A stretch of DNA of 64,000 bases from Notolepis coatsorum (lineage: Eukaryota; Chordata; Actinopteri; Aulopiformes; Paralepididae): NCBI GenBank assembly GCA_963971535.1, contig OZ020592.1, positions 124,890,140 through 124,954,139 of the forward strand, read 5' to 3'. Within the stretch, counting starts at the first letter, position 1; each line of letters starts with the position of its first letter. This document shows, piece after piece, positions 1 through 64,000 of this stretch. Both the position numbers and the translations under genes were made by a program. The notes below the pieces were generated by a model that did no database searches, had not been told where the DNA came from, and was given only the letters and a program-made list of their open reading frames with translations.

Positions 1-696
1 GATCTCTACATTTCTGTGACAGTACATGCGTATGATAGTACATACTGTCTTGTGGGCTATGTGTTTATATCCCACATGCTTTTTCCTTTGTTACCTTACG
101 CTCTCACATAAAAGGCTAATATCTGGAGGTCGTGTTGCTTTGTGCTGGAAAGCGGACTTTGGACGGATCTTTGGAAGTCCTTTTAGCCTCCCAGAGATCA
201 ATGCTTAGATATTCATCAAAGACAGGGGCAGGAAGGAAGGAGGCTGTTTGAAGGCCGTCAGGATACCGAGCGCTCGCAGAAGAGAATCACTTTGATTTTG
301 AAGCCCCACCAGTGCATCTTACTAAATCTGTGTTAAGATGTTGTTGTATAATTTCTTTTCTGACAGTGGTTTTGGGTATTATGCCACTAATGTAGATTAG
401 TCTATATGGTGGAAACCAGACTCGTCCATTATATCGTAGACAGATCTTCTGATCAAAGTAGGTTTAATAGTAAAAACAATTAATACAAAATACATGTGGG
501 ATGAGCTTTGGCTGAGAGGAGTGCTATCCTCTGGCCCTTGGGCTCCTTATTCTATGTGAGAATGTTTGGGCTGTGATGAATTGTCTGTCTTATTGCTTGT
601 TTTGGTCCACAGATGAAAGACAAACCACTTCACCACGCATGACTCATACTGTAGATGGGGACTGGAGCTCTACATGAAGTAAGGATTACCCCAAGC
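1..696. other. No gene seen
   Basis: Unique-looking, moderately AT-rich sequence. I see no convincing exon, RNA gene or recognisable repeat. Confidence 0.4.
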
Positions 697-851
697 ACAC
701 TCACCCAGGTGCATGCTGGGTACACATACACACTCACCCAGGTGCATGCTGGGTACACATACACACTCACCCAGGTGTATGCTGGGTACATACACACTCA
801 CCCAGGTGCATGCTGGGTACATACACACTCACCCAGGTGCATGTTGGGTAA
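697..851. repeat. Minisatellite, about 31-34-bp unit, 5 copies
   Basis: Five copies of a unit containing CTCACCCAGGTGCATGCTGG follow one another. The spacer after it alternates between a longer and a shorter form, giving two unit lengths. Confidence 0.9.
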
Positions 852-874
852 ATAGACTGGCCTTGTCTTAAATC

Positions 875-1359
875 CCTCAGTACCTACACACTCAGACAGA
901 AGCTACTAACCCTACTACCCTTAGTACCTACACACTCAGACAGAAGCTACTAACCCTACTACCCTCAGTACCTACACAATCAGACAGAAGCTACTAACCC
1001 TACTACCCTCAGTACCTACACACTCAGACAGAAGCTACTAACCCTACTACCCTCAGTACCTACACAATCAGACAGAAGCTACTAACCCTACTACCCTCAG
1101 TACCTACACAATCAGACAGAAGCTACTAACCCTACTACCCTCAGTACCTACACAATCAGACAGAAGCTACTAACCCTACTACCCTCAGTACCTACACACT
1201 CAGACAGAAGCTACTAACCCTACTACCCTCAGTACCTACACACTCAGACAGAAGCTACTAACCCTACTACCCTCAGTACCTACACAATCAGACAAGCTAC
1301 TAACCCTACTACCCTCAGTACATAACCAGACAGAAGCTACTAACACTACTACCCTCAGG
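875..1359. repeat. Minisatellite, 44-bp unit, about 11 copies
   Basis: The unit begins CCTCAGTACCTACACACTCA and contains AGCTACTAACCCTACTAC. Copies are nearly identical, and the recurring difference is ACACACTC versus ACACAATC. Confidence 0.93.
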
Positions 1360-1371
1360 ACTTATATAACA

Positions 1372-1521
1372 GGAGGTGCAAATCCAGAGCCTGCAGAATA
1401 ATGAAAGACCCTCACCACCCCAACAACAGCCTGTTCAAGCTGCTGCGGTCGGGCAAGCGCCTCCGCATATACGCAGCAAGAACAGAGAGACTAAGCTTCT
1501 TCCCCCAGGCCATCATGGGGT
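1372..1521 (+). pseudogene. LINE ORF C-terminal remnant
   Basis: One forward frame reads DPHHPNNSLFKLLRSGKRLR followed by IYAARTERLSFFPQAI. A DP-HHP, LL-SGKR, ART-R, SF-PQAI pattern is typical of the region downstream of the reverse transcriptase domain in fish LINEs. Only about 45 codons remain, with no RT domain beside it. A minisatellite begins immediately after the last recognisable codon, so the remnant is cut there. It could be misread as an exon because GGTGAGC follows it, but the protein pattern favours a LINE. Confidence 0.5.
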
Positions 1522-1880
1522 GAGCTGGACAGTCTGTGACCCACAGAGGGTGGTGGGGTGAGCAGGAGGGTCTGTGACCAACAGAGGGTGATGGGGTGAG
1601 CAGGACATTTTGTGACCCACAGAGGGTGGTGGGGTGAGCAGGACATTCTGTGACCCACAGAGGGTGGTGGGGTGAGCAGGACGGTCTGTGACCCACAGAG
1701 GGTGGTGGGGTGAGCAGGAGGGTCTGTGACCCACAGAGGGTGGTGGGGTGAGCAGGAGGGTCTGTGACCCACAGAGGGTGGTGGGGTGAGCAGGAGGGTC
1801 TGTGACCCACAGAGGGTGGTGGGGTGAGCAGGACAGTCTGTGATCCACAGAGGGTGATGGGGTGAGCAGGAGGGCCGTCC
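1522..1880. repeat. Minisatellite, 38-bp unit, about 9 copies
   Basis: The unit contains GTCTGTGACCCACAGAGGG and GTGGGGTGAGCAGGA. The first unit overlaps the end of the adjacent LINE remnant (GGGGTGAGC). Confidence 0.92.
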
Positions 1881-2044
1881 CAGACAGTCTGTGACCCAGA
1901 CCCACAGAGGCTAAAAACAAGCCACGTAAGCTTCTGACGCAGACTGGGCGTAGAAAAAGCATTAGACAGTGAGGCTCTTTTTACTTAGAGCTTAACTCGG
2001 CTGGAAAATCTAATGTAATCAGTCTGAACCAGGCACCACAAGCC

Positions 2045-2181
2045 ATCGTGTGAATAGCTACAGTACTACTTAATGTGTACGCACATGTAATTTAACAAGA
2101 CATACAGTCAAATTACCTCTAATAGCTACTACTAAATGTGTACGCACAATGTAATTTAACAAGACATACAGTAAAATGACC
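2045..2181. repeat. Tandem duplication, about 68 bp x2
   Basis: Two adjacent copies share TGTAATTTAACAAGACATAC and AATAGCTAC, with small differences. Confidence 0.8.
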
Positions 2182-2322
2182 TAAGGGCGGCATGTCCTTG
2201 TGGAGCTCTGTGGGGTCAAATCTTTGACTTGCTCTGTTCTCAAGGCCTATAAAAAATTATAATAATAAGGGGGTCAAAACATTTATATACCCTTCTTACC
2301 TGTAATTATATAACATAATATA

Positions 2323-3238
2323 TTGACAGTAGATGAAGCTGAGGAGACGATACCTGTCGTCCTCACAAATCTCACTATTGACGATGGTCCCTTCACAGCC
2401 AGGGAGTTTGCCAAAGTGAAATCCACACTGAAGCAGGGAAAAAGTTCTGGGCCGGACGGCATTCCCCCAGAGGTCTATAAGAACTGTGACCTTGACAACA
2501 TCATCCTGGAGTTCTGCAACCATGCCCTGATGAAAAACAACCAGCCTGATATGTGGTCTCTCTCTAACATCATCCCAGTGCCTAAGTCCGGAGATCTCTC
2601 GAAGCCAGACAACTACTGTGGCATAAGTCTGACATGTGTCATTGCAAAGATGTACCATCGCATGATACTAAACCGGATACGGAATGCCATCGACCCCCAC
2701 CTCAGGGAGAACCAAAATGGTTTCCGAGAGAAGAGGACCACTGTGGCCCAGATCTTGGCCTTGAGAAGAATCATCGAGGAGGTGAAGAAGAACAACCTGA
2801 CAGCGGTACTGTGCTTTATCGACTTCAAAAAGGCTTTTGACTCGATACACAGAGCCGTGATGATGAGGATACTCAAGGCCTACGGAGTCCCTCCCAATCT
2901 ACTCCGGGCCATAGGGACCATGCACACGGGTACAAGGGCCAAGGTGGTAACCCCAGACGGCAACAGTGAAGAATTTGACATCCTGGCTGGGGTGATGCAA
3001 GGGGACACCCTTGCCCCCTTCCTTTTCGTCATAGTCCTCGACTATGCGCTCAGGAAGGCCATGAATGGACGGGAGCAGGAACTTGGTCTCACAATAACCC
3101 CAAGGAGATCGAGACGACACCCCGCCATAGTCCTAACAGACCTTGACTACGCGGACGACATCAGCCTGCTCTCTGACCACGTGGAGCAGGCACAGGAACT
3201 CCAAGGTTGGCCTTAGGCTAAATGCCAAGAAAACCGAG
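2323..3238 (+). mobile_element. LINE fragment, RTE-like, reverse transcriptase part (5' piece)
   Basis: A long open frame encodes a non-LTR reverse transcriptase. Visible motifs in order are GKSSGPDGIPPEVY, SNIIPVPKSGDLSKPDNY, FIDFKKAFDSI (catalytic Asp block A), GVMQGDTLAPFLF and DLDYADDISLLSD (the YADD active site). No endonuclease domain is present, so the element is 5'-truncated, which is usual for LINEs. The frame stops making sense at 3238, exactly where a BEL/Pao LTR element is inserted. The rest of the LINE resumes at 7918. The RTE clade is assigned from the motif style and the C-terminal half and is less certain than the LINE call. Confidence 0.85.
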
Positions 3239-3650
3239 TGTAGGAGCTATTTGATGGTTTTTGTGCTTAGTTTGTAGTTTGTTAAGTTCATCACTGGGTG
3301 GCAGCACGGAGCACTGGGTGGCAGCACGGAGCGCATAGGTTTTGAATAAAGGCACAGGTGTAGGCTATGTCAATCAAGGTATCTAGGTTGGGTGACGGAG
3401 AGATCTCACGGTTTTTACCGCATGAACACACGCACGTACCCTCGCTCGGTTTAAATATTAGTAACAGCATTATGAAGTAATTATTGTTTGACTCATCACT
3501 TGTATTATGCTAAATACTTGAATTAAATGGGAACTTCACCCAACGGCAGGTGACACAGACTCGACAATGTGTATTTTCTAAATTGCGCGTCAAAGACGAG
3601 GCATCCCGCACCCAACGGAGCGTCTACAGGACATCAGGATAGTCGCTACA
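3239..3650 (+). repeat. 5' LTR of the BEL/Pao element
   Basis: Begins TGTAGGAGC, ends GCTACA, and contains an AATAAA signal near 3347. It is the near-identical partner of 7503-7917. Confidence 0.93.
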
Positions 3651-3826
3651 CAAGTAAAAACCTGATCTTACTTGGACAATGGAGGATTTTGGAACCTGGC
3701 TTGGAATGCTGCTTCTGGATAAAGATCATCATCCCGAGATAGCACACCAAAGGAGGACTGGTTAGTGTATCGCACTGGGTTGCTTGCTAATGGAGCAGCA
3801 GCATTGAAAGTTTTGTTGTTATTGTA

Positions 3827-6800
3827 TTGACTTTTTTTCACGAGAGAGACTCCAGTCTCTTAAAGGAACAGTACTTATTATCAAAAATGAATTTACGTCA
3901 TGATATTGTGGAGCCCAGCCAAGGGCAAAATATTTGTGAGCCAAGAATAAGAAAGCCTTCTTTAAAGGGATTATCAATTTTGATTGAAAGGCTCCAAACG
4001 GACAGAAATGCATATTGTACACAAGCAAGGAAATTGAAAAGGGAAATCATCACTCTTCTAGTTTCCAACGACAATGTAAATCTTGTGCACCAAAATCTAA
4101 AACAGTTCAAAGCTCTATGTCAAGTTGCCTCTGAGGCACATAATACATTGATGACTGAGTATCCTACAACTGAGGATACGCAGAGAAAGCAGGACGAATG
4201 GTTTTATGCAACAAAGGAAACAAATGATACATTTGTAAATGAAGTGTCAACATGGTTGAGCGAAAATGGGATTTTTCAGGTCAATGATGATAATGCTGAA
4301 TTGGAAAAAATTAAATCTGATTTGCATGAGGAAATTAAAGCTGGAGACAGTGAGTCTAATGTGTCTAGTAAAAGGTCAAGCAGAAGAAGCAATGCCAGTA
4401 GAGCATCAGGTTCTAGTACTGCATCTGCACGTTTAAATGCCATGGCAGAGAAAGCGGCTTTAATGGAGCAAACCGCTGCTCTGCAAAGGAAACATGAAAT
4501 AGAGGCACAAGAGGAGAAACTCAGACAGGAACAAGAGACACTCAGAAAAGTTAAGGAGCAACTGGAGCTTGATACACAAATGGCTGTTGTTACTGCAAGA
4601 CTTTCTGTGCTGGAAGGCAGTGCTGTTGGAGGAAAGGCCCCTTCAGATGGAATGAATTCCTACCTGAGCAAATCTAGTAAAGAGCTGAGACCTCAATTCA
4701 ACTTACAGGCAACTGCATTTGTGCCGAAGGAGAACACCCTGATTTCGGATCAAGGCTCAAGAGCGCCACCTATCTTTTCCACATATGATGTGCGACCAAA
4801 GGTGAATATGCACACACACTTTCAGGAGAAAGTACAACATCATGGAATTCCACAAGCAAAGGATACTACTCTCATGCCACAGTGGCAACCAAACACTGGG
4901 ACGTCTCTCACCACTACTCTAAAGCATCAGTCTCAAAACGCTTTCACGGCCTCCACTGCTGCACCTTGTAGGTCAGTAGCTGCACAGGAACGACAGTCTA
5001 CACAGAACGCAGTGCAAAATACAGTGGACCAGGATGCCATTTGTGGAATCATGCAAAGGCAGAATGAACTCACCACATTGCTCATTCAACAGCAAATGTT
5101 ATCTACTTTACCAAAAAGAGATATAACCGTATTTGATGGTGATCCATTGCACTTCATTTCCTTTGTTAGGACATTTGAACATTGTGTTGAAGAGGTAACA
5201 TGCAGTTATCAAGACTGTTTGTATTTTCTGGAGCAGTACACCAGGGGGAAGCCCAGAGAGCTGGTGCGAAGCTGCTTACACATGCCACCACAACAAGGAT
5301 ATCAAAGAGCAAAAGGTCTTTTGAAAGAACACTTTGGTAATGAGCACAGGATAGCAACAGCCTACATGGAAAAAGCCTTTCGCTGGCCTGTTGTTAAAGC
5401 AGAGGATGTAGAGGCGCTGCAGGAGTTCACGCTGTTCCTAAGAGGGTGCTGCAACGCTATAACAGAGATACAGTACATGGAGGAGATGAACGTTCCATCA
5501 AACATGAGGAATGTTATGATGAAATGGCCATACAAGCTGCGGGAAAGATGGAGGTCTACAGCTTGTGAGATACAAGAACGGCAAGGCTACAGGGCCACCT
5601 TCCCAGAGATGGTAAACTTTTTGGAGAAACAAGTCAAAATATTGTCTCATCCCATTTTTGGTGACATTTCAGATGCACGACCAAGCATCACATTAAAGCC
5701 TGTAGATAAGAGCGCGCCGCTACCCAGGAGCAGCATTAAAGGAAGCAGTTTTGCAATAACCATCGCAACCAACCAAGCTGAAACTGTGCCCACAGTGCAC
5801 ATGATGCCAAAGCAGCCTACCGTAACTAAGGAGTTGTCCTCAGAGGCCTGCCTCTATTGTGAAGAGTCACATCCATTTTCTAAGTGTTTTAAACTGAATA
5901 CGATTTCTCAACGGGAGAAAATTGATTTTCTGAGAGGAAAAGGAATTTGTTTTGGATGCTTGAAGTCTGGCCACATGAGTAAGGAATGCAGAAGTCGTCT
6001 GACCTGTGATGAATGCAATCTTAAACACCTGACTATTCTGCATGTCCACAACAACGACAAATTGACCAAGTCACAAGAAACACCAGTCAGTAGTGCACTT
6101 GTGTCTCTTCAGGCATGTGGTTGTACTGGGGCCGGAGACCACGACTGTACCCTTTCCATTGTTCCAGTACAGTTGAGATCCAAGAAAGGAAATGGAGTGC
6201 TGCAGACCTACGCCTTCTTAGACCCAGGAAGTACAGCAACCTTCTGTACCAACCATCTTATGAAGAAGCTGAATCTACAGGGTACAAAGACCAACATTCT
6301 TATGCGCACTATGGGTCAAGAAAAGGTAATTGAAAGCCAAATCCTTACAGGACTGGAAGTGTCCAAGTTGGATAATAACCACTTTATGGAGCTCCCAGAA
6401 ACGTTCACACATGAAACAATCCCTGTTTCAAAGAGTAACATCCCTACTCAGCAAGATATTGAAAAATGGGAATATCTGAAGGGTATCAGGATCCCAGAAT
6501 TGGACGCTGATGTTGAACTTTTGATTGGAGCTAATGCATCAAAACTCATGGAACCCTGGGAAATTATCAACAGCCAAGGTGATGGACCTTATGCCGTGAA
6601 GACCCTATTGGGGTGGGTCGTCAATGGTCCTTTGAGGGGTAATAATGGTTGTCAGAGAAGCTGCTCGACCATATATGCCAATAGGACATCCATTGTCAAA
6701 CTGGAGGAGCTGTTGGTCTCTCAGTACAACCAAGAGTTAAACGAGAAGTCACTGGAGGAGCAGCAGGAGATGTCAAGAGAGGACCCAAGTTTTATGGAGA

Positions 6801-7297
6801 TCTTGGAGAAGTCTATTTGCATGCAGGAAGGACATTATTGCATGGACTTGCCTTTTAAAATGGATGGCATCACCATGCCAAACAACAGGTGCATTGTGGA
6901 ACAGCACCTTCAGAGTCTGAAAATAAAGTTTGAACGGAATAAGGGCTACCAAAATGAGTACACAGATTTTCTTACTCATGCGATTGACAGTGGCTACGGA
7001 GAAATTGTGCCTCAAGTCCAGCCGGACTACAAAAATGGCAGTGTGTGGTATCGCCCTCATCACTGGGTGTGCCACCCAAAGAAGGAAAGACTGAGAGTGG
7101 AAAAGCGAGCACACACCAGACGTGGAATTTTTCCAATCGTCAGTCCCAGTGACCAGTTGGGGTTCTCGTCACCATTCACCTTGCTACCAAAACTGTTGTT
7201 GCAAGAAATGTGTCGAAGGAACATGTCTTGGGATGACCCCATACCCCAGACATTCTCACAGCGATGGGCAAAGGGCTTGTACGGGCAGTACGGTTGA
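3827..7297 (+). pseudogene. BEL/Pao gag-protease-like coding relic
   Basis: Inside the LTR element. In order it shows a basic, coiled-coil-prone N-terminal region rich in Glu/Lys/Gln, a gag-like core (ITVFDGDPLHFISFVRTFEH), cysteine knuckles (CLYCEESHPFSKC, GICFGCLKSGHMSKEC), and an aspartic-protease-like DPGSTATF block followed by the LIGAN and GWVVNGPL motifs typical of BEL/Pao elements. It is treated as a fossil because the rest of the polymerase is not intact. Confidence 0.85.
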
Positions 7298-7502
7298 AGA
7301 CCAAGACAGGGCAGTTGGAGCGGCCCATATCCAAGCTCTTTCTGCTTCAAGAAGCAGTGGAAGGTCTGGCGGTAAAGGTCACGACCCAACGTTGAGTTAC
7401 GTGCTGGTAACCTCTGGCTCAGAGAAGAACCAAGAACACTTGTTATAGCTCCTTTTTTCTTCTTTAATGTAATTGTTTTCCACCTTCACATTTGGGGCCG
7501 GT

Positions 7503-7917
7503 GTGTAGGAGCTATTTGATGGTTTTGGTGCTTAGTTTGTAGTTTGTTAAGTTCATCACTAGGTGGCAGCACGGAGCACTGGGTGGCAGCACTGAGCGCA
7601 TAGGTTTTGAATAAAGGCACAGGTGTAGGCTATGTCAATCAAGGTATCTAGGTATGGGTGATGGAGAGATCTCACGGTTTTTACCGCATGAACACACGCA
7701 CGTACCCTCGCTCGGTTTAAATATTAGTAACAGCATTATGAAGTAATTATTGTTTGACTCATCACTTGTATTATGCTAAATACTTGAATTAAATGGGAAC
7801 TTCACCCAACGGCAGGTGACACAGACTCGACAATGTGTATTTTCTAAATTGCGCATCAAAGACGAGGCATCCCCGCACCCAACGGAGCGTCTACAGGACA
7901 TCAGGATAGTCGCTACA
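7503..7917 (+). repeat. 3' LTR of the BEL/Pao element
   Basis: Begins TGTAGGAGC and ends GCTACA, with the target duplication CCGAG following at 7918-7922. It differs from the 5' LTR at only a handful of positions. Confidence 0.93.
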
Positions 7918-8556
7918 CCGAGGTCATATTGTATAACATCCTCCCGGATCATCCACCTCTAAGGACAACAGGAGGCACTGCTCTAAAGGAAGTCGGTGAT
8001 TTCAAATACCTGGGCTCGTGGGTCAACTCGTCCGAGCAAGACCTTAAAGTGAGGAAGGCGCTTGCGTGGAGGGCTCTGAACGGCATGACCAGTGTGTGGA
8101 AATCCAACCTCCCCCGTCAAATCAAGCTCAACTTCTTTCATGCAACAGTTGAGTCTGTCCTTTTGTATGGCAGTGAATGCTGGACCTTGAAGCCCACCCT
8201 GCAGAAGTCCTTGGATGGGTGCTACACCAGAATGATGCGTGTGGTGCTCAACATCAACAGGGATGAGCATGTCACTAATGCAAACTTGTATGGGGGGGTG
8301 CTAAAGGTGAGCGATAAAGTGGCAGTCAGGAGAATGAGGCTGGCAGGTCACTGCCAGAGACACCATGAGCTGCCAACCAGCAAACTTGTGCTGTGGGAAC
8401 CAACACGGGCATCGATCACGAGGACGTCCCACATTAACCTACGTGGACGTACTCAGGAGAGATGCGGGAACAGAATGCACCGGCGAGCTAGCCAGATGCA
8501 TGGAGGATCGGGATGACTGGAAGCACCGATGGAGGGCCCGTCCGAGGACGACCTAG
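7918..8556 (+). mobile_element. LINE fragment, RTE-like, C-terminal part (3' piece)
   Basis: This continues the LINE interrupted at 3238. The frame reads FKYLGSWVNSSEQDLKVRKA, then KLNFFHATVESVLLYGSECW and TRMMRVVLNINRDEHVTN, the usual thumb and C-terminal region of this LINE type. Near 8400 the reading moves by one base, because HRSRGRPTLTYVDVLRRDAG and CMEDRDDWKHRWRAR lie in the next frame. A single-base indel has therefore broken it. It ends before a TC/TA microsatellite. Confidence 0.8.
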
Positions 8557-8669
8557 ATAGATATATACAGGAGACAAGTTTTGAGAATGCAGTTTTAAGA
8601 TTTTTTAATCAGTGATGAATAGTGTAGGCTAATTTGTATGATTAATAATAATTATTCTAAAATGAAATA

Positions 8670-8775
<106 letters not shown>

Positions 8776-8868
8776 GGATGAAGCCCTTCATTTAAAAATC
8801 TATGGGATACAGAAGGACCTCTTCAGAGATTATAAACAGGCCTGCCCACATATACCCATACACACATA

Positions 8869-9230
8869 CACTCACTCACTCACTCACTCACTCACTCACT
8901 CACTCACTCACTCACTCACTCACTCACTCACTCACTCACTCACTCACTCACTCACTCACTCACCGAATCACTCACCGAATCACTCACTCACTCACTCACT
9001 CACTCACTCACTCACTCACTCACTCACTCACTCACTCACTCACTCACTCACTCTGTCACTCACTCTGTCACTCACTCACTCACTCACTCACTCACTCACT
9101 CACCGAATCACTCACTCACTCACTCACTCACTCACTCACTCACTCACTCACTCACTCACTCACTCACTCACTCACTCACTCACTCACTCACTCACTCACT
9201 CACTCACTCACTCACTCACTCACTCACTCA
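8869..9230. repeat. (ACTC)n microsatellite, about 360 bp
   Basis: About 90 tetranucleotides, interrupted only by a few CCGAAT and CTGTC variants. It is open in several frames and not coding. Confidence 0.97.
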
Positions 9231-9585
9231 AAAACGAGATTAGTGATTCATCATTTAATCCCATCTGGAGTGAGACGATCTGTTCTCTCACTTCAGTGCC
9301 AAATACTGACCTCGAAGCAGGGAGGGATCATTATCTGGTATAGTAAAGCAGCCGCACTTAAATCAACGCCACCTCTCTTTCTTCACTGTATTGTATCCGT
9401 CTCTCTCTTAGTAGTTCACCTTGTTGTCTACACTTTTTGAGCTAAACACTTGAATCAGGAGCATTCTCTGTTAAAAAGTAAAACGGTCATACTTCAATTA
9501 ACCTCACTTTTCAATCATTGTACCCGTCTCTCTTGTGGTTCTTTAGAGTGTGCTGAATGTCCAAGGGCCGTTACAGTACTCCCCT

Positions 9586-9702
<117 letters not shown>

Positions 9703-9839
9703 TGAGTTTGTCTATGCCTGGGTCTTCTAATATGTCATGATGTGCTCTGTCCTTGTGTCCATGACTGTATTGTATCACTGTATCCCTATCGTATGTTCTA
9801 CTATATGTGCTTTTGTTTGTGTTTTTATTCTAATGTTAT

Positions 9840-10070
9840 TTATCTAGCTTTTATTCTGTTTGTATTGCTAACTCTTTTTTACACAGGATTTTAGCCTGTA
9901 CCTTCTGGCAGGGGGACTGTCTGCCAATGGAAATTAGCCTTGGCTCAAATTGGGTGCATTTACGTTTTTAAATGTTTTAATAATGTACGCAGCCTGTCCC
10001 CCTTGAACAAATAAAGTAAACCTAAACCAAGCGTCTTTGAGCATCTGGAAAAGCGCTATATAAAACAGAT

Positions 10071-10071
<1 letters not shown>
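9840..10071 (+). mobile_element. LINE 3' UTR-like fragment
   Basis: The block contains AAATTAGCCTTGGCTCAAAT and ends AAAAGCGCTATATAAAACAG before a TTA repeat. A GCGCTATATAAA end followed by a short A/T-rich repeat is typical of L2-like LINE 3' ends in fish. No coding part is present. Confidence 0.5.

Positions 10072-10157
<86 letters not shown>
10072..10157. repeat. (TTA)n microsatellite
   Basis: About 28 uninterrupted ATT triplets following the LINE-like 3' end. Confidence 0.97.
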
Positions 10158-10158
<1 letters not shown>

Positions 10159-10199
10159 ACTTAAATCCACCTGCTGTCTGTTTTATAGAAGGGATGGAC

Positions 10200-10500
10200 G
10201 CCCCCCCCCTACCCTCCTCCCCCTCACGGGCTCCATGTAACGCGGAAGTGCAAAGAGAATCAAAGAGCCAATTACAGCCGCGCGGCGCGATTAACGGCAG
10301 CTCTCCTCCGGCGTCGATGCTGCAGCCGGTAGAAGAGACGTGACGTCCACTCGACACCGGGACCGTTCATTTCTTCGAGATACAGCAGGACACAACAACG
10401 CGCTCACGATCAAAGAACGCATCCGAGGACTAATTTACTCCCTCTGCGCTAAATCCGCATCCATAACCGGCATAACGACGGCTACGTGTGGTTACCGTTT
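10200..10500 (+). promoter_or_regulatory. CpG-rich block, candidate promoter/first exon
   Basis: After a C-rich run the sequence becomes locally CpG-rich (GCCGCGCGGCGCGATTAACG, CCGGCGTCGATG), unlike its AT-rich, repeat-laden surroundings. It also contains GACGTGACGTCC, which resembles a CREB/ATF site. An exon-like segment with good splice signals follows at 10654. It could be the promoter of NIM1K, whose coding part starts 16 kb downstream on the same strand, or of an unrelated transcript. No transcript evidence is available here. Confidence 0.35.
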
Positions 10501-10653
10501 ACTGTATGTGTGCAGTGTCGGTGTGCAGGTCTTTTTTCCGCCTCCCGTGTCTGCCTTGGCTTGGCCACTGGTCTGCCGACACATACAGTATAAATCACTC
10601 ATCATTCGTTGACTTTATTTTGTTGCATGATTGTTGATTCACCTGTTCTTCAG

Positions 10654-10711
10654 ATGGAGAGGACACTGCAACAAGGATTCACATTCTTCTAAATGGCTGA
10701 TCGCTCTGAGG
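10654..10711 (+). other. Candidate 5' untranslated or first coding exon
   Basis: A 58-nt segment lies between a polypyrimidine acceptor (CACCTGTTCTTCAG) and a strong donor (GAGG then GTAAGATG). It contains a closed 12-codon frame, MERTLQQGFTFF, ending in TAA. A second ATG opens MADRSEG into the donor. If it belongs to NIM1K it is untranslated and carries upstream ORFs. If not, it could start an unseen protein. Confidence 0.35.
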
Positions 10712-10741
10712 GTAAGATGATGTATTCATTATGATTAATTG

Positions 10742-10875
10742 AAAATGGGGGGACCCTGATGTAAACAAGACGAAAGTCTTTCTCTGGTCTGACTGCATCC
10801 CCTTAACAATTGTGTGTATTGAGCTGTACTGTATTGTACTACCCAGTAATACAATTTTCAATCAATCAATTCATC
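10742..10875 (+). repeat. Interspersed repeat, LINE/SINE 3' end, copy 1
   Basis: Shares GACCCTGATGTAAACAAGAC and GAAAGTCTTTCTCTGGTCTG with 31010-31097 (+) and 50990-51143 (-). It ends in a (TCAA)n tail, which suggests a retrotransposed element 3' end. Confidence 0.75.
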
Positions 10876-11647
10876 CCTCATTCTTTTTGTTTGTGCGCAA
10901 CATGCATGGAAATTACTTTTTATATTGCGTGTAGTTCTAGATACTTTTTTTCCCCTCTACGGGTCAAACTTGTGTATTATTTAGTCGTTAAATTATCATG
11001 AATTACCCACTCTGGCTCTGGGTGTTGTGTTTTTGTACATTTAGTCATTTAGAATTATGACTGTACTGTGTTGACTTTACGTGTGTTGACTTTACGTGTG
11101 TATTTTGTTCCTCGGCCTTTTGTCCCGTGTCTTTGCTGTCAGGTTTGCCTGACGAAGCCCATGTTTAAACATTGCAAGAAACAAGTCACAAGCAAATGGA
11201 GCTTTAATTAATGTCCTTTTGATGACATCGTGGTAGATGGGATGGCTGGAGTTGATTATGATGTTGATTATTGTAAAATGGACTGGTTAATAATGGTCTT
11301 TATTTATCTATTATTTAGTTATACCTAGTTTTTTCTTTTATACATATAATACCCCACATAAGCAAACAAAAATATAGACAAAATAGAAGGTTAAAGTCTC
11401 ATTTGAAAAATTATGTTTTATACAAAACATTAATGTAAAATAAAAATCTAAGGTAATGTATGTCAAAAGTCCGGCATGGGCTTATTAAGACACATAACGT
11501 ACCAGATAAGCCCTTGTGAACCCTGTAAGCGTGCTTTATGATTTAACTATTAAAATCTTTTTTCTATGCAGTAAAAACTTCTGCTAAAATCTGAAATTCA
11601 TTAGCTTTCAATATCTGTTGTAACCTTTCTCTGAGCATACTTCCTAG
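10876..11647. other. No gene seen
   Basis: AT-rich sequence. I see no gene, splice-bounded exon or clear repeat apart from a short direct duplication of GTGTTGACTTTAC near 11070-11096. Confidence 0.4.
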
Positions 11648-12249
11648 TCTGCACACGGCGGGCGACCGACGTCGCCTGGCGATGCGATTGTCTGTCGCTC
11701 AACGACAATCGCCTGGCCCCCCACACCAGAGCCGACCGTTCACAGGTATAATAATGTGTCGCTCTGTGTAGCTGGGGGGTGTGGTTACTTGTTTCCCCCC
11801 GGAGGGAGATATAGGAGGACGGACCGGACGTTAGGTTGTTGTGAAGCGAGCGTATTAGCAGGTAGCTGTGTTGTGCATTACGAGGGAAGTATTAACCTGT
11901 AAAACCCATATTGAGCTGGAATTAAACCACCATATGCGAATACAACCTCTCCTCATTCTTCCTGACATTACTGCATGACTGATCACTACAATACGTTTAC
12001 TAGGCACCGGTGTACAACTGATACACCAGTAGAAGTCATGTTATTTCCTCATTGTCCTTTCTGTGTCGCCTCAAAAAATAGGATCGAGGCGATTTTTAGC
12101 CAGGCGACAGAAATAGCTGCGCGATCGTCGCTTCAAAATCTCCTGCCGTGTGCGTTGTCTCATTCATAACAAAGGAGGCGATACAATTCTGTCGGTCGGC
12201 TCGCAAAAAAAGTCGGTCGCTTGGCTAAAATCGCCCGCCGTGTGCGGAG
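11648..12249. mobile_element. MITE with GC-rich terminal inverted repeats
   Basis: The left end has TGCACACGGCGGGCGACC. The right end has TCGCCCGCCGTGTGCGG, its reverse complement over about 15 bp. Subterminal GTCGGTCG-type motifs occur on both sides. The element is about 600 bp with no transposase, so it is a non-autonomous DNA element. The target duplication is unclear and the superfamily is not assigned. Confidence 0.65.
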
Positions 12250-12524
12250 CCCAAGTGTCAAGAGGGTGAACTGAAGGAGGGCTGCGCGGTCTACCTGCTG
12301 TGCCGGTACCACGTATCAAGCAGTGGTTATAACAGGTGTTCATTGGGGGGGGGGCGGAGCCAGGCGTTCATGGGGTGAGACGTGTTTCACGGGAGCTCCC
12401 TATTATCGTACGGAAAACACTGTCACCCCACTAGTCTTTATTTTATTTGTATTTCTTATTGATCTTTTTGTTGAGTGGTCGAGCATCTACTACCTTCATC
12501 GACCTTTTTTCGACTTTTCGTGGT

Positions 12525-13358
12525 ATGTCGAAGCCGGGAACCAGAGCCAACAACGCTTCAGCCGACAAAATGGCACCGGGCCCGTCCTCGCTTTCGCCTG
12601 AGATAAGTGATATTCTCTCGGTCGTGACCAAACTCCATGCGGACTTTGAGGTACGCTTCGCTGATGCTCAAATGAAAGCGCAGGCGGAACTTTTTGATTC
12701 CTTCCATCGGGCAATGTCGGAGGAAATCAGGCTGGCGGTAGGTCCGTTGAAAGAAAAGATGGAGTCACTACACGCTGCCGCCGCAGCTAACGCTAGCGAA
12801 CTAGCTTCGCTAACGGTTGAGGCCTCTCAACAAGGCGAGAGGGTGGCCGGTCTAGAGAGCTCCCTGCTGGCTACGCAGGCTGACGTCGGCAAACTACAGT
12901 CGGTAATTGTGGAACTGCAGTCCAGGGAGAGACGATACAACATCAGGATTGTTGGTGTACCGGAGGGCAGTGAGGGAGGACGTCTCTCGGAGAACATGCC
13001 GGAGCTGCTGCAGAGGATACTGGGGAAGGACGTCCTTCCCGATCCGCCCTTGTGTGAGTCGGCCTACAGAGCGGGCAAGACCAGTCCTGGTGTGGGCAAG
13101 GAGCCGAGGCCCATCATTGTCAAGCTAAACAGGCTAAAACAGAGAGAACTCATCATGCGGTCGGCCCGGGCCAGAAGGGGGGATCTGGGTCTCGACAATC
13201 ACAAAGTGGCCATTTTCGAGGACTTCACGCCGGAGGTTCAGGCACAGAGGGGCGAATACAAACTGGTCATGGCCAAGCTATGGAAACTGGGCTTGAGGCC
13301 TACGCTATTCGCCCCCGCAAGATTGTCTGTGCTATGTAAGGGCGATGACCGTCGCTAA
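12525..13358 (+). CDS. L1-type ORF1 protein
   Basis: About 277 codons from the ATG at 12525 (MSKPGTRANNASADKMAPG). An in-frame upstream ATG at 12447 would add 26 residues, and the inner start looks more natural. The middle is heptad-like (EKMESLHAAAAANASELASL), a coiled coil for trimerisation. It is followed by ERRYNIRIVGVPEG, the signature opening of the L1 ORF1 RRM-like domain, and a basic C-terminal region (RLKQRELIMRSARARRGDLG). L1 ORF1 proteins are nucleic-acid chaperones that bind LINE RNA. The frame is uninterrupted. Confidence 0.88.
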   Translation: MSKPGTRANNASADKMAPGPSSLSPEISDILSVVTKLHADFEVRFADAQMKAQAELFDSFHRAMSEEIRLAVGPLKEKMESLHAAAAANASELASLTVEASQQGERVAGLESSLLATQADVGKLQSVIVELQSRERRYNIRIVGVPEGSEGGRLSENMPELLQRILGKDVLPDPPLCESAYRAGKTSPGVGKEPRPIIVKLNRLKQRELIMRSARARRGDLGLDNHKVAIFEDFTPEVQAQRGEYKLVMAKLWKLGLRPTLFAPARLSVLCKGDDRR

Positions 13359-14917
13359 TTTTGGTCGTTGGCCAAAGCGGAGGAATATCTCGGGGGGTTG
13401 GCCGAGACGGTGGCTTGATAGCTTTGTCGGGTGAGTGGCGTTGTGGACCTAAATACATTGTTAGGGCGGACTACACACAATTGCTTGTTATCAGGCCCAG
13501 ACAGGCTAACTACCAGCTGCCCATCCGAGCTCTATGGAGGCTAACAAGCTAACTGAACAATGTACATGACAGATTCTCGCGTGCTAGCCGGATTCATCAC
13601 TAGCTTACGCGCTGGCCTCGGGCTGGCTAGCGGGCTGTGTCTATCGTCTGCGCCGTGACATTCGAGACCCGTTAATGTTTACGTATTTTGGTTGCTGTTG
13701 CTGTTCAAAGTGACATTGGTTTGCACAATTCAAGGGTGATCGGGTCCTTAACTAACTTCTTGTATGCTTTTATTTTTATATCCAGGATGTTTTGAGCTTT
13801 GGGATCCAATAGTAGAAGGTCGGTTGAATATGCATATACAATATATGATAACAGGTTGGGTCGGGTATAGCTTTGCTTGCACTCTGGCCATAACCCTCTT
13901 TTCCTTTTCTTCTTATTGTCGCTGTTTTTATGTCATCTGTATGCGCGATTTAAATGTGATCCGATTCTACCTTAGACTAACTGCTGATATGCCTTAATTT
14001 TGTTTTGAATTTTCCTTTATCAATTTATGCTATAACGTTGCAACATTAATATGCAGACTCCGAGGTAGATGGTTACAGGGTTGATGTTGAGTAATTATAT
14101 AATAATGGCTAATTTTCCATTATAGTTGTCATGTTAGGGCCAAGGCTCACGTTGGCTCTCGACCGAATATACATGAAATATGTGATAACAGGCTGGGTCA
14201 GGTTTAGCTTTGCTTGCACTTTAGCCATAACCCTCTTTTTCCTTTTCCTCTTGTCGCTGTTTTAATGGCATCTGAATGAGCAATTTAACTGTGATCCGAT
14301 CCTACCTTAGACTAACTGCTGATATGCTCTGATTTTGTTTTGAATTGTCCTTTATCCATTTATGCTATAACGTTGCGACATTGATACAGACTCGGAAGAG
14401 GATGGTTACAGGGTTGATGTTGAGTTATTATATAATAATGGCTATTTCTTCCATTATAGTTGCCTCATGTTAGGGCCAAGGCTCACGGTGCTTTTCGACC
14501 GATATCTTTATTGAATTTAATTTTAATTTTAATTTGTGTTTATTGGACTAGTGGGGGTTTAATTAGGGGTTTATCTAGAGGGGGGTCGGAGTGGAGAACG
14601 TCTTATTGGATCCATGACTCCAGTGGGTAATGAGAGGAAGATGACCATCCTTAGTGGATGGGGCATAGGGAGGGGATTGGAGAGTGGGTATAGGAGTATT
14701 AATAATAGGACGGGTGGGTTAGAGTTTAGAGTAGAAGGAGGGGGGGTTGTAACTGGGGTGGTATTGTTCTGTGTTTTATGTACTGTTGTCTTATATGTGT
14801 GTGATTGTTCCTCCTCTGAACTCCTGAGATTGACCGTCTGGGCCCGCCTGGATCAGCGCCTCTGTACTCAGCCTGGCTGCACTGGTATGTTCTCTACGCA
14901 TTTAGACAAACTCGACC
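13359..14917 (+). other. Long spacer between LINE ORF1 and ORF2 with internal duplication
   Basis: About 1.56 kb separates the two LINE ORFs, far longer than in mammalian L1. It contains a diverged direct duplication: 13820-14095 and 14160-14470 share TTTAGCTTTGCTTGCACT-like and GACTAACTGCTGATATGC blocks in the same order. A TA-rich and then purine-rich stretch precedes the ORF2 start. No conserved frame is seen. Confidence 0.7.
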
Positions 14918-17554
14918 ATGGCTAAATTGAATATTTTAATTTGGAACGCAGGAGGTCTTAACGCCCCACACAAGCGCGCCAGTGTCCTTTGGTTATTGAA
15001 GAGAAGAAATATTGACATTGCTCTCCTTAGTGAGACGCATTTATTGGTAGGTGATGTGTCAAGGCTGGCAAATCGACAATATCACGTTATCTCTTCATCC
15101 TCAGCCGATGATAAGACGAAAGGAGTCGTCATAGTTACAAGACGTAACCTTGATATCAAAGTCCTGGACGTGTGGTCGGACACGGAGGGAAGGATTACTA
15201 TAGCAAAAGTTGAGTTCTCTCATAGGAAGATGGCAATAATAGCATTGTATGCTCCTAACACATTTGATTCAGCGTTATATAATACAATCACGAAGAATAT
15301 GTTGGAACTTAATGGATACGCTCTCATTGTGGGTGGCGATTTTAATGCGTGCTGGGATGCGGAGATGGATAGGTCCGGGTCCTCTGAAACGAGCGACCAA
15401 AAACGGTCCTCTAAGGCCCTCAGGATGTGGGCCCAGGACACGGGGCTCGCAGACCTATGGCGCTTATCCAATCCCACCCTCAAGGATTACTCTCACCTGT
15501 CAGCCAGACACAAAACCTTCTCTCGAATAGACTATGCATTCGCGTCCCCTAATATGTTTGATAGTTTCGATGTCTCATTGGTTCCCTTGGCTCTCTCAGA
15601 CCACAAGGGGATTTTCCTTACGGCAACCTTTGGCAGGCTCTCCGCGAGAGCTCCCAGATGGCGTTTTAATTCAACCTTGCTAAAGAATGATGATTTCTGT
15701 TCTGAGTTCAGGAGTAAACTAGCTGAATTCTTGCAGATCAACGTTGGCACAGTCGAAGACCCTAGGGTCCTGTGGAACGCATTGAAAGGATTTATCAGGG
15801 GTCATGTCACACTTTTCGCCTCCAATTTGCGAAAATCCCGGTCAAAAAAGCTAGAAGGACTGGAAACATTATATGCGGACCTATACGCATCCTTGCAAAC
15901 TAACTATAGTGAACGACTAAACACACAACGTAAGATAGTCAAGAAAGAAAGAAACTCCATACTTAAACAACAGTCTGAGTTCTTGATACATAGGACAAGA
16001 CAAAATTACTACTTTCACGGCTCCAGGCCTAGCCATCTATTGGCAATGAAAATACGCTCGAATGATCATTTCTCGGATATCCCCTCGATCAAGACGAGCC
16101 AGGGTGCAGTCACTACTGATTCGAAAAAGATCAATGACACTTTTAAAGAGTTTTACTCACAGTTATATAGCTCAGAGGTTAATCTTGATGACTCTAAATT
16201 TGAATCGTTCATTGGCGGGCTTGAGATACCCCACATTTCTGAGGAAGAGGCCAAGGAACTGGGGAAACCGATCACTCTTGTGGAATTGAGGGAGACGATT
16301 GCTGAAATGCAGAGGGGTAAGGCACCAGGCTGGGATGGTATTCCACCCGAAGTGTATTTAGCTTTCTGGGACCAACTGGGTCCATTGATGCTTGATATGA
16401 TCAATTACGCTATCGAACAAGGGGAGTTCTCAAGAGATGTCAATATGGCGTTGATTTCTTTACTTCTCAAGAAGAACAAAGATCCCAATGATTGTGGTAG
16501 CTATAGACCCTTGAGTCTTCTCGGGGCCGATTTAAAAGTGTTTGCCAAGGTGCTGGCCCGTCGCCTGCAGAGATTTATGACTGTATTGGTACACTGCGAT
16601 CAAACTGGTTTTATCCCGGGGCGCCTGGCTGCAGATAATCTTAGGAGGCTGTTGCATGTAATCGATAACAGTAAAGACAATACAGCTCCGTCCACAGTTC
16701 TGTCTTTGGATGCCATGAAGGCGTTTGACAGACTTGAGTGGTCATACCTGTGGAAGGTACTTGAGATTATGGGTCTTGGAAAGAGTTTTATTCATATGAT
16801 TAAAGTCCTGTATGCCTCGCCGTCTGCGATGATACTGACAGGCAAAAACTGTTCCACACTTTTTCCAGTCTCCAGATCTTCTAGACAGGGTTGTCCTCTG
16901 AGCCCAGGACTGTTCGCGCTTTCCCTCGAACCATTGGCCCAATTTATTAGGCAATCGGAGGACATCGTCCCCATAATGGTCAATAATACTCCACACAAAA
17001 TTGCTCTCTATGCGGATGACCTGCTGCTTTTCATGGACGACCCCTCCCGGTCGGCCGCAAAATTATTGGGAATAATCGACGACTTTGGTAAAATGTCAGG
17101 CTTTAAGATTAACTGGAACAAATCAGCCTGCCTACCTCTTAATGAGCTGGCCAAGACGGTACGACTACCAGCTGATATCTCCATAGTAGAACATTTTAAA
17201 TACTTGGGCATAGAGATATTCCCCACGCTGAATCAAACTACTAAGTACAACTTCACGGGTACTTATGATAAAATACGCCAGGATCTAGACAGGTGGTCGT
17301 CCCTTCCTAACTCTTTACAAGCCTGGGCTTCCATAATCAAAATGAACGTCCTGCCTAGGATACATTTTGTTAGCTCAATGCTCCCCCTGCCCCCTCCAAT
17401 AGACCACTGGCGCAAGGTACAATCGATGGTATCTAAGTTTATCTGGAATAACAAACGCCCGAGAATCAAAAGAGCTACTACTCAACGTAGGGAAACAAGA
17501 TGGGGGGCCTCGCAATCCCTGATATTAAGCTTTATTTCTGGTCCTTTTCACTGA
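14918..17554 (+). CDS. L1-type ORF2 protein: endonuclease and reverse transcriptase
   Basis: ORF2 starts at ATGG in a good context (GACCATGGCTAAATTG). The first ~240 residues form an APE-type endonuclease, with WNAGGLNAPHKRASVLWLL, ALLSETHLL (catalytic Glu), VGGDFNACWD and ALSDHKGIFL (SDH motif). The reverse transcriptase follows, with GKAPGWDGIPPEVY, RPLSLLGADLKVFAK, TGFIPGRLAADN, SLDAMKAFDRLEW, RQGCPLSPGLFAL and ALYADDLLLFMDD (active-site YADD). The frame runs 878 codons and then ends because of a one-base shift near 17490, with the C-terminal region continuing in the next frame. It nicks target DNA and copies LINE RNA in place. Confidence 0.9.
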   Translation: MAKLNILIWNAGGLNAPHKRASVLWLLKRRNIDIALLSETHLLVGDVSRLANRQYHVISSSSADDKTKGVVIVTRRNLDIKVLDVWSDTEGRITIAKVEFSHRKMAIIALYAPNTFDSALYNTITKNMLELNGYALIVGGDFNACWDAEMDRSGSSETSDQKRSSKALRMWAQDTGLADLWRLSNPTLKDYSHLSARHKTFSRIDYAFASPNMFDSFDVSLVPLALSDHKGIFLTATFGRLSARAPRWRFNSTLLKNDDFCSEFRSKLAEFLQINVGTVEDPRVLWNALKGFIRGHVTLFASNLRKSRSKKLEGLETLYADLYASLQTNYSERLNTQRKIVKKERNSILKQQSEFLIHRTRQNYYFHGSRPSHLLAMKIRSNDHFSDIPSIKTSQGAVTTDSKKINDTFKEFYSQLYSSEVNLDDSKFESFIGGLEIPHISEEEAKELGKPITLVELRETIAEMQRGKAPGWDGIPPEVYLAFWDQLGPLMLDMINYAIEQGEFSRDVNMALISLLLKKNKDPNDCGSYRPLSLLGADLKVFAKVLARRLQRFMTVLVHCDQTGFIPGRLAADNLRRLLHVIDNSKDNTAPSTVLSLDAMKAFDRLEWSYLWKVLEIMGLGKSFIHMIKVLYASPSAMILTGKNCSTLFPVSRSSRQGCPLSPGLFALSLEPLAQFIRQSEDIVPIMVNNTPHKIALYADDLLLFMDDPSRSAAKLLGIIDDFGKMSGFKINWNKSACLPLNELAKTVRLPADISIVEHFKYLGIEIFPTLNQTTKYNFTGTYDKIRQDLDRWSSLPNSLQAWASIIKMNVLPRIHFVSSMLPLPPPIDHWRKVQSMVSKFIWNNKRPRIKRATTQRRETRWGASQSLILSFISGPFH

Positions 17555-18687
17555 GACCTCTGATGTGCTGGCTAGACCCTGTAGATGCTGTATCTTGGCG
17601 CTCCTTAGAAGCGGCGGCGGTCTCACCGCTAAGATTGCAGGATGTGGTGTACTCCACTGTCCCTATTTTGAAATGCCGACTGAGGTATGGACCGATCATA
17701 ACTCACGTGATCCAGACGTGGCGTAATGTACAGGAGTCGTGTGGGGTTAAATGCCCATGGCACCTGGACTCTCCAATTTTTAATAACCAGCAATTACTTA
17801 TTGGGCACAAGCCGGTTAATATTCCTCAATGGCAAAGGAGGGGAGTTCATACTCTGGAGGATATTTATGATAAGAACGGCCTCCGTGCGTTTCAGGACTT
17901 AAGAGAATTTTATGATCTTCCCGGCGAGTCCTTCTTTCTTTACCTTCAACTAAGGTCAGCGCTGAGGGCGCATGGCGTGACGTGGGCTCAAGCTCTGCAA
18001 CCACACCCCTTTCTCAGGCTCATAGTGGACAGGACGACCTCCAGAGGGTTTGTCTCAGACTTTTATACGCTATTAATTCAATCCACGTATAAAAATGTAT
18101 CATTGGATACAATCTGGCGTGTGGATATCCCGGAGTTGGACCCCGAGTTTGATTGGGATGATGTTTGGGCAAATGTGGCATTGTCTTCCTGCAACCCCAA
18201 TCACCAGCAGATTAATTTTAATTATATTCATAGGACCTAGGACCTATCTTACACCTAGGAAGTTATTTGCTATGGGACTGATAGCCGACTCTCGGTGCAC
18301 TTTGTGCTCTCAAAAGGCCACTGGCACTTATATGCATATGTATTGGGATTGCCCACCAGTGGCACGTCAATAACGGACAAACTTTCAGATCTGTGTGGCT
18401 TAACTATCCCATTTACAGCTGTTACGCTACTCCTGAACGATATAACGACACTACCCGCGTCCGTACAACTGAAAAGGGTTGTCCTAGCGGGCGTCACAGC
18501 AGCGAAGAAGCTAATAGCAATGAGATGGAAGGAGCCTGAGAAGCTTACAGTGTTTAACTGGTCCCTAACATTGTTGGATGTGATTTATCTTGAGATATCC
18601 ACGGTGCGGGTGATTGGGGTAGGACAGGCTGGCATTGACCTGTGGTTCGCAGCAGCTGAGAAGGTAAGGACCGCCGTGTGCGGCTGA
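17500..18687 (+). pseudogene. ORF2 C-terminal region, frame-broken
   Basis: This continues ORF2 in other frames. First comes GGLAIPDIKLYFWSFSLRPL, then QQINFNYIHRT. After a 7-bp direct duplication at about 18230-18245 (AGGACCT twice) comes YLTPRKLFAMGLIADSRCTL with the zinc-knuckle-like CTLCSQ...HMYWDCPPV. A further shift near 18365 leads to TDKLSDLCGLTIPFTAVTLL, ending at TAVCG. At least three small indels therefore inactivate the C-terminal third. Confidence 0.82.
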
Positions 18688-19309
18688 GCGGGGTTGGGGT
18701 GCTTGATCGGGGGGGTCCGGCGGTCTCATGGGAGGGGATGGAGGAAATGTCTTGTCTGTCTTGTTTTTTGTCTTGTCCTTCTTAACTTTGACTGGGGGGA
18801 TTTTAGGGGGGGGTTGATATTTAGCTATTCTGCGCTATTTGTCAATTCACATGCCATCTCCCCAAGGGACTAATATTGGCAGACTGATTGACCTGTCAAC
18901 CAACTTGGAGGAAGATCCTCTTTCTTCTTACACTTTACCTTCTGCGAGTTTAGCAGTCTTGAACATGTGTAAGGGACCTAGGCTATCTACAGTAAACCTG
19001 CGGCAACACTCTCGTAAACAATCTTTTCAGTCACTCCACTTTGTAAAGGTGGTGAAAGGTTGGCATGTTTGAAGACATTTTTGTTATTGAAGTTGCCATC
19101 TATATTTGATAGGTTGGACGCTGTTTCTTTTTCTTTTTTGTCTTTATAATTTGTTATTCTGTATTATTATTGTTTGTTATTTTCCTGTGGAGTTATGTTT
19201 TTTGTTACTGTGGTTATTGTGTTGTCTTGTTTCATGTAATTAATAATAAAAAAAATTGATAAAAAAAAAACAGGTGTTCATTGGACTGTAACGGAAATGT
19301 GTTTACTTC

Positions 19310-19428
19310 CATAAAGCGTAAATCCACTCAGAATTACCACACTTGTTTTTAGAGAATAGTTTAAATTCACTCAGAATTACCACACTTATTTTTAGAGAAT
19401 AGTGTAAATCCACTCAGAATTACCACAC
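19310..19428. repeat. Short tandem repeat, about 50-bp unit, 3 copies
   Basis: CACTCAGAATTACCACACTT recurs three times, with TTTTTAGAGAATAGT between copies. Confidence 0.88.
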
Positions 19429-19577
19429 TAAAGACAGTAGTCGTAAAGACAGTAGACAGGTAGTAAGCCATACTGGCCAGCAGTGTAACTAGTAAGAGTA
19501 GGTAAGGGATATGTACAGATATAGATATAGTAGGGATTTATGCAGTGTATGTACAGACAGATGTGGATAGATAGATA

Positions 19578-19764
19578 TTCTGCTCGATCGTCTTGAATGC
19601 CGGCTGGGTATAGGTGGGGTGACCCTAAACTGGTTTGCTTCCCTTTTTAGTCTGAGAACATTCTCAGTCAGCATAGGTGGCCACTCCTCTACTGTAGCCG
19701 GTCTCCCTTATGGCGTCCTGCAAGGCTCCAAACGGGCCCCAATACTATTTTCCATATACATGCT
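19578..19764 (+). mobile_element. L2/CR1-like LINE RT fragment, 5' piece
   Basis: The frame reads GGVTLNWFASLFSLRTFSVS, then LPYGVLQGSKRAPILFSIYM, the RT palm of a CR1/L2-group LINE. It is interrupted at 19773 by a hAT MITE and resumes at 20599. Confidence 0.75.
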
Positions 19765-19772
19765 CCCCCTAG

Positions 19773-20590
19773 TAGGCTTGGGCGGTATGACGGTATTAAG
19801 GTATACCAAGGTATTTAGAAATCCCGACGGTATTGAAAACCAATACCGTCAAAATCACAAGATCCGTTTCAGTTTATATTACAGTGAAATGGAGTTTTAA
19901 CAGTGGTTGGTTGTAGTGCACTGCACACACGCGCCAGCAGAGGGCGAGACCAGTCCTCAGTCACTAGTGGAGCGAGCCGCAGAGCTGGTTGTCTACACAC
20001 ACAGGAGGAGGAGGGGAAACCCCGCTTCACTGGAAATTAAATTAGAGTCGAGACACACTTACCATTGCTGCCTGGTGCTGCGGGCTAACTGGCTGTTCTG
20101 AGAGCTAACTGTTGTGTATGTGTATCACAACGGTGGTCACGCTTTACGGTAATGTTGCGACAGTGCTGTGAAAATACCGTAAAGCGTTGTGGTAACGAGA
20201 GTGTGTGTTGTTGTGGACTGGTGGAACAAGCAAATAAACGGTAAAACGTTACGTCGCAGTCCGGTGCGTTTTTGAATACACAATACTAACGTTACTAGTA
20301 CTATGGTGCTGCGGGGCTCCTGGCTACCATTCTGAGAGTTAACGTTAGTATTACTAGGATGCTGCGGGCTTCTGGCTAGTGGCTCCATTCTGAGAGCTAA
20401 TGATAGTAGCACTCTGATGCTGCGGGCTAACTGGCCATCTCCGCGATTTGTTTACTTGGTAACACGGGTTGCCCCCCCCCCCCCCCCCCCCCGCTGATGA
20501 AAATGAAAGTCATACCGTCATATACCGTACACCGGGGTATTAGGTAATCAAGGTATAATGGTGTGAAAATTATGATACCGCCCAGGCCTA
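19773..20590. mobile_element. hAT-type non-autonomous element with 8-bp target duplication
   Basis: The ends TAGGCTTGGGCGGTAT and ATACCGCCCAGGCCTA are near-perfect inverted repeats. The 8-bp target duplication CCCCCTAG is at 19765-19772 and 20591-20598. It is 818 bp long, carries no transposase, and contains a run of about 20 C near 20473-20492. It is inserted in the RT region of an L2/CR1-like LINE. Confidence 0.9.
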
Positions 20591-20598
20591 CCCCCTAG

Positions 20599-20949
20599 CT
20601 GAAATCATTCAGAAGCTATTATCTCATACCATTTTTACGCTGATGACACACAATTATATCTTCCCCTAAAACCCAATAATACCTCCAACCTCGACAATCT
20701 GAGAGCCTGCATTGAGGACATAAAATCATGGATGTCTCACAATTTCCTTCAACTAAATGAAAAGAAAACGGAAATCATTCTGTTTGGTCCTCCCAAATCT
20801 ACCTAGCTCATCACAGATAGCTTAGGTCAGCCTTGGGGTCATCTTTGACTCTGCTTTTAAATTTGACAAACAGGTAAACTCCGTTCTCCGTTGTCAAATC
20901 CAGCTTTTTTCAACTCCATAACATTGCAAAAATAAAACCCATCCTATCC
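20599..20949 (+). mobile_element. L2/CR1-like LINE RT fragment, 3' piece
   Basis: Resumes after the hAT element. Translation gives FYADDTQLYLPLKPNN (the YADD catalytic motif), then CIEDIKSWMSHNFLQLNEKK and TEIILFGPPKST. It is cut off by the satellite starting at 20950. Confidence 0.78.
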
Positions 20950-22681
20950 TCGGGAGCGATGGCTAGCTAGTTAGCACCAGCCGGGTACCGGTGTTAGCAA
21001 CCGGGAGCAATGGCACCAGCCGGGGACCGGCGTTAGCAACCTAGCCATCGCTCCCGAGAGCTAACGCCAATCCCCGGCTGGTGGTAACTAGCTAGCCATC
21101 GCTCCCGAGAGCTAACGCCGGTCCCCGGCTGGTGCTAACTAGCTAGCCATCGCTCCCGAGAGCTAACGCCGGTCCCCGGCTGGTGCCATCGCTCCCGGTT
21201 GCTAACACCGGTCCCCGGCTGGTGCTAACTAGCTAGCCATCGCTCCCGGTTGCTAACGCCGGTCCCCGGCTGGTGGTAACGCTAGCCATCGCTCCCGGTT
21301 GCTAACACCGGTCCCCGGCTGGTGCTAACTAGCTAGCCATCGCTCCTGAGAGCTAACGCCGGTCCCCGGCTGGTGCTAACTAGCTAGCCATCGCTCCCGA
21401 GAGCTAACGCCGGTCCCCGGCTGGTGCCATCGCTCCCGGTTGCTAACACCGGTCCCCGGCTGGTGCTAACTAGCTAGCCATCGCTCCCGGTTGCTAACGC
21501 CGGTCCCCGGCTGGTGGTAACGCTAGCCATCGCTCCCGGTTGCTAACACCGGTCCCCGGCTGGTGCTAACTAGCTAGCCATCGCTCCCGAGAGCTAACGC
21601 CGGTCCCCGGCTGGTGCTAACTAGCTAGCCATCGCTCCCGAGAGCTAACGCCGGTCCCCGGCTGGTGGTAACGCTAGCCATCGCTCCCGGTTGCTAACAC
21701 CGGTCCCCGGCTGGTGCTAACTAGCTAGCCATCGCTCCTGAGAGCTAACGCCGGTCCCCGGCTGGTGCTAACTAGCTAGCCATCGCTCCCGAGAGCTAAC
21801 GCCGGTCCCCGGCTGGTGCCATCGCTCCCGGTTGCTAACACCGGTCCCCGGCTGGTGCTAACTAGCTAGCCATCGCTCCCGGTTGCTAACGCCGGTCCCC
21901 GGCTGGTGGTAACGCTAGCCATCGCTCCCGGTTGCTAACACCGGTCCCCGGCTGGTGCTAACTAGCTAGCCATCGCTCCCGTTTGCTAACACCGGTCCCC
22001 GGCTGGTGCTAACTAGCTAGCCATCGCTCCCGAGAGCTAACGCCGGTCCCCGGCTGGTGCTAACTAGCTAGCCATCGCTCCCGGTTGCTAACGCCGGTCC
22101 CCGGCTGGTGGTAACGCTAGCCATCGCTCCCGGTTGCTAACACCGGTCCCCGGCTGGTGCTAACTAGCTAGCCATCGCTCCTGAGAGCTAACGCCGGTCC
22201 CCGGCTGGTGCTAACTAGCTAGCCATCGCTCCCGAGAGCTAACGCCGGTCCCCGGCTGGTGCCATCGCTCCCGGTTGCTAACACCGGTCCCCGGCTGGTG
22301 CTAACTAGCTAGCCATCGCTCCCGGTTGCTAACGCCGGTCCCCGGCTGGTGGTAACGCTAGCCATCGCTCCCGGTTGCTAACACCGGTCCCCGGCTGGTG
22401 CTAACTAGCTAGCCATCGCTCCCGAGAGCTAACGCCGGTCCCCGGCTGGTGCTAACTAGCTAGCCATCGCTCCCGAGAGCTAACGCCGGTCCCCGGCTGG
22501 TGCCATCGCTCCCGGTTGCTAACACCGGTCCCCGGCTGGTGCTAACTAGCTAGCCATCGCTCCCGAGAGCTAACGCCGGTCCCCGGCTGGTGGTAACTAG
22601 CTAGCCATCGCTCCCGGTTGCTAACACCGGTCCCCGACTGGTGCTAACTAGCTAGCCATCGCTCCCGAGAGCTAACGCCGG
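20950..22681. repeat. 1.7-kb satellite with internal strand inversion
   Basis: The unit of about 50 bp contains CCGGTCCCCGGCTGGTG, GCTAACTAGCTAGCCATCGC and CTCCCGAGAGCTAACG, with a truncated form lacking the middle and a CCCGGTTGCTAACACC variant. 20950-21040 carries the units in the opposite orientation and 21041 onward in the forward orientation. The CGCTCCTGAG variant recurs at about 21341, 21733 and 22176, indicating a higher-order repeat of roughly 0.4 kb. Confidence 0.93.
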
Positions 22682-22870
22682 AACCGCATCAGGCTTCAGC
22701 TGATAGTGGTCTTCCTGACAAACCTCCCACCCCCAACAACATAATCCGAGGCAATGAAGTGTTCGCTGCAGATCTTCATTCCCTGTCCAACAGGCTGATC
22801 GCGCCGCCTGAGTGCAGCCAGCCTGAGCCAACATGCCAACAACACTGTTTTTTTCACTGGTAGTTTGTGG
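22682..22870 (-). pseudogene. THAP-domain-like fragment
   Basis: On the minus strand one frame reads RRRDQPVGQGMKICSEHFIA, then SDYVVGGGRFVRKTTIS. The neighbouring frame gives LKPDAVPALAL. This is the C-terminal half of a THAP zinc finger (W/P-rich stretch, C-x2-H in CSEHF, and LKPDAVP at the end). THAP domains occur in host transcription factors and P-element-like transposases, and which one this derives from cannot be told. It is frame-broken, with only about 60 codons. Confidence 0.5.
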
Positions 22871-23199
22871 AAATGAACCAACTTTCCTCTTTTTCACACG
22901 GTAAAATTAGTTTGAACAGCCAGGAGCAATACAAAAAGAACCACGCGGTCCCGTTGTTTGGTAGGCAACATTTGACTGACCCGACAGACCATGTTTACTA
23001 TGCAGCTAACCCACAGTGTATACACCAAACCAACACCGTGACGTCAGCAACAAAATGGCGCCGCCCATGGTGAAAACAGGGAAATTATATTTGATTTTTC
23101 AGACAAATAAGCAGGATTTCACATTTTATTATAGGACCCTGTCTTACACAAGGTACACAACAAACAAACTAGGATCACATTGTTCACTGCTTCATCTCC
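22871..23199. other. No clear feature
   Basis: Mixed sequence with a GACGTCAG motif and AAAATGGCGCCGCCCATGG near 23040-23070, which resembles a transcription-start/Kozak context but opens no supported gene. Confidence 0.3.
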
Positions 23200-23360
23200 A
23201 CTTTAATGTGCGCGGTTGCACTGTTCGTCCACACGCAACCGGGTTTTTGGAACACTGCAACCGTGGTCTTTGAAAACCGGAGTCCAGGGTGGAGTTTTGG
23301 GCGCATCCCAGTTGCATTGGTTGCGTGTGGACATAGTAACCGAACTTATTTCCAGTGTTT
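23200..23360. mobile_element. Small palindromic MITE-like fragment
   Basis: GTCCACACGCAACC at 23227-23240 is exactly inverted at 23319-23332 (GGTTGCGTGTGGAC). The surrounding CACGCAACCG/TTTTTGG motifs resemble a common fish MITE. Termini are not resolved. Confidence 0.45.
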
Positions 23361-24330
23361 ACGGCAGAGCTGTCCCAAGTCAAGTCAAGTAAATTTGATT
23401 TGTATAGCACATTTCAAGGCAGCGGCAGCTGGCACCAAAGTGCTTCACAGGCAGGTTGATAAAAACAAAATAATATGATGCAAGATATAAGATTAAAACA
23501 CAGTAAAGCAATGAAAGTAATAAAAACAGGTAGGACACAGTAAAACAAAGAGGATAGAAGGGCCAGGGGTCTAGTGGTGATTAAGTGGGGGGGGGGGGGG
23601 GGGGAGGCCAAGGAGAACAGGTACGTTTTTAACAGTGATTTAAAAGCCTGCACGGTCTGGGCAGCCCGTACACTGAGGGGGAGGCTGTTCCACAATCTAG
23701 GCGCTGCGGTGGAGAAGGCTCTGTCTCCTCTAGTCTTGAGCCTAGTTCTAGGCACCACCAATAGCAGCTGGTCAGCTGATCTGAGGGATCGTGGGGGGTG
23801 TGGCGGTGCAAGAGCTCGGATAGATAGGGAGGAGCCGTGCCATTTAGTGATTTAAAAACATTTAGCGCTAGTTTAAAATCTATTCTAAAACGAACAGGTA
23901 GCCAGTGGAGCGAGGCCAAAACTGGGCTGATGTGCTCATGTTTTTTTGTTTTGGTGAGGAGGCGTGCGGCTGCATTCTGCACCAGTTGTAGGCGGCGAAG
24001 CAGGGATTTGTCGATACCTGTGTAGAGGGCATTGCAGTAGTCGAGGCGAGTGGTGACAAAGGCATGTATCACCGTCTCTAGGTTACTTTGGGAGAAGTAT
24101 GCCTTTGTCTTCGCCAGGAGTCTGAGGTGGTAAAAACTGTTCTTGACTACGGCGCTGACCTGTTTGTCGAATAAAAAATTGCTGTCGAAGATGACCCCGA
24201 GGTTCCTGACAGAGGTGGAGAGGTTTGGACCCAGGGACCAAGTGCGTCAATGAGGGGGGCCGGGGGGGCACTATTAAAAACAATGACCTCGGTTTTCCCT
24301 TTGTTTAATGTCAAGTAGCTGTGTTGTCAA
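23361..24330 (-). mobile_element. L2-like LINE 3' half, antisense
   Basis: Minus-strand frames read THAFVTTRLDYCNALYTGI-like (HAFVTTRLDYCNALYTGI), then LQLVQNAAARLLTKTKKHEH, ISPVLASLHWLPVRFRI and ALNVFKSLNGTAPPYLSELL, the classic post-RT region of L2 LINEs. A second piece, GDRAFSTAAPRLWNSLPLSV, is in another frame. The 3' end near 23370 is the L2-type tail (TATACAAATCAAATTTACTT in antisense). A G20-like run at 23586-23603 and frame shifts mark it as dead. Confidence 0.85.
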
Positions 24331-24340
24331 GTCAAGCCAC

Positions 24341-24555
24341 TGAGCGATCGAGCTGCGCAGGTGAAAAGATGCGACTGCTGTTACCTCAAGTACCGGAGGG
24401 GACTTGTGCTATGTATGACTTAATCCACATTGCAGCCGGCTTGTGGGAGGCAAGAAACAGCGTCCGTGACAGGGGAGGGTTGAATTGGATGATACGAAAT
24501 TGGGATGGGAGAAAATATAGAAAATGGGAGAAAAAGTGGATAAAAAAAAAAAAAA
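24341..24555 (+). mobile_element. 5'-truncated SINE, same family as 48449-48925
   Basis: Shares CAGGTGAAAAGATG, CGGAGGGGAC, ACGAAATTGGGATGGGAGAA and AGAAAAAGTGGATAAAA with the longer copy at 48.4 kb. The tRNA-like head is missing. It is joined directly to a LINE 3' end. Confidence 0.72.
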
Positions 24556-24905
24556 GATGAGAAGCACGTTCAGCCACAGACTCATACCCCCCCGACACTC
24601 AACTAACCGCCTCGGACAGTCCTTCATACCAGCGGCCATCAGGCTCCACAACAGTGGGCAGCGACTGCTGCCAGACATTGACCTAGAACTAATAGGAACC
24701 CAAGGAGGACAATGACACTACCTTAGGCATACTGCACCTTATGTGACACTGTGAATACTGTGAATATATATTTCAGTTAGTTAGATAGTAAATTATATTG
24801 ACATTTGTTTACACAGCTTGTGTTGTTTTTACTACCTGTACCCCCCCTTCCCCCATGCTGCTATGATGCCCCCCAAGGGGATCAATAAAGGAATATCTTA
24901 TCTTA
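24556..24905 (+). mobile_element. LINE 3' end (C-terminal codons plus 3' UTR)
   Basis: The frame RSTFSHRLIPPRHSTNRLGQ followed by SFIPAAIRLHNSG is the typical C-terminus of fish LINEs. It is followed by a 3' UTR with CCCCATGCTGCTATGATGCC and the terminal AAGGGGATCAATAAAGGAAT, then repeated ATCTT. The same 3' UTR recurs at 48926-49090. Confidence 0.8.
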
Positions 24906-25110
24906 TCCTTCTATGCAGGGTTAGGGTCTCCTCATCCCTACCTTCTATGCAGGGTTAGGGTCAAACTCATCCCTACCTTCTATGCAGGGTGTCAGGGTCA
25001 AACTCATCCCTACCTTCTATGCAGGGTGTCAGGGTCAAACTCATCCCTACCTTCTATGCAGGGTGTCAGGGTCAAACTCATTCCTACCTTCTATGCAGGG
25101 TTAGGGTCAA
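24906..25110. repeat. Minisatellite, about 35-38-bp unit, 6 copies
   Basis: The unit contains CCTTCTATGCAGGGTTAGGG or GGGTGTCAGGG, then TCAAACTCATCCCTA. A further CCCTACCTTCTATG occurs at about 26681, beyond the LINE and MITE at 25120-26672, so these may have inserted into the array. Confidence 0.88.
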
Positions 25111-25119
25111 AGAGTATCT

Positions 25120-26190
25120 GGCTACATTTACATTTAGTCATTTAGCTGATGCTTTTATCCAAAGCGACTTACAAGTTCTGTACGACAAGTCATCAGGAAG
25201 GGCACAACTCTATCAGCTGAGTAACAATGTTCATCAAAGTGTTGAGTGCTACAGTGTAGTTCGTTTATTAGTAAGGTTAGTTAGGGTTAGATATCTTTTT
25301 CTTTTTTCTTTTTAATTCAGATAATGGTTGAAGAAGTGTTGGACGGGTTTCGGCTGTCCTAACTGGGGTGGGTAGTTCATTCCACCATTGTGGGGCAAGG
25401 ACTGAGAATAGGCGACTTCTCTTTGATGAACCTCCCGGAGCTTGGATAGGAGTAGGTCTGAGGCGGCCAGAAGATGCAGAGCGTAGGGGTCTTGAGGGTG
25501 TGTAGTTAGAGACCATTGACCGGAGGTAGGCGGGAGCGGTTCCCTTCGCCGCACGGTATGCTAGGTCGAGGACCTTGAAGCGGATTCATGCAGCAATGGG
25601 GAGCCAGTGCAGGTCCCTAAGAAGTGGGGTGACATGGGCCGACTTCGGTAGGTTTGAGATCAGGCGGGCCGCTGCGTTGTGAATGAGTTGAAGAGGCTTA
25701 GTGGCAGTGGCCGGGAGGCCAGCGAGCAGTGTGTTGCAGTAGTCGAGGCGGGAGATGACGAGGAGGAGTGTGGCTTCTTTTGTCAGGAAGGGGCGGATCC
25801 TTCTGACGTTGCTCAGGAGGAATCTGCAGGTTCTGGTTGTCGCTGCGATGTGAGCAGAGAATTCAGCTGGTTGTCGAGGACAACACCAAGGTTCTTGGCG
25901 GTCGGGGACGCGGTCACAGCTGCATTCTCGACTGTGATGGAAAGGTCGATCAGGGGGGAGGATTTGGCCGGCAGGTGGAGCAATTCTGTTTTGCTTAGGT
26001 TCAGTTTGAGGTGGTTGGTCGTCATCCAGGCGGAGATGTCGGACAGACAGGCAGAGATCTGCTCAGAGATGTGGATATCTGAGGGAGGGAAGGAGAGGAA
26101 GAGTTGAGTATCGTCGGCATAACAATGATAGGAGAAGCCATGAGACGTGATAATGTTACCCAGTGATTTAGTGTAGAGGGAGAAAAAACA
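25120..26190 (-). mobile_element. L2-like LINE 3' half, antisense
   Basis: Minus-strand frames read HGFSYHCYADDTQLFLSFPP (YADD motif), AWMTTNHLKLNLSKTELLHL and NLGVVLDNQLN, the RT C-terminal half. Further on is RSRLFSVLAPQWWNELPTPV, the C-terminal motif. The 3' tail near 25120-25170 reads TACATTTAGTCATTTAGCTG in the + strand, a common fish LINE terminus. Frames are broken in several places. Confidence 0.83.
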
Positions 26191-26194
26191 CACT

Positions 26195-26672
26195 TGAGTA
26201 AAAGTAAAAAATATTCTACTTTTAAATGTACTAAGTACTAAAAAGTAAAAGTAAAAACCTTTTTCTGACTGTCTATTCTTCTGATAGCAGGTGTTTAATC
26301 AAAGATCCCCGCTTTCTAGTCTTGCACAAGGACCAATCAGCATGGGTATGGGCGGGTTAATTTACCATTGATGGGGATTTGATTGGCTGTTTTTATATAA
26401 AGTGCGGCCACAGGATTAATAACATTAACGTTAGTTCGGCCAGAGAAACAAATATACTAATTAAAATGGTTGGACCTGCGAGATTTGTACTTTGTACTTT
26501 GTAGGTTTGCATTTTAAATGTAAGGAGTAAAAAGTATGTTTTTTTTTCTCTGAAATGTAATTGGGTAAAAGTACAAGTATACAAACCTAATAATACTCGA
26601 GTAAAGTACAAATCCCCCAAAACAGTACTTAAGTATTGTAACAAAGTACAATCACTCAAGTACTTTACACCC
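26195..26672. mobile_element. hAT-like MITE
   Basis: The left part contains CACTTGAGTAAAAGTAAAAA. The right part contains AATCACTCAAGTACTTTACA, partly its inverted complement, with repeated AGTACTTAAGTA-like blocks. About 480 bp, no coding region, termini approximate. Confidence 0.5.
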
Positions 26673-26805
26673 TACCTTCTATGTGACAAATAAAACTTGA
26701 ACTTGAAACTGTAGTTCCCCCTGCTGTAAGCGATCCGTGTCCTCCAGAGAGGTGCTATAGAAATGCACTCGTTCATTAATTGTTCATCTCGCTCCTCCTC
26801 TCCAG

Positions 26806-26882
26806 GCCTCCACCTCCTCCTCCTCCTCCTCCGCCGGCGACCATGAGCTAAAGCCGGCCCCACGCTGGGCGTCCTGGGCAGG
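26806..26882 (+). promoter_or_regulatory. NIM1K: NIM1K exon 5' untranslated part with minimal upstream ORF
   Basis: A clean acceptor (CTCGCTCCTCCTCTCCAG) ends at 26805, so this untranslated leader is probably spliced to upstream exons. A two-codon upstream ORF, ATG AGC TAA, sits at 26843-26851 in a good context (GCGACCATGA), 31 nt before the main ATG at 26883. Such a minimal uORF would be expected to lower initiation at the main start. That effect is inference. Confidence 0.55.
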
Positions 26883-27161
26883 ATGACGGCCGTGCACCCC
26901 GCCGGGACCGGCCCCCCCGCCGCCGGCGCTGTGGCGGGGGGCTCCGAGGGGTCGGGGGGGGTCCGCGGGCAGCACGTCCGGGAGCGGCTCGGCCTCGGGG
27001 GGCGGCGCCGGGGGCACGGTGGGGGTCGGAGGTCAGAGCTACACCACCCGCTGCAGCCGCCAGGACAGCTCCGACGTCAACACGGACGACGAGGGAGGAG
27101 CCCCGCCGCGCCGCCTGACCCCCCTGGAGAGACTGCACCTGGACATGTGTCAGGACGAGAG
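26883..27161 (+). CDS. NIM1K: NIM1K exon 1 (N-terminal region)
   Basis: This encodes the regulatory N-terminus preceding the kinase domain. The start MTAV matches the known NIM1 N-terminus. The second half reads QSYTTRCSRQDSSDVNTDDE, then PPRRLTPLERLHLDMCQDER, clearly the segment just before the kinase domain. The two halves lie in different frames. The switch falls in a Gly/Ser-rich stretch with a run of eight G at 26954-26961, and one G fewer would make the frame continuous and the whole coding length divisible by three. A sequencing or assembly error in the homopolymer is the simplest explanation, and a real lesion cannot be excluded. The exon ends ...GAC GAG AG with donor GTGGGA at 27162. 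The residue 93 codon (Arg) is split with exon 2. Very GC-rich. Confidence 0.85.
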
Positions 27162-27176
27162 GTGGGAGGAGCTTAA

Positions 27177-28060
27177 CACTTTGATTACCAGCCACGCGGT
27201 GCACCTTACCCCCGTTGAATGCCACCACCCACTTCAATGATGGAGCTCTTATATTTGCAAACGCATAAACTATGTCTTAAATTATGGCTATGTGTCTAAT
27301 CTGGCCGTCGCTTATCAATGACTTGTTTGCGGTCAACATTGTCGAAACGGATTGTTTTTTAATCAGTTCATTTCCGTTTTATACCATTTTGAAAAACCCT
27401 CGTTTTGTTGAAAGTTTTTCAGAAAATATAAAGATTCTGTGATAAACGCCCTTTACTGGAATATTCTGGAATACACAATTTTTCTGCCTATTTATGAATC
27501 GTTTTCAAATAAACGCTAGATTATCGATAGTATATGTGTACTTATGCACGCTATATAAGCGGGCTGAAAAATCGAATCTCTTATTTCCTGATCACACACA
27601 TATGGCACATGCTGATATCTCTGTGAAAAAAGTTCTGATTATCCTAAGACTGGTAAAATAGATTCCTTACCTCAGATCAGATGTTCTCCAAAAAGATTAT
27701 TCCAATTCCTGATCGCCATTCCAAATATCGATCGCGTTTATTGATCCAGCGCTGGGTACTGTGAATATATATTCCATGCTGTTTTGCGGCTCGGCAATGA
27801 CTTGGATCCCCTCGGGTGGCTTGCCCGATAAGTAAAATGAGGAAGCTGGATTCCCCCTCCCCCCCCCCCCCCTCATGTGTTTCATTCAGTCTAATCCAAT
27901 GGGGTGCAGTACAACAGGGAGAGAGTTTGCAGAGAGAGTTTGCAGCACTAACGTGAGACTAGATTGATGAAATATGAATTCAAATCGTGAGATTTATCGT
28001 CGCTGGCACTCAATGGTTGGCATGAACCAACGATAAATCTCGTCGCTGGCACTCAAAGTG
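27177..28060. mobile_element. piggyBac-like MITE (copy 1) 15 bp inside intron 1
   Basis: The left end is TTAA (27173-27176) then CACTTTGATTACCAG. The right end is CTGGCACTCAAAGTG followed by TTCT, a decayed TTAA. The body matches 31670-32561 (same strand) and 56593-57460 (inverted), for example TATGGCTATGTGTCTAATCT and CGCTTATCAATGACTTGTTT. No transposase is present. It starts 15 nt after the NIM1K exon 1 donor, using the TTAA that belongs to the junction-derived repeat unit. Confidence 0.82.
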
Positions 28061-28084
28061 TTCTTCTTTCGTGTAACGTCAGAG

Positions 28085-28312
28085 GTCCAACTCCGTATCT
28101 TGTAGCCATGCCCTTAACTCTGGTCCCACATCAAAGAGGCTGGCTTCCGAGGGTGGTTTGTATAGGGGGCAGATGGTCAGGATGTGGTCAACAGTCTGCT
28201 CAGGGTCTCCACACTCGCATGCAGCGCTGTCTGCCAGGCCCCACTTCTTTAATGATGCTTTAAAGCGACCAACCCCAGATCTTAAACGGTTCAGCAGAAC
28301 CCATTGCCGGCG
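28085..28312 (-). mobile_element. LINE C-terminal fragment, antisense
   Basis: The minus strand reads LNRLRSGVGRFKASLKKWGL, then CECGDPEQTVDHILTICPLY and LRAWLQDTELDL, the zinc-knuckle-like C-terminus (C-x-C...H...C) found in several LINE clades. About 75 codons, no RT domain. Confidence 0.75.
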
Positions 28313-28315
28313 TGG

Positions 28316-29016
28316 ATGTACCAGGACGAGAGGTGGGAGGAACTTAATGTGTCAGGATGAGAGGTGGGAGGAGCTTAATGTGATGTGGGAGGCGCTTACT
28401 CTGCCAGGAGAGGTGGGAGGAGCCTTAATGTACCAGTATGATAGGTGGGAGGAGCTTAATGTACCAGGATGAGAGGTGGGAGGAGCTTAATGTACAGTAC
28501 AAGAGGTGGGAGGAGCTTAATGTGTCAGGACGAGAGGTGGGAGGAGCTTAAATGTGCCATGTGAGAGGTGGGAGGGGCTTAATGTGTCATGATGAGAGGT
28601 GGGAGGAGCTTAATGTGTCATGATGAGATGTGGGAGGAGCTTAATGTGTCATGACGAGAGGTGGGATGAGCTTAATGTGTCAGTGTGAGCGGGTGGGAGG
28701 AGCTTAATGTACCATGGTGGGAGGTGGGAGGAGCTTAAGGTGTCAGGATGAGGGGTGGGAGGAGCTTAATGTGTCGGGATGAGAGGTGGGAGGAGCTTAA
28801 TGTGCCAGTATGAGAAGTGGGAGGGAGCTTAATGTACCACATGGAGAGGTGGGAGGAGCTTAATGTACCACAGGGAGAGGTGGGAGGAGCTTAATGTGTC
28901 CGTACGAGAGGTGGGAGGAGCTTAATGTGTCAGTACGAGAGGTGGGAGGAGCTGAATGCACCAGGATGAGATGTGGGAGGAGCTTAATGTACCAGGATGA
29001 GAGGTGGAAGGAGCTA
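28316..29016. repeat. Intron 1 minisatellite derived from the exon 1 splice junction, about 23 units of 31 bp
   Basis: The unit consists of GTGTCAGGACGAG then AGGTGGGAGGAGCTTAAT. The unit at 28520-28551 is identical over 32 nt to 27145-27176, which spans 17 nt of NIM1K exon 1 and 15 nt of intron 1. Most units keep the donor GAG/GTGGGA. Units vary mainly in the exon-derived part (CAGGACGAG, CAGGATGAG, CATGATGAG). The array ends in GCTAACCCTAACCCC. Confidence 0.95.
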
Positions 29017-29206
29017 ACCCTAACCCCTAATGGCATGAAATAAACCACTGGGGTCGTTTTTTAGAGGTTTTCAAAATATAATCTTCTCAAATTCTGTAAA
29101 TATATGGAAAATAAGCAAACAGACCCAATTTCATGACATAATCATCAACACAGCCGCCGTTGTACACACACACCACAAAAAGGCTAAATACAGGAAATAG
29201 TTGCTA

Positions 29207-29935
29207 AGGCATAACAAAAAATATTGTTTGTTTCCGGTTGCCGACCGACCCTGCCGATTTAGGTGCGACCCAATATTATATTATGCTATTATATTTAAAA
29301 AAAAATTATATATTAAAGGGGAACTATTTTACTATTTCTTTCACTATTTTGGGCACTTTTACACAATTCCTGTGAGTCTATGGAACACCTCTGTAATTTT
29401 TAAATTTTTTTTATTCATTGTTTTGTAATTCTAATCAAGTCCTCAAAAACAGCATTTTTCTACCTTAAGATATTAAGCCGTTTTGAGCCTGAGCTCATCT
29501 TGTACCTCTCCATTATCATGCAGCGGTGTCTCTCTGACATCACAAATCATCACATTTTCAGATGACTCAGTTCAGTGAGGGTGAATATTGTGAGAGGAGA
29601 ATTGGAAGAATGCGCCAATATGAGAATTAGAGACATAGATCATATTAATATAAGTTCACATAGCTAGGAAACAATGCTAAACACTCAAAAAGGCCATTTA
29701 TAAGATAGTTCCCCTTTAAAAAAAAAGAAAAAACGATTTTATATTAAATATTAAACATGCTGGCAGAGTACATGCATCCATGTTGTTGTGAACATTTTAA
29801 TTAAATAAAGAAATTCCCTATCCATAGTCGCCGTGGGAAAGAATAAAATAAAAAAATAAAATAAAATAAATTCCCTACCTACCCATGCCTTAACTGACAA
29901 CCTACAGGAAACAAACAATATTTTTGTTATGCCTA
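29207..29935. mobile_element. MITE with 27-bp inverted ends, containing a second MITE
   Basis: GGCATAACAAAAAATATTG at the left is inverted at the right (CAATATTTTTGTTATGCC), and the match extends through TTTGTTTCC/GGAAACAAA. The nested element at about 29313-29720 has its own ends, TTAAAGGGGAACTATTTTA and TAAGATAGTTCCCCTTTAA. The outer element ends 41 bp before the exon 2 acceptor. Confidence 0.78.
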
Positions 29936-29976
29936 AGGAGGCACAAGGGTTAAAGCGTGTTTCTGATTGCTGACAG

Positions 29977-30089
29977 GGTGGTCCGCGAGCTCACGGTGGG
30001 CAGAAGGATCGGGTTCTACAAGGTGCGTGGGGAGATCGGCTGTGGAAACTTCTCTCACGTCAAGCTGGGGATTCACACGCTCACCAAAG
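29977..30089 (+). CDS. NIM1K: NIM1K exon 2 (kinase N-lobe, glycine loop)
   Basis: The acceptor TGATTGCTGACAG ends at 29976. The exon supplies the last base of Arg93 and codes VVRELTVGRRIGFYKVRGEI then GCGNFSHVKLGIHTLTK. This holds the ATP-binding glycine loop GEIGCGNFSHV (residues about 111-121), the first strands of the kinase N-lobe. Known NIM1 reads VVREITLGKRIGFYRIRGEI at the same place, so orthology is clear. The donor is GTGAGG at 30090, a consensus site, and Asp131 is split across the next junction. It is in frame with exons 3 to 5. Confidence 0.96.
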
Positions 30090-30130
30090 GTGAGGCTCCG
30101 GATATCACCTGCTTCTCCACAGAGGTGATG

Positions 30131-30214
30131 GACCGCTATGATCACATGACCGCTATGATCACATGACCGCTATGATCACATGACCGCTATGATCACATGA
30201 CTGTTACGATCACT
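30131..30214. repeat. 17-bp tandem repeat, about 5 copies
   Basis: GACCGCTATGATCACAT is repeated four times exactly and then once with changes, about 40 bp after the exon 2 donor. Confidence 0.9.
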
Positions 30215-30216
30215 AC

Positions 30217-30537
30217 GGCCAGGGGGCACAGCTCAGTGAAAGACCACCAGGGGGCACAGTGAGGGGGCGCAGTGAGAGACCACCAGGGGGCACAGTGAGG
30301 GGGGCGCAGTGAGAGACCACCAGGGGGCGCAGCAAGGCTCAGTGAGAGACCACCAGGGGGCGCAGCGAGGCTCAGTGAGAGACCACCAGGTGGCGCAGTG
30401 AGGCTCAGTGAGAGACCACCAGGGGGCGCAGTGAGAGACCACCAGGGGGGCGCAGTGAGGAGGCTCAGTGAGAGACCACCAGGGGGCGCAGTGAGAGACC
30501 ACCAGGGGGCGCAGTGAGGAGGCGCAGTGAGAGACCT
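30217..30537. repeat. Intron 2 minisatellite, about 22-44-bp unit
   Basis: The unit core is AGTGAGAGACCACCAGGGGG followed by CGCAGTGAGG or CGCAGCGAGGCTC. About 11 copies. CCACCAGGGGGCGC resembles the core of the CTCF consensus, so a string of CTCF-like sites is possible. Confidence 0.88.
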
Positions 30538-30672
30538 GGGCCCTCATTTATCAACAATTCTTAGAAAGTGTTCTATGTTCGTACGTAAGCACATCATTTA
30601 GAATGTGTGTACGCACAGAAATATTGGGATTTATCAACCGTGCGTACACGGGTCCTACGCTCCTCCGTGTTG
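30538..30672. mobile_element. Partial MITE (Harbinger-like left end)
   Basis: GGGCCCTCATTTATCAACAA and GATTTATCAACCGTGCGTAC resemble a common fish MITE end. A possible partner end, TTGATAAGTCCCAC, lies near 31640 on the far side of other insertions. The reconstruction is tentative. Confidence 0.35.
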
Positions 30673-31009
30673 ATAAATACTAGGGCTGTCAGTTTATCGC
30701 GTTAATTAGATTAATTAATTACACAGCAAATTATCGCGTTATGAAAATTAACCTCAAAATTAATTACAAAAAAAAAAATTATAAATTTTTTTGTATAATA
30801 ATTTTTTGTATCATTCATTCCATTGAATACACATTTACAGACTTTTTTTTAATATGGTCCATTTGCATGTTCTTGGTATCTGATTCTAGGGACATCTATG
30901 AATCTCAGGGAATGTATTCCCAGTGTCAGAAATACTGTGGGCTAGATCCACAAAGAATGGATTGCACGGTGCAAGTTGTACCCTTACCTTACAATTCATT
31001 ATGAATTGA

Positions 31010-31097
31010 ACATGGGGGACCCCTGATGTAAACAAGACGAAAGTCTTTCTCTGGTCTGCATGACCTTAACAATTGTGTGTATTGAGCCGTACTGTAT
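31010..31097 (+). repeat. Interspersed repeat, copy 2, cut by a gap
   Basis: Same family as 10742-10875 (CTGATGTAAACAAGACGAAA, ACAATTGTGTGTATTGAG). The 3' end is lost in the assembly gap. Confidence 0.75.
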
Positions 31098-31297
31098 NNN
31101 NNNNNNNNNNNNNNNNNNNNNNNNNNNNNNNNNNNNNNNNNNNNNNNNNNNNNNNNNNNNNNNNNNNNNNNNNNNNNNNNNNNNNNNNNNNNNNNNNNNN
31201 NNNNNNNNNNNNNNNNNNNNNNNNNNNNNNNNNNNNNNNNNNNNNNNNNNNNNNNNNNNNNNNNNNNNNNNNNNNNNNNNNNNNNNNNNNNNNNNNN
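31098..31297. other. Assembly gap, 200 N
   Basis: Exactly 200 N. The size is probably nominal, and the gap abuts an AG repeat. Confidence 0.99.

Positions 31298-31356
<59 letters not shown>
31298..31356. repeat. (AG)n microsatellite
   Basis: About 29 AG dinucleotides directly after the gap, the likely cause of the assembly break. Confidence 0.97.
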
Positions 31357-31358
<2 letters not shown>

Positions 31359-31669
31359 TTTCGCTTGGTCCTCCAAAAACAGAAGTAAGCGCGTTGCATT
31401 AAACCCTCCACTGAAAGCTATGACCCAGCTGCAGCTTTATACCCGGCTGAATAATACATGTCCATTAGATATATCAACGCCGTTTTGATACTTAAAACTT
31501 TGGTTGCCATAGTTGAGTTACGCGGAGCGCAGTCAGTGCCTATTTCCGCGTTGTAAACATATTCTACCACCGGGTGCCAGCTACGCATGCTCCGAGCTGT
31601 GCGTAGATATACGCACAAAGTCAAGCACAAGTTCAAATTGATAAGTCCCACACTTTGGTAAAACATGGT

Positions 31670-32054
31670 TGAATGCCACCATCCACTTCAATGATAGCGT
31701 TCTCATATTTGTGAACGCATAATCTCTGTTTTACATTATGGCTATGTGTCTAATCTGCCCGTCGCTTATCAATGACTTGTTTGCAGTCAACATTGTCGAA
31801 GCGGATTGTTTTTTAATGGGTTCATTTCCGTTTTATAGCATTTTGAAAAGCCCTCGTTTTCTTGAAAGTTTCAGGAAAATATATAGATTCCGTGATAAAC
31901 GGCATTTACTGGAATATTCTGAAATACACAAAAAACTTTGTAATTTTTCGGCCTATTTATGAATAGTTTTCAAATAAACGCTAGATTATCGATAGTATAT
32001 GTGTACTTATGCACGCTAGAGAAGCGATTTGAAAAATATATTCTCATTTCCTGA

Positions 32055-32085
<31 letters not shown>

Positions 32086-32561
32086 TGGGGCAAACGCTGA
32101 TATCTTTGTGAAAATAGATCCGATTACCCCAAGACTGGTCAAATAAATTGCTTACCTCAGATCAGATGTTCTCTAAAAAGATTATTCCAATTCCTGATCG
32201 CCAATCCAAATATCGATCGCGTTTATTGATTCAGCGCCGGATACTGTAAATATGTATTCCACGCGTTTTCCGGCTCGCCAGTCTCTTCAGATGCCTCGCC
32301 GGAAAAGTCAAATGAGGAGGCTGGACCCCCCCCCCATCAGTCTAATCCAATGGGGTGCAATACCATCCGGAGAGACGATAGGGGGCAGTATTTTCCCAAT
32401 GGAGCTCAGAGAGAGTCTGCAGCACTAGCGTGAGGCTCAATTGATGAAATAATTCAAATCGCTAATAAAGAAAAATACGACAAACAAACGCTATATAGCG
32501 TTGGTGGCATTCAACAGTCGGCATGAACTAACGACAAAACGCGTCCGTGGCACTCAAAGTG
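31670..32561. mobile_element. piggyBac-like MITE (copy 2)
   Basis: Same family and strand as 27177-28060 (GTTGAATGCCACCATCCACT, TAATCTGCCCGTCGCTTATC). The right end CACTCAAAGTG is followed by TTAA at 32562. The left end is degenerate. Contains a (CA)n run near 32059-32086. Confidence 0.78.
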
Positions 32562-32691
32562 TTAATGACCTTTCTGTATTCTGTTACCTCCGCTGTTTTA
32601 TTCCTCTGTATTAATCATTTAAAAGCACATTCTTGACATCAGCCATTTGAGCTCGTTGCCCGTGAAGCATGTTGATATTTACACCTGTTTA

Positions 32692-32775
32692 ACCCTTTCA
32701 CTGCCGCATGACAACAGGTTAACCCTTTCACTACCACACTACAGAAGGTTAACCCTTTACTATCACACTACCGAC
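32692..32775. repeat. Three copies of a piggyBac-end-like 30-mer
   Basis: TTAACCCTTTCACTGCC, TTAACCCTTTCACTACC and TTAACCCTTTACTATC follow one another, each with an ACA-GG tail. TTAACCCTTT resembles a piggyBac-type terminus. Confidence 0.65.
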
Positions 32776-32933
32776 GGTTGGTGTAGCTTGCCTTGCTAGC
32801 CCATCATGCACAGCCTGTCTGAAGTCCCGTCCACTGGGAGTTATTTCAGTCTATTGTGCCTAAAAAGCTCTTGTAGCTGCGTGTCGCTTTGTCGTTTGTA
32901 AGATGTCGTCAGTCTTTGTCGTCCTGCGGCATT

Positions 32934-33795
32934 ACTATAACATAACACAACAATATAACATAACAATATAACATAACACAACAATATAACATAACAATAT
33001 AACATAACACAACAATATAACATAACAATATAACAACAACACAACAATATAACATAACAATATAACAACAACACAACAATATAACATAACAATATAACAA
33101 CAACACAACAATATAACATAACAATATAACATAACAATATACTACAACACAACATTATAACATGACATAACATAACAATATACTATAACATAACATAACA
33201 TAACAATATACTATAACACAACATTATAACATGACATAACATAACATAACAATATACTATAACATAACATAACAATATACTATAACAACATTATAACATG
33301 ACATAACATAACAATATACTATAACAACATTATAACATAACATAACATAACAATATACTATAACACAACATTATAACATGACATAACATAACATAACAAT
33401 ATACTATAACATAACATAACAATATACTATAACAACATTATAACATGACATAACATAACAATATACTATAACATAACATAACAATATACTATAACACAAC
33501 ATTATAACATGACATAACATAACAATATACTATAACATATAACAATATAATTATAACATGACATAACATAACAATATACTATAACACAACATTATAACAT
33601 GACATAACATAACAATATACTATAACATATAACAATATAATTATAACATGACATAACATAACAATATACTATAACACAACATTATAACATGACATAATAT
33701 ACTATAACATATAACAATATAATTATAACATGACATAACATAACAATATACCATAACATAACGATATACCACACCACAACAATATACTATAACTG
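32934..33795. repeat. AT-rich satellite, ATAACATAACAATATA type
   Basis: A hierarchical array of ATAACAATATAACATAACAC in the first part and ATACTATAACACAACATTAT, then AACATGACAT, in the second. It has about 860 bp with no G-rich component and is not coding. Confidence 0.95.
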
Positions 33796-33823
33796 TTCAC
33801 TTCCTCTAGCACTGTCAACAAAT

Positions 33824-33864
33824 GCATTCATTCATTCATTCATTCATTCATTCATTCATTCATT
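33824..33864. repeat. (ATTC)n microsatellite
   Basis: About ten ATTC tetranucleotides. Confidence 0.95.
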
Positions 33865-34061
33865 AGGCAATCTGCATAACCAGTTCATGGGTAATCAGAC
33901 AGGCTTCTTAAAAAAGGTACATTATCCCATTCTTGTAGGACAAGATACAAGATTCCTTTACTGCCACACAACCAGGTTGGTGGTATCTGTGTTCAGTACA
34001 GAGTGTTTGAAGCTCTGGATATACTGTACATAAAACAGGAACATGGATACATGTACTCCCC

Positions 34062-34937
34062 CCCCCCCCCTGGGTGTGAGGGGGAGGGGCTGAAACAGGG
34101 GGGGGTGCTGGGTGTGAGGGGAGGGGCTGAAACAGGGGGTGTGCTGGGTGTGAGGGGGAGGGGCTGAAACGGGGGGGGTGCTGGGTGTGAGGGGCAGGGG
34201 CTGAAACGGGGGGTGTGCTGGGTGTGAGGGGGAGGGGCTGAAACGGGGGGGGTGCTGGGTGTGAGGGGGAGGGGCTGAAACGGGGGGTGTGCTGGGTGTG
34301 AGGGGGAGGGGCTGAAACAGGGGGGTGTGCTGGGTGTGAGGGGCAGGGGCTGAAACGGGGGGTGTGCTGGGTGTGAGGGGGAGGGGCTGAAACGGGGGGT
34401 GTGCTGGGTGTGAGGGGCAGGGGCTGAAACGGGGTGTGTGCTGGGTGTGAGGGGGAGGGGCTGAAACGGGGGGTGTGCTGGGTGTGAGGGGGAGGGGCTG
34501 AAACGGGGGGTGTGCTGGGTGTGAGGGGGAGGGGCTGAAACGGGGGGGTGTGCTGGGTGTGAGGGGGAGGGGCTGAAACGGGGGGTGTGCTGGGTGTGAG
34601 GGGGAGGGGCTGAAACGGGGGGTGTGCTGGGTGTGAGGGGGAGGGGCTGAAACGGGGGGTGTGCTGGGTGTGAGGGGGAGGGGCTGAAACGGGGGGTGTG
34701 CTGGGTGTGAGGGGGAGGGGCTGAAACAGGGGGTGTGCTGGGTGTGAGGGGGAGGGGCTGAAACGGGGGGTGTGCTGGGTGTGAGGGGGAGGGGCTGAAA
34801 CGGGGGGTGTGCTGGGTGTGAGGGGGAGGGGCTGAAACGGGGGGTGTGCTGGGTGTGAGGGGGAGGGGCTGAAACGGGGGGTGTGCTGGGTGTGAGGGGG
34901 AGGGGCTGAAACAGGGGGTGTGCTGGGTGTGAGGGGT
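34062..34937. repeat. Intron 2 G-rich minisatellite, about 37-bp unit, about 24 copies
   Basis: The unit contains TGCTGGGTGTGAGGGGGAGG and GGCTGAAACGGGGGGTG. Each typical unit holds four G runs with loops of 1, 7 and 6 nt, a G-quadruplex pattern, on the NIM1K sense strand. Long open frames on the other strand are only repeat artefacts. Confidence 0.96.
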
Positions 34938-34987
34938 CCTTTTTCAACTTGCACCAAGGGTCCGTGGGCCAAATAATGTGAGCGGAC

Positions 34988-35752
34988 AGCGTGTCAGGAG
35001 GTGTGATGTCAGCGTGTCAGGAGGTGTGATGTCAGTGTCTCAGGAGGTGTGATGTCAGTGTCTCAGGAGGTGTGATGTCAGTGTCTCAGGAGGTGTGATG
35101 TCAGCGTGTCAGGAGGTGTGATGTCAGCGTGTCAGGAGGTGTGATGTCAGCGTGTCAGGAGGTGTGATGTCAGCGTGTCAGGAGGTGTGATGTCAGCGTG
35201 TCAGGAGGTGTGATGTCGGTGTCTCAGGAGGTGTGATGTCAGCGTGTCAGGAGGTGTGATGTCAGCGTGTCAGGAGGTGTGATGTCAGCGTGTCAGGAGG
35301 TGTGATGTCAGTGTCTCAGGAGGTGTGATGTCAGCGTGTCAGGAGGTGTGATGTCAGTGTCTCAGGAGGTGTGATGTCAGTGTCTCAGGAGGTGTGATGT
35401 CAGCGTGTCAGGAGGTGTGATGTCAGCGTGTCAGGAGGTGTGATGTCAGCGTGTCAGGAGGTGTGATGTCGGTGTCTCAGGAGGTGTGATGTCAGCGTCT
35501 CAGGAGGTGTGATGTCAGCGTGTCAGGAGGTGTGATGTCAGCGTGTCAGGAGGTGTGATGTCAGCGTGTCAGGAGGTGTGATGTCAGCGTGTCAGGAGGT
35601 GTGATGTCAGCGTGTCAGGAGGTGTGATGTCAGCGTGTCAGGAGGTGTGATGTCAGCGTGTCAGGAGGTGTGATGTCAGTGTCTCAGGAGGTGTGATGTC
35701 AGTGTCTCAGGAGGTGTGATGTCAGCGTCTCAGGAGGTGTGATGTCAGTGTG
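34988..35752. repeat. Intron 2 minisatellite, 23-bp unit, about 33 copies
   Basis: The unit is GTGTGATGTCAGCGTGTCAG plus GAG, with two alternating variants, GCGTGTCAG and GTGTCTCAG. TGATGTCA resembles an ATF/CREB half-palindrome. Confidence 0.96.
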
Positions 35753-36126
35753 TTTGCACCTGGTAATAATCAAGTTCCTTTAAGAAAATCCCCTCAAGTA
35801 AGTAAATCAAAATAGAGCAAACAGTAGGCGACTACTTCAGGCGATTACACAGAAGGGCCTGTTGTTCTGCCTTTAGAAGTGGTAAATTGACTTTGTTCCC
35901 ATGGCAACACCACTAGGCTGCACCGCGTGTCCTCTGTGGTCAGTCTCCACCTCCGGGCTCCTTCCTGTCCTCGGGGGTCACTGCGGGTGGATAACGGGAC
36001 GGTAATGTTCCTGTTGACCTGGATCATATTGAGAAACCACCAGCGGAGAGAGGAGCCTATAATGAACACAATGGGTTTCTAATATTGAGAAGAGGTACAT
36101 TTGTCCCCCTCAAAAAATTTAGGTAA
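35753..36126. other. No gene seen
   Basis: Unique-looking intronic sequence with no supported feature. Confidence 0.4.
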
Positions 36127-36206
36127 TGGGGCGCCCGAGTGGCGAACCACGTAACGCGCTGCGTCGCAACACGGCCGACCCGGGTTCGATTCCTGGACCC
36201 GTCGTT
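36127..36206 (+). mobile_element. tRNA-like SINE head
   Basis: GGGGCGCCCGAGTGGCGAAC gives an A-box-like GAGTGGCGAACC, and CCCGGGTTCGATTCCTGGAC gives an RNA polymerase III B box (GGTTCGATTCC). The spacing is tRNA-like, but the cloverleaf is not obviously complete. A tRNA-derived SINE start is more likely than a working tRNA. Confidence 0.6.
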
Positions 36207-36792
36207 CTTTGCCTATTAGGTTAGGCAACTGTCTGACTGCTAGCATGTCAAGTTTGAAAGCTCTTGGAGCTTGTATTATTAATCTACATGAGTTTATATG
36301 TCTCAACTCCCATACGGCCAGGCTATATTTTGGTTGTTTTTTCCTTTGGGGGTGTATAAAAATATCTATCAATTTAACAAGTTTTGCAGTAAAATATTTT
36401 TATACAAGAATCCATTTCATATATGGGAGACCTTAGAGATGAGGAAAAACATGCGTGTGTTTTGTTCTACCTCCGGTAGGGGTATCTCAAAAACGAAAGC
36501 CCTTTTTGACAGTTTGTCACAGCACTATTAGGGAACAGCCGCACCGCTAGCCTAGCTTAGCGTCATTCACTGGAAGTAGGTGTGCCAGTGTAGCCTAGTT
36601 CTCGACAGTCAACTGTTGTTTTTTTTTTTAAACGGGGCTCTTGAGGTGATGATGACATCACTGCCCTCAGGCAGCAGTGGTTCGGCAAAAATAATTTACG
36701 AATATATATCTGCTTAGAAAACGAAAATGTCTAATTCTCTTTTTTTATGATATAATTGGCCTTCTATTTTCCTCTCCCATCTCCATCCCCAG
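36207..36792. other. No gene seen upstream of exon 3
   Basis: AT-rich intronic sequence, ending in the exon 3 polypyrimidine tract (TTCCTCTCCCATCTCCATCC). Confidence 0.4.
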
Positions 36793-36914
36793 ACAAAGTA
36801 GCAATAAAGATCCTGGACAAGACCAAGCTGGACCAGAAGACCCAGAGGCTGCTCTCCAGAGAGATCTCCAGCATGGAGAAGCTCTACCACCCCAACATCA
36901 TACGCCTCTATGAG
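36793..36914 (+). CDS. NIM1K: NIM1K exon 3 (kinase N-lobe, catalytic Lys and helix C)
   Basis: The acceptor CATCCCCAG ends at 36792. The exon completes Asp131 and codes [20 protein letters not shown] then [20 protein letters not shown]. It holds the VAIK motif with the ATP-anchoring Lys (residue about 136) and helix C with the salt-bridge Glu (about 154, in SREI). It is almost identical to known NIM1. It ends TAT GAG with donor GTACAG at 36915, phase 0. The last 27 nt include CACCCCAACATCATAC (36888-36903), the core of the minisatellite that fills the first third of the next intron. If intron 3 were retained, the frame would stay open for nearly 190 more codons. Confidence 0.97.
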
Positions 36915-36920
36915 GTACAG

Positions 36921-39672
36921 CACCCCAACATCATACAGACAGCACCCCAACATCATACAGACGGCACCCCAACATCATACAGGCAGCACCCCAACATCAT
37001 ACAGACAGCACCCCAACATCATACAGACGGCACCCCAACATCATACAGGCAGCACCCCAACATCATACAGACAGCACCCCAACATCATACAGCACCCCAA
37101 CATCATACAGCACCCCAACATCATACAGACAGCACCCCAACATCATACAGCACCCCAACATCATACAGACAGCACCCCAACATCATACAGCACCCCAACA
37201 TCATACAGACAGCACCCCAACATCATACAGACAGCACCCCAACATCATACAGACAGCACCCCAACATCATACAGACAGCACCCCAACATCATACAGACAG
37301 CACCCCAACATCATACAGACAGCACCCCAACATCATACAGACAGCACCCCAACATCATACAGCACCCCAACATCATACAGGCAGCACCCCAACATCATAC
37401 AGACGGCACCCCAACATCATACAGACAGCACCCCAACATCATACAGACGGCACCCCAACATCATACAGCACCCCAACATAATACAGGCAGCACCCCAACA
37501 TCATACAGGCAGCACCCCAACATCATACAGACAGCACCCCAACATCATACAGACGGCACCCCAACATCATACAGACAGCACCCCAACATCATACAGACGG
37601 CACCCCAACATCATACAGCACCCCAACATAATACAGCACCCCAACATAATACAGGCAGCACCCCAACATAATACAGGCAGCACCCCAACATCATACAGAC
37701 GGCACCCCAACATCATACAGCACCCCAACATCATACAGACAGCACCCCAACATCATACAGACAGCACCCCAACATCATACAGCACCCCAACATCATACAG
37801 ACAGCACCCCAACATCATACAGACGGCACCCCAACATCATACAGCACCCCAACATCATACAGGCAGCACCCCAACATCATACAGACAGCACCCCAACATC
37901 ATACAGACAGCACCCCAACATCATACAGCACCCCAACATCATACAGACAGCACCCCAACATCATACAGCACCCCAACATCATACAGACAGCACCCCAACA
38001 TCATACAGACGGCACCCCAACATCATACAGACAGCACCCCAACATCATACAGACGGCACCCCAACATCATACAGACAGCACCCCAACATAATACAGCACC
38101 CCAACATCATACAGACAGCACCCCAACATAATACAGGCAGCACCCCAACATCATACAGGCAGCACCCCAACATCATACAGACAGCACCCCAACATCATAC
38201 AGACGGCACCCCAACATCATACAGACAGCACCCCAACATCATACAGACAGCACCCCAACATCATACAGACAGCACCCCAACATCATACAGACAGCACCCC
38301 AACATCATACAGACGGCACCCCAACATCATACAGACAGCACCCCAACATCATACAGACAGCACCCCAACATCATACAGACAGCACCCCAACATCATACAG
38401 ACAGCACCCCAACATCATACAGACAGCACCCCAACATCATACAGACAGCACCCCAACATCATACAGACGGCACCCCAACATCATACAGCACCCCAACATA
38501 ATACAGCACCCCAACATAATACAGGCAGCACCCCAACATAATACAGGCAGCACCCCAACATCATACAGACAGCACCCCAACATCATACAGACGGCACCCC
38601 AACATCATACAGCACCCCAACATAATACAGCACCCCAACATAATACAGGCAGCACCCCAACATCATACAGCACCCCAACATAATACAGGCAGCACCCCAA
38701 CATCATACAGGCAGCACCCCAACATCATACAGACAGCACCCCAACATCATACAGACAGCACCCCAACATCATACAGCACCCCAACATCATACAGACAGCA
38801 CCCCAACATCATACAGACAGCACCCCAACATCATACAGACAGCACCCCAACATCATACAGACAGCACCCCAACATCATACAGACGGCACCCCAACATCAT
38901 ACAGCACCCCAACATAATACAGCACCCCAACATAATACAGGCAGCACCCCAACATAATACAGGCAGCACCCCAACATCATACAGACAGCACCCCAACATC
39001 ATACAGACGGCACCCCAACATCATACAGCACCCCAACATAATACAGCACCCCAACATAATACAGGCAGCACCCCAACATCATACAGCACCCCAACATAAT
39101 ACAGGCAGCACCCCAACATCATACAGGCAGCACCCCAACATCATACAGACAGCACCCCAACATCATACAGACAGCACCCCAACATCATACAGCACCCCAA
39201 CATCATACAGACAGCACCCCAACATCATACAGACAGCACCCCAACATCATACAGACAGCACCCCAACATCATACAGACAGCACCCCAACATCATACAGCA
39301 CCCCAACATCATACAGACAGCACCCCAACATCATACAGACAGCACCCCAACATCATACAGCACCCCAACATAATACAGGCAGCACCCCAACATCATACAG
39401 CACCCCAACATAATACAGACAGCACCCCAACATCATACAGCACCCCAACATAATACAGGCAGCACCCCAACATCATACAGCACCCCAACATCATACAGCA
39501 CCCCAACATCATACAGACAGCACCCCAACATCATACAGACAGCACCCCAACATCATACAGACAGCACCCCAACATAATACAGACAGCACCCCAACATAAT
39601 ACAGACAGCACCCCAACATAATACAGACAGCACCCCAACATAATACAGACAGCACCCCAACATAATACAGAC
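36921..39672. repeat. Intron 3 minisatellite derived from the end of exon 3, about 130 units of 22 or 18 bp
   Basis: Every unit contains CACCCCAACATCATAC, the exact sequence at 36888-36903 in exon 3, followed by AGACAG, AGACGG, AGGCAG (22-bp unit) or just AG (18-bp unit). Some units read CATAATAC. The first intronic copy begins 6 nt inside the intron, straight after the donor GTACAG. Higher-order blocks of several units recur. It is open in all forward frames over long stretches and not coding. Confidence 0.97.
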
Positions 39673-39756
39673 AGCACACCTGAGACTAGCAGACCTGACG
39701 TAGCTTGTGTCTTCACCCAGTGTAGGCTGGATATCTGGCTGCTGTCTTGGTCCCTC
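39673..39756. other. Short unique island between two arrays
   Basis: About 84 bp of non-repetitive sequence (ACCTGAGACTAGCAGACCTG and onward) separates the exon-derived array from the pyrimidine-rich array. Confidence 0.7.
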
Positions 39757-42700
39757 CCTCCCACACCTGGTCCCTCCCACACCTGGTCCCTCCTCCCACA
39801 CCTGGTCCCTCCCACACCAGGCCCCTCCCACACCTGGTCCCTCCCTCACCTGGTCCCTCCCACACCTGGTCCCTCCTCCCACACCTGGTCCCGCCTCCCT
39901 CACCTGGTCCCTCCTCCCTCACCTGGTCCCTCCCACACCAGGCCCATCCCACACCTGGTCCCTCCCACACCTGGTCCCTCCTCCCACACCTGGTCCCTCC
40001 TCCCTCACCTGGTCCCTCCCACACCTGGCCCCTCCCACACCTGGCCCCTCCCACACCTGCCCCCCCCCTCACCTGGTCCCTCCCTCCCACACCTGGTCCC
40101 TCCCACACCTGGTCCCTCCTCCCACACCTGGTCCCTCCTCCCTCACCTGGTCCCTCCTCCCTCACCTGGTCCCTCCCTCACCTGGTCCCTCCTCCCTCAC
40201 CTGGTCCCTCCTCCCTCACCTGGTCCCTCCTCCCTCACCTGGTCCCTCCCTCACCTGGTCCCTCCCACACCTGGCCCCTCCCACACCTGGTCCCTCCTCC
40301 CTCACCTGGTCCCTCCTCCCTCACCTGGTCCCTCCTCCCACACCTGGCCCCTCCCTCACCTGGTCCCTCCTCCCTCACCTGGTCCCTCCCACACCTGCCC
40401 CCCCCCCCACACCTGCCCCCCCCCTCACCTGGCCCCTCCCTCACCTGGTCCCTCCCACACCTGGTCCCTCCTCCCTCACCTGGTCCCTCCTCCCTCACCT
40501 GGCCCCTCCCTCACCTGGTCCCTCCTCCCTCACCTGGTCCCTCCTCCCTCACCTGGTCCCTCCTCCCTCACCTGGTCCCTCCTCCCTCACCTGGCCCCTC
40601 CCTCACCTGGTCCCTCCTCCCTCACCTGGTCCCTCCTCCCACACCTGGTCCCTCCTCCCTCACCTGGTCCCTCCTCCCTCACCTGGCCCCTCCCTCACCT
40701 GGTCCCTCCTCCCTCACCTGGTCCCTCCCTCCCTCACCTGGTCCCTCCTCCCACACCTGGTCCCTCCTCCCTCACCTGGTCCCTCCTCCCTCACCTGGTC
40801 CCTCCTCCCACACCTGGTCCCTCCTCCCTCACCTGGTCCCTCCTCCCACACCTGGTCCCTCCTCCCACACCTGGTCCCTCCTCCCTCACCTGGTCCCTCC
40901 TCCCTCACCTGGCCCCTCCCTCACCTGGTCCCTCCTCCCTCACCTGGTCCCTCCCTCCCTCACCTGGTCCCTCCTCCCACACCTGGTCCCTCCTCCCTCA
41001 CCTGGTCCCTCCTCCCTCACCTGGTCCCTCCTCCCTCACCTGGTCCCTCCTCCCACACCTGGTCCCTCCTCCCACACCTGGTCCCTCCTCCCTCACCTGG
41101 TCCCTCCCACACCTGGTCCCTCCCACACCTGGTCCCTCCTCCCTCACCTGGTCCCTCCTCCCACACCTGGTCCCTCCTCCCTCACCTGGTCCCTCCTCCC
41201 TCACCTGGTCCCTCCTACACCTGGCCCCTCCCACACCTGGCCCCTCCCACACCTGGTCCCTCCTCCCACACATGGTCCCTCCTCCCACACCTGGTCCCTC
41301 CTCCCTCACCTGGTCCCTCCTCCCTCACCTGGTCCCTCCTCCCTCACCTGGTCCCTCCTCCCTCACCTGGTCCCTCCTCCCACACCTGGTCCCTCCTCCC
41401 TCACCTGGTCCCTCCTCCCTCACCTGGTCCCTCCTCCCTCACCTGGTCCCTCCCACACCTGGTCCCTCCTCCCACACCTGGTCCCTCCTCCCTCACCTGG
41501 TCCCTCCTCCCTCACCTGGTCCCTCCTCCCTCACCTGGTCCCTCCCACACCTGGTCCCTCCTCCCACACCTGGTCCCTCCTCCCACACCTGGTCCCTCCT
41601 CCCTCACCTGGTCCCTCCTCCCTCACCTGGTCCCTCCCACACCTGGTCCCTCCTCCCACACCTGGTCCCTCCCACACCTGGTCCCTCCTCCCTCACCTGG
41701 TCCCTCCCTCACCTGGTCCCTCCCTCACCTGGTCCCTCCTCCCTCACCTGGTCCCTCCTCCCACACCTGGTCCCTCCTCCCTCACCTGGTCCCTCCCACA
41801 CCTGGTCCCTCCCACACCTGGTCCCTCCTCCCACACCTGGTCCCTCCCACACCTGGTCCCTCCTCCCTCACCTGGTCCCTCCTCCCACACCTGGTCCCTC
41901 CTCCCACACCTGGTCCCTCCCCCCTCACCTTGTCCCTCCTCCCACACCTGGTCCCTCCCACACCTGGTCCCTCCTCCCACACCTGGTCCCTCCTCCCACA
42001 CCTGGTCCCTCCTCCCTCACCTGGTCCCTCCTCCCTCACCTGGTCCCTCCTCCCTCACCTGGTCCCTCCTCCCTCACCTGGTCCCTCCTCCCTCACCTGG
42101 TCCCTCCTCCCACACCTGGTCCCTCACTCACCTGGTCCCTCCCACACCTGGTCCCTCCTCCCACACCTGGTCCCTCCTCCCACACCTGGTCCCTCCTCCC
42201 TCACCTGGTCCCTCCTCCCTCACCTGGTCCCTCCTCCCTCACCTGGTCCCTCCTCCCTCACCTGGTCCCTCCTCCCACACCTGGTCCCTCACTCACCTGG
42301 TCCCTCCCACACCTGGTCCCTCCTCCCACACCTGGTCCCTCCTCCCTCACCTGGTCCCTCCTCCCACACCTGGTCCCTCCTCCCACACCTGGTCCCTCCT
42401 CCTACACCTGGTCCCTCCTCCCTCACCTGGTCCCTCCTCCCACACCTGGTCCCTCACTCACCTGGTCCCTCCTCCCACACCTGGTCCCTCCTCCCACACC
42501 TGGTCCCTCCTCCCACACCTGGTCCCTCCTCCTACACCTGGTCCCTCCTCCCACACCTGGTCCCTCCCTCCCTCACCTGGTCCCTCCCACACCTGGTCCC
42601 TCACTCACCTGGTCCCTCCTCACTCACCTGGTCCCCCCTCCCTCACCTGGTCCCTCCTCCCACACCTGGTCCCTCCTCACTCACCTGGTCCCCCCCCTCA

Positions 42701-45352
42701 CCTGGTCCCTCCTCCCACACCTGGTCCCTCCTCCCTCACCTGGTCCCTCCTCCCACACCTGGTCCCTCCTCCCTCACCTGGTCCCTCCCTCACCTGGTCC
42801 CTCCCACACCTGGTCCCTCCTCCCTCACCTGGTCCCTCCCTCACCTGGTCCCTCCTCCCTCACCTGGTCCCTCCTCCCTCACCTGGTCCCTCCTCCCACA
42901 CCTGGTCCCTCCTCCCTCACCTGGTCCCTCCTCCCTCACCTGGTCCCTCCTCCCTCACCTGGTCCCTCCTCCCACACCTGGTCCCTCCCACACCTGCCCC
43001 CCCCTCACCTGGTCCCTCCCACACCTGCCCCCCCCTCACCTGGTCCCTCCCACACCTGCCCCCCCCTCACCTGGTCCCTCCTCCCTCACCTGGTCCCTCC
43101 TCCCACACCTGGTCCCTCCTCCCTCACCTGGCCCCTCCTCCCTCACCTGGTCCCTCCCTCACCTGGTCCCTCCCTCCCACACCTGGTCCCTCCTCCCTCA
43201 CCTGGTCCCTCCTCCCACACCTGGTCCCTCCTCCCTCACCTGGTCCCTCCTCCCACACCTGGTCCCTCCTCCCTCACCTGGTCCCTCCTCCCTCACCTGG
43301 TCCCTCCTCCCACACCTGGTCCCTCCTCCCACACCTGGTCCCTCCTCCCTCACCTGGCCCCTCCCACACCTGGTCCCTCCCACACCTGGTCCCTCCTCCC
43401 ACACCTGGTCCCTCCTCCCTCACCTGGTCCCTCCTCCCACACCTGGTCCCTCCTCCCACACCTGGTCCCTCCCTCCCTCACCTGGCCCCTCCCACACCTG
43501 GTCCCTCCCACACCTGGTCCCTCCCTCCCTCACCTGGCCCCTCCTCCCACACCTGGTCCCTCCCTCCCTCACCTGGCCCCTCCTCCCACACCTGGTCCCT
43601 TCTCCCACATATGGTCCCTCCCACACCTGGCCCCTCCCACACCTGACCCCTCCCACACCTGGCCCCTCCCACACCTGACCCCTCCCACACCTGGCCCCTC
43701 CCACACCTGGTCCCTCCTCCCACACCTGGCCCCTCCCTCCCACACCTGGCCCCTCCCTCCCACACCTGACCCCTCCCACACCTGGCCCCTCCCACACCTG
43801 GTCCCTCCCACACCTGGCCCCTCCCTCCCACACCTGGTCCCTCCCACACCTGGCCCCTCCTCCCACACCTGGTCCCTCCCACACCTGGCCCCTCCTCCCA
43901 CACCTGGTCCCTCCCACACCTGGTCCCTCCCACACCTGGTCCCTCCCACACCTGGCCCCTCCTCCCACACCTGGTCCCTCCCTCCCTCACCTGGCCCCTC
44001 CTCCCACACCTGGTCCCTTCTCCCACATATGGTCCCTCCCACACCTGACCCCTCCCACACCTGGCCCCTCCCACACCTGACCCCTCCCACACCTGACCCC
44101 TCCCACACCTGGCCCCTCCCACACCTGACCCCTCCCACACCTGGCCCCTCCCACACCTGTTCCCTCCTCCCACACCTGGCCCCTCCCTCCCACACCTGGC
44201 CCCTCCCTCCCACACCTGGTCCCTCCCACACCTGGCCCCTCCCTCCCACACCTGACCCCTCCCACACCTGGCCCCTCCCACACCTGGTCCCTCCCACACC
44301 TGGCCCCTCCCTCCCACACCTGGTCCCTCCCACACCTGGCCCCTCCTCCCACACCTGGTCCCTCCCACACCTGGTCCCTCCCACACCTGGTCCCTCCCAC
44401 ACCTGGTCCCTCCCACACCTGGCCCCTCCTCCCACACCTGGTCCCTCCTCCCACACCTGGCCCCTCCCTCCCACACCTGGTCCCTCCCACACCTGACCCC
44501 TCCCACACCTGGCCCCTCCCACACCTGGTCCCTCCTCCCACACCTGGCCCCTCCCTCCCACACCTGGTCCCTCCCACACCTGGCCCCTCCCTCCCACACC
44601 TGACCCCTCCCACACCTGGCCCCTCCCACACCTGGTCCCTCCCACACCTGGCCCCTCCCTCCCACACCTGGTCCCTCCCACACCTGGCCCCTCCTCCCAC
44701 ACCTGGTCCCTCCCACACCTGGCCCCTCCTCCCACACCTGGTCCCTCCCACACCTGGTCCCTCCCACACCTGGTCCCTCCCACACCTGGCCCCTCCTCCC
44801 ACACCTGGTCCCTCCCTCCCTCACCTGGCCCCTCCTCCCACACCTGGTCCCTTCTCCCACATATGGTCCCTCCCACACCTGACCCCTCCCACACCTGGCC
44901 CCTCCCACACCTGACCCCTCCCACACCTGGCCCCTCCCACACCTGACCCCTCCCACACCTGGCCCCTCCCACACCTGGTCCCTCCTCCCACACCTGGCCC
45001 CTCCCTCCCACACCTGGTCCCTCCCACACCTGGCCCCTCCCTCCCACACCTGACCCCTCCCACACCTGGCCCCTCCCACACCTGGTCCCTCCCACACCTG
45101 GCCCCTCCCTCCCACACCTGGTCCCTCCCACACCTGGCCCCTCCTCCCACACCTGGTCCCTCCCACACCTGGTCCCTCCCACACCTGGTCCCTCCCACAC
45201 CTGGCCCCTCCTCCCACACCTGGTCCCTCCTCCCACACCTGGCCCCTCCCTCCCACACCTGGTCCCTCCCACACCTGGCCCCTCCTCCCACACCTGGTCC
45301 CTCCTCCCACACCTGGCCCCTCCTCCCACACCTGGTCCCTCCCACACCTGGT
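39757..45352. repeat. 5.6-kb pyrimidine-rich minisatellite, 16/19/20-bp units
   Basis: The units are CCTGGTCCCTCCCACA (16), CCTGGTCCCTCCTCCCTCA or CCTGGTCCCTCCTCCCACA (19) and CCTGGTCCCTCCCTCCCACA (20), roughly 300 copies. After about 43.6 kb the variants CCTGGCCCC and CCTGACCCC become common, and blocks of several hundred bp recur (the TTCTCCCACATATGGTCCCT variant appears three times, near 43600, 44010 and 44850). Forward frames stay open for more than 1000 codons, which is a composition effect. Confidence 0.97.
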
Positions 45353-45661
45353 CCGCCTAAAACCTTCACGTGGCCTGAGACGTTGATTTTGACCAGTTCG
45401 GAAAAATCACATAATATAAAAATCTGACTGAATGTAGATAGATATAAATGATCACACACACACACCCTGCATATATAAATAACTTTTCCTCAGGGAATAA
45501 AAAACGATCCATCTTTATTTATTCACATCACACATTTTCCAAGCACTTCTGCACAGACACGCACTTTAGTTATATGCTGCTGTGTGTTTGACCTTTGACC
45601 TTCTTTTTGACATGGTTCAGTACATCCTGCGCTCTCGTTCTTTCCCTCGTCCCTCCTCCAG
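45353..45661. other. Unique intron 3 end
   Basis: Non-repetitive apart from a short (CA)n at about 45450-45466. It ends in the exon 4 acceptor CGTCCCTCCTCCAG. Confidence 0.5.
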
Positions 45662-45808
45662 GTGGTGGAGACGTTGTCACGGTTACACCTGGTGATGGAG
45701 TACGCCGGGGGAGGGGAGCTCTACACCAAGATCACCACGGAGGGAAAGCTCTCCGACATCGACAGCAAGATCGTCTTCTCACAGATCCTCTCCGCTGTCA
45801 AGCACATG
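45662..45808 (+). CDS. NIM1K: NIM1K exon 4 (kinase hinge and helix E)
   Basis: Codes VVETLSRLHLVMEYAGGGEL then YTKITTEGKLSDIDSKIVFS and QILSAVKHM (residues about 172-220). VMEYAGGGEL is the hinge that contacts the adenine of ATP, and the helix after it leads into the catalytic loop of exon 5. It is highly similar to known NIM1. The acceptor is CTCCTCCAG and the exon begins in phase 0. The donor is GTCGGT at 45809, a weak site for position +3, and the exon ends ATG in phase 0, joining exon 5 to give KHM then HDHSIIHRD. Confidence 0.95.
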
Positions 45809-45867
45809 GTCGGTAGCCTCGTCCGGCCGCATCGCACGTTCCAGCTGTACCGTTGTGTTTATTGGCA

Positions 45868-46018
45868 TTAACCATTTCACTGTCACACGACAGAAGGCGG
45901 AGCTAATGATGCTAATGATGGAGCATCGCCGTCGGTTGTGTGATAGTAAAGGGCTAACCTTCTGTATTGTCACAGTGAAAGGGTTAACCGGCTGTCGTGT
46001 CGTGGCAGTGAAAGGGTT
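45868..46018. repeat. Inverted TTAACC/GGGTTAA motifs (piggyBac-end-like)
   Basis: TTAACCATTTCACTGTCACA at the left and CAGTGAAAGGGTTAACCGGC, then GGCAGTGAAAGGGTTC, at the right are inverted relatives, resembling those at 32692-32775. A small TTAA-type MITE remnant. Confidence 0.5.
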
Positions 46019-46045
46019 CAAATGTAATATCGGATCACTTACACA

Positions 46046-46340
46046 TATGGGGGATATACACATACATAGGGGACACACACATACGTAGCTGAGACGCACA
46101 TACATATACATACCTGAGATACACACTCACATAGGGGGCAGAGGCACACATGGATACGAGACACACACAAGAGGTAGGAGTACAGTCACACACCAGAAAG
46201 ATGCACACACACACACGTATGAGGCATGCACAGTTGCACACATACTTACGTGATACACGTACCCACGTACATATATCTGAGACACACATGCATGCATGCT
46301 CTCATGCACACCTACATATATCTGAGACGCATCCTCTCAC
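46046..46340. repeat. CA-rich cryptic repeat
   Basis: Imperfect repetition of ACACACATACATATCTGAGA-like words. No clear unit. Confidence 0.65.
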
Positions 46341-46591
46341 ATGCACTATGGAGAAGGATGGCATCCCGATAGAAGATGCAGCACATACCTGCTCGCAGGT
46401 AGATCGGTCTACATGTAACGTATGTGCATCAGGGATATATATGCACAATGTATAGTATTTTTTTTCTTTTACATGTTTTGTATGTTCTTACAAAAAAAGA
46501 AAGGCAAATCTTGGACGTTACATATTGTGATGTGGAAAGATATGTGTTGAATATTGGAGAGATTTGTGCAAAAAATATAAAAAAAAAAAAA

Positions 46592-46876
46592 AATGTAATA
46601 TCGGAAATGATCGGTATCGGTTTATATAAAAAAATATATATATTTCTTTTTACATTTATTTTGCCTTTATTTACCCAGGCAAGCAAGTAAGAACAAATTT
46701 GTATTTTATTTATTGTCAAAAGTATGCATAATGTTGTGTTAATTCCATGAAATTATTACGTTTTTTTGGGGGGGAAACCATATATCGGTATCGGTTGATA
46801 TTGGTATCGGAAATTAAGAGTTGGACAATATCGGTATATCAGATATCAGTAAAAAAGCCAACATCGAACATCCCTA
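46592..46876. mobile_element. hAT-like MITE, truncated copy
   Basis: Matches the inverted copy at 56135-56469 (TAATATCGGAAATGATCGGT, ATTTACCCAGGCAAGCAAGT, CATCGAACATCCCTAG). The left terminus is missing. Confidence 0.72.
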
Positions 46877-47471
46877 GTTGTGTTATTCTCACTAACAAGG
46901 TGATCGTCATCAAACAGGTGATCGTCATCAAACAGGTGATCGTAATCAAACAACTGGTGATCGTAATCAAACAACAGGTGATTATTATTATATGACAACC
47001 GTGGTCAATGAGTTGTGGCGTTGTACCATATTGGATGGTAAAACACGTCAGAATACTATGAATACGATCTGTTTCTGTATTTCTTTCTACCACAAGAAGT
47101 TTGAGATATTGTTGTTTTTGTGTGTCTTATTTATTTCCGTTACCTTTTTACTATATTAAAGTCTAGGACAATATCTGCAGGTCCTGTCAAACGCTGAGCA
47201 CATTTTAATATGATAATATATTTCATTTCATTTCTCATTTCAAACCTTTATTTCAACTTGTGAGACACTGAGGTTACCCTCATTCACAGCGACGACAAGC
47301 TTACAAAACAATACACCGTTTATCAGCAATTTCATACATATTATAGGCACAATAAATAAGAATAACAATAAACCATCAGCTAAGACAATTACAAGTCGAT
47401 AAACAGTGGTCGGAGATCATACGTTTAAACGTAGCAAAAGAAGGAAGAACCTTGTACAATGCTGTACTATT
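46877..47471. other. No gene seen
   Basis: Contains a short tandem of GTGATCGTCATCAAACAG-type words at 46900-46980. Otherwise unremarkable. Confidence 0.4.
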
Positions 47472-48386
47472 AGTGGTGGGACTCGATTAAAATGTTTTAT
47501 TGAATTCATTTGAGACTTTAGTTAATTAATCGAAATTAATAGCATTTTAAACATCAATATTTGATGCGAAAAGCAAAAATGTTCAATTAAAATGGATTTT
47601 GGTATACAAGTGAATCAATGAATAATATACATTATACATACAGCAGCAAAATCTTGTTTATTAGCTACTACAAAGACCAACAGTCAGATCAATGACATTT
47701 TTAACAAAGTGCAGCAATTTTAGGAATAATATATATATAGCTATATATATATAGCGCAAAGGATCTTTTCTCTTTTGAAAGGTAACATTCCGAAGTTTCT
47801 TACACAATAAAGAAAAATCACTTTGAGTGCTAATGAAATAGAGTAACAGAGGTTTGAACACACTGAAGTAAAAGTTGTGTGTACTCATATTTCTGTTTAG
47901 TGGTTGCCAGATGCCTGTTTTTAAGTTCCATAGGAGCTGGAAAACATAACTGTTCCATAGCCTGAAGTCTTATCATACAGGTCCAAAGTTTATAAAAATC
48001 ACACGGAAAATGAGTATTTCAAAGGTTTTTGTAATGTGTGTACCGCAATAATTCAGCGTGATTATCCAAAATGGCCGTCCACTGCCTTTATTTCGCCTCT
48101 CCAGTCAAAACAAAGGACTTCCTCGCTTGTCAAATGACGCTCGCCGGATGTTTCATCTTCTAACTCGAGACCCGAAGCATGCAACAGGTTGACTGTGGTG
48201 ACGAGCGAAAGGCGGCAAATTCAACTTTCTGCCAATGTATTGGTTGATGGGCGAATACGCAGCCCGGAGCCGACAGACGAGGGCAAAGTGCCGCGACGTG
48301 CGATAAAATGTGCCATTTTCTTTAACGTTTAATTTCTTCTGTCGTTAATTAATCTAAATTAACGCAATAAAGTCCCAGCCCTATGT
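47472..48386. mobile_element. hAT-like non-autonomous element
   Basis: The left end contains GGTGGGACTCGATTAAAATG. The right end contains GCAATAAAGTCCCAGCCCTA, whose complement TAGGGCTGGGACT matches the left. A TTAATTAATC-type subterminal occurs on both sides. About 0.9 kb, no transposase seen. Confidence 0.6.
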
Positions 48387-48448
48387 ATAATATATTATTA
48401 CAGCCTACTTGCTCAGATGTGTATATTCAGAGTTAATTATATAATTAT

Positions 48449-48925
48449 ATTGTTTAGGCGGCTGGGTGACGCAGCGGACATTGCGCTCGTCACCAACGCA
48501 AGAGACACCGGGTTCAAATCCGGCTGTCGGCGTTGCCTCCGGCTTGGGCCGGCCGTCATACTGGCTCAATTGGCAGAGCCAGCGGGTGGAAGTCGATGGG
48601 TGGTAATCTGGACGTTGTGGACAGCGACTCCTACAGGTCGGTTGGGGACGCCTGCACAGCAGAGACAGGAAATGGCGGGGGTAGTGTGAGCCTCCCACAC
48701 GTTACACCTCGCCAATGAGAGTCCGCACTGGCAGGTGAAAAGATGTGACAGGCTGCCTCCTCGTGTATCGGAGGGGACACGTGATGCAAGGCTTCTATCC
48801 TCCCTACAACCGACCAGTGGGGGGCATATGCGAGCAACGTTCAAGACAGGGGAGGGGAGAATTGGAAACACGAAATTGGGATGGGAGAAAAATAGAAAAT
48901 AAGGAGAAAAAGTGGATAAAATTTC
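48449..48925 (+). mobile_element. tRNA-derived SINE, long copy
   Basis: The head GGCGGCTGGGTGACGCAGCG (A-box-like) and CCGGGTTCAAATCCGGC (B box GGTTCAAATCC) has pol III promoter spacing. A body of about 380 bp follows, sharing its 3' half with 24341-24555. It is directly followed by a LINE 3' end. Confidence 0.75.
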
Positions 48926-49090
48926 TTTTTAATATTGTTTACACTGCCTATTTGAACTTTTCTACTGTGCTATAATTGTATTCTACCATTACCCTGCCCA
49001 TACCTGTACCTCCCCTCCCCCATGCTGCTATGATGCCTGAATTTCCCCCAAGGGGATCAATAAAGGAATATCTTATCTCATCTCATCTTA
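48926..49090 (+). mobile_element. LINE 3' UTR tail
   Basis: CCCCATGCTGCTATGATGCC and AAGGGGATCAATAAAGGAAT, then repeated ATCTC, match the end of the LINE at 24556-24905. Confidence 0.75.
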
Positions 49091-49117
49091 TTATTGTCTC
49101 ACATCCAACATGTCTTC

Positions 49118-49161
49118 TCCATCCTCCCTCCCCCGCAGCACGACAACAGCATCATCCACCA
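49118..49161 (+). repeat. Duplicated exon 5 acceptor with first codons (decoy)
   Basis: CTCCCTCCCCCGCAG plus CACGACAACAGCATCATCCA copies the real acceptor and start of exon 5 at about 49251-49287 with one substitution in the exon part (AAC for CAC). The decoy exon would begin at 49139, 127 bp upstream of the real start, so its use would shift the frame. Confidence 0.9.
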
Positions 49162-49225
49162 CCACCATCATCCACCACCACCATCACCACCACCACCACC
49201 ACCATCACTACCACCACCATCACTA
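49157..49225. repeat. (CCA)n imperfect microsatellite
   Basis: CCACCACCATCA-type triplets grow out of the HH codons at the end of the decoy exon copy. Confidence 0.9.
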
Positions 49226-49265
49226 GTACTAACCCTAACCCTTCTCCCTCCTCCCTCCCCCGCAG

Positions 49266-50048
49266 CACGACCACAGCATCATCCACCGCGACCTGAAGGC
49301 GGAGAACGTCTTCTACACCTGCGGCTCCTGCGTCAAGGTGGGCGACTTCGGCTTCAGCACGCTCAGCCGGCGCCACGAGACGCTCAGCACCTTCTGCGGC
49401 TCCCCGCCATACGCCGCGCCCGAGCTGTTCCGGGATGAGCACTACCTCGGCGTCTTCGTGGATGTCTGGGCACTCGGCGTCATCCTGTTCTTCGCCGTGA
49501 CGGGCACCATGCCCTTCCGCGCCGACACCGTGGCCAAGCTGAAGCGCTGCATCCTGGAGGGCGCCTACGTCCTGCCCGCCTGGGTGCCAGAACCCTGCCG
49601 GCGCCTCCTCCGCGCCATCCTGCAGCCGCTGCCGGCCGAGCGCTGCGGCGTGGAGCAGATGATGGGCTGCGAGTGGCTGCTGCCCGTGGACTTCCCCCGC
49701 GCCACCGAGCCCTTCCGGCTGGAGCCGTCGCACCTGGCCGCGGCGGAGGAGGAGGAGGAGGAGGAGGGCGGCGCGCGGCTGGAGGAGGACGCGCTGGAGG
49801 TGAAGCGAGCGCTGGAGGCACTGGGGATCACCTCCGAGCACATTCTGAACAACCAGGGCAAGGACTGCCGCAGCTCCATCACGGGCGTGTACCGCATCCT
49901 GCTGCACCGTGCGCACAAGAGGCGCGCTGTGGAGAGCGCACCCGTGGCGGTGCGCGTGGCCGGCGTGCCGAGCACGCCTAGCAAAAAGGAGCGGCTGAAG
50001 GCGTACCGTGGCCTGCGGCACACATCCAAACTCTGTGTCATCCTGTGA
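49266..50048 (+). CDS. NIM1K: NIM1K exon 5 (kinase C-lobe and C-terminal tail)
   Basis: Last coding exon, 260 codons plus TGA at 50046-50048. HDHSIIHRDLKAENV carries the catalytic HRD loop (Asp about 229, Lys 231, Asn 234). GDFGFSTLS carries the Mg-binding DFG (247-249). LSTFCGSPPYAAPELF carries the activation-loop Thr (about 262) and APE. DVWALGVILFFAVTGTMPFR is helix F and the region after it. The tail has a Glu run (AAAEEEEEEE, from GAG repeats), then VKRALEALGITSEHILNNQG and SSITGVYRILLHRAHKRR, as in known NIM1. The protein ends RHTSKLCVIL, and CVIL has the form of a CaaX prenylation motif. NIM1 is an AMPK-related Ser/Thr kinase. The exon is very GC-rich, with CpG-rich third positions unlike the surrounding introns. 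Confidence 0.97.
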   Translation, partial: HDHSIIHRDLKAENVFYTCGSCVKVGDFGFSTLSRRHETLSTFCGSPPYAAPELFRDEHYLGVFVDVWALGVILFFAVTGTMPFRADTVAKLKRCILEGAYVLPAWVPEPCRRLLRAILQPLPAERCGVEQMMGCEWLLPVDFPRATEPFRLEPSHLAAAEEEEEEEGGARLEEDALEVKRALEALGITSEHILNNQGKDCRSSITGVYRILLHRAHKRRAVESAPVAVRVAGVPSTPSKKERLKAYRGLRHTSKLCVIL

Positions 50049-50083
50049 CCGAGAGCTCCGCCTCCTCCTTGGCGGAGGGGGGG

Positions 50084-50303
50084 CGTGATTACATATGCAC
50101 GCCGCATTTCTCGGAGACGCTCTCTGATTGGCCGACGCCTGTTTCTACACTGGTTAAGTTTAGGCACTCTTTCGAAGTTGGTTAAGGTTAGAGTTTATCT
50201 TAGAGCATGGCGATAGAACGCCAGGTAGTGGCCAATCAGAGAGCGTCAGTCAGTGCCAATCAGAGAGCGTCTCCGAGAAATGCGGCGTGCATATGTAATC
50301 ACG
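50084..50303. repeat. Perfect 49-bp inverted repeat in the NIM1K 3' region
   Basis: The left arm 50084-50132 (CGTGATTACATATGCACGCC and onward) is the exact reverse complement of 50255-50303. The loop is 122 nt and contains a further direct copy of GCCAATCAGAGAGCGTC at 50231-50247. It starts 36 nt after the stop codon. It could be a small MITE or a strong RNA hairpin in the 3' UTR. Confidence 0.95.
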
Positions 50304-50632
50304 CGGGGGGGGGGGGGCGAACTGGGCGGTCCGGAGGGAGGTCACATGGTCGCACCAAGACGCGCTCTCATTGGATGCGAAAGTGCTTTTCAATCCCAGG
50401 AGTTTAATCTAGAAGCAGCCATTTCCTTTTGATCAGACGAGTATCTAGAGAGAACGTTGCTGCCAGGGGGCGTGCATCACCGTCTGTGCTTTGGCCTCAC
50501 TTGTGAAAATTGGCAAAGCGATTATGCTGACATGTAAACACACATAGTTGACCCTGTATAAGCTAATGTGGAGGGTTCCTGCAGGTATCTGTCCCCCTGA
50601 GTTCAATGCTTTGGCTAAACTGTACTCCCAAC

Positions 50633-50952
50633 TTAGTAGGGTCATCTGTGGCACTTGACCGTGGAGAGCGAAGGTCCGTTTCTCAATGAATTTGTCATCT
50701 AGGAGGGTTAATAAACAAATTTAGCCGGGGTGTATTTTTTTAAAAAGGCGGGGCAAATTCGTGAGAGACCAAAATGGCTACCGTGGAAATGAACTTTTTA
50801 ATGGTTTGACCTACAATGATGCACAATACATGGTTTCAGAGCTTATTTTGATCAAGGAATACATATTTGGTGTTTATATAATGATTTGACCTATTGTTGA
50901 CCTTCAAATGCAAGATGGGTGCCAATTTTGAGCTCCAAAAGGGATTTTTTTC
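50633..50952 (+). repeat. Left arm of a long inverted repeat
   Basis: Starts TTAGTAGGGTCATCTGTGGC and is matched in reverse at 55826-56133 at roughly 90% by eye over more than 300 bp, for example GGTTTGACCTACAATGATGC and AAGGAATACATATTTGGTGT. It is preceded by CTCCCAAC at 50625-50632, which reappears at 56470-56477. Also contains AATAAA at 50710, a possible polyadenylation signal. Confidence 0.9.
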
Positions 50953-50989
50953 AAAATCGTCACAGAGCCTTCATATTAGGCTTTGATTG

Positions 50990-51143
50990 ATTGATTGAAT
51001 TGAATTGATTGATTGAAAACTTTATTAACAGATTGCAGAATGGGTACAGTACCGTACAGCTCAATACATACAATTGTTAAGGGGATGCAGACCAGAGAAA
51101 GACTTTCGTCTTGTTTACATCAGGGTCCCCCATTTTCAATTCA
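50990..51143 (-). repeat. Interspersed repeat, copy 3
   Basis: Antisense copy of the family at 10742-10875, with the (TCAA)n tail at 50990-51020 and CTTTCGTCTTGTTTACATCA. Confidence 0.78.
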
Positions 51144-52121
51144 TCATAACATATATGACATACACGACATACAGATAGACAGTACTGCTACATCTATACA
51201 TTTATGACATACCAGATTTGCAAATACAGTACTGTTGTGATACAAAAATAGTCCAGAAAAGAGAGTATATACATTTGACGTAGAACTGTACATTGGAGGA
51301 GGGTGGGTGAGCTGGGTGGGGGGGGGTTGGGTAGGAGGGGTGGGTGGGGGACACTGTACAACTGTACAAGCAAAACTGTACATTGGAATATTGACAACCA
51401 TACTTGGTAATTTACTGTACATTGGAGGGGTTGGGTTAAGACATTTACAGGGGCCAGTTTCGAATTGCAGTCTCCCGTAGGTGTTCTTTGAAAGGCTCTA
51501 ATGAAAGCTCTGCTCATGATGAGTTGAGTTATGGACAGAGGGGATAGGTGGGTAATATCTTCCACCATACTCCATCCATCTGTGAAAGTCGGAGACATGA
51601 TCATGATCAACCCTGTTTGCTTCAGCAGGGTGGGTTATTGGCCCCAGATGCTGTTTCCACAAGGTTGTCTGACTGCTTTGTCTGACCTCTCATCCTAGAC
51701 CTGTCCGGTTTGGTAAAACCTCCTACTGGCATAGCTCTCAGGGTTCACTGAGGTACTCAAGCTCCCTTACCACGACAAGGTGAACAGTCAAAAGGGAGGT
51801 GTGGTGCTTCAACAAATAGCACTCCAAAATAATAATTAATCAACTAGTAGCCTAATGGCCTTAAGGGCAGATTTGGAGGCAACAGCATCTCCTCTGGCTG
51901 ACACAGCAACTGAACCATGTAATGTCAAACTGAAAATATAATTGTTAGAATAAAACACACTAATGTTCACATCACAATATTAAAAAATAAAGGAAATAAG
52001 GGTGGAGAGAAAAGGCTGGTAGAAAACACAAATACAGAGTAGGGATGGATATAAAGTAAGCTAAGCAGACGATATAACGTAACAACTTGTTGATGGATGA
52101 TGAGAACCGGAGACAGAATCA
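51144..52121. other. Mostly unassigned, possible antisense LINE 5' remnant
   Basis: CTCCCTTACCACGACAAGGT near 51770 in antisense resembles the start region of RTE-like LINEs, and a G-rich run occurs at 51298-51352. No coding region can be supported. Confidence 0.3.
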
Positions 52122-53995
52122 CTATTCTTCATCAGAATTAGTTGATTCTCCACACTGAATCCATTCATCATCACTGCTACTCTCATCTGAGCAGTCATGA
52201 GATGTAAGCTGCTGGGGCAAGGGTATGACCAGTGATGCCACAGATTACTTGTAAAAATAATCTGATTACTGATTACTCCTTTAAAAAGTAATCTAGTTAC
52301 TTTACTGATTACTTTGAAAGTAACTAGGTTACGAAGTCATCGTCGTCGTCCCTGCTGCTGCCACAACATAGAATGACAACGTGAATTCTCTCTCTCACTC
52401 TCTCTTAAGTAGCCAAATTACACTATAAAACGAACTGGATAGTTGATTTAACTTCATGCTGAAGCCATTCTAAAATCAGCTATAAACGTAAACATGTGTG
52501 TATGGCTGTGTGCGAGCGCACGTCCCATTTCCGGTCTAGCTGACTGTACCCCTGACTCTCTTATCATCAGCATTATGAGATAGTAACTAAATAGTAATGC
52601 ACAGCCACTTGGAAAAGTAACTGTAATCAGATTACTGGCTTGTAAAAAGTAAGTAAATTAGATGACTATTTACTGAAAACGTAATCAGATTAGAGTAACT
52701 AGTTACTGGCATCACTGGGTATGACACACTAGCCGGCACTTCCCATTCACTAGTTCCCAGCCGTGACCAATGGGGGAAGGATGTTCTTGAAGGTTGTAAT
52801 GGAGCTGGCAATATGTAATGTAGTTTGTCCTTTCCACATGAAGATCCAAGGAGTCCTCATCAGCTGGGAGACGAATCGTACACTTCTTCTTCAATTTGTG
52901 CCACTTGGAAGCTCTGGCCTGGCCACACGTAACATCTGCACTCTCAGCATAAACAATTGAGAGGACAAATGCTTTCATATCCGCTCTCACTTCATCTTTC
53001 AACTCCAGACTCTCACCCACTCGTCCCAGGAGCTCTCTTGCCTCAGGAACAACCATCACCTTCTCCAACACCTTTTTCTTTCCATGCCCATAGAAGCCTG
53101 AGGTGTGGTCAATGAGCAGACTTTTGACGTAAGATGATTTGACCTCGCCCACTGGATAGCCATAGTCACTGTCTGTAGTCTGCTAAAAGAGATTGCAGTG
53201 AACGGATCTCACGCTCATCAAAGATGACAGTATCAACGTGTGTAAAGAACAAATTATTTGCCTCTGAGAGAGACACACTCTGGAGATGCATAGCATCATC
53301 TGTCTTGAAGACTGTGTGGTGGATATGCTTCATCCAACAGGCATAGTGGTACATTATATCATTTGCGTAAGGATCTGACAGTGCTGTCGTTGACTCAATT
53401 AGTCGTGTGAGACTATCCCTGAGCTCCTCATCTTCTATGAGGATTGTGTGGCGCTTGAAGGAGCGCCATGCTGACTGTGTGTTGATTCTTAACAGCTTGC
53501 CTTGTTTCCTGTTCGGGTGCCTCATGTCCATACCTTGCATACGCCACACACATTTTGTTTTGTCATGGAGAGGCCCACCCACTGACGAACGAAGGCGCTT
53601 TGGTGACGGTCCCTCTGCCTCTTCATCACATAAAGCACTCTGAGCAGGCATTTCAGATCTTGAACACTGAGCATTTTTAGTTTCGTTGTCTTTGCGTCAC
53701 CTGGCTTGCTTAAGCACAGCTGAAGATGAGATAGAAATATAACATGACGAATGCATGTAGTGATTGGTTGGCTCATCTTCCCAGGAGGTGGTTGTGTAAA
53801 CATTACCAAATTTATCAAGTCCTGGCCAGTTTTGGGCTTTTAAATATTTGCTGTCCCATTTGCCTTGATTTATAGTATCGGTGGGCTTACAAGGCATGTC
53901 ACATTTTAGGACACATTCATAGGACATTGTGTGCTTTCTTTCATTGGGAGGGAAAGCAACTTGCGTAGCCGCTGGTGGTAGCGTTTCTAACACAT
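52122..53995 (-). pseudogene. Unrecognised decayed coding region, possibly element-borne
   Basis: Three minus-strand blocks in order appear to belong to one protein. 53993-53697 reads CVLKCDMPCKPTDTINQGKW and PTNHYMHSSCYISIS (Cys/His-rich, zinc-binding-like). 53651-53166 reads KTKCVWRMQGMDMRHPNRKQ, DIMYHYACWMKHIHH and EIRSLQSLLADYR. 53152-52730 reads DHTSGFYGHGKKKVLEKVM, which looks like a helix-hairpin-helix, and LHVERTNYITYCQLHYNLQE then HPSPIGHGWELVNG. An acidic tail (SSSDDEWIQCGESTNSDEE) ends in a stop at 52122. The frames are broken and a hAT MITE (52230-52717) interrupts the tail. I cannot name the family. It lies between the inverted arms 50633-50952 and 55826-56133 and may be their cargo. 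No capsid, envelope or polymerase signature is visible. Confidence 0.55.
52230..52717. mobile_element. hAT MITE with exact 8-bp target duplication
   Basis: The ends CAGTGATGCC and GGCATCACTG are perfect inverted repeats. The target duplication GGTATGAC lies at 52222-52229 and 52718-52725. Many AGTAACTAGTTAC-type words occur inside. It inserted into the 3' part of the minus-strand coding relic. Confidence 0.93.
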
Positions 53996-54141
53996 TAGAG
54001 TGAATGGGATCCTTTAAAAATTAAATAGGCTTACGCTTTGAGCATTGCAGAGTTAGTAACGTTAGGTTTTATATGTTCTTGATGGTAGAACTATCTTTAG
54101 ACTAGTGAATAACGTTGATATCCTCAAACAAAGTGTCTTAA

Positions 54142-55085
54142 CACTATGGCATCCGTTCACGAGTATATACGTGTTTCGATTCCATGCGTTGTGGTCCAGA
54201 GCCACGAGTATACTCGTGACGAGTTGTTATTGTTTTATTCCATATTTATAACGCTTATTAGGTCCCCGATCCACTAGCAGGATCTTTCCACATAATTGAT
54301 TTTCGAAACATGCAGTACCGGCCAGATCCGCTTAGGGGCGCCATCGCTCCACTGCAGTATCATTGAGGGGATTTAAAAAAAAAAATGCTTTTTACAGTCC
54401 TGTGGGTGGATCATAGAGCCTTGATTCCAAACGAAGACCCTCCATCTTTGATCAGCTTGCCGAACGTTTTTTTCAGCGTGGAATAATGGGATTTATGATT
54501 AGCCAATGTGCATATCGATCTACCAGAATCCGATGACTGGTGAGGAAATGCTGCCGGCGATCACATGGCCTGATGGTAGGATAATATTACCCCAAATTAC
54601 AGCTGGATTGGACATTGTTTTATAACGTGATAGACTACTGACATTGGCTACCGGAACGCACACTCTATTGCTAATCAATAATACTGATCGGCGTTCCCCC
54701 GCCGCCCCCATTTCATCCATAGATGCTCTGTAATAGTCCGGATGCTACGCAGTTTGTTTTATTTCATTCGTATATATACAGCAGAAATGGCGTTTGATAT
54801 AACGGCGCCAACGTTTAGCCTTTTTTGCAGCCTCCTGCAGAAAAGCCTAGACGAAAAGCGCGATATACCTTATATTCACGACGCTATAAAATGACAACCA
54901 ACCGATGGATTTTTATTTTCTTTAAGCCATTATGAAGGCACGGTTTATGCACTCAAGTGACAATGAGAATGGACAGATAGCAATACTATAAATGATATAT
55001 AAAGCTCTTAGAAAGTACATCGGTTTGTTTACAATCCTCTGTCCTCTGAGGCCTAAATCGCAGCGGGGCTCCGGTCGTCATAGTG
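54142..55085. mobile_element. TTAA-flanked (piggyBac-like) MITE, second type
   Basis: TTAA at 54138-54141 then CACTATGGCATCCG, and GTCGTCATAGTG then TTAA at 55086-55089. The ends are inverted repeats of about 12 bp. Internal hairpin words CACGAGTATATACGTG and CACGAGTATACTCGTG. 944 bp, no transposase. Confidence 0.78.
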
Positions 55086-55089
55086 TTAA

Positions 55090-55825
55090 ATGTGTAACGT
55101 TAATGTTAGTTAGAGAAAAAGCGAGTGCGCAAGTGCTGACACTGAAAAAGGGGCGTTGCAACAAGGTCAAGATTACACACTCTTACACACACACAGGCCT
55201 ACAGTTCAGTACAGTGCACACCGGAATACAATATTCCCACACAAACCGAGACATTCCCACACAAACATAGATACATTGTATCATCTTGTGGGGGGCTGGG
55301 AGAGTGGCATAACACATTTTTTCGCAGCAACACCAATAAATAGCCACGGTTTGGATTCCTGTCAAGTTTATTCTGATATATTGATTTATTTCCATAATAC
55401 AGTTCTAAAACCCACAAAGCAGTTTACTCAATAAAGTGTCTTCATAGTCAGATTGCATACATATTTACCCATTTTCTTCAACATGGGTAACAGCATGAAT
55501 GAATATAATCCTATTTTCAATTGAATAAATAGGTATATTGTGTCTTGGGGCCATATAAAATAAGGTTTGATATGGGGACTGGTTATGATAAGTTAGTAAT
55601 GAAGTACAAAACTGGATAATAATCCTTATTTTTTGGGGTGGTTGGTACTGAGTTACACAGCGGGTCCATTCGGACCCAGAGTTTTTGTTAACACCAAAGT
55701 AAGATAAATAAATAAGCAGCGCACAAGGGTTCAATTCAGCTCAAGCAACTAACCTTGCTAGCTTTGCATACAGAATACTATTTTATGTTAGGCTACTGTG
55801 CAAAATAATTTTTGGTTCATTATGA
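55090..55825. other. No gene seen
   Basis: A CA-containing stretch near 55175-55262 and otherwise AT-rich sequence. No supported feature. Confidence 0.35.
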
Positions 55826-56133
55826 ATCCCCTTTGGAGCAAAAAATTGGCAGCCATCTTGCATTTGAAGGTCAACAATAGGTCAAATCATTATATAAACA
55901 CCAAATATGTATTCCTTGATCAAAATAAGCTCTGAAACCATGTATTGTGCATCATTGTAGGTCAAACCATTAAAAATTCATTTCCACGGCAGCCATTTTG
56001 GATATTTTTTCCCGCCTTTTAAAAAAATACACCCCGGCTAAATTTGTTTATTAACCCTCCTAGATGACAAATCCATTGAGAAACGGACCTCCGCTCTCCA
56101 CGGTCACGGAAGTGCCACAGATGACCCTACTAA
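55826..56133 (-). repeat. Right arm of the long inverted repeat
   Basis: Reverse complement of 50633-50952 with scattered differences. Ends GATGACCCTACTAA, mirroring the left arm start TTAGTAGGGTCATC. Confidence 0.9.
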
Positions 56134-56134
56134 C

Positions 56135-56469
56135 TAGGGATGTTCGATATTGGCTTTTTTACCGATACCGATATTGTCCAACTCTTAATTTCCGATACCG
56201 ATATATGCAGGATTTCCCCCCCAAAAAAACGGAATAATTTCAGGTAATTAACATTACATATATCTTGTCATGGAATTAACACAACATTATGCATACTTTT
56301 GACAATAAATAAAATAAGGATTTGTTCTTACTTGCTTGCCTGGGTAAATAAAGCTTAAATAAATGTAAAAAAGAAAAATATATATATATATTTGAAAACA
56401 GATACCGATCATTTCCGATATTACATTTTAATGACAATATCAGCAGGCCGATAATATCGAACATCCCTA
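56135..56469. mobile_element. hAT-like MITE, complete copy
   Basis: The ends TAGGGATGTTCGATAT and ATATCGAACATCCCTA are perfect inverted repeats. It is an inverted relative of 46592-46876. The flanking octamers CTACTAAC and CTCCCAAC agree at 6 of 8 positions, so its own target duplication is imperfect or altered. It sits against the end of the right inverted arm. Confidence 0.88.
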
Positions 56470-56592
56470 CTCCCAACTCCTTAATACGCTTGAATGAATT
56501 AAGCACCGATGTAGCGTTCGTTAGAAAGCGGTGCGACGCCTACAGACGTCACGAACAGGAGCGTGCAGTCGAGACACACGGCCCGCCTTTAA

Positions 56593-57460
56593 CACTTTCA
56601 TTGCCAACGACGAGAGTTCTTGTTTATTTTTTTATTAGCGATTTGAATTCATATTTCATCAATCTAGTCTCACGTTAGTGCTGCAAACTCTCTGAGCTCC
56701 ATTGGGAAAATACCGCCCCCTATCGTCTCTCCCTGTGGTACTGCACCCCTTTGGAATGGATTGAATGAAACACATGGGGGAAAAAAATCTTCTCAGGCAA
56801 GTCACCCGAGAGGATCGGATTCATTGCAGAGCCCCAAAACAGCGTGGAATACATATTTCCAGTACCCAGCGTTGGATCAATAAATGCGATCGATATTTGG
56901 AATGGCGATCAGGAATTGGAATAATCTTTTTGGAGAACATCTGATCTGAGGTAAGGAATCTATTTTACCAGTCTTAGGATAATCAGATATTTTTTCACAG
57001 AGATATCAACGTGTGCGCTATGTGTGTGTGTGTGCGTGTGCTGATCAGGAAATGAGAATCGATTTTTCAGCTCGCTTCTATAGCGTGCATAAGTACACAT
57101 ATACTATCGATAATCTAGCGTTTATTTGAAAACGATTCATAAATAGGCCGAAAAATTACAACGTTTTTTGTGTATTCCAGAATATTCCAGTAAAGGGCGA
57201 TTATCACAGAATCTTTATATTTTCCTGAAAAAAAAAAGCGTTTTTCAAAATGGTATAAAAGGGAAATTAACCGATTAAAAAAACAATCCGTTTCGACAAT
57301 GTTGACTGCAAACAAGTCATTGATAAGCCACGGCCAGATTAGACACATAGCCATAATTTAAGACATAGTTTATGCGTTTGCAAATATGAGAGCTCTATCA
57401 ATGAAGTGGGTGGTGGCACGGAAGCACTAAATCGTGCACCGAGCTCCGGCATTGAAAGTG
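56593..57460. mobile_element. piggyBac-like MITE (copy 3, inverted)
   Basis: TTAA at 56589-56592 then CACTTTCATTGCC, and GGCATTGAAAGTG then TTAA at 57461-57464. Both TTAA sites are intact. The body is the inverse of copies at 27177 and 31670 (AAGTCATTGATAAGC, CTATCGATAATCTAGCG). Confidence 0.87.
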
Positions 57461-57637
57461 TTAAAGTACTTTGATTGCACTTTTCTCTCTCGGATGCCTT
57501 GGTTTTTTTCTCTTCTAATTGCATTATGATGTCAGGTTGGGTCGCCACACGGATGCCGTCCCGTACTAAAACGCATGTCCTAACGCGGGGCACCGCAGAT
57601 ATCTCCACATCTTATGCCAGGCTTTTATGTCCCGGGG

Positions 57638-58009
57638 AAAAGGCGGGGAGGCAATTTCAGAGACATGAGGGAGAGTGAGCTTATGTGTCCAGCGGAAATA
57701 GAGCGAGCTCTATCACCTTTTAGAGCCCAAGCGCTACAGAGTAAATTTCGCAGAGTACATTTTACTCAAACTGAGTAAAATTTTACTCAGTTTGAGTAAA
57801 ATGTACTCAGTTTGAGTAAAATTTTACTCAGTTTGAGTAAAATTTACTCTGCGAAATGTACTGTATATACGTGCGCTATACATGCTCTACAAATGTTTTC
57901 CACAGACTGGATAAAAAAAGAATTGTAGCTTGAAAAGTGACGCAGAGCTCTATTTCCGCTGGACTGGTGAACTCACTCTTTTCTCTGAAATTGCCTACTC
58001 CACCTTTAA
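57638..58009. mobile_element. Palindromic MITE with hairpin core
   Basis: TCCAGCGGAAATAGAGC at 57688-57704 is inverted exactly at 57947-57963, and GGCAATTTCAGAGA versus TCTCTGAAATTGCC extends the arms outward. The core holds repeated TTTTACTCAGTTTGAGTAAA palindromes at 57762-57850. Confidence 0.82.
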
Positions 58010-58136
58010 TATTTAGAGCGCTCAAGCTGCAGTTTTACACACACTACGTAATCAGGAATTACATACATTTTTCAGCAGGGGGGGGTGGCAGAGCGCAGAG
58101 TCATCCACTTGGCATCATCCCCGGAGCAGAGTGAGG

Positions 58137-58842
58137 TAAGGGCGCTTTCACATATAGTTTTGGTGGACTGTGTGCGGTTCTGGTGGTGAAGTTGCAACAT
58201 TGTTGCATTCGTCATTTGGTTCGTCTGCATTCACATTGCAATTTGTCAAGCGCACCAAACTTTCTGAACAATGTCACACGGTCGAAAAGGGCGCTCGTCT
58301 ATTGGACACAATGGAGAGTGGAAATCCCTCCCCTTCAGGAAGTTAAATCTGCAAAAACACAAACAGCCGCAAGAAGCGTGATAGTAGAAGAGTGTGGCAC
58401 TGATCCATCGTTCGATTATAACCCATTACCGCCATCCGCTAAACAACTTGTACACCTCGTTGTTTTTGTGAGTGCCCACAAGCAGCTGTTTTATTTGGTC
58501 TTCTGCCCATATGTCGATCAGGGCTTTCACTTCATCATTCGCCCAAGTCTGTCCACGAGACATGTTTACAGTGTGCTTGTTTTGCAGTGAATGCCGCGCG
58601 CCGCAGTGTTTTTTTCTTCCTGATTTGGTGCAGTTTATCATCAGTTTATCATCAACTGTGCACAGTTTATCAGGTGACTTCCTATATTTGGTCTGCGTTT
58701 GGTCCGATGAAGCGAACCTAGACCTATGTTTTTTTGGCGGACCAGAGTTCGCATGTTTGGTCCGCACCAGAGTTCGACTGCGCATTCACACCACCCCAAA
58801 AAAGTCCAGACCAAACTGCTCTGGTGTGAAAGCACCGTGTTG
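58137..58842 (-). mobile_element. Harbinger-like DNA element with Myb/SANT-like ORF remnant
   Basis: The ends AAGGGCGCTTTCACATA and TGGTGTGAAAGCACCG are inverted relatives. On the minus strand MSRGQTWANDEVKALIDIWA then EDQIKQLLVGTHKNNEVYKL is a Myb/SANT (trihelix)-like DNA-binding domain of the kind carried by PIF/Harbinger elements. The transposase is absent and the ORF is only partial. Confidence 0.65.
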
Positions 58843-59867
58843 TTCAGAGATAGGGGCAGACGATACGACCTGAAACCCATGTCACAGTAAGTTATTAACC
58901 TCGGTAGCAATAAATTAAATAAAAAAATGTAAACACCAGCACACAACCACATTCTACATCTGTCAACACGTTTGTCTGTCGACTTGTGATTGTTAGGTTT
59001 GTCCATCCAGACTCTACCTGTTTGTCTATAGACATGCGGTTGCTTGTTGTACATTCAGTTGAATTAAAGGGGCAGAGAATGAACTAGTCCACGCACAGGA
59101 GGAGGAATGTGTAGAAAATTAGGTCTGTGAGAAATTCCTAATGTCAGTATCTGTTTATCGCCAAGCCCTCCAGAGACATTACAACAGGGGACACAGTGGC
59201 TGCTGCAAGAACCAAACAACGTGACACAATGGCCCTAGACTCGAGCAACTGGTGTTATATCTACAGTGGCCGCTATATCGCTGCGTAAGGACACTCAAAC
59301 CGGCACTAAACCCAAAAGCTGCTCCAGGGGCGCTGCCATGTATGTGCGTGTGGTAACTCAAAAGGTTCCACCGTGTCCTTCAGTTATACAGGAGAGAAGA
59401 CACAGGACGTCCACCATGTCCTTCAGTTATACAGGAGACACAAGACATCTGGGTACCAACAGGACATTACATGACATGCTGATGATAATGTTTTGATATT
59501 TTCCACTGATTATCTAAAATATACAAAAAGAGTAGGTGAGCGGCTGGCGTGTTTTCTTCTTTCTCTCGCCACCTTGTTGTGCATCTACACTCGGATATGG
59601 ATCTTTTTCCGTTGCTGGAGCTGAAATGGCAAATCAATAACATCAATCGATCAATATCGGTCACCGACTCATCTATTGTAGATGGGAGGAATTGGTTTTG
59701 AACAGAGTTATTGTACTCAAAACACGCTGTAATGTCATCATCCGATGCCATGTTTATGCTCTTTGTAAAAGACTCAACGATGTCAGTCATTTCACTGTTG
59801 TCGCCTAATGACAAAAGAAAGTGGTTTGGCATAAAGAAAAAAAATACGTGTATACGTGCGAGTGTCA
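58843..59867. other. Mostly unassigned
   Basis: A short direct duplication around GTCCTTCAGTTATACAGGAG at 59378-59433. A minus-strand open stretch at 59467-59832 (MPNHFLLSLGDNSEMTDIVE) has no recognisable domain and is probably chance or an element remnant. Confidence 0.3.
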
Positions 59868-62800
59868 GAGAGAGACCTCATGACTGTATACATGTGAGTG
59901 TGTCAGAGAGAGACCTCATGACTGTATACATGTGAGTGTGTCAGAGAGAGACCTGATGACTGTGTCAGAGAGAGACCTGATGACTGTATACATGTGTCAG
60001 AGAGAGACCTGATGACTGTATACATGTGAGTGTGTCAGAGAGAGACCTGATGACTGTGTCAGAGAGAGACCTGATGACTGTATACATGTGTCAGAGAGAG
60101 ACCTGATGACTGTATACATGTGAGTGTGTCAGAGACCTGATGACTGTATACATGTGAGTGTGTCAGAGACCTGATGACTGTATATACATGTGAGTGTGTC
60201 AGAGACCTGATGACTGTATATACATGTGAGTGTGTCAGAGACCTGATGACTGTATACATGTGAGTGTGTCAGAGACCTGATGACTGTATACATGTGAGTG
60301 TGTCAGAGACCTGATGACTGTATATACATGTGAGTGTGTCAGAGACCTGATGACTGTATACATGTGAGTGTGTCAGAGAGACCTGATGACTGTATATACA
60401 TGTGAGTGTGTCAGAGACCTGATGACTGTATACATGTGAGTGTGTCAGAGACCTGATGACTGTATACATGTGAGTGTGTCAGAGACCTGATGACTGTATA
60501 CATGCGAGTGTGTCAGAGACATGATGACTGTATACATGTGAGTGTGTCAGAGAGAGACCTGATGACTGTATACATGTGAGTGTGTCAGAGAGACCTGATG
60601 ACTGTATACATGTGAGTGTGTCAGAGAGAGACCTGATGACTGTATACATGTGAGTGTGTCAGAGAGAGACCTGATGACTGTATACATGTGAGTGTGTCAG
60701 AGAGAGACCTGATGACTGTATACATGTGAGTGTGTCAGAGAGAGACCTGATGACTGTATACATGTGAGTGTGTCAGAGACCTGATGACTGTATACATGTG
60801 AGTGTGTCAGAGAGACCTGATGACTGTATACATGTGAGTGTGTCAGAGAGAGACCTGATGACTGTATACATGTGAGTGTCAGAGAGAGACCTGATGACTG
60901 TATACATGTGAGTGTGTCAGAGAGAGACCTGATGACTGTATACATGTGAGTGTGTCAGAGACCTGATGACTGTATACATGTGAGTGTGTCAGAGAGAGAC
61001 CTGATGACTGTATACATGTGAGTGTGTCAGAGAGAGACCTGATGACTGTATACATGTGAGTGTGTCAGAGACCTGATGACTGTATACATGTGAGTGTGTC
61101 AGAGAGAGACCTGATGACTGTATACATGTGAGTGTGTCAGAGACCTGATGACTGTATACATGTGTGTCAGAGACCTGATGACTGTATACATGTGAGTGTG
61201 TCAGAGAGAGACCTGATGACTGTATACATGTGAGTGTGTCAGAGAGAGACCTGATGACTGTATACATGTGAATGTGTCAGAGAGAGACCTGATGACTGTA
61301 TACATGTGTGTCAGAGACCTGATGACTGTATACATGTGAGTGTGTCAGAGACCTGATGACTGTATACATGTGAGTGTGTCAGAGACCTGATGACTGTATA
61401 CGTGAGTGTGTCAGAGACCTGATGACTGTATACATGCGAGTGTGTGTGAGAGAGACCTGATGACTGTATACATGTGAGTGTGTCAGAGACCTGATGACTG
61501 TATACATGTGAGTGTGTCAGAGACCTGATGACTGTATACATGTGAGTGTGTCAGAGAGAGACCTGATGACTGTATACATGTGAGTGTGTCAGAGACCTGA
61601 TGACTGTATACATGTGAGTGTGTCAGAGACCTGATGACTGTATACATGTGAGTGTGTCAGAGAGAGACCTGATGACTGTATACATGTGAATGTGTCAGAG
61701 ACCTGATGACTGTATACATGTGTGTCAGAGACCTGATGACTGTATACATGTGAGTGTGAGAGAGACCTGATGACTATATACATGCGAGTGTGTCAGAGAG
61801 AGACCTGATGACTGTATACATGTGAGTGTCAGAGAGAGACCTGATGACTGTATACATGCGAGTGTGTCAGAGACCTGATGACTGTATACATGTGAATGTG
61901 TCAGAGACCTGATGACTGTATACATGTGTGTCAGAGACCTGATGACTGTATACATGTGAGTGTGTCAGAGACCTGATGACTGTATACATGTGAGTGTGAG
62001 AGAGACCTGATGACTATATACATGCGAGTGTGTCAGAGAGAGACCTGATGACTGTATACATGTGAGTGTCAGAGAGAGACCTGATGACTGTATACATGCG
62101 AGTGTGTCAGAGACCTGATGACTGTATACATGTGAGTGTGTCAGAGACCTGATCACTGTATACATGTGAGTGTGTCAGAGACCTGATGACTGTATACATG
62201 TGAGTGTGTCAGAGAGAGACCTGATGACTGTATACATGTGAGTGTGTCAGAGACCTGATGACTGTATACATGTGAGTGTGTCAGAGACCTGATGACTGTA
62301 TACATGTGAGTGTGTCAGAGAGAGACCTGATGACTGTATACATGCGAGTGTGTCAGAGAGAGACCTGATGACTGTATACATGTGAGTGTGTCAGAGAGAG
62401 ACCTGATGACTGTATACATGTGAGTGTGTCAGAGAGAGACCTGATGACTGTATACATGTGAGTGTGTCAGAGACCTGATGACTGTATACATGTGAGTGTG
62501 TCAGAGACCTGGTGACTGTATACATGTGAGTGTGTCAGAGACCTGGTGACTGTATACATGTGAGTGTGTCAGAGACCTGATGACTGTATACATGTGAGTG
62601 TGTCAGAGACCTGGTGACTGTATACATGCGAGTGTGTCAGAGACCTGGTGACTGTATACATGTGAGTGTGTCAGAGACCTGATGACTGTATACATGTGAG
62701 TGTGTCAGAGACCTGATGACTGTATACATGTGAGTGTGTCAGAGAGAGACCTGGTGACTGTATACATGTGAGTGTCAGAGAGAGACCTGATGACTGTATA

Positions 62801-64000
62801 CATGTGAGTGTGTCAGAGAGAGACCTGATGACTGTATACATGTGAGTGTGTCAGAGACCTGATGACTGTATACATGTGAGTGTGTCAGAGAGAGACCTGG
62901 TGACTGTATACATGTGAGTGTGTCAGAGAGACCTGATGACTGTATACATGTGAGTGTGTCAGAGAGAGACCTGATGACTGTATACATGTGAGTGTGTCAG
63001 AGACCTGATGACTGTATACATGTGAGTGTGTCAGAGAGAGACCTGATGACTATGTGTCAGAGAGAGACCTGATGACTGTATACGTGTGAGTGTGTCAGAG
63101 AGAGACCTGATGACTGTATACATGTGAGTGTGTCAGAGACCTGATGACTGTATACATGTGAGTGTGTCAGAGAGAGACCTGATGACTGTATACATGCGAG
63201 TGTGTCAGAGAGAGACCTGATGACTGTATACATGTGAATGTGTCAGAGAGAGACCTGATGACTATGTGTCAGAGAGAGACCTGATGACTGTATACATGTG
63301 AGTGTGTCAGAGACCTGATGACTGTATACATGTGAGTGTGTCAGAGACCTGATGACTGTATACATGTGAGTGTGTCAGAGACCTGATGACTGTATACATG
63401 CGAGTGTGTCAGAGACCTGATGACTGTATACATGTGAGTGTGTCAGAGACCTGATGACTGTATACATGTGAGTGTCAGAGACCTGATGACTGTATACATG
63501 TGAGTGTGTCAGAGAGAGACCTGATGACTGTATACATGCGAGTGTGTCAGAGACCTGATGACTGTATACATGTGAGTGTGTCAGAGACCTGATGACTGTA
63601 TACATGTGAGTGTGTCAGAGAGAGACCTGATGACTATACATGTGAGTGTCAGAGACCTGATGACTGTATACATGTGAGTGTGTCAGAGAGAGACCTGGTG
63701 ACTGTATACATGTGAGTGTGTCAGAGACCTGATGACTGTATACGTGTGAGTGTCAGAGACCTGATGACTGTATACATGTGAGTGTGTCAGAGAGAGACCT
63801 GATGACTGTATACATGTGAGTGTGTCAGAGACCTGATGACTGTATACATGTGAGTGTGTCAGAGAGAGACCTGGTGACTGTATACATGTGAGTGTGTCAG
63901 AGACCTGATGACTGTATACGTGTGAGTGTCAGAGACCTGATGACTATATACATGTGAGTGTGTGTGAGAGAGACCTGATGACTGTATACATGTCAGAGAC
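59868..64000. repeat. 4.1-kb tandem array of 34/36/38-bp units, continuing past the window
   Basis: The unit is TGTATACATGTGAGTGTGTC then AGAGACCTGATGAC (34 bp). Longer units insert GA or GAGA (AGAGAGACC, AGAGAGAGACC), giving 36 and 38 bp. Roughly 115 copies, with minor variants ATGCGAG, CTGGTGAC and TATATACATG. No end is seen. Confidence 0.97.

Follow-up and report, generated by a model that had tools for sequence, protein, structure and literature searches.

How does an intron come to carry a ladder of copies of the splice junction that opens it, and does the gene make any use of them? The question is raised by the gene for the serine/threonine-protein kinase NIM1 (NIM1K) in the fish Notolepis coatsorum, for which an original prediction, made from the DNA alone, had described a minisatellite built from the splice donor of exon 1. 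All coordinates given here are positions in the window, the 64,000-nt stretch of OZ020592.1 that was analyzed; where the whole assembly was searched, it comprised 3.42 Gb. Our answer, which we regard as very probable, is that a 31-bp stretch across the end of exon 1 and the start of intron 1 was amplified, that the resulting minisatellite was later split by a MITE and a LINE fragment, and that its first donor is still the working one.

The exon 1/intron 1 junction and its copies

The gene was identified as NIM1K by the best named matches of its assembled protein, which are the fish serine/threonine-protein kinases NIM1 of many species. The features of its 5′ part are as follows.

26883–27161, + strand: coding part of NIM1K exon 1 in our reading, with the donor between 27161 and 27162
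27145–27175, + strand: exon 1/intron 1 junction, putative unit 1 of the 31-bp array (17 nt of exon and 14 nt of intron), identical to 28520–28550
27173–28060, no strand assigned: TTAA (27173–27176) and a MITE-like element (27177–28060) with inverted ends, dispersed in the genome
28061–28315, − strand: antisense 3′ part of a LINE (non-LTR retrotransposon), with many near-identical places elsewhere
28316–29016, + strand: 23 further minisatellite units, with GT at the donor position in each
29977–30089, + strand: NIM1K exon 2, its 3′ limit shifted one base for phase

Exon 1 closes with the letters ..CAGGACGAGAG at 27161, and intron 1 opens with GTGGGA at 27162, its first letters being GTGGGAGGAGCTTAA. 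Exon 2 begins with GGTGGTCCGCGAG at 29977, and the join of exons 1 and 2 reads QDER/VVREL. Within exon 1 (26883–27161), the frame set by the ATG is offset by one base from the conserved QDER frame; the exon contains runs of 6–8 G, and the offset reflects either an assembly error or a frameshift.

Alignment of the units with the junction confirmed the predicted identity: positions 28520–28551 are an exact 32-nt copy of 27145–27176. The division of this stretch into 17 nt of exon 1 and 15 nt of intron 1, likewise predicted, agrees with the phase of exon 2 and with the homologs. The match exceeds chance, because the longest match to the array among 60 first-order resamples of the exon stretch was 12 nt. 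TRF places the array at 28322–29015 with a period of 31, 22.7 copies, and 82% matches, whereas a split by hand yields 23 units over 28316–29016, mostly of 31 bp, which accords with the predicted number of about 23. The donor GT is kept in 23 of 23 units, GAG/GTGGGA (−3 to +6 of the true donor) is exact in 15 of them, and −2 to +6 is intact in 16. The prediction was thus right that the repeat is built from the exon 1 splice junction and that the true donor recurs unchanged in most units.

Nor is the repeat a family scattered over unrelated loci. The 3.42-Gb assembly contains 11 exact copies of the 18-mer GAGGTGGGAGGAGCTTAA, which combines exon and intron letters, and every one of them belongs to the NIM1K locus. 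The 15-mer GTGGGAGGAGCTTAA occurs 35 times, 16 at the NIM1K locus and 19 elsewhere; at the loci examined elsewhere, its flanks or the repeat units differ from those of NIM1K. One of its matches (L073) lies in an apparent LINE open frame (..LKWEELNIISSV..), as judged by eye.

Variation among units and donor strength

Cells that depart from the majority letter are unevenly distributed along the units. They amount to 76 of 336 at positions −17 to −4, 8 of 72 at −3 to −1, 2 of 192 at +1 to +8, and 7 of 144 at +9 to +14. Within 28316–29016 the variation peaks at −13 to −6, in the exon-derived part, and the intron-derived half is almost invariant. Such unevenness (76/336 versus 2/192) goes beyond plain neutral decay; it is not explained by an amplification from the exon and counts against that reading.

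It could be taken to mean that selection maintains the array because its units act as decoy 5′ splice sites, a ladder that would bind U1 and slow or alter the splicing of NIM1K. Consistent with this, −3 to +6 of the true donor recurs in 15 of 23 units, +1 to +8 is nearly invariant, and the true donor outscores all 98 other GTs of intron 1 in a weight matrix, with assumed values for the donor frequencies and for the 5′ sequence of U1. Counted over the window without the array, 153 of 3852 GTs reach the true donor's score by the same matrix. However, the conserved block extends to +14 and takes in −17 to −14 of the next unit, and is wider than what U1 reads. In addition, the donor GT was lost in a second array, in intron 3 of the same gene (see below), and use of a decoy would entail an in-frame stop, since the frame continued from exon 1 past the donor ends at 27238. 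We therefore consider a selected decoy ladder improbable. Titration of U1 by the array, which the original prediction had put forward, was assessed by scoring the donors and the conservation along the units; the block that is conserved does not have the shape of a donor, and the proposal is unsupported. Exon-extended transcripts, which it had also envisaged, would run into the stop at 27238, and a use for them is likewise unsupported. The array is probably harmless.

Two transposons separate the junction from the array

The array had been predicted to lie within intron 1. The units are indeed there, but the junction itself appears to be unit 1, parted from the other 23 by two insertions: the 1.14 kb between junction and array consists of two transposons, a MITE followed by a LINE fragment.

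When 27177–28062 was used as a query, 44 matches were obtained from 40 scored of 9046 first-look candidates, and among these the long matches to the MITE are 82–92% identical. TTAA is found at both ends of 22 of the 29 fetched copies (left in 26, right in 25), and their flanks differ. The two ends of the window copy form inverted repeats that agree at 17 of 20 positions. The element (27177–28060) thus has the terminal TTAA and inverted ends of a TTAA-targeting, piggyBac-like MITE. Its left TTAA (27173–27176) sits inside repeat unit 1, and the 32-nt identity reaches exactly to the start of the transposon. Its right TTAA is interrupted by the LINE.

The LINE fragment has 39 other places among 40 scored of 1166 candidates, with 98–100% identity, and the reverse-strand translation of 28061–28315 resembles the C terminus of a reverse transcriptase. 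All but one of the 39 matches end at 28316, at most 1 base from the array start. The exception runs 9 bases further and is a point against the course of events proposed here. The LINE insertion appears recent; the MITE, whose long matches are only 82–92% identical, probably predates it.

When both insertions are set aside, the copies are contiguous with the real exon–intron boundary and the 31-bp phase runs unbroken from exon 1 into the array. Because the whole gap is made of transposons and the phase is unbroken without them, the true donor would be unit 1 of the array and the 1.14-kb gap would be later than the array. A single templated insertion, by which the junction was copied 1.1 kb away and amplified there while exon and array were never contiguous, would account for the present-day spacing of 1.14 kb; against it stand a gap that is wholly transposon with recognizable ends and units that keep phase across the gap, which makes this course highly improbable. 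The evidence at the gap favors amplification from the exon itself.

Origin of the array and order of events

The shared 32 nt carries no direction alone. We compared the end of exon 1 in NIM1 homologs, using the 78 of 120 listed (fish and other NIM1 proteins) in which a pattern read the exon end. It is MCQDER in 36 of 78 and MCQDDR in 29, and the remaining 13 show other letters or a misread place. The exon is likely the source and the array derived, because the exon end is conserved in NIM1 proteins; the reverse, an older minisatellite whose sequence gene conversion brought to the exon 1 end, is scarcely credible with MCQDER or MCQDDR in 65 of 78 of them. Equally implausible is an assembly artefact in the array or the gap: although the window contains 200 N (first at 31098) and the frame break of exon 1 adjoins G-runs, substitutions and indels distinguish the units from one another and the gap edges match element ends elsewhere in the genome. 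Even if the array is real, its copy number could be wrong.

For a repeat born at the junction we infer the following course. A 31-bp stretch over the exon 1/intron 1 junction of NIM1K would have been tandemly duplicated and amplified from the exon itself, in the manner of the repeats known as “mirages.” The 5′-most copy would have stayed the working donor, presumably the only one used, and splicing there would remove every other copy. The mRNA and protein would be unaltered, and because splicing from the first copy removes all others, the array would be free to grow without cost and in a presumably neutral fashion. A TTAA-targeting MITE would next have entered unit 1 at its TTAA, after which a LINE fragment would have landed at the far end of the MITE, shifting the other 23 units 1.14 kb downstream.

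On this reading NIM1K is a clear vertebrate case of a splice junction turned minisatellite, with the seed in place and the units in phase, and the two transposons in intron 1 are markers of later time points. It also suggests a reason why such repeats may grow harmlessly, namely that use of the first donor in splicing keeps the other copies hidden, and it makes the gene a natural test of how the spliceosome chooses among two dozen nearly identical donors.

Other junction-derived repeats in NIM1K

Eight NIM1K junctions were compared with their local sequence. Judged by these alignments, the gene appears to hold two more junction-derived repeats besides that of intron 1, one from the exon 3 donor and one from the exon 5 acceptor.

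36793–36914, + strand: NIM1K exon 3, in which 36888–36903 is CACCCCAACATCATAC, the core of the intron 3 array
36915–39677, + strand: minisatellite apparently derived from the exon 3 donor, with 18/22-bp units (131 copies by TRF)
49114–49166, + strand: apparent second copy of the exon 5 acceptor with its tract, CAG, and start of the exon, 49/53 identical to 49241–49293
49241–49293, + strand: true exon 5 acceptor junction (exon 5, 49266–50048)

The intron 3 array lies directly 3′ of the exon 3 donor, and its core CACCCCAACATCATAC is the exon 3 sequence that encodes HPNII. The end of exon 3 together with the donor, minus GCCTCTATGAGGTAC between two TAC, gives exactly the 18-bp form, which is present in 26 copies; the commonest 22-bp form has 55. 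The 18-bp form may thus have arisen by loss of GCCTCTATGAGGTAC from the exon end and donor. At exon 5, the duplicate lies 127 nt upstream of the true acceptor, with a CCA-rich tract between the copies.

At donors 2 and 4 and acceptors 2, 3, and 4, local matches reach 8–11 nt only, as at random sites (n = 400, outside repeats; median local match 10 nt, 9.5% reaching 16). The exon 4 acceptor was considered as the source of an array of 313 19-bp copies and was rejected, its 11-nt match being equal to the resample maximum. From start to stop (26883–50048), tandem repeats make up ∼54% of NIM1K by TRF, compared with 5.8% in random genomic pieces. The telomere-like TAACCCTAACCC is found at two sites in the window, at 29014 (where the intron 1 array ends) and at 49229 (just before the true exon 5 acceptor tract), and also outside it, in the flanking stretch L040.

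Donor-associated repeats in other genes

A search of the assembly with part of the NIM1K array gave 14 candidates, and 10 places outside NIM1K were read; such a search favors donor-like units and cannot show enrichment. The matched array starts at a splice donor in 3 of the 10 places, in an APPL1-like (L076), an MYH10-like (L082), and an NPEPPS-like gene (L086), the exons being identified by sequence matches in the PDB. Two loci on C21 (L080 and L083) have the matched array on the acceptor side of an exon, the exon being judged by eye. These loci are ∼150 kb apart and share the same exon, with a 35-bp array at the donor and a 29-bp array on the acceptor side. No exon was found at the 5′ edge of the matched array in the stretches fetched for L077, L081, and L087, and those fetched for L084 and L085 end short of the array edge.

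The junction from −10 to +10 repeats downstream with at most two mismatches in NIM1K intron 1, the APPL1-like gene, the MYH10-like gene, the C21 gene, and a kinase gene (L092); at this threshold it was not found downstream in the NPEPPS-like gene or in NIM1K intron 3. A process that duplicates junctions would thus seem to operate in this genome, because there are two more junction-derived repeats in NIM1K and donor-derived ones in four other genes. In the APPL1-like gene (C24:81475189–81476032), the donor starts an array of eight 32-bp copies, and its intron side (GTAGGAGGAGCTTAATGT) resembles that of NIM1K; the genes are unrelated.

A dispersed donor-associated motif was also considered. Just 17 places in the assembly match the 18-mer GTGGGAGGAGCTTAACCC when a single mismatch is tolerated, too few for a wide motif family. 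Two loci in other genes, L045 and L070, carry the 15-mer GTGGGAGGAGCTTAA at what look by eye like exon ends; the peptide of L045 gave no match in the PDB. Both exon ends are followed by GTGGGAGGAGCTTA(A/G)CCC, which in L045 appears twice and runs into CTAACCC repeats.

Donors as possible seeding sites

To what extent donors are favored sites was judged from kinase exons, 20 of which were fetched from 136 matches and picked before their DNA was seen (no stops, open frame of at most 165 amino acids, main contigs, in score order; two fitting C35 matches were left out). The donor junction is duplicated in 1 of the 20 (L092), as read by eye within 300 nt, in a sample in which L089 has no clear donor and L093, L094, and L098 are near copies of one another. 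A 31–35-bp array with GGCAGTGAAAGGGTTAACC units follows each of these three similar exons, and the related TTAACCCTTTCACTACCACAC is also present in the window at 32689. Among random 20-mers, 44 of 450 have a copy (at most two mismatches) within 1300 nt, a longer range than that of the kinase sample. Compared with these, the kinase donors are not enriched, and donor-biased seeding was not adopted; the 1 in 20 does not show enrichment at donors, and the sample is too small to exclude it.

Tandem repeats cover 24% of the positions 100–300 nt past the match end in 18 kinase loci (the 20 without the paralogous copies L094 and L098; all 20 give 31%), versus 5% in 232 random pieces, which are flanks of MITE copies (resampling P = 0.0006). 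It is conceivable, if rather doubtful, that 5′ splice sites are favored birthplaces of minisatellites in this fish, in that G-rich donors (AG/GTRGGAGG..) would start duplications, splicing would hide the copies, and introns would grow. If this is true, NIM1K introns 1 and 3, the APPL1-like and MYH10-like genes, the C21 gene, and the kinase L092 are instances of it.

Comparison with known systems

Among the papers cited for related systems are Canestro et al. 2002 for the amphioxus mirages and Turri et al. 1995 for the minisatellite of human IFI6 (6-16). In the open-licence literature, searched without the gene name NIM1K, none of the titles and abstract openings listed dealt with the NIM1K repeat. 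The array belongs to a known class of repeats, the mirage type. A splice junction that became a tandem repeat is thus less unusual than originally claimed, given a named class, IFI6, and the further cases in this gene and genome.

Mirages, according to PMC3087553, are amphioxus tandem repeats that span exon–intron boundaries, in Adh3 and in the globins BflGb6 and BflGb9. Both 5′ and 3′ boundaries are affected, and many units contain AG/GT. Their length is unstable, and RT-PCR suggests that splicing is undisturbed. The units measure 10–72 bp in Adh3 and ∼150–160 bp in the globins (PMC3087553). The NIM1K repeat is of the same kind: it spans the boundary, and its unit holds exon and intron letters of the real junction. 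It differs in that the host is a fish, the units are of 31 bp, and unit 1 appears to have been split off by transposons. The amphioxus class would thus be extended to fish, with three junction-derived repeats in one gene.

In human IFI6, as described in PMC4526556, downstream units of the minisatellite serve as donors and give rise to variant mRNAs. Both minisatellites supply several donor copies; in IFI6 the downstream donors are used, whereas in NIM1K their use would bring the stop at 27238. Variable tandem repeats at exon–intron boundaries are also described for human duplicated genes in PMC2812944. These resemble NIM1K in being minisatellites with ∼30-bp units at such boundaries, yet through them paralogs come to differ in gene structure and new introns can arise, whereas the structure of NIM1K is unchanged. 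Finally, introns may be gained by tandem duplication of AGGT segments, as in the Rogers model (potato RdRp and ATP2A1; PMC4974935). Common to this model and NIM1K is the tandem duplication of a stretch with splice signals; in the former a new intron arises, whereas in NIM1K an existing intron grows.
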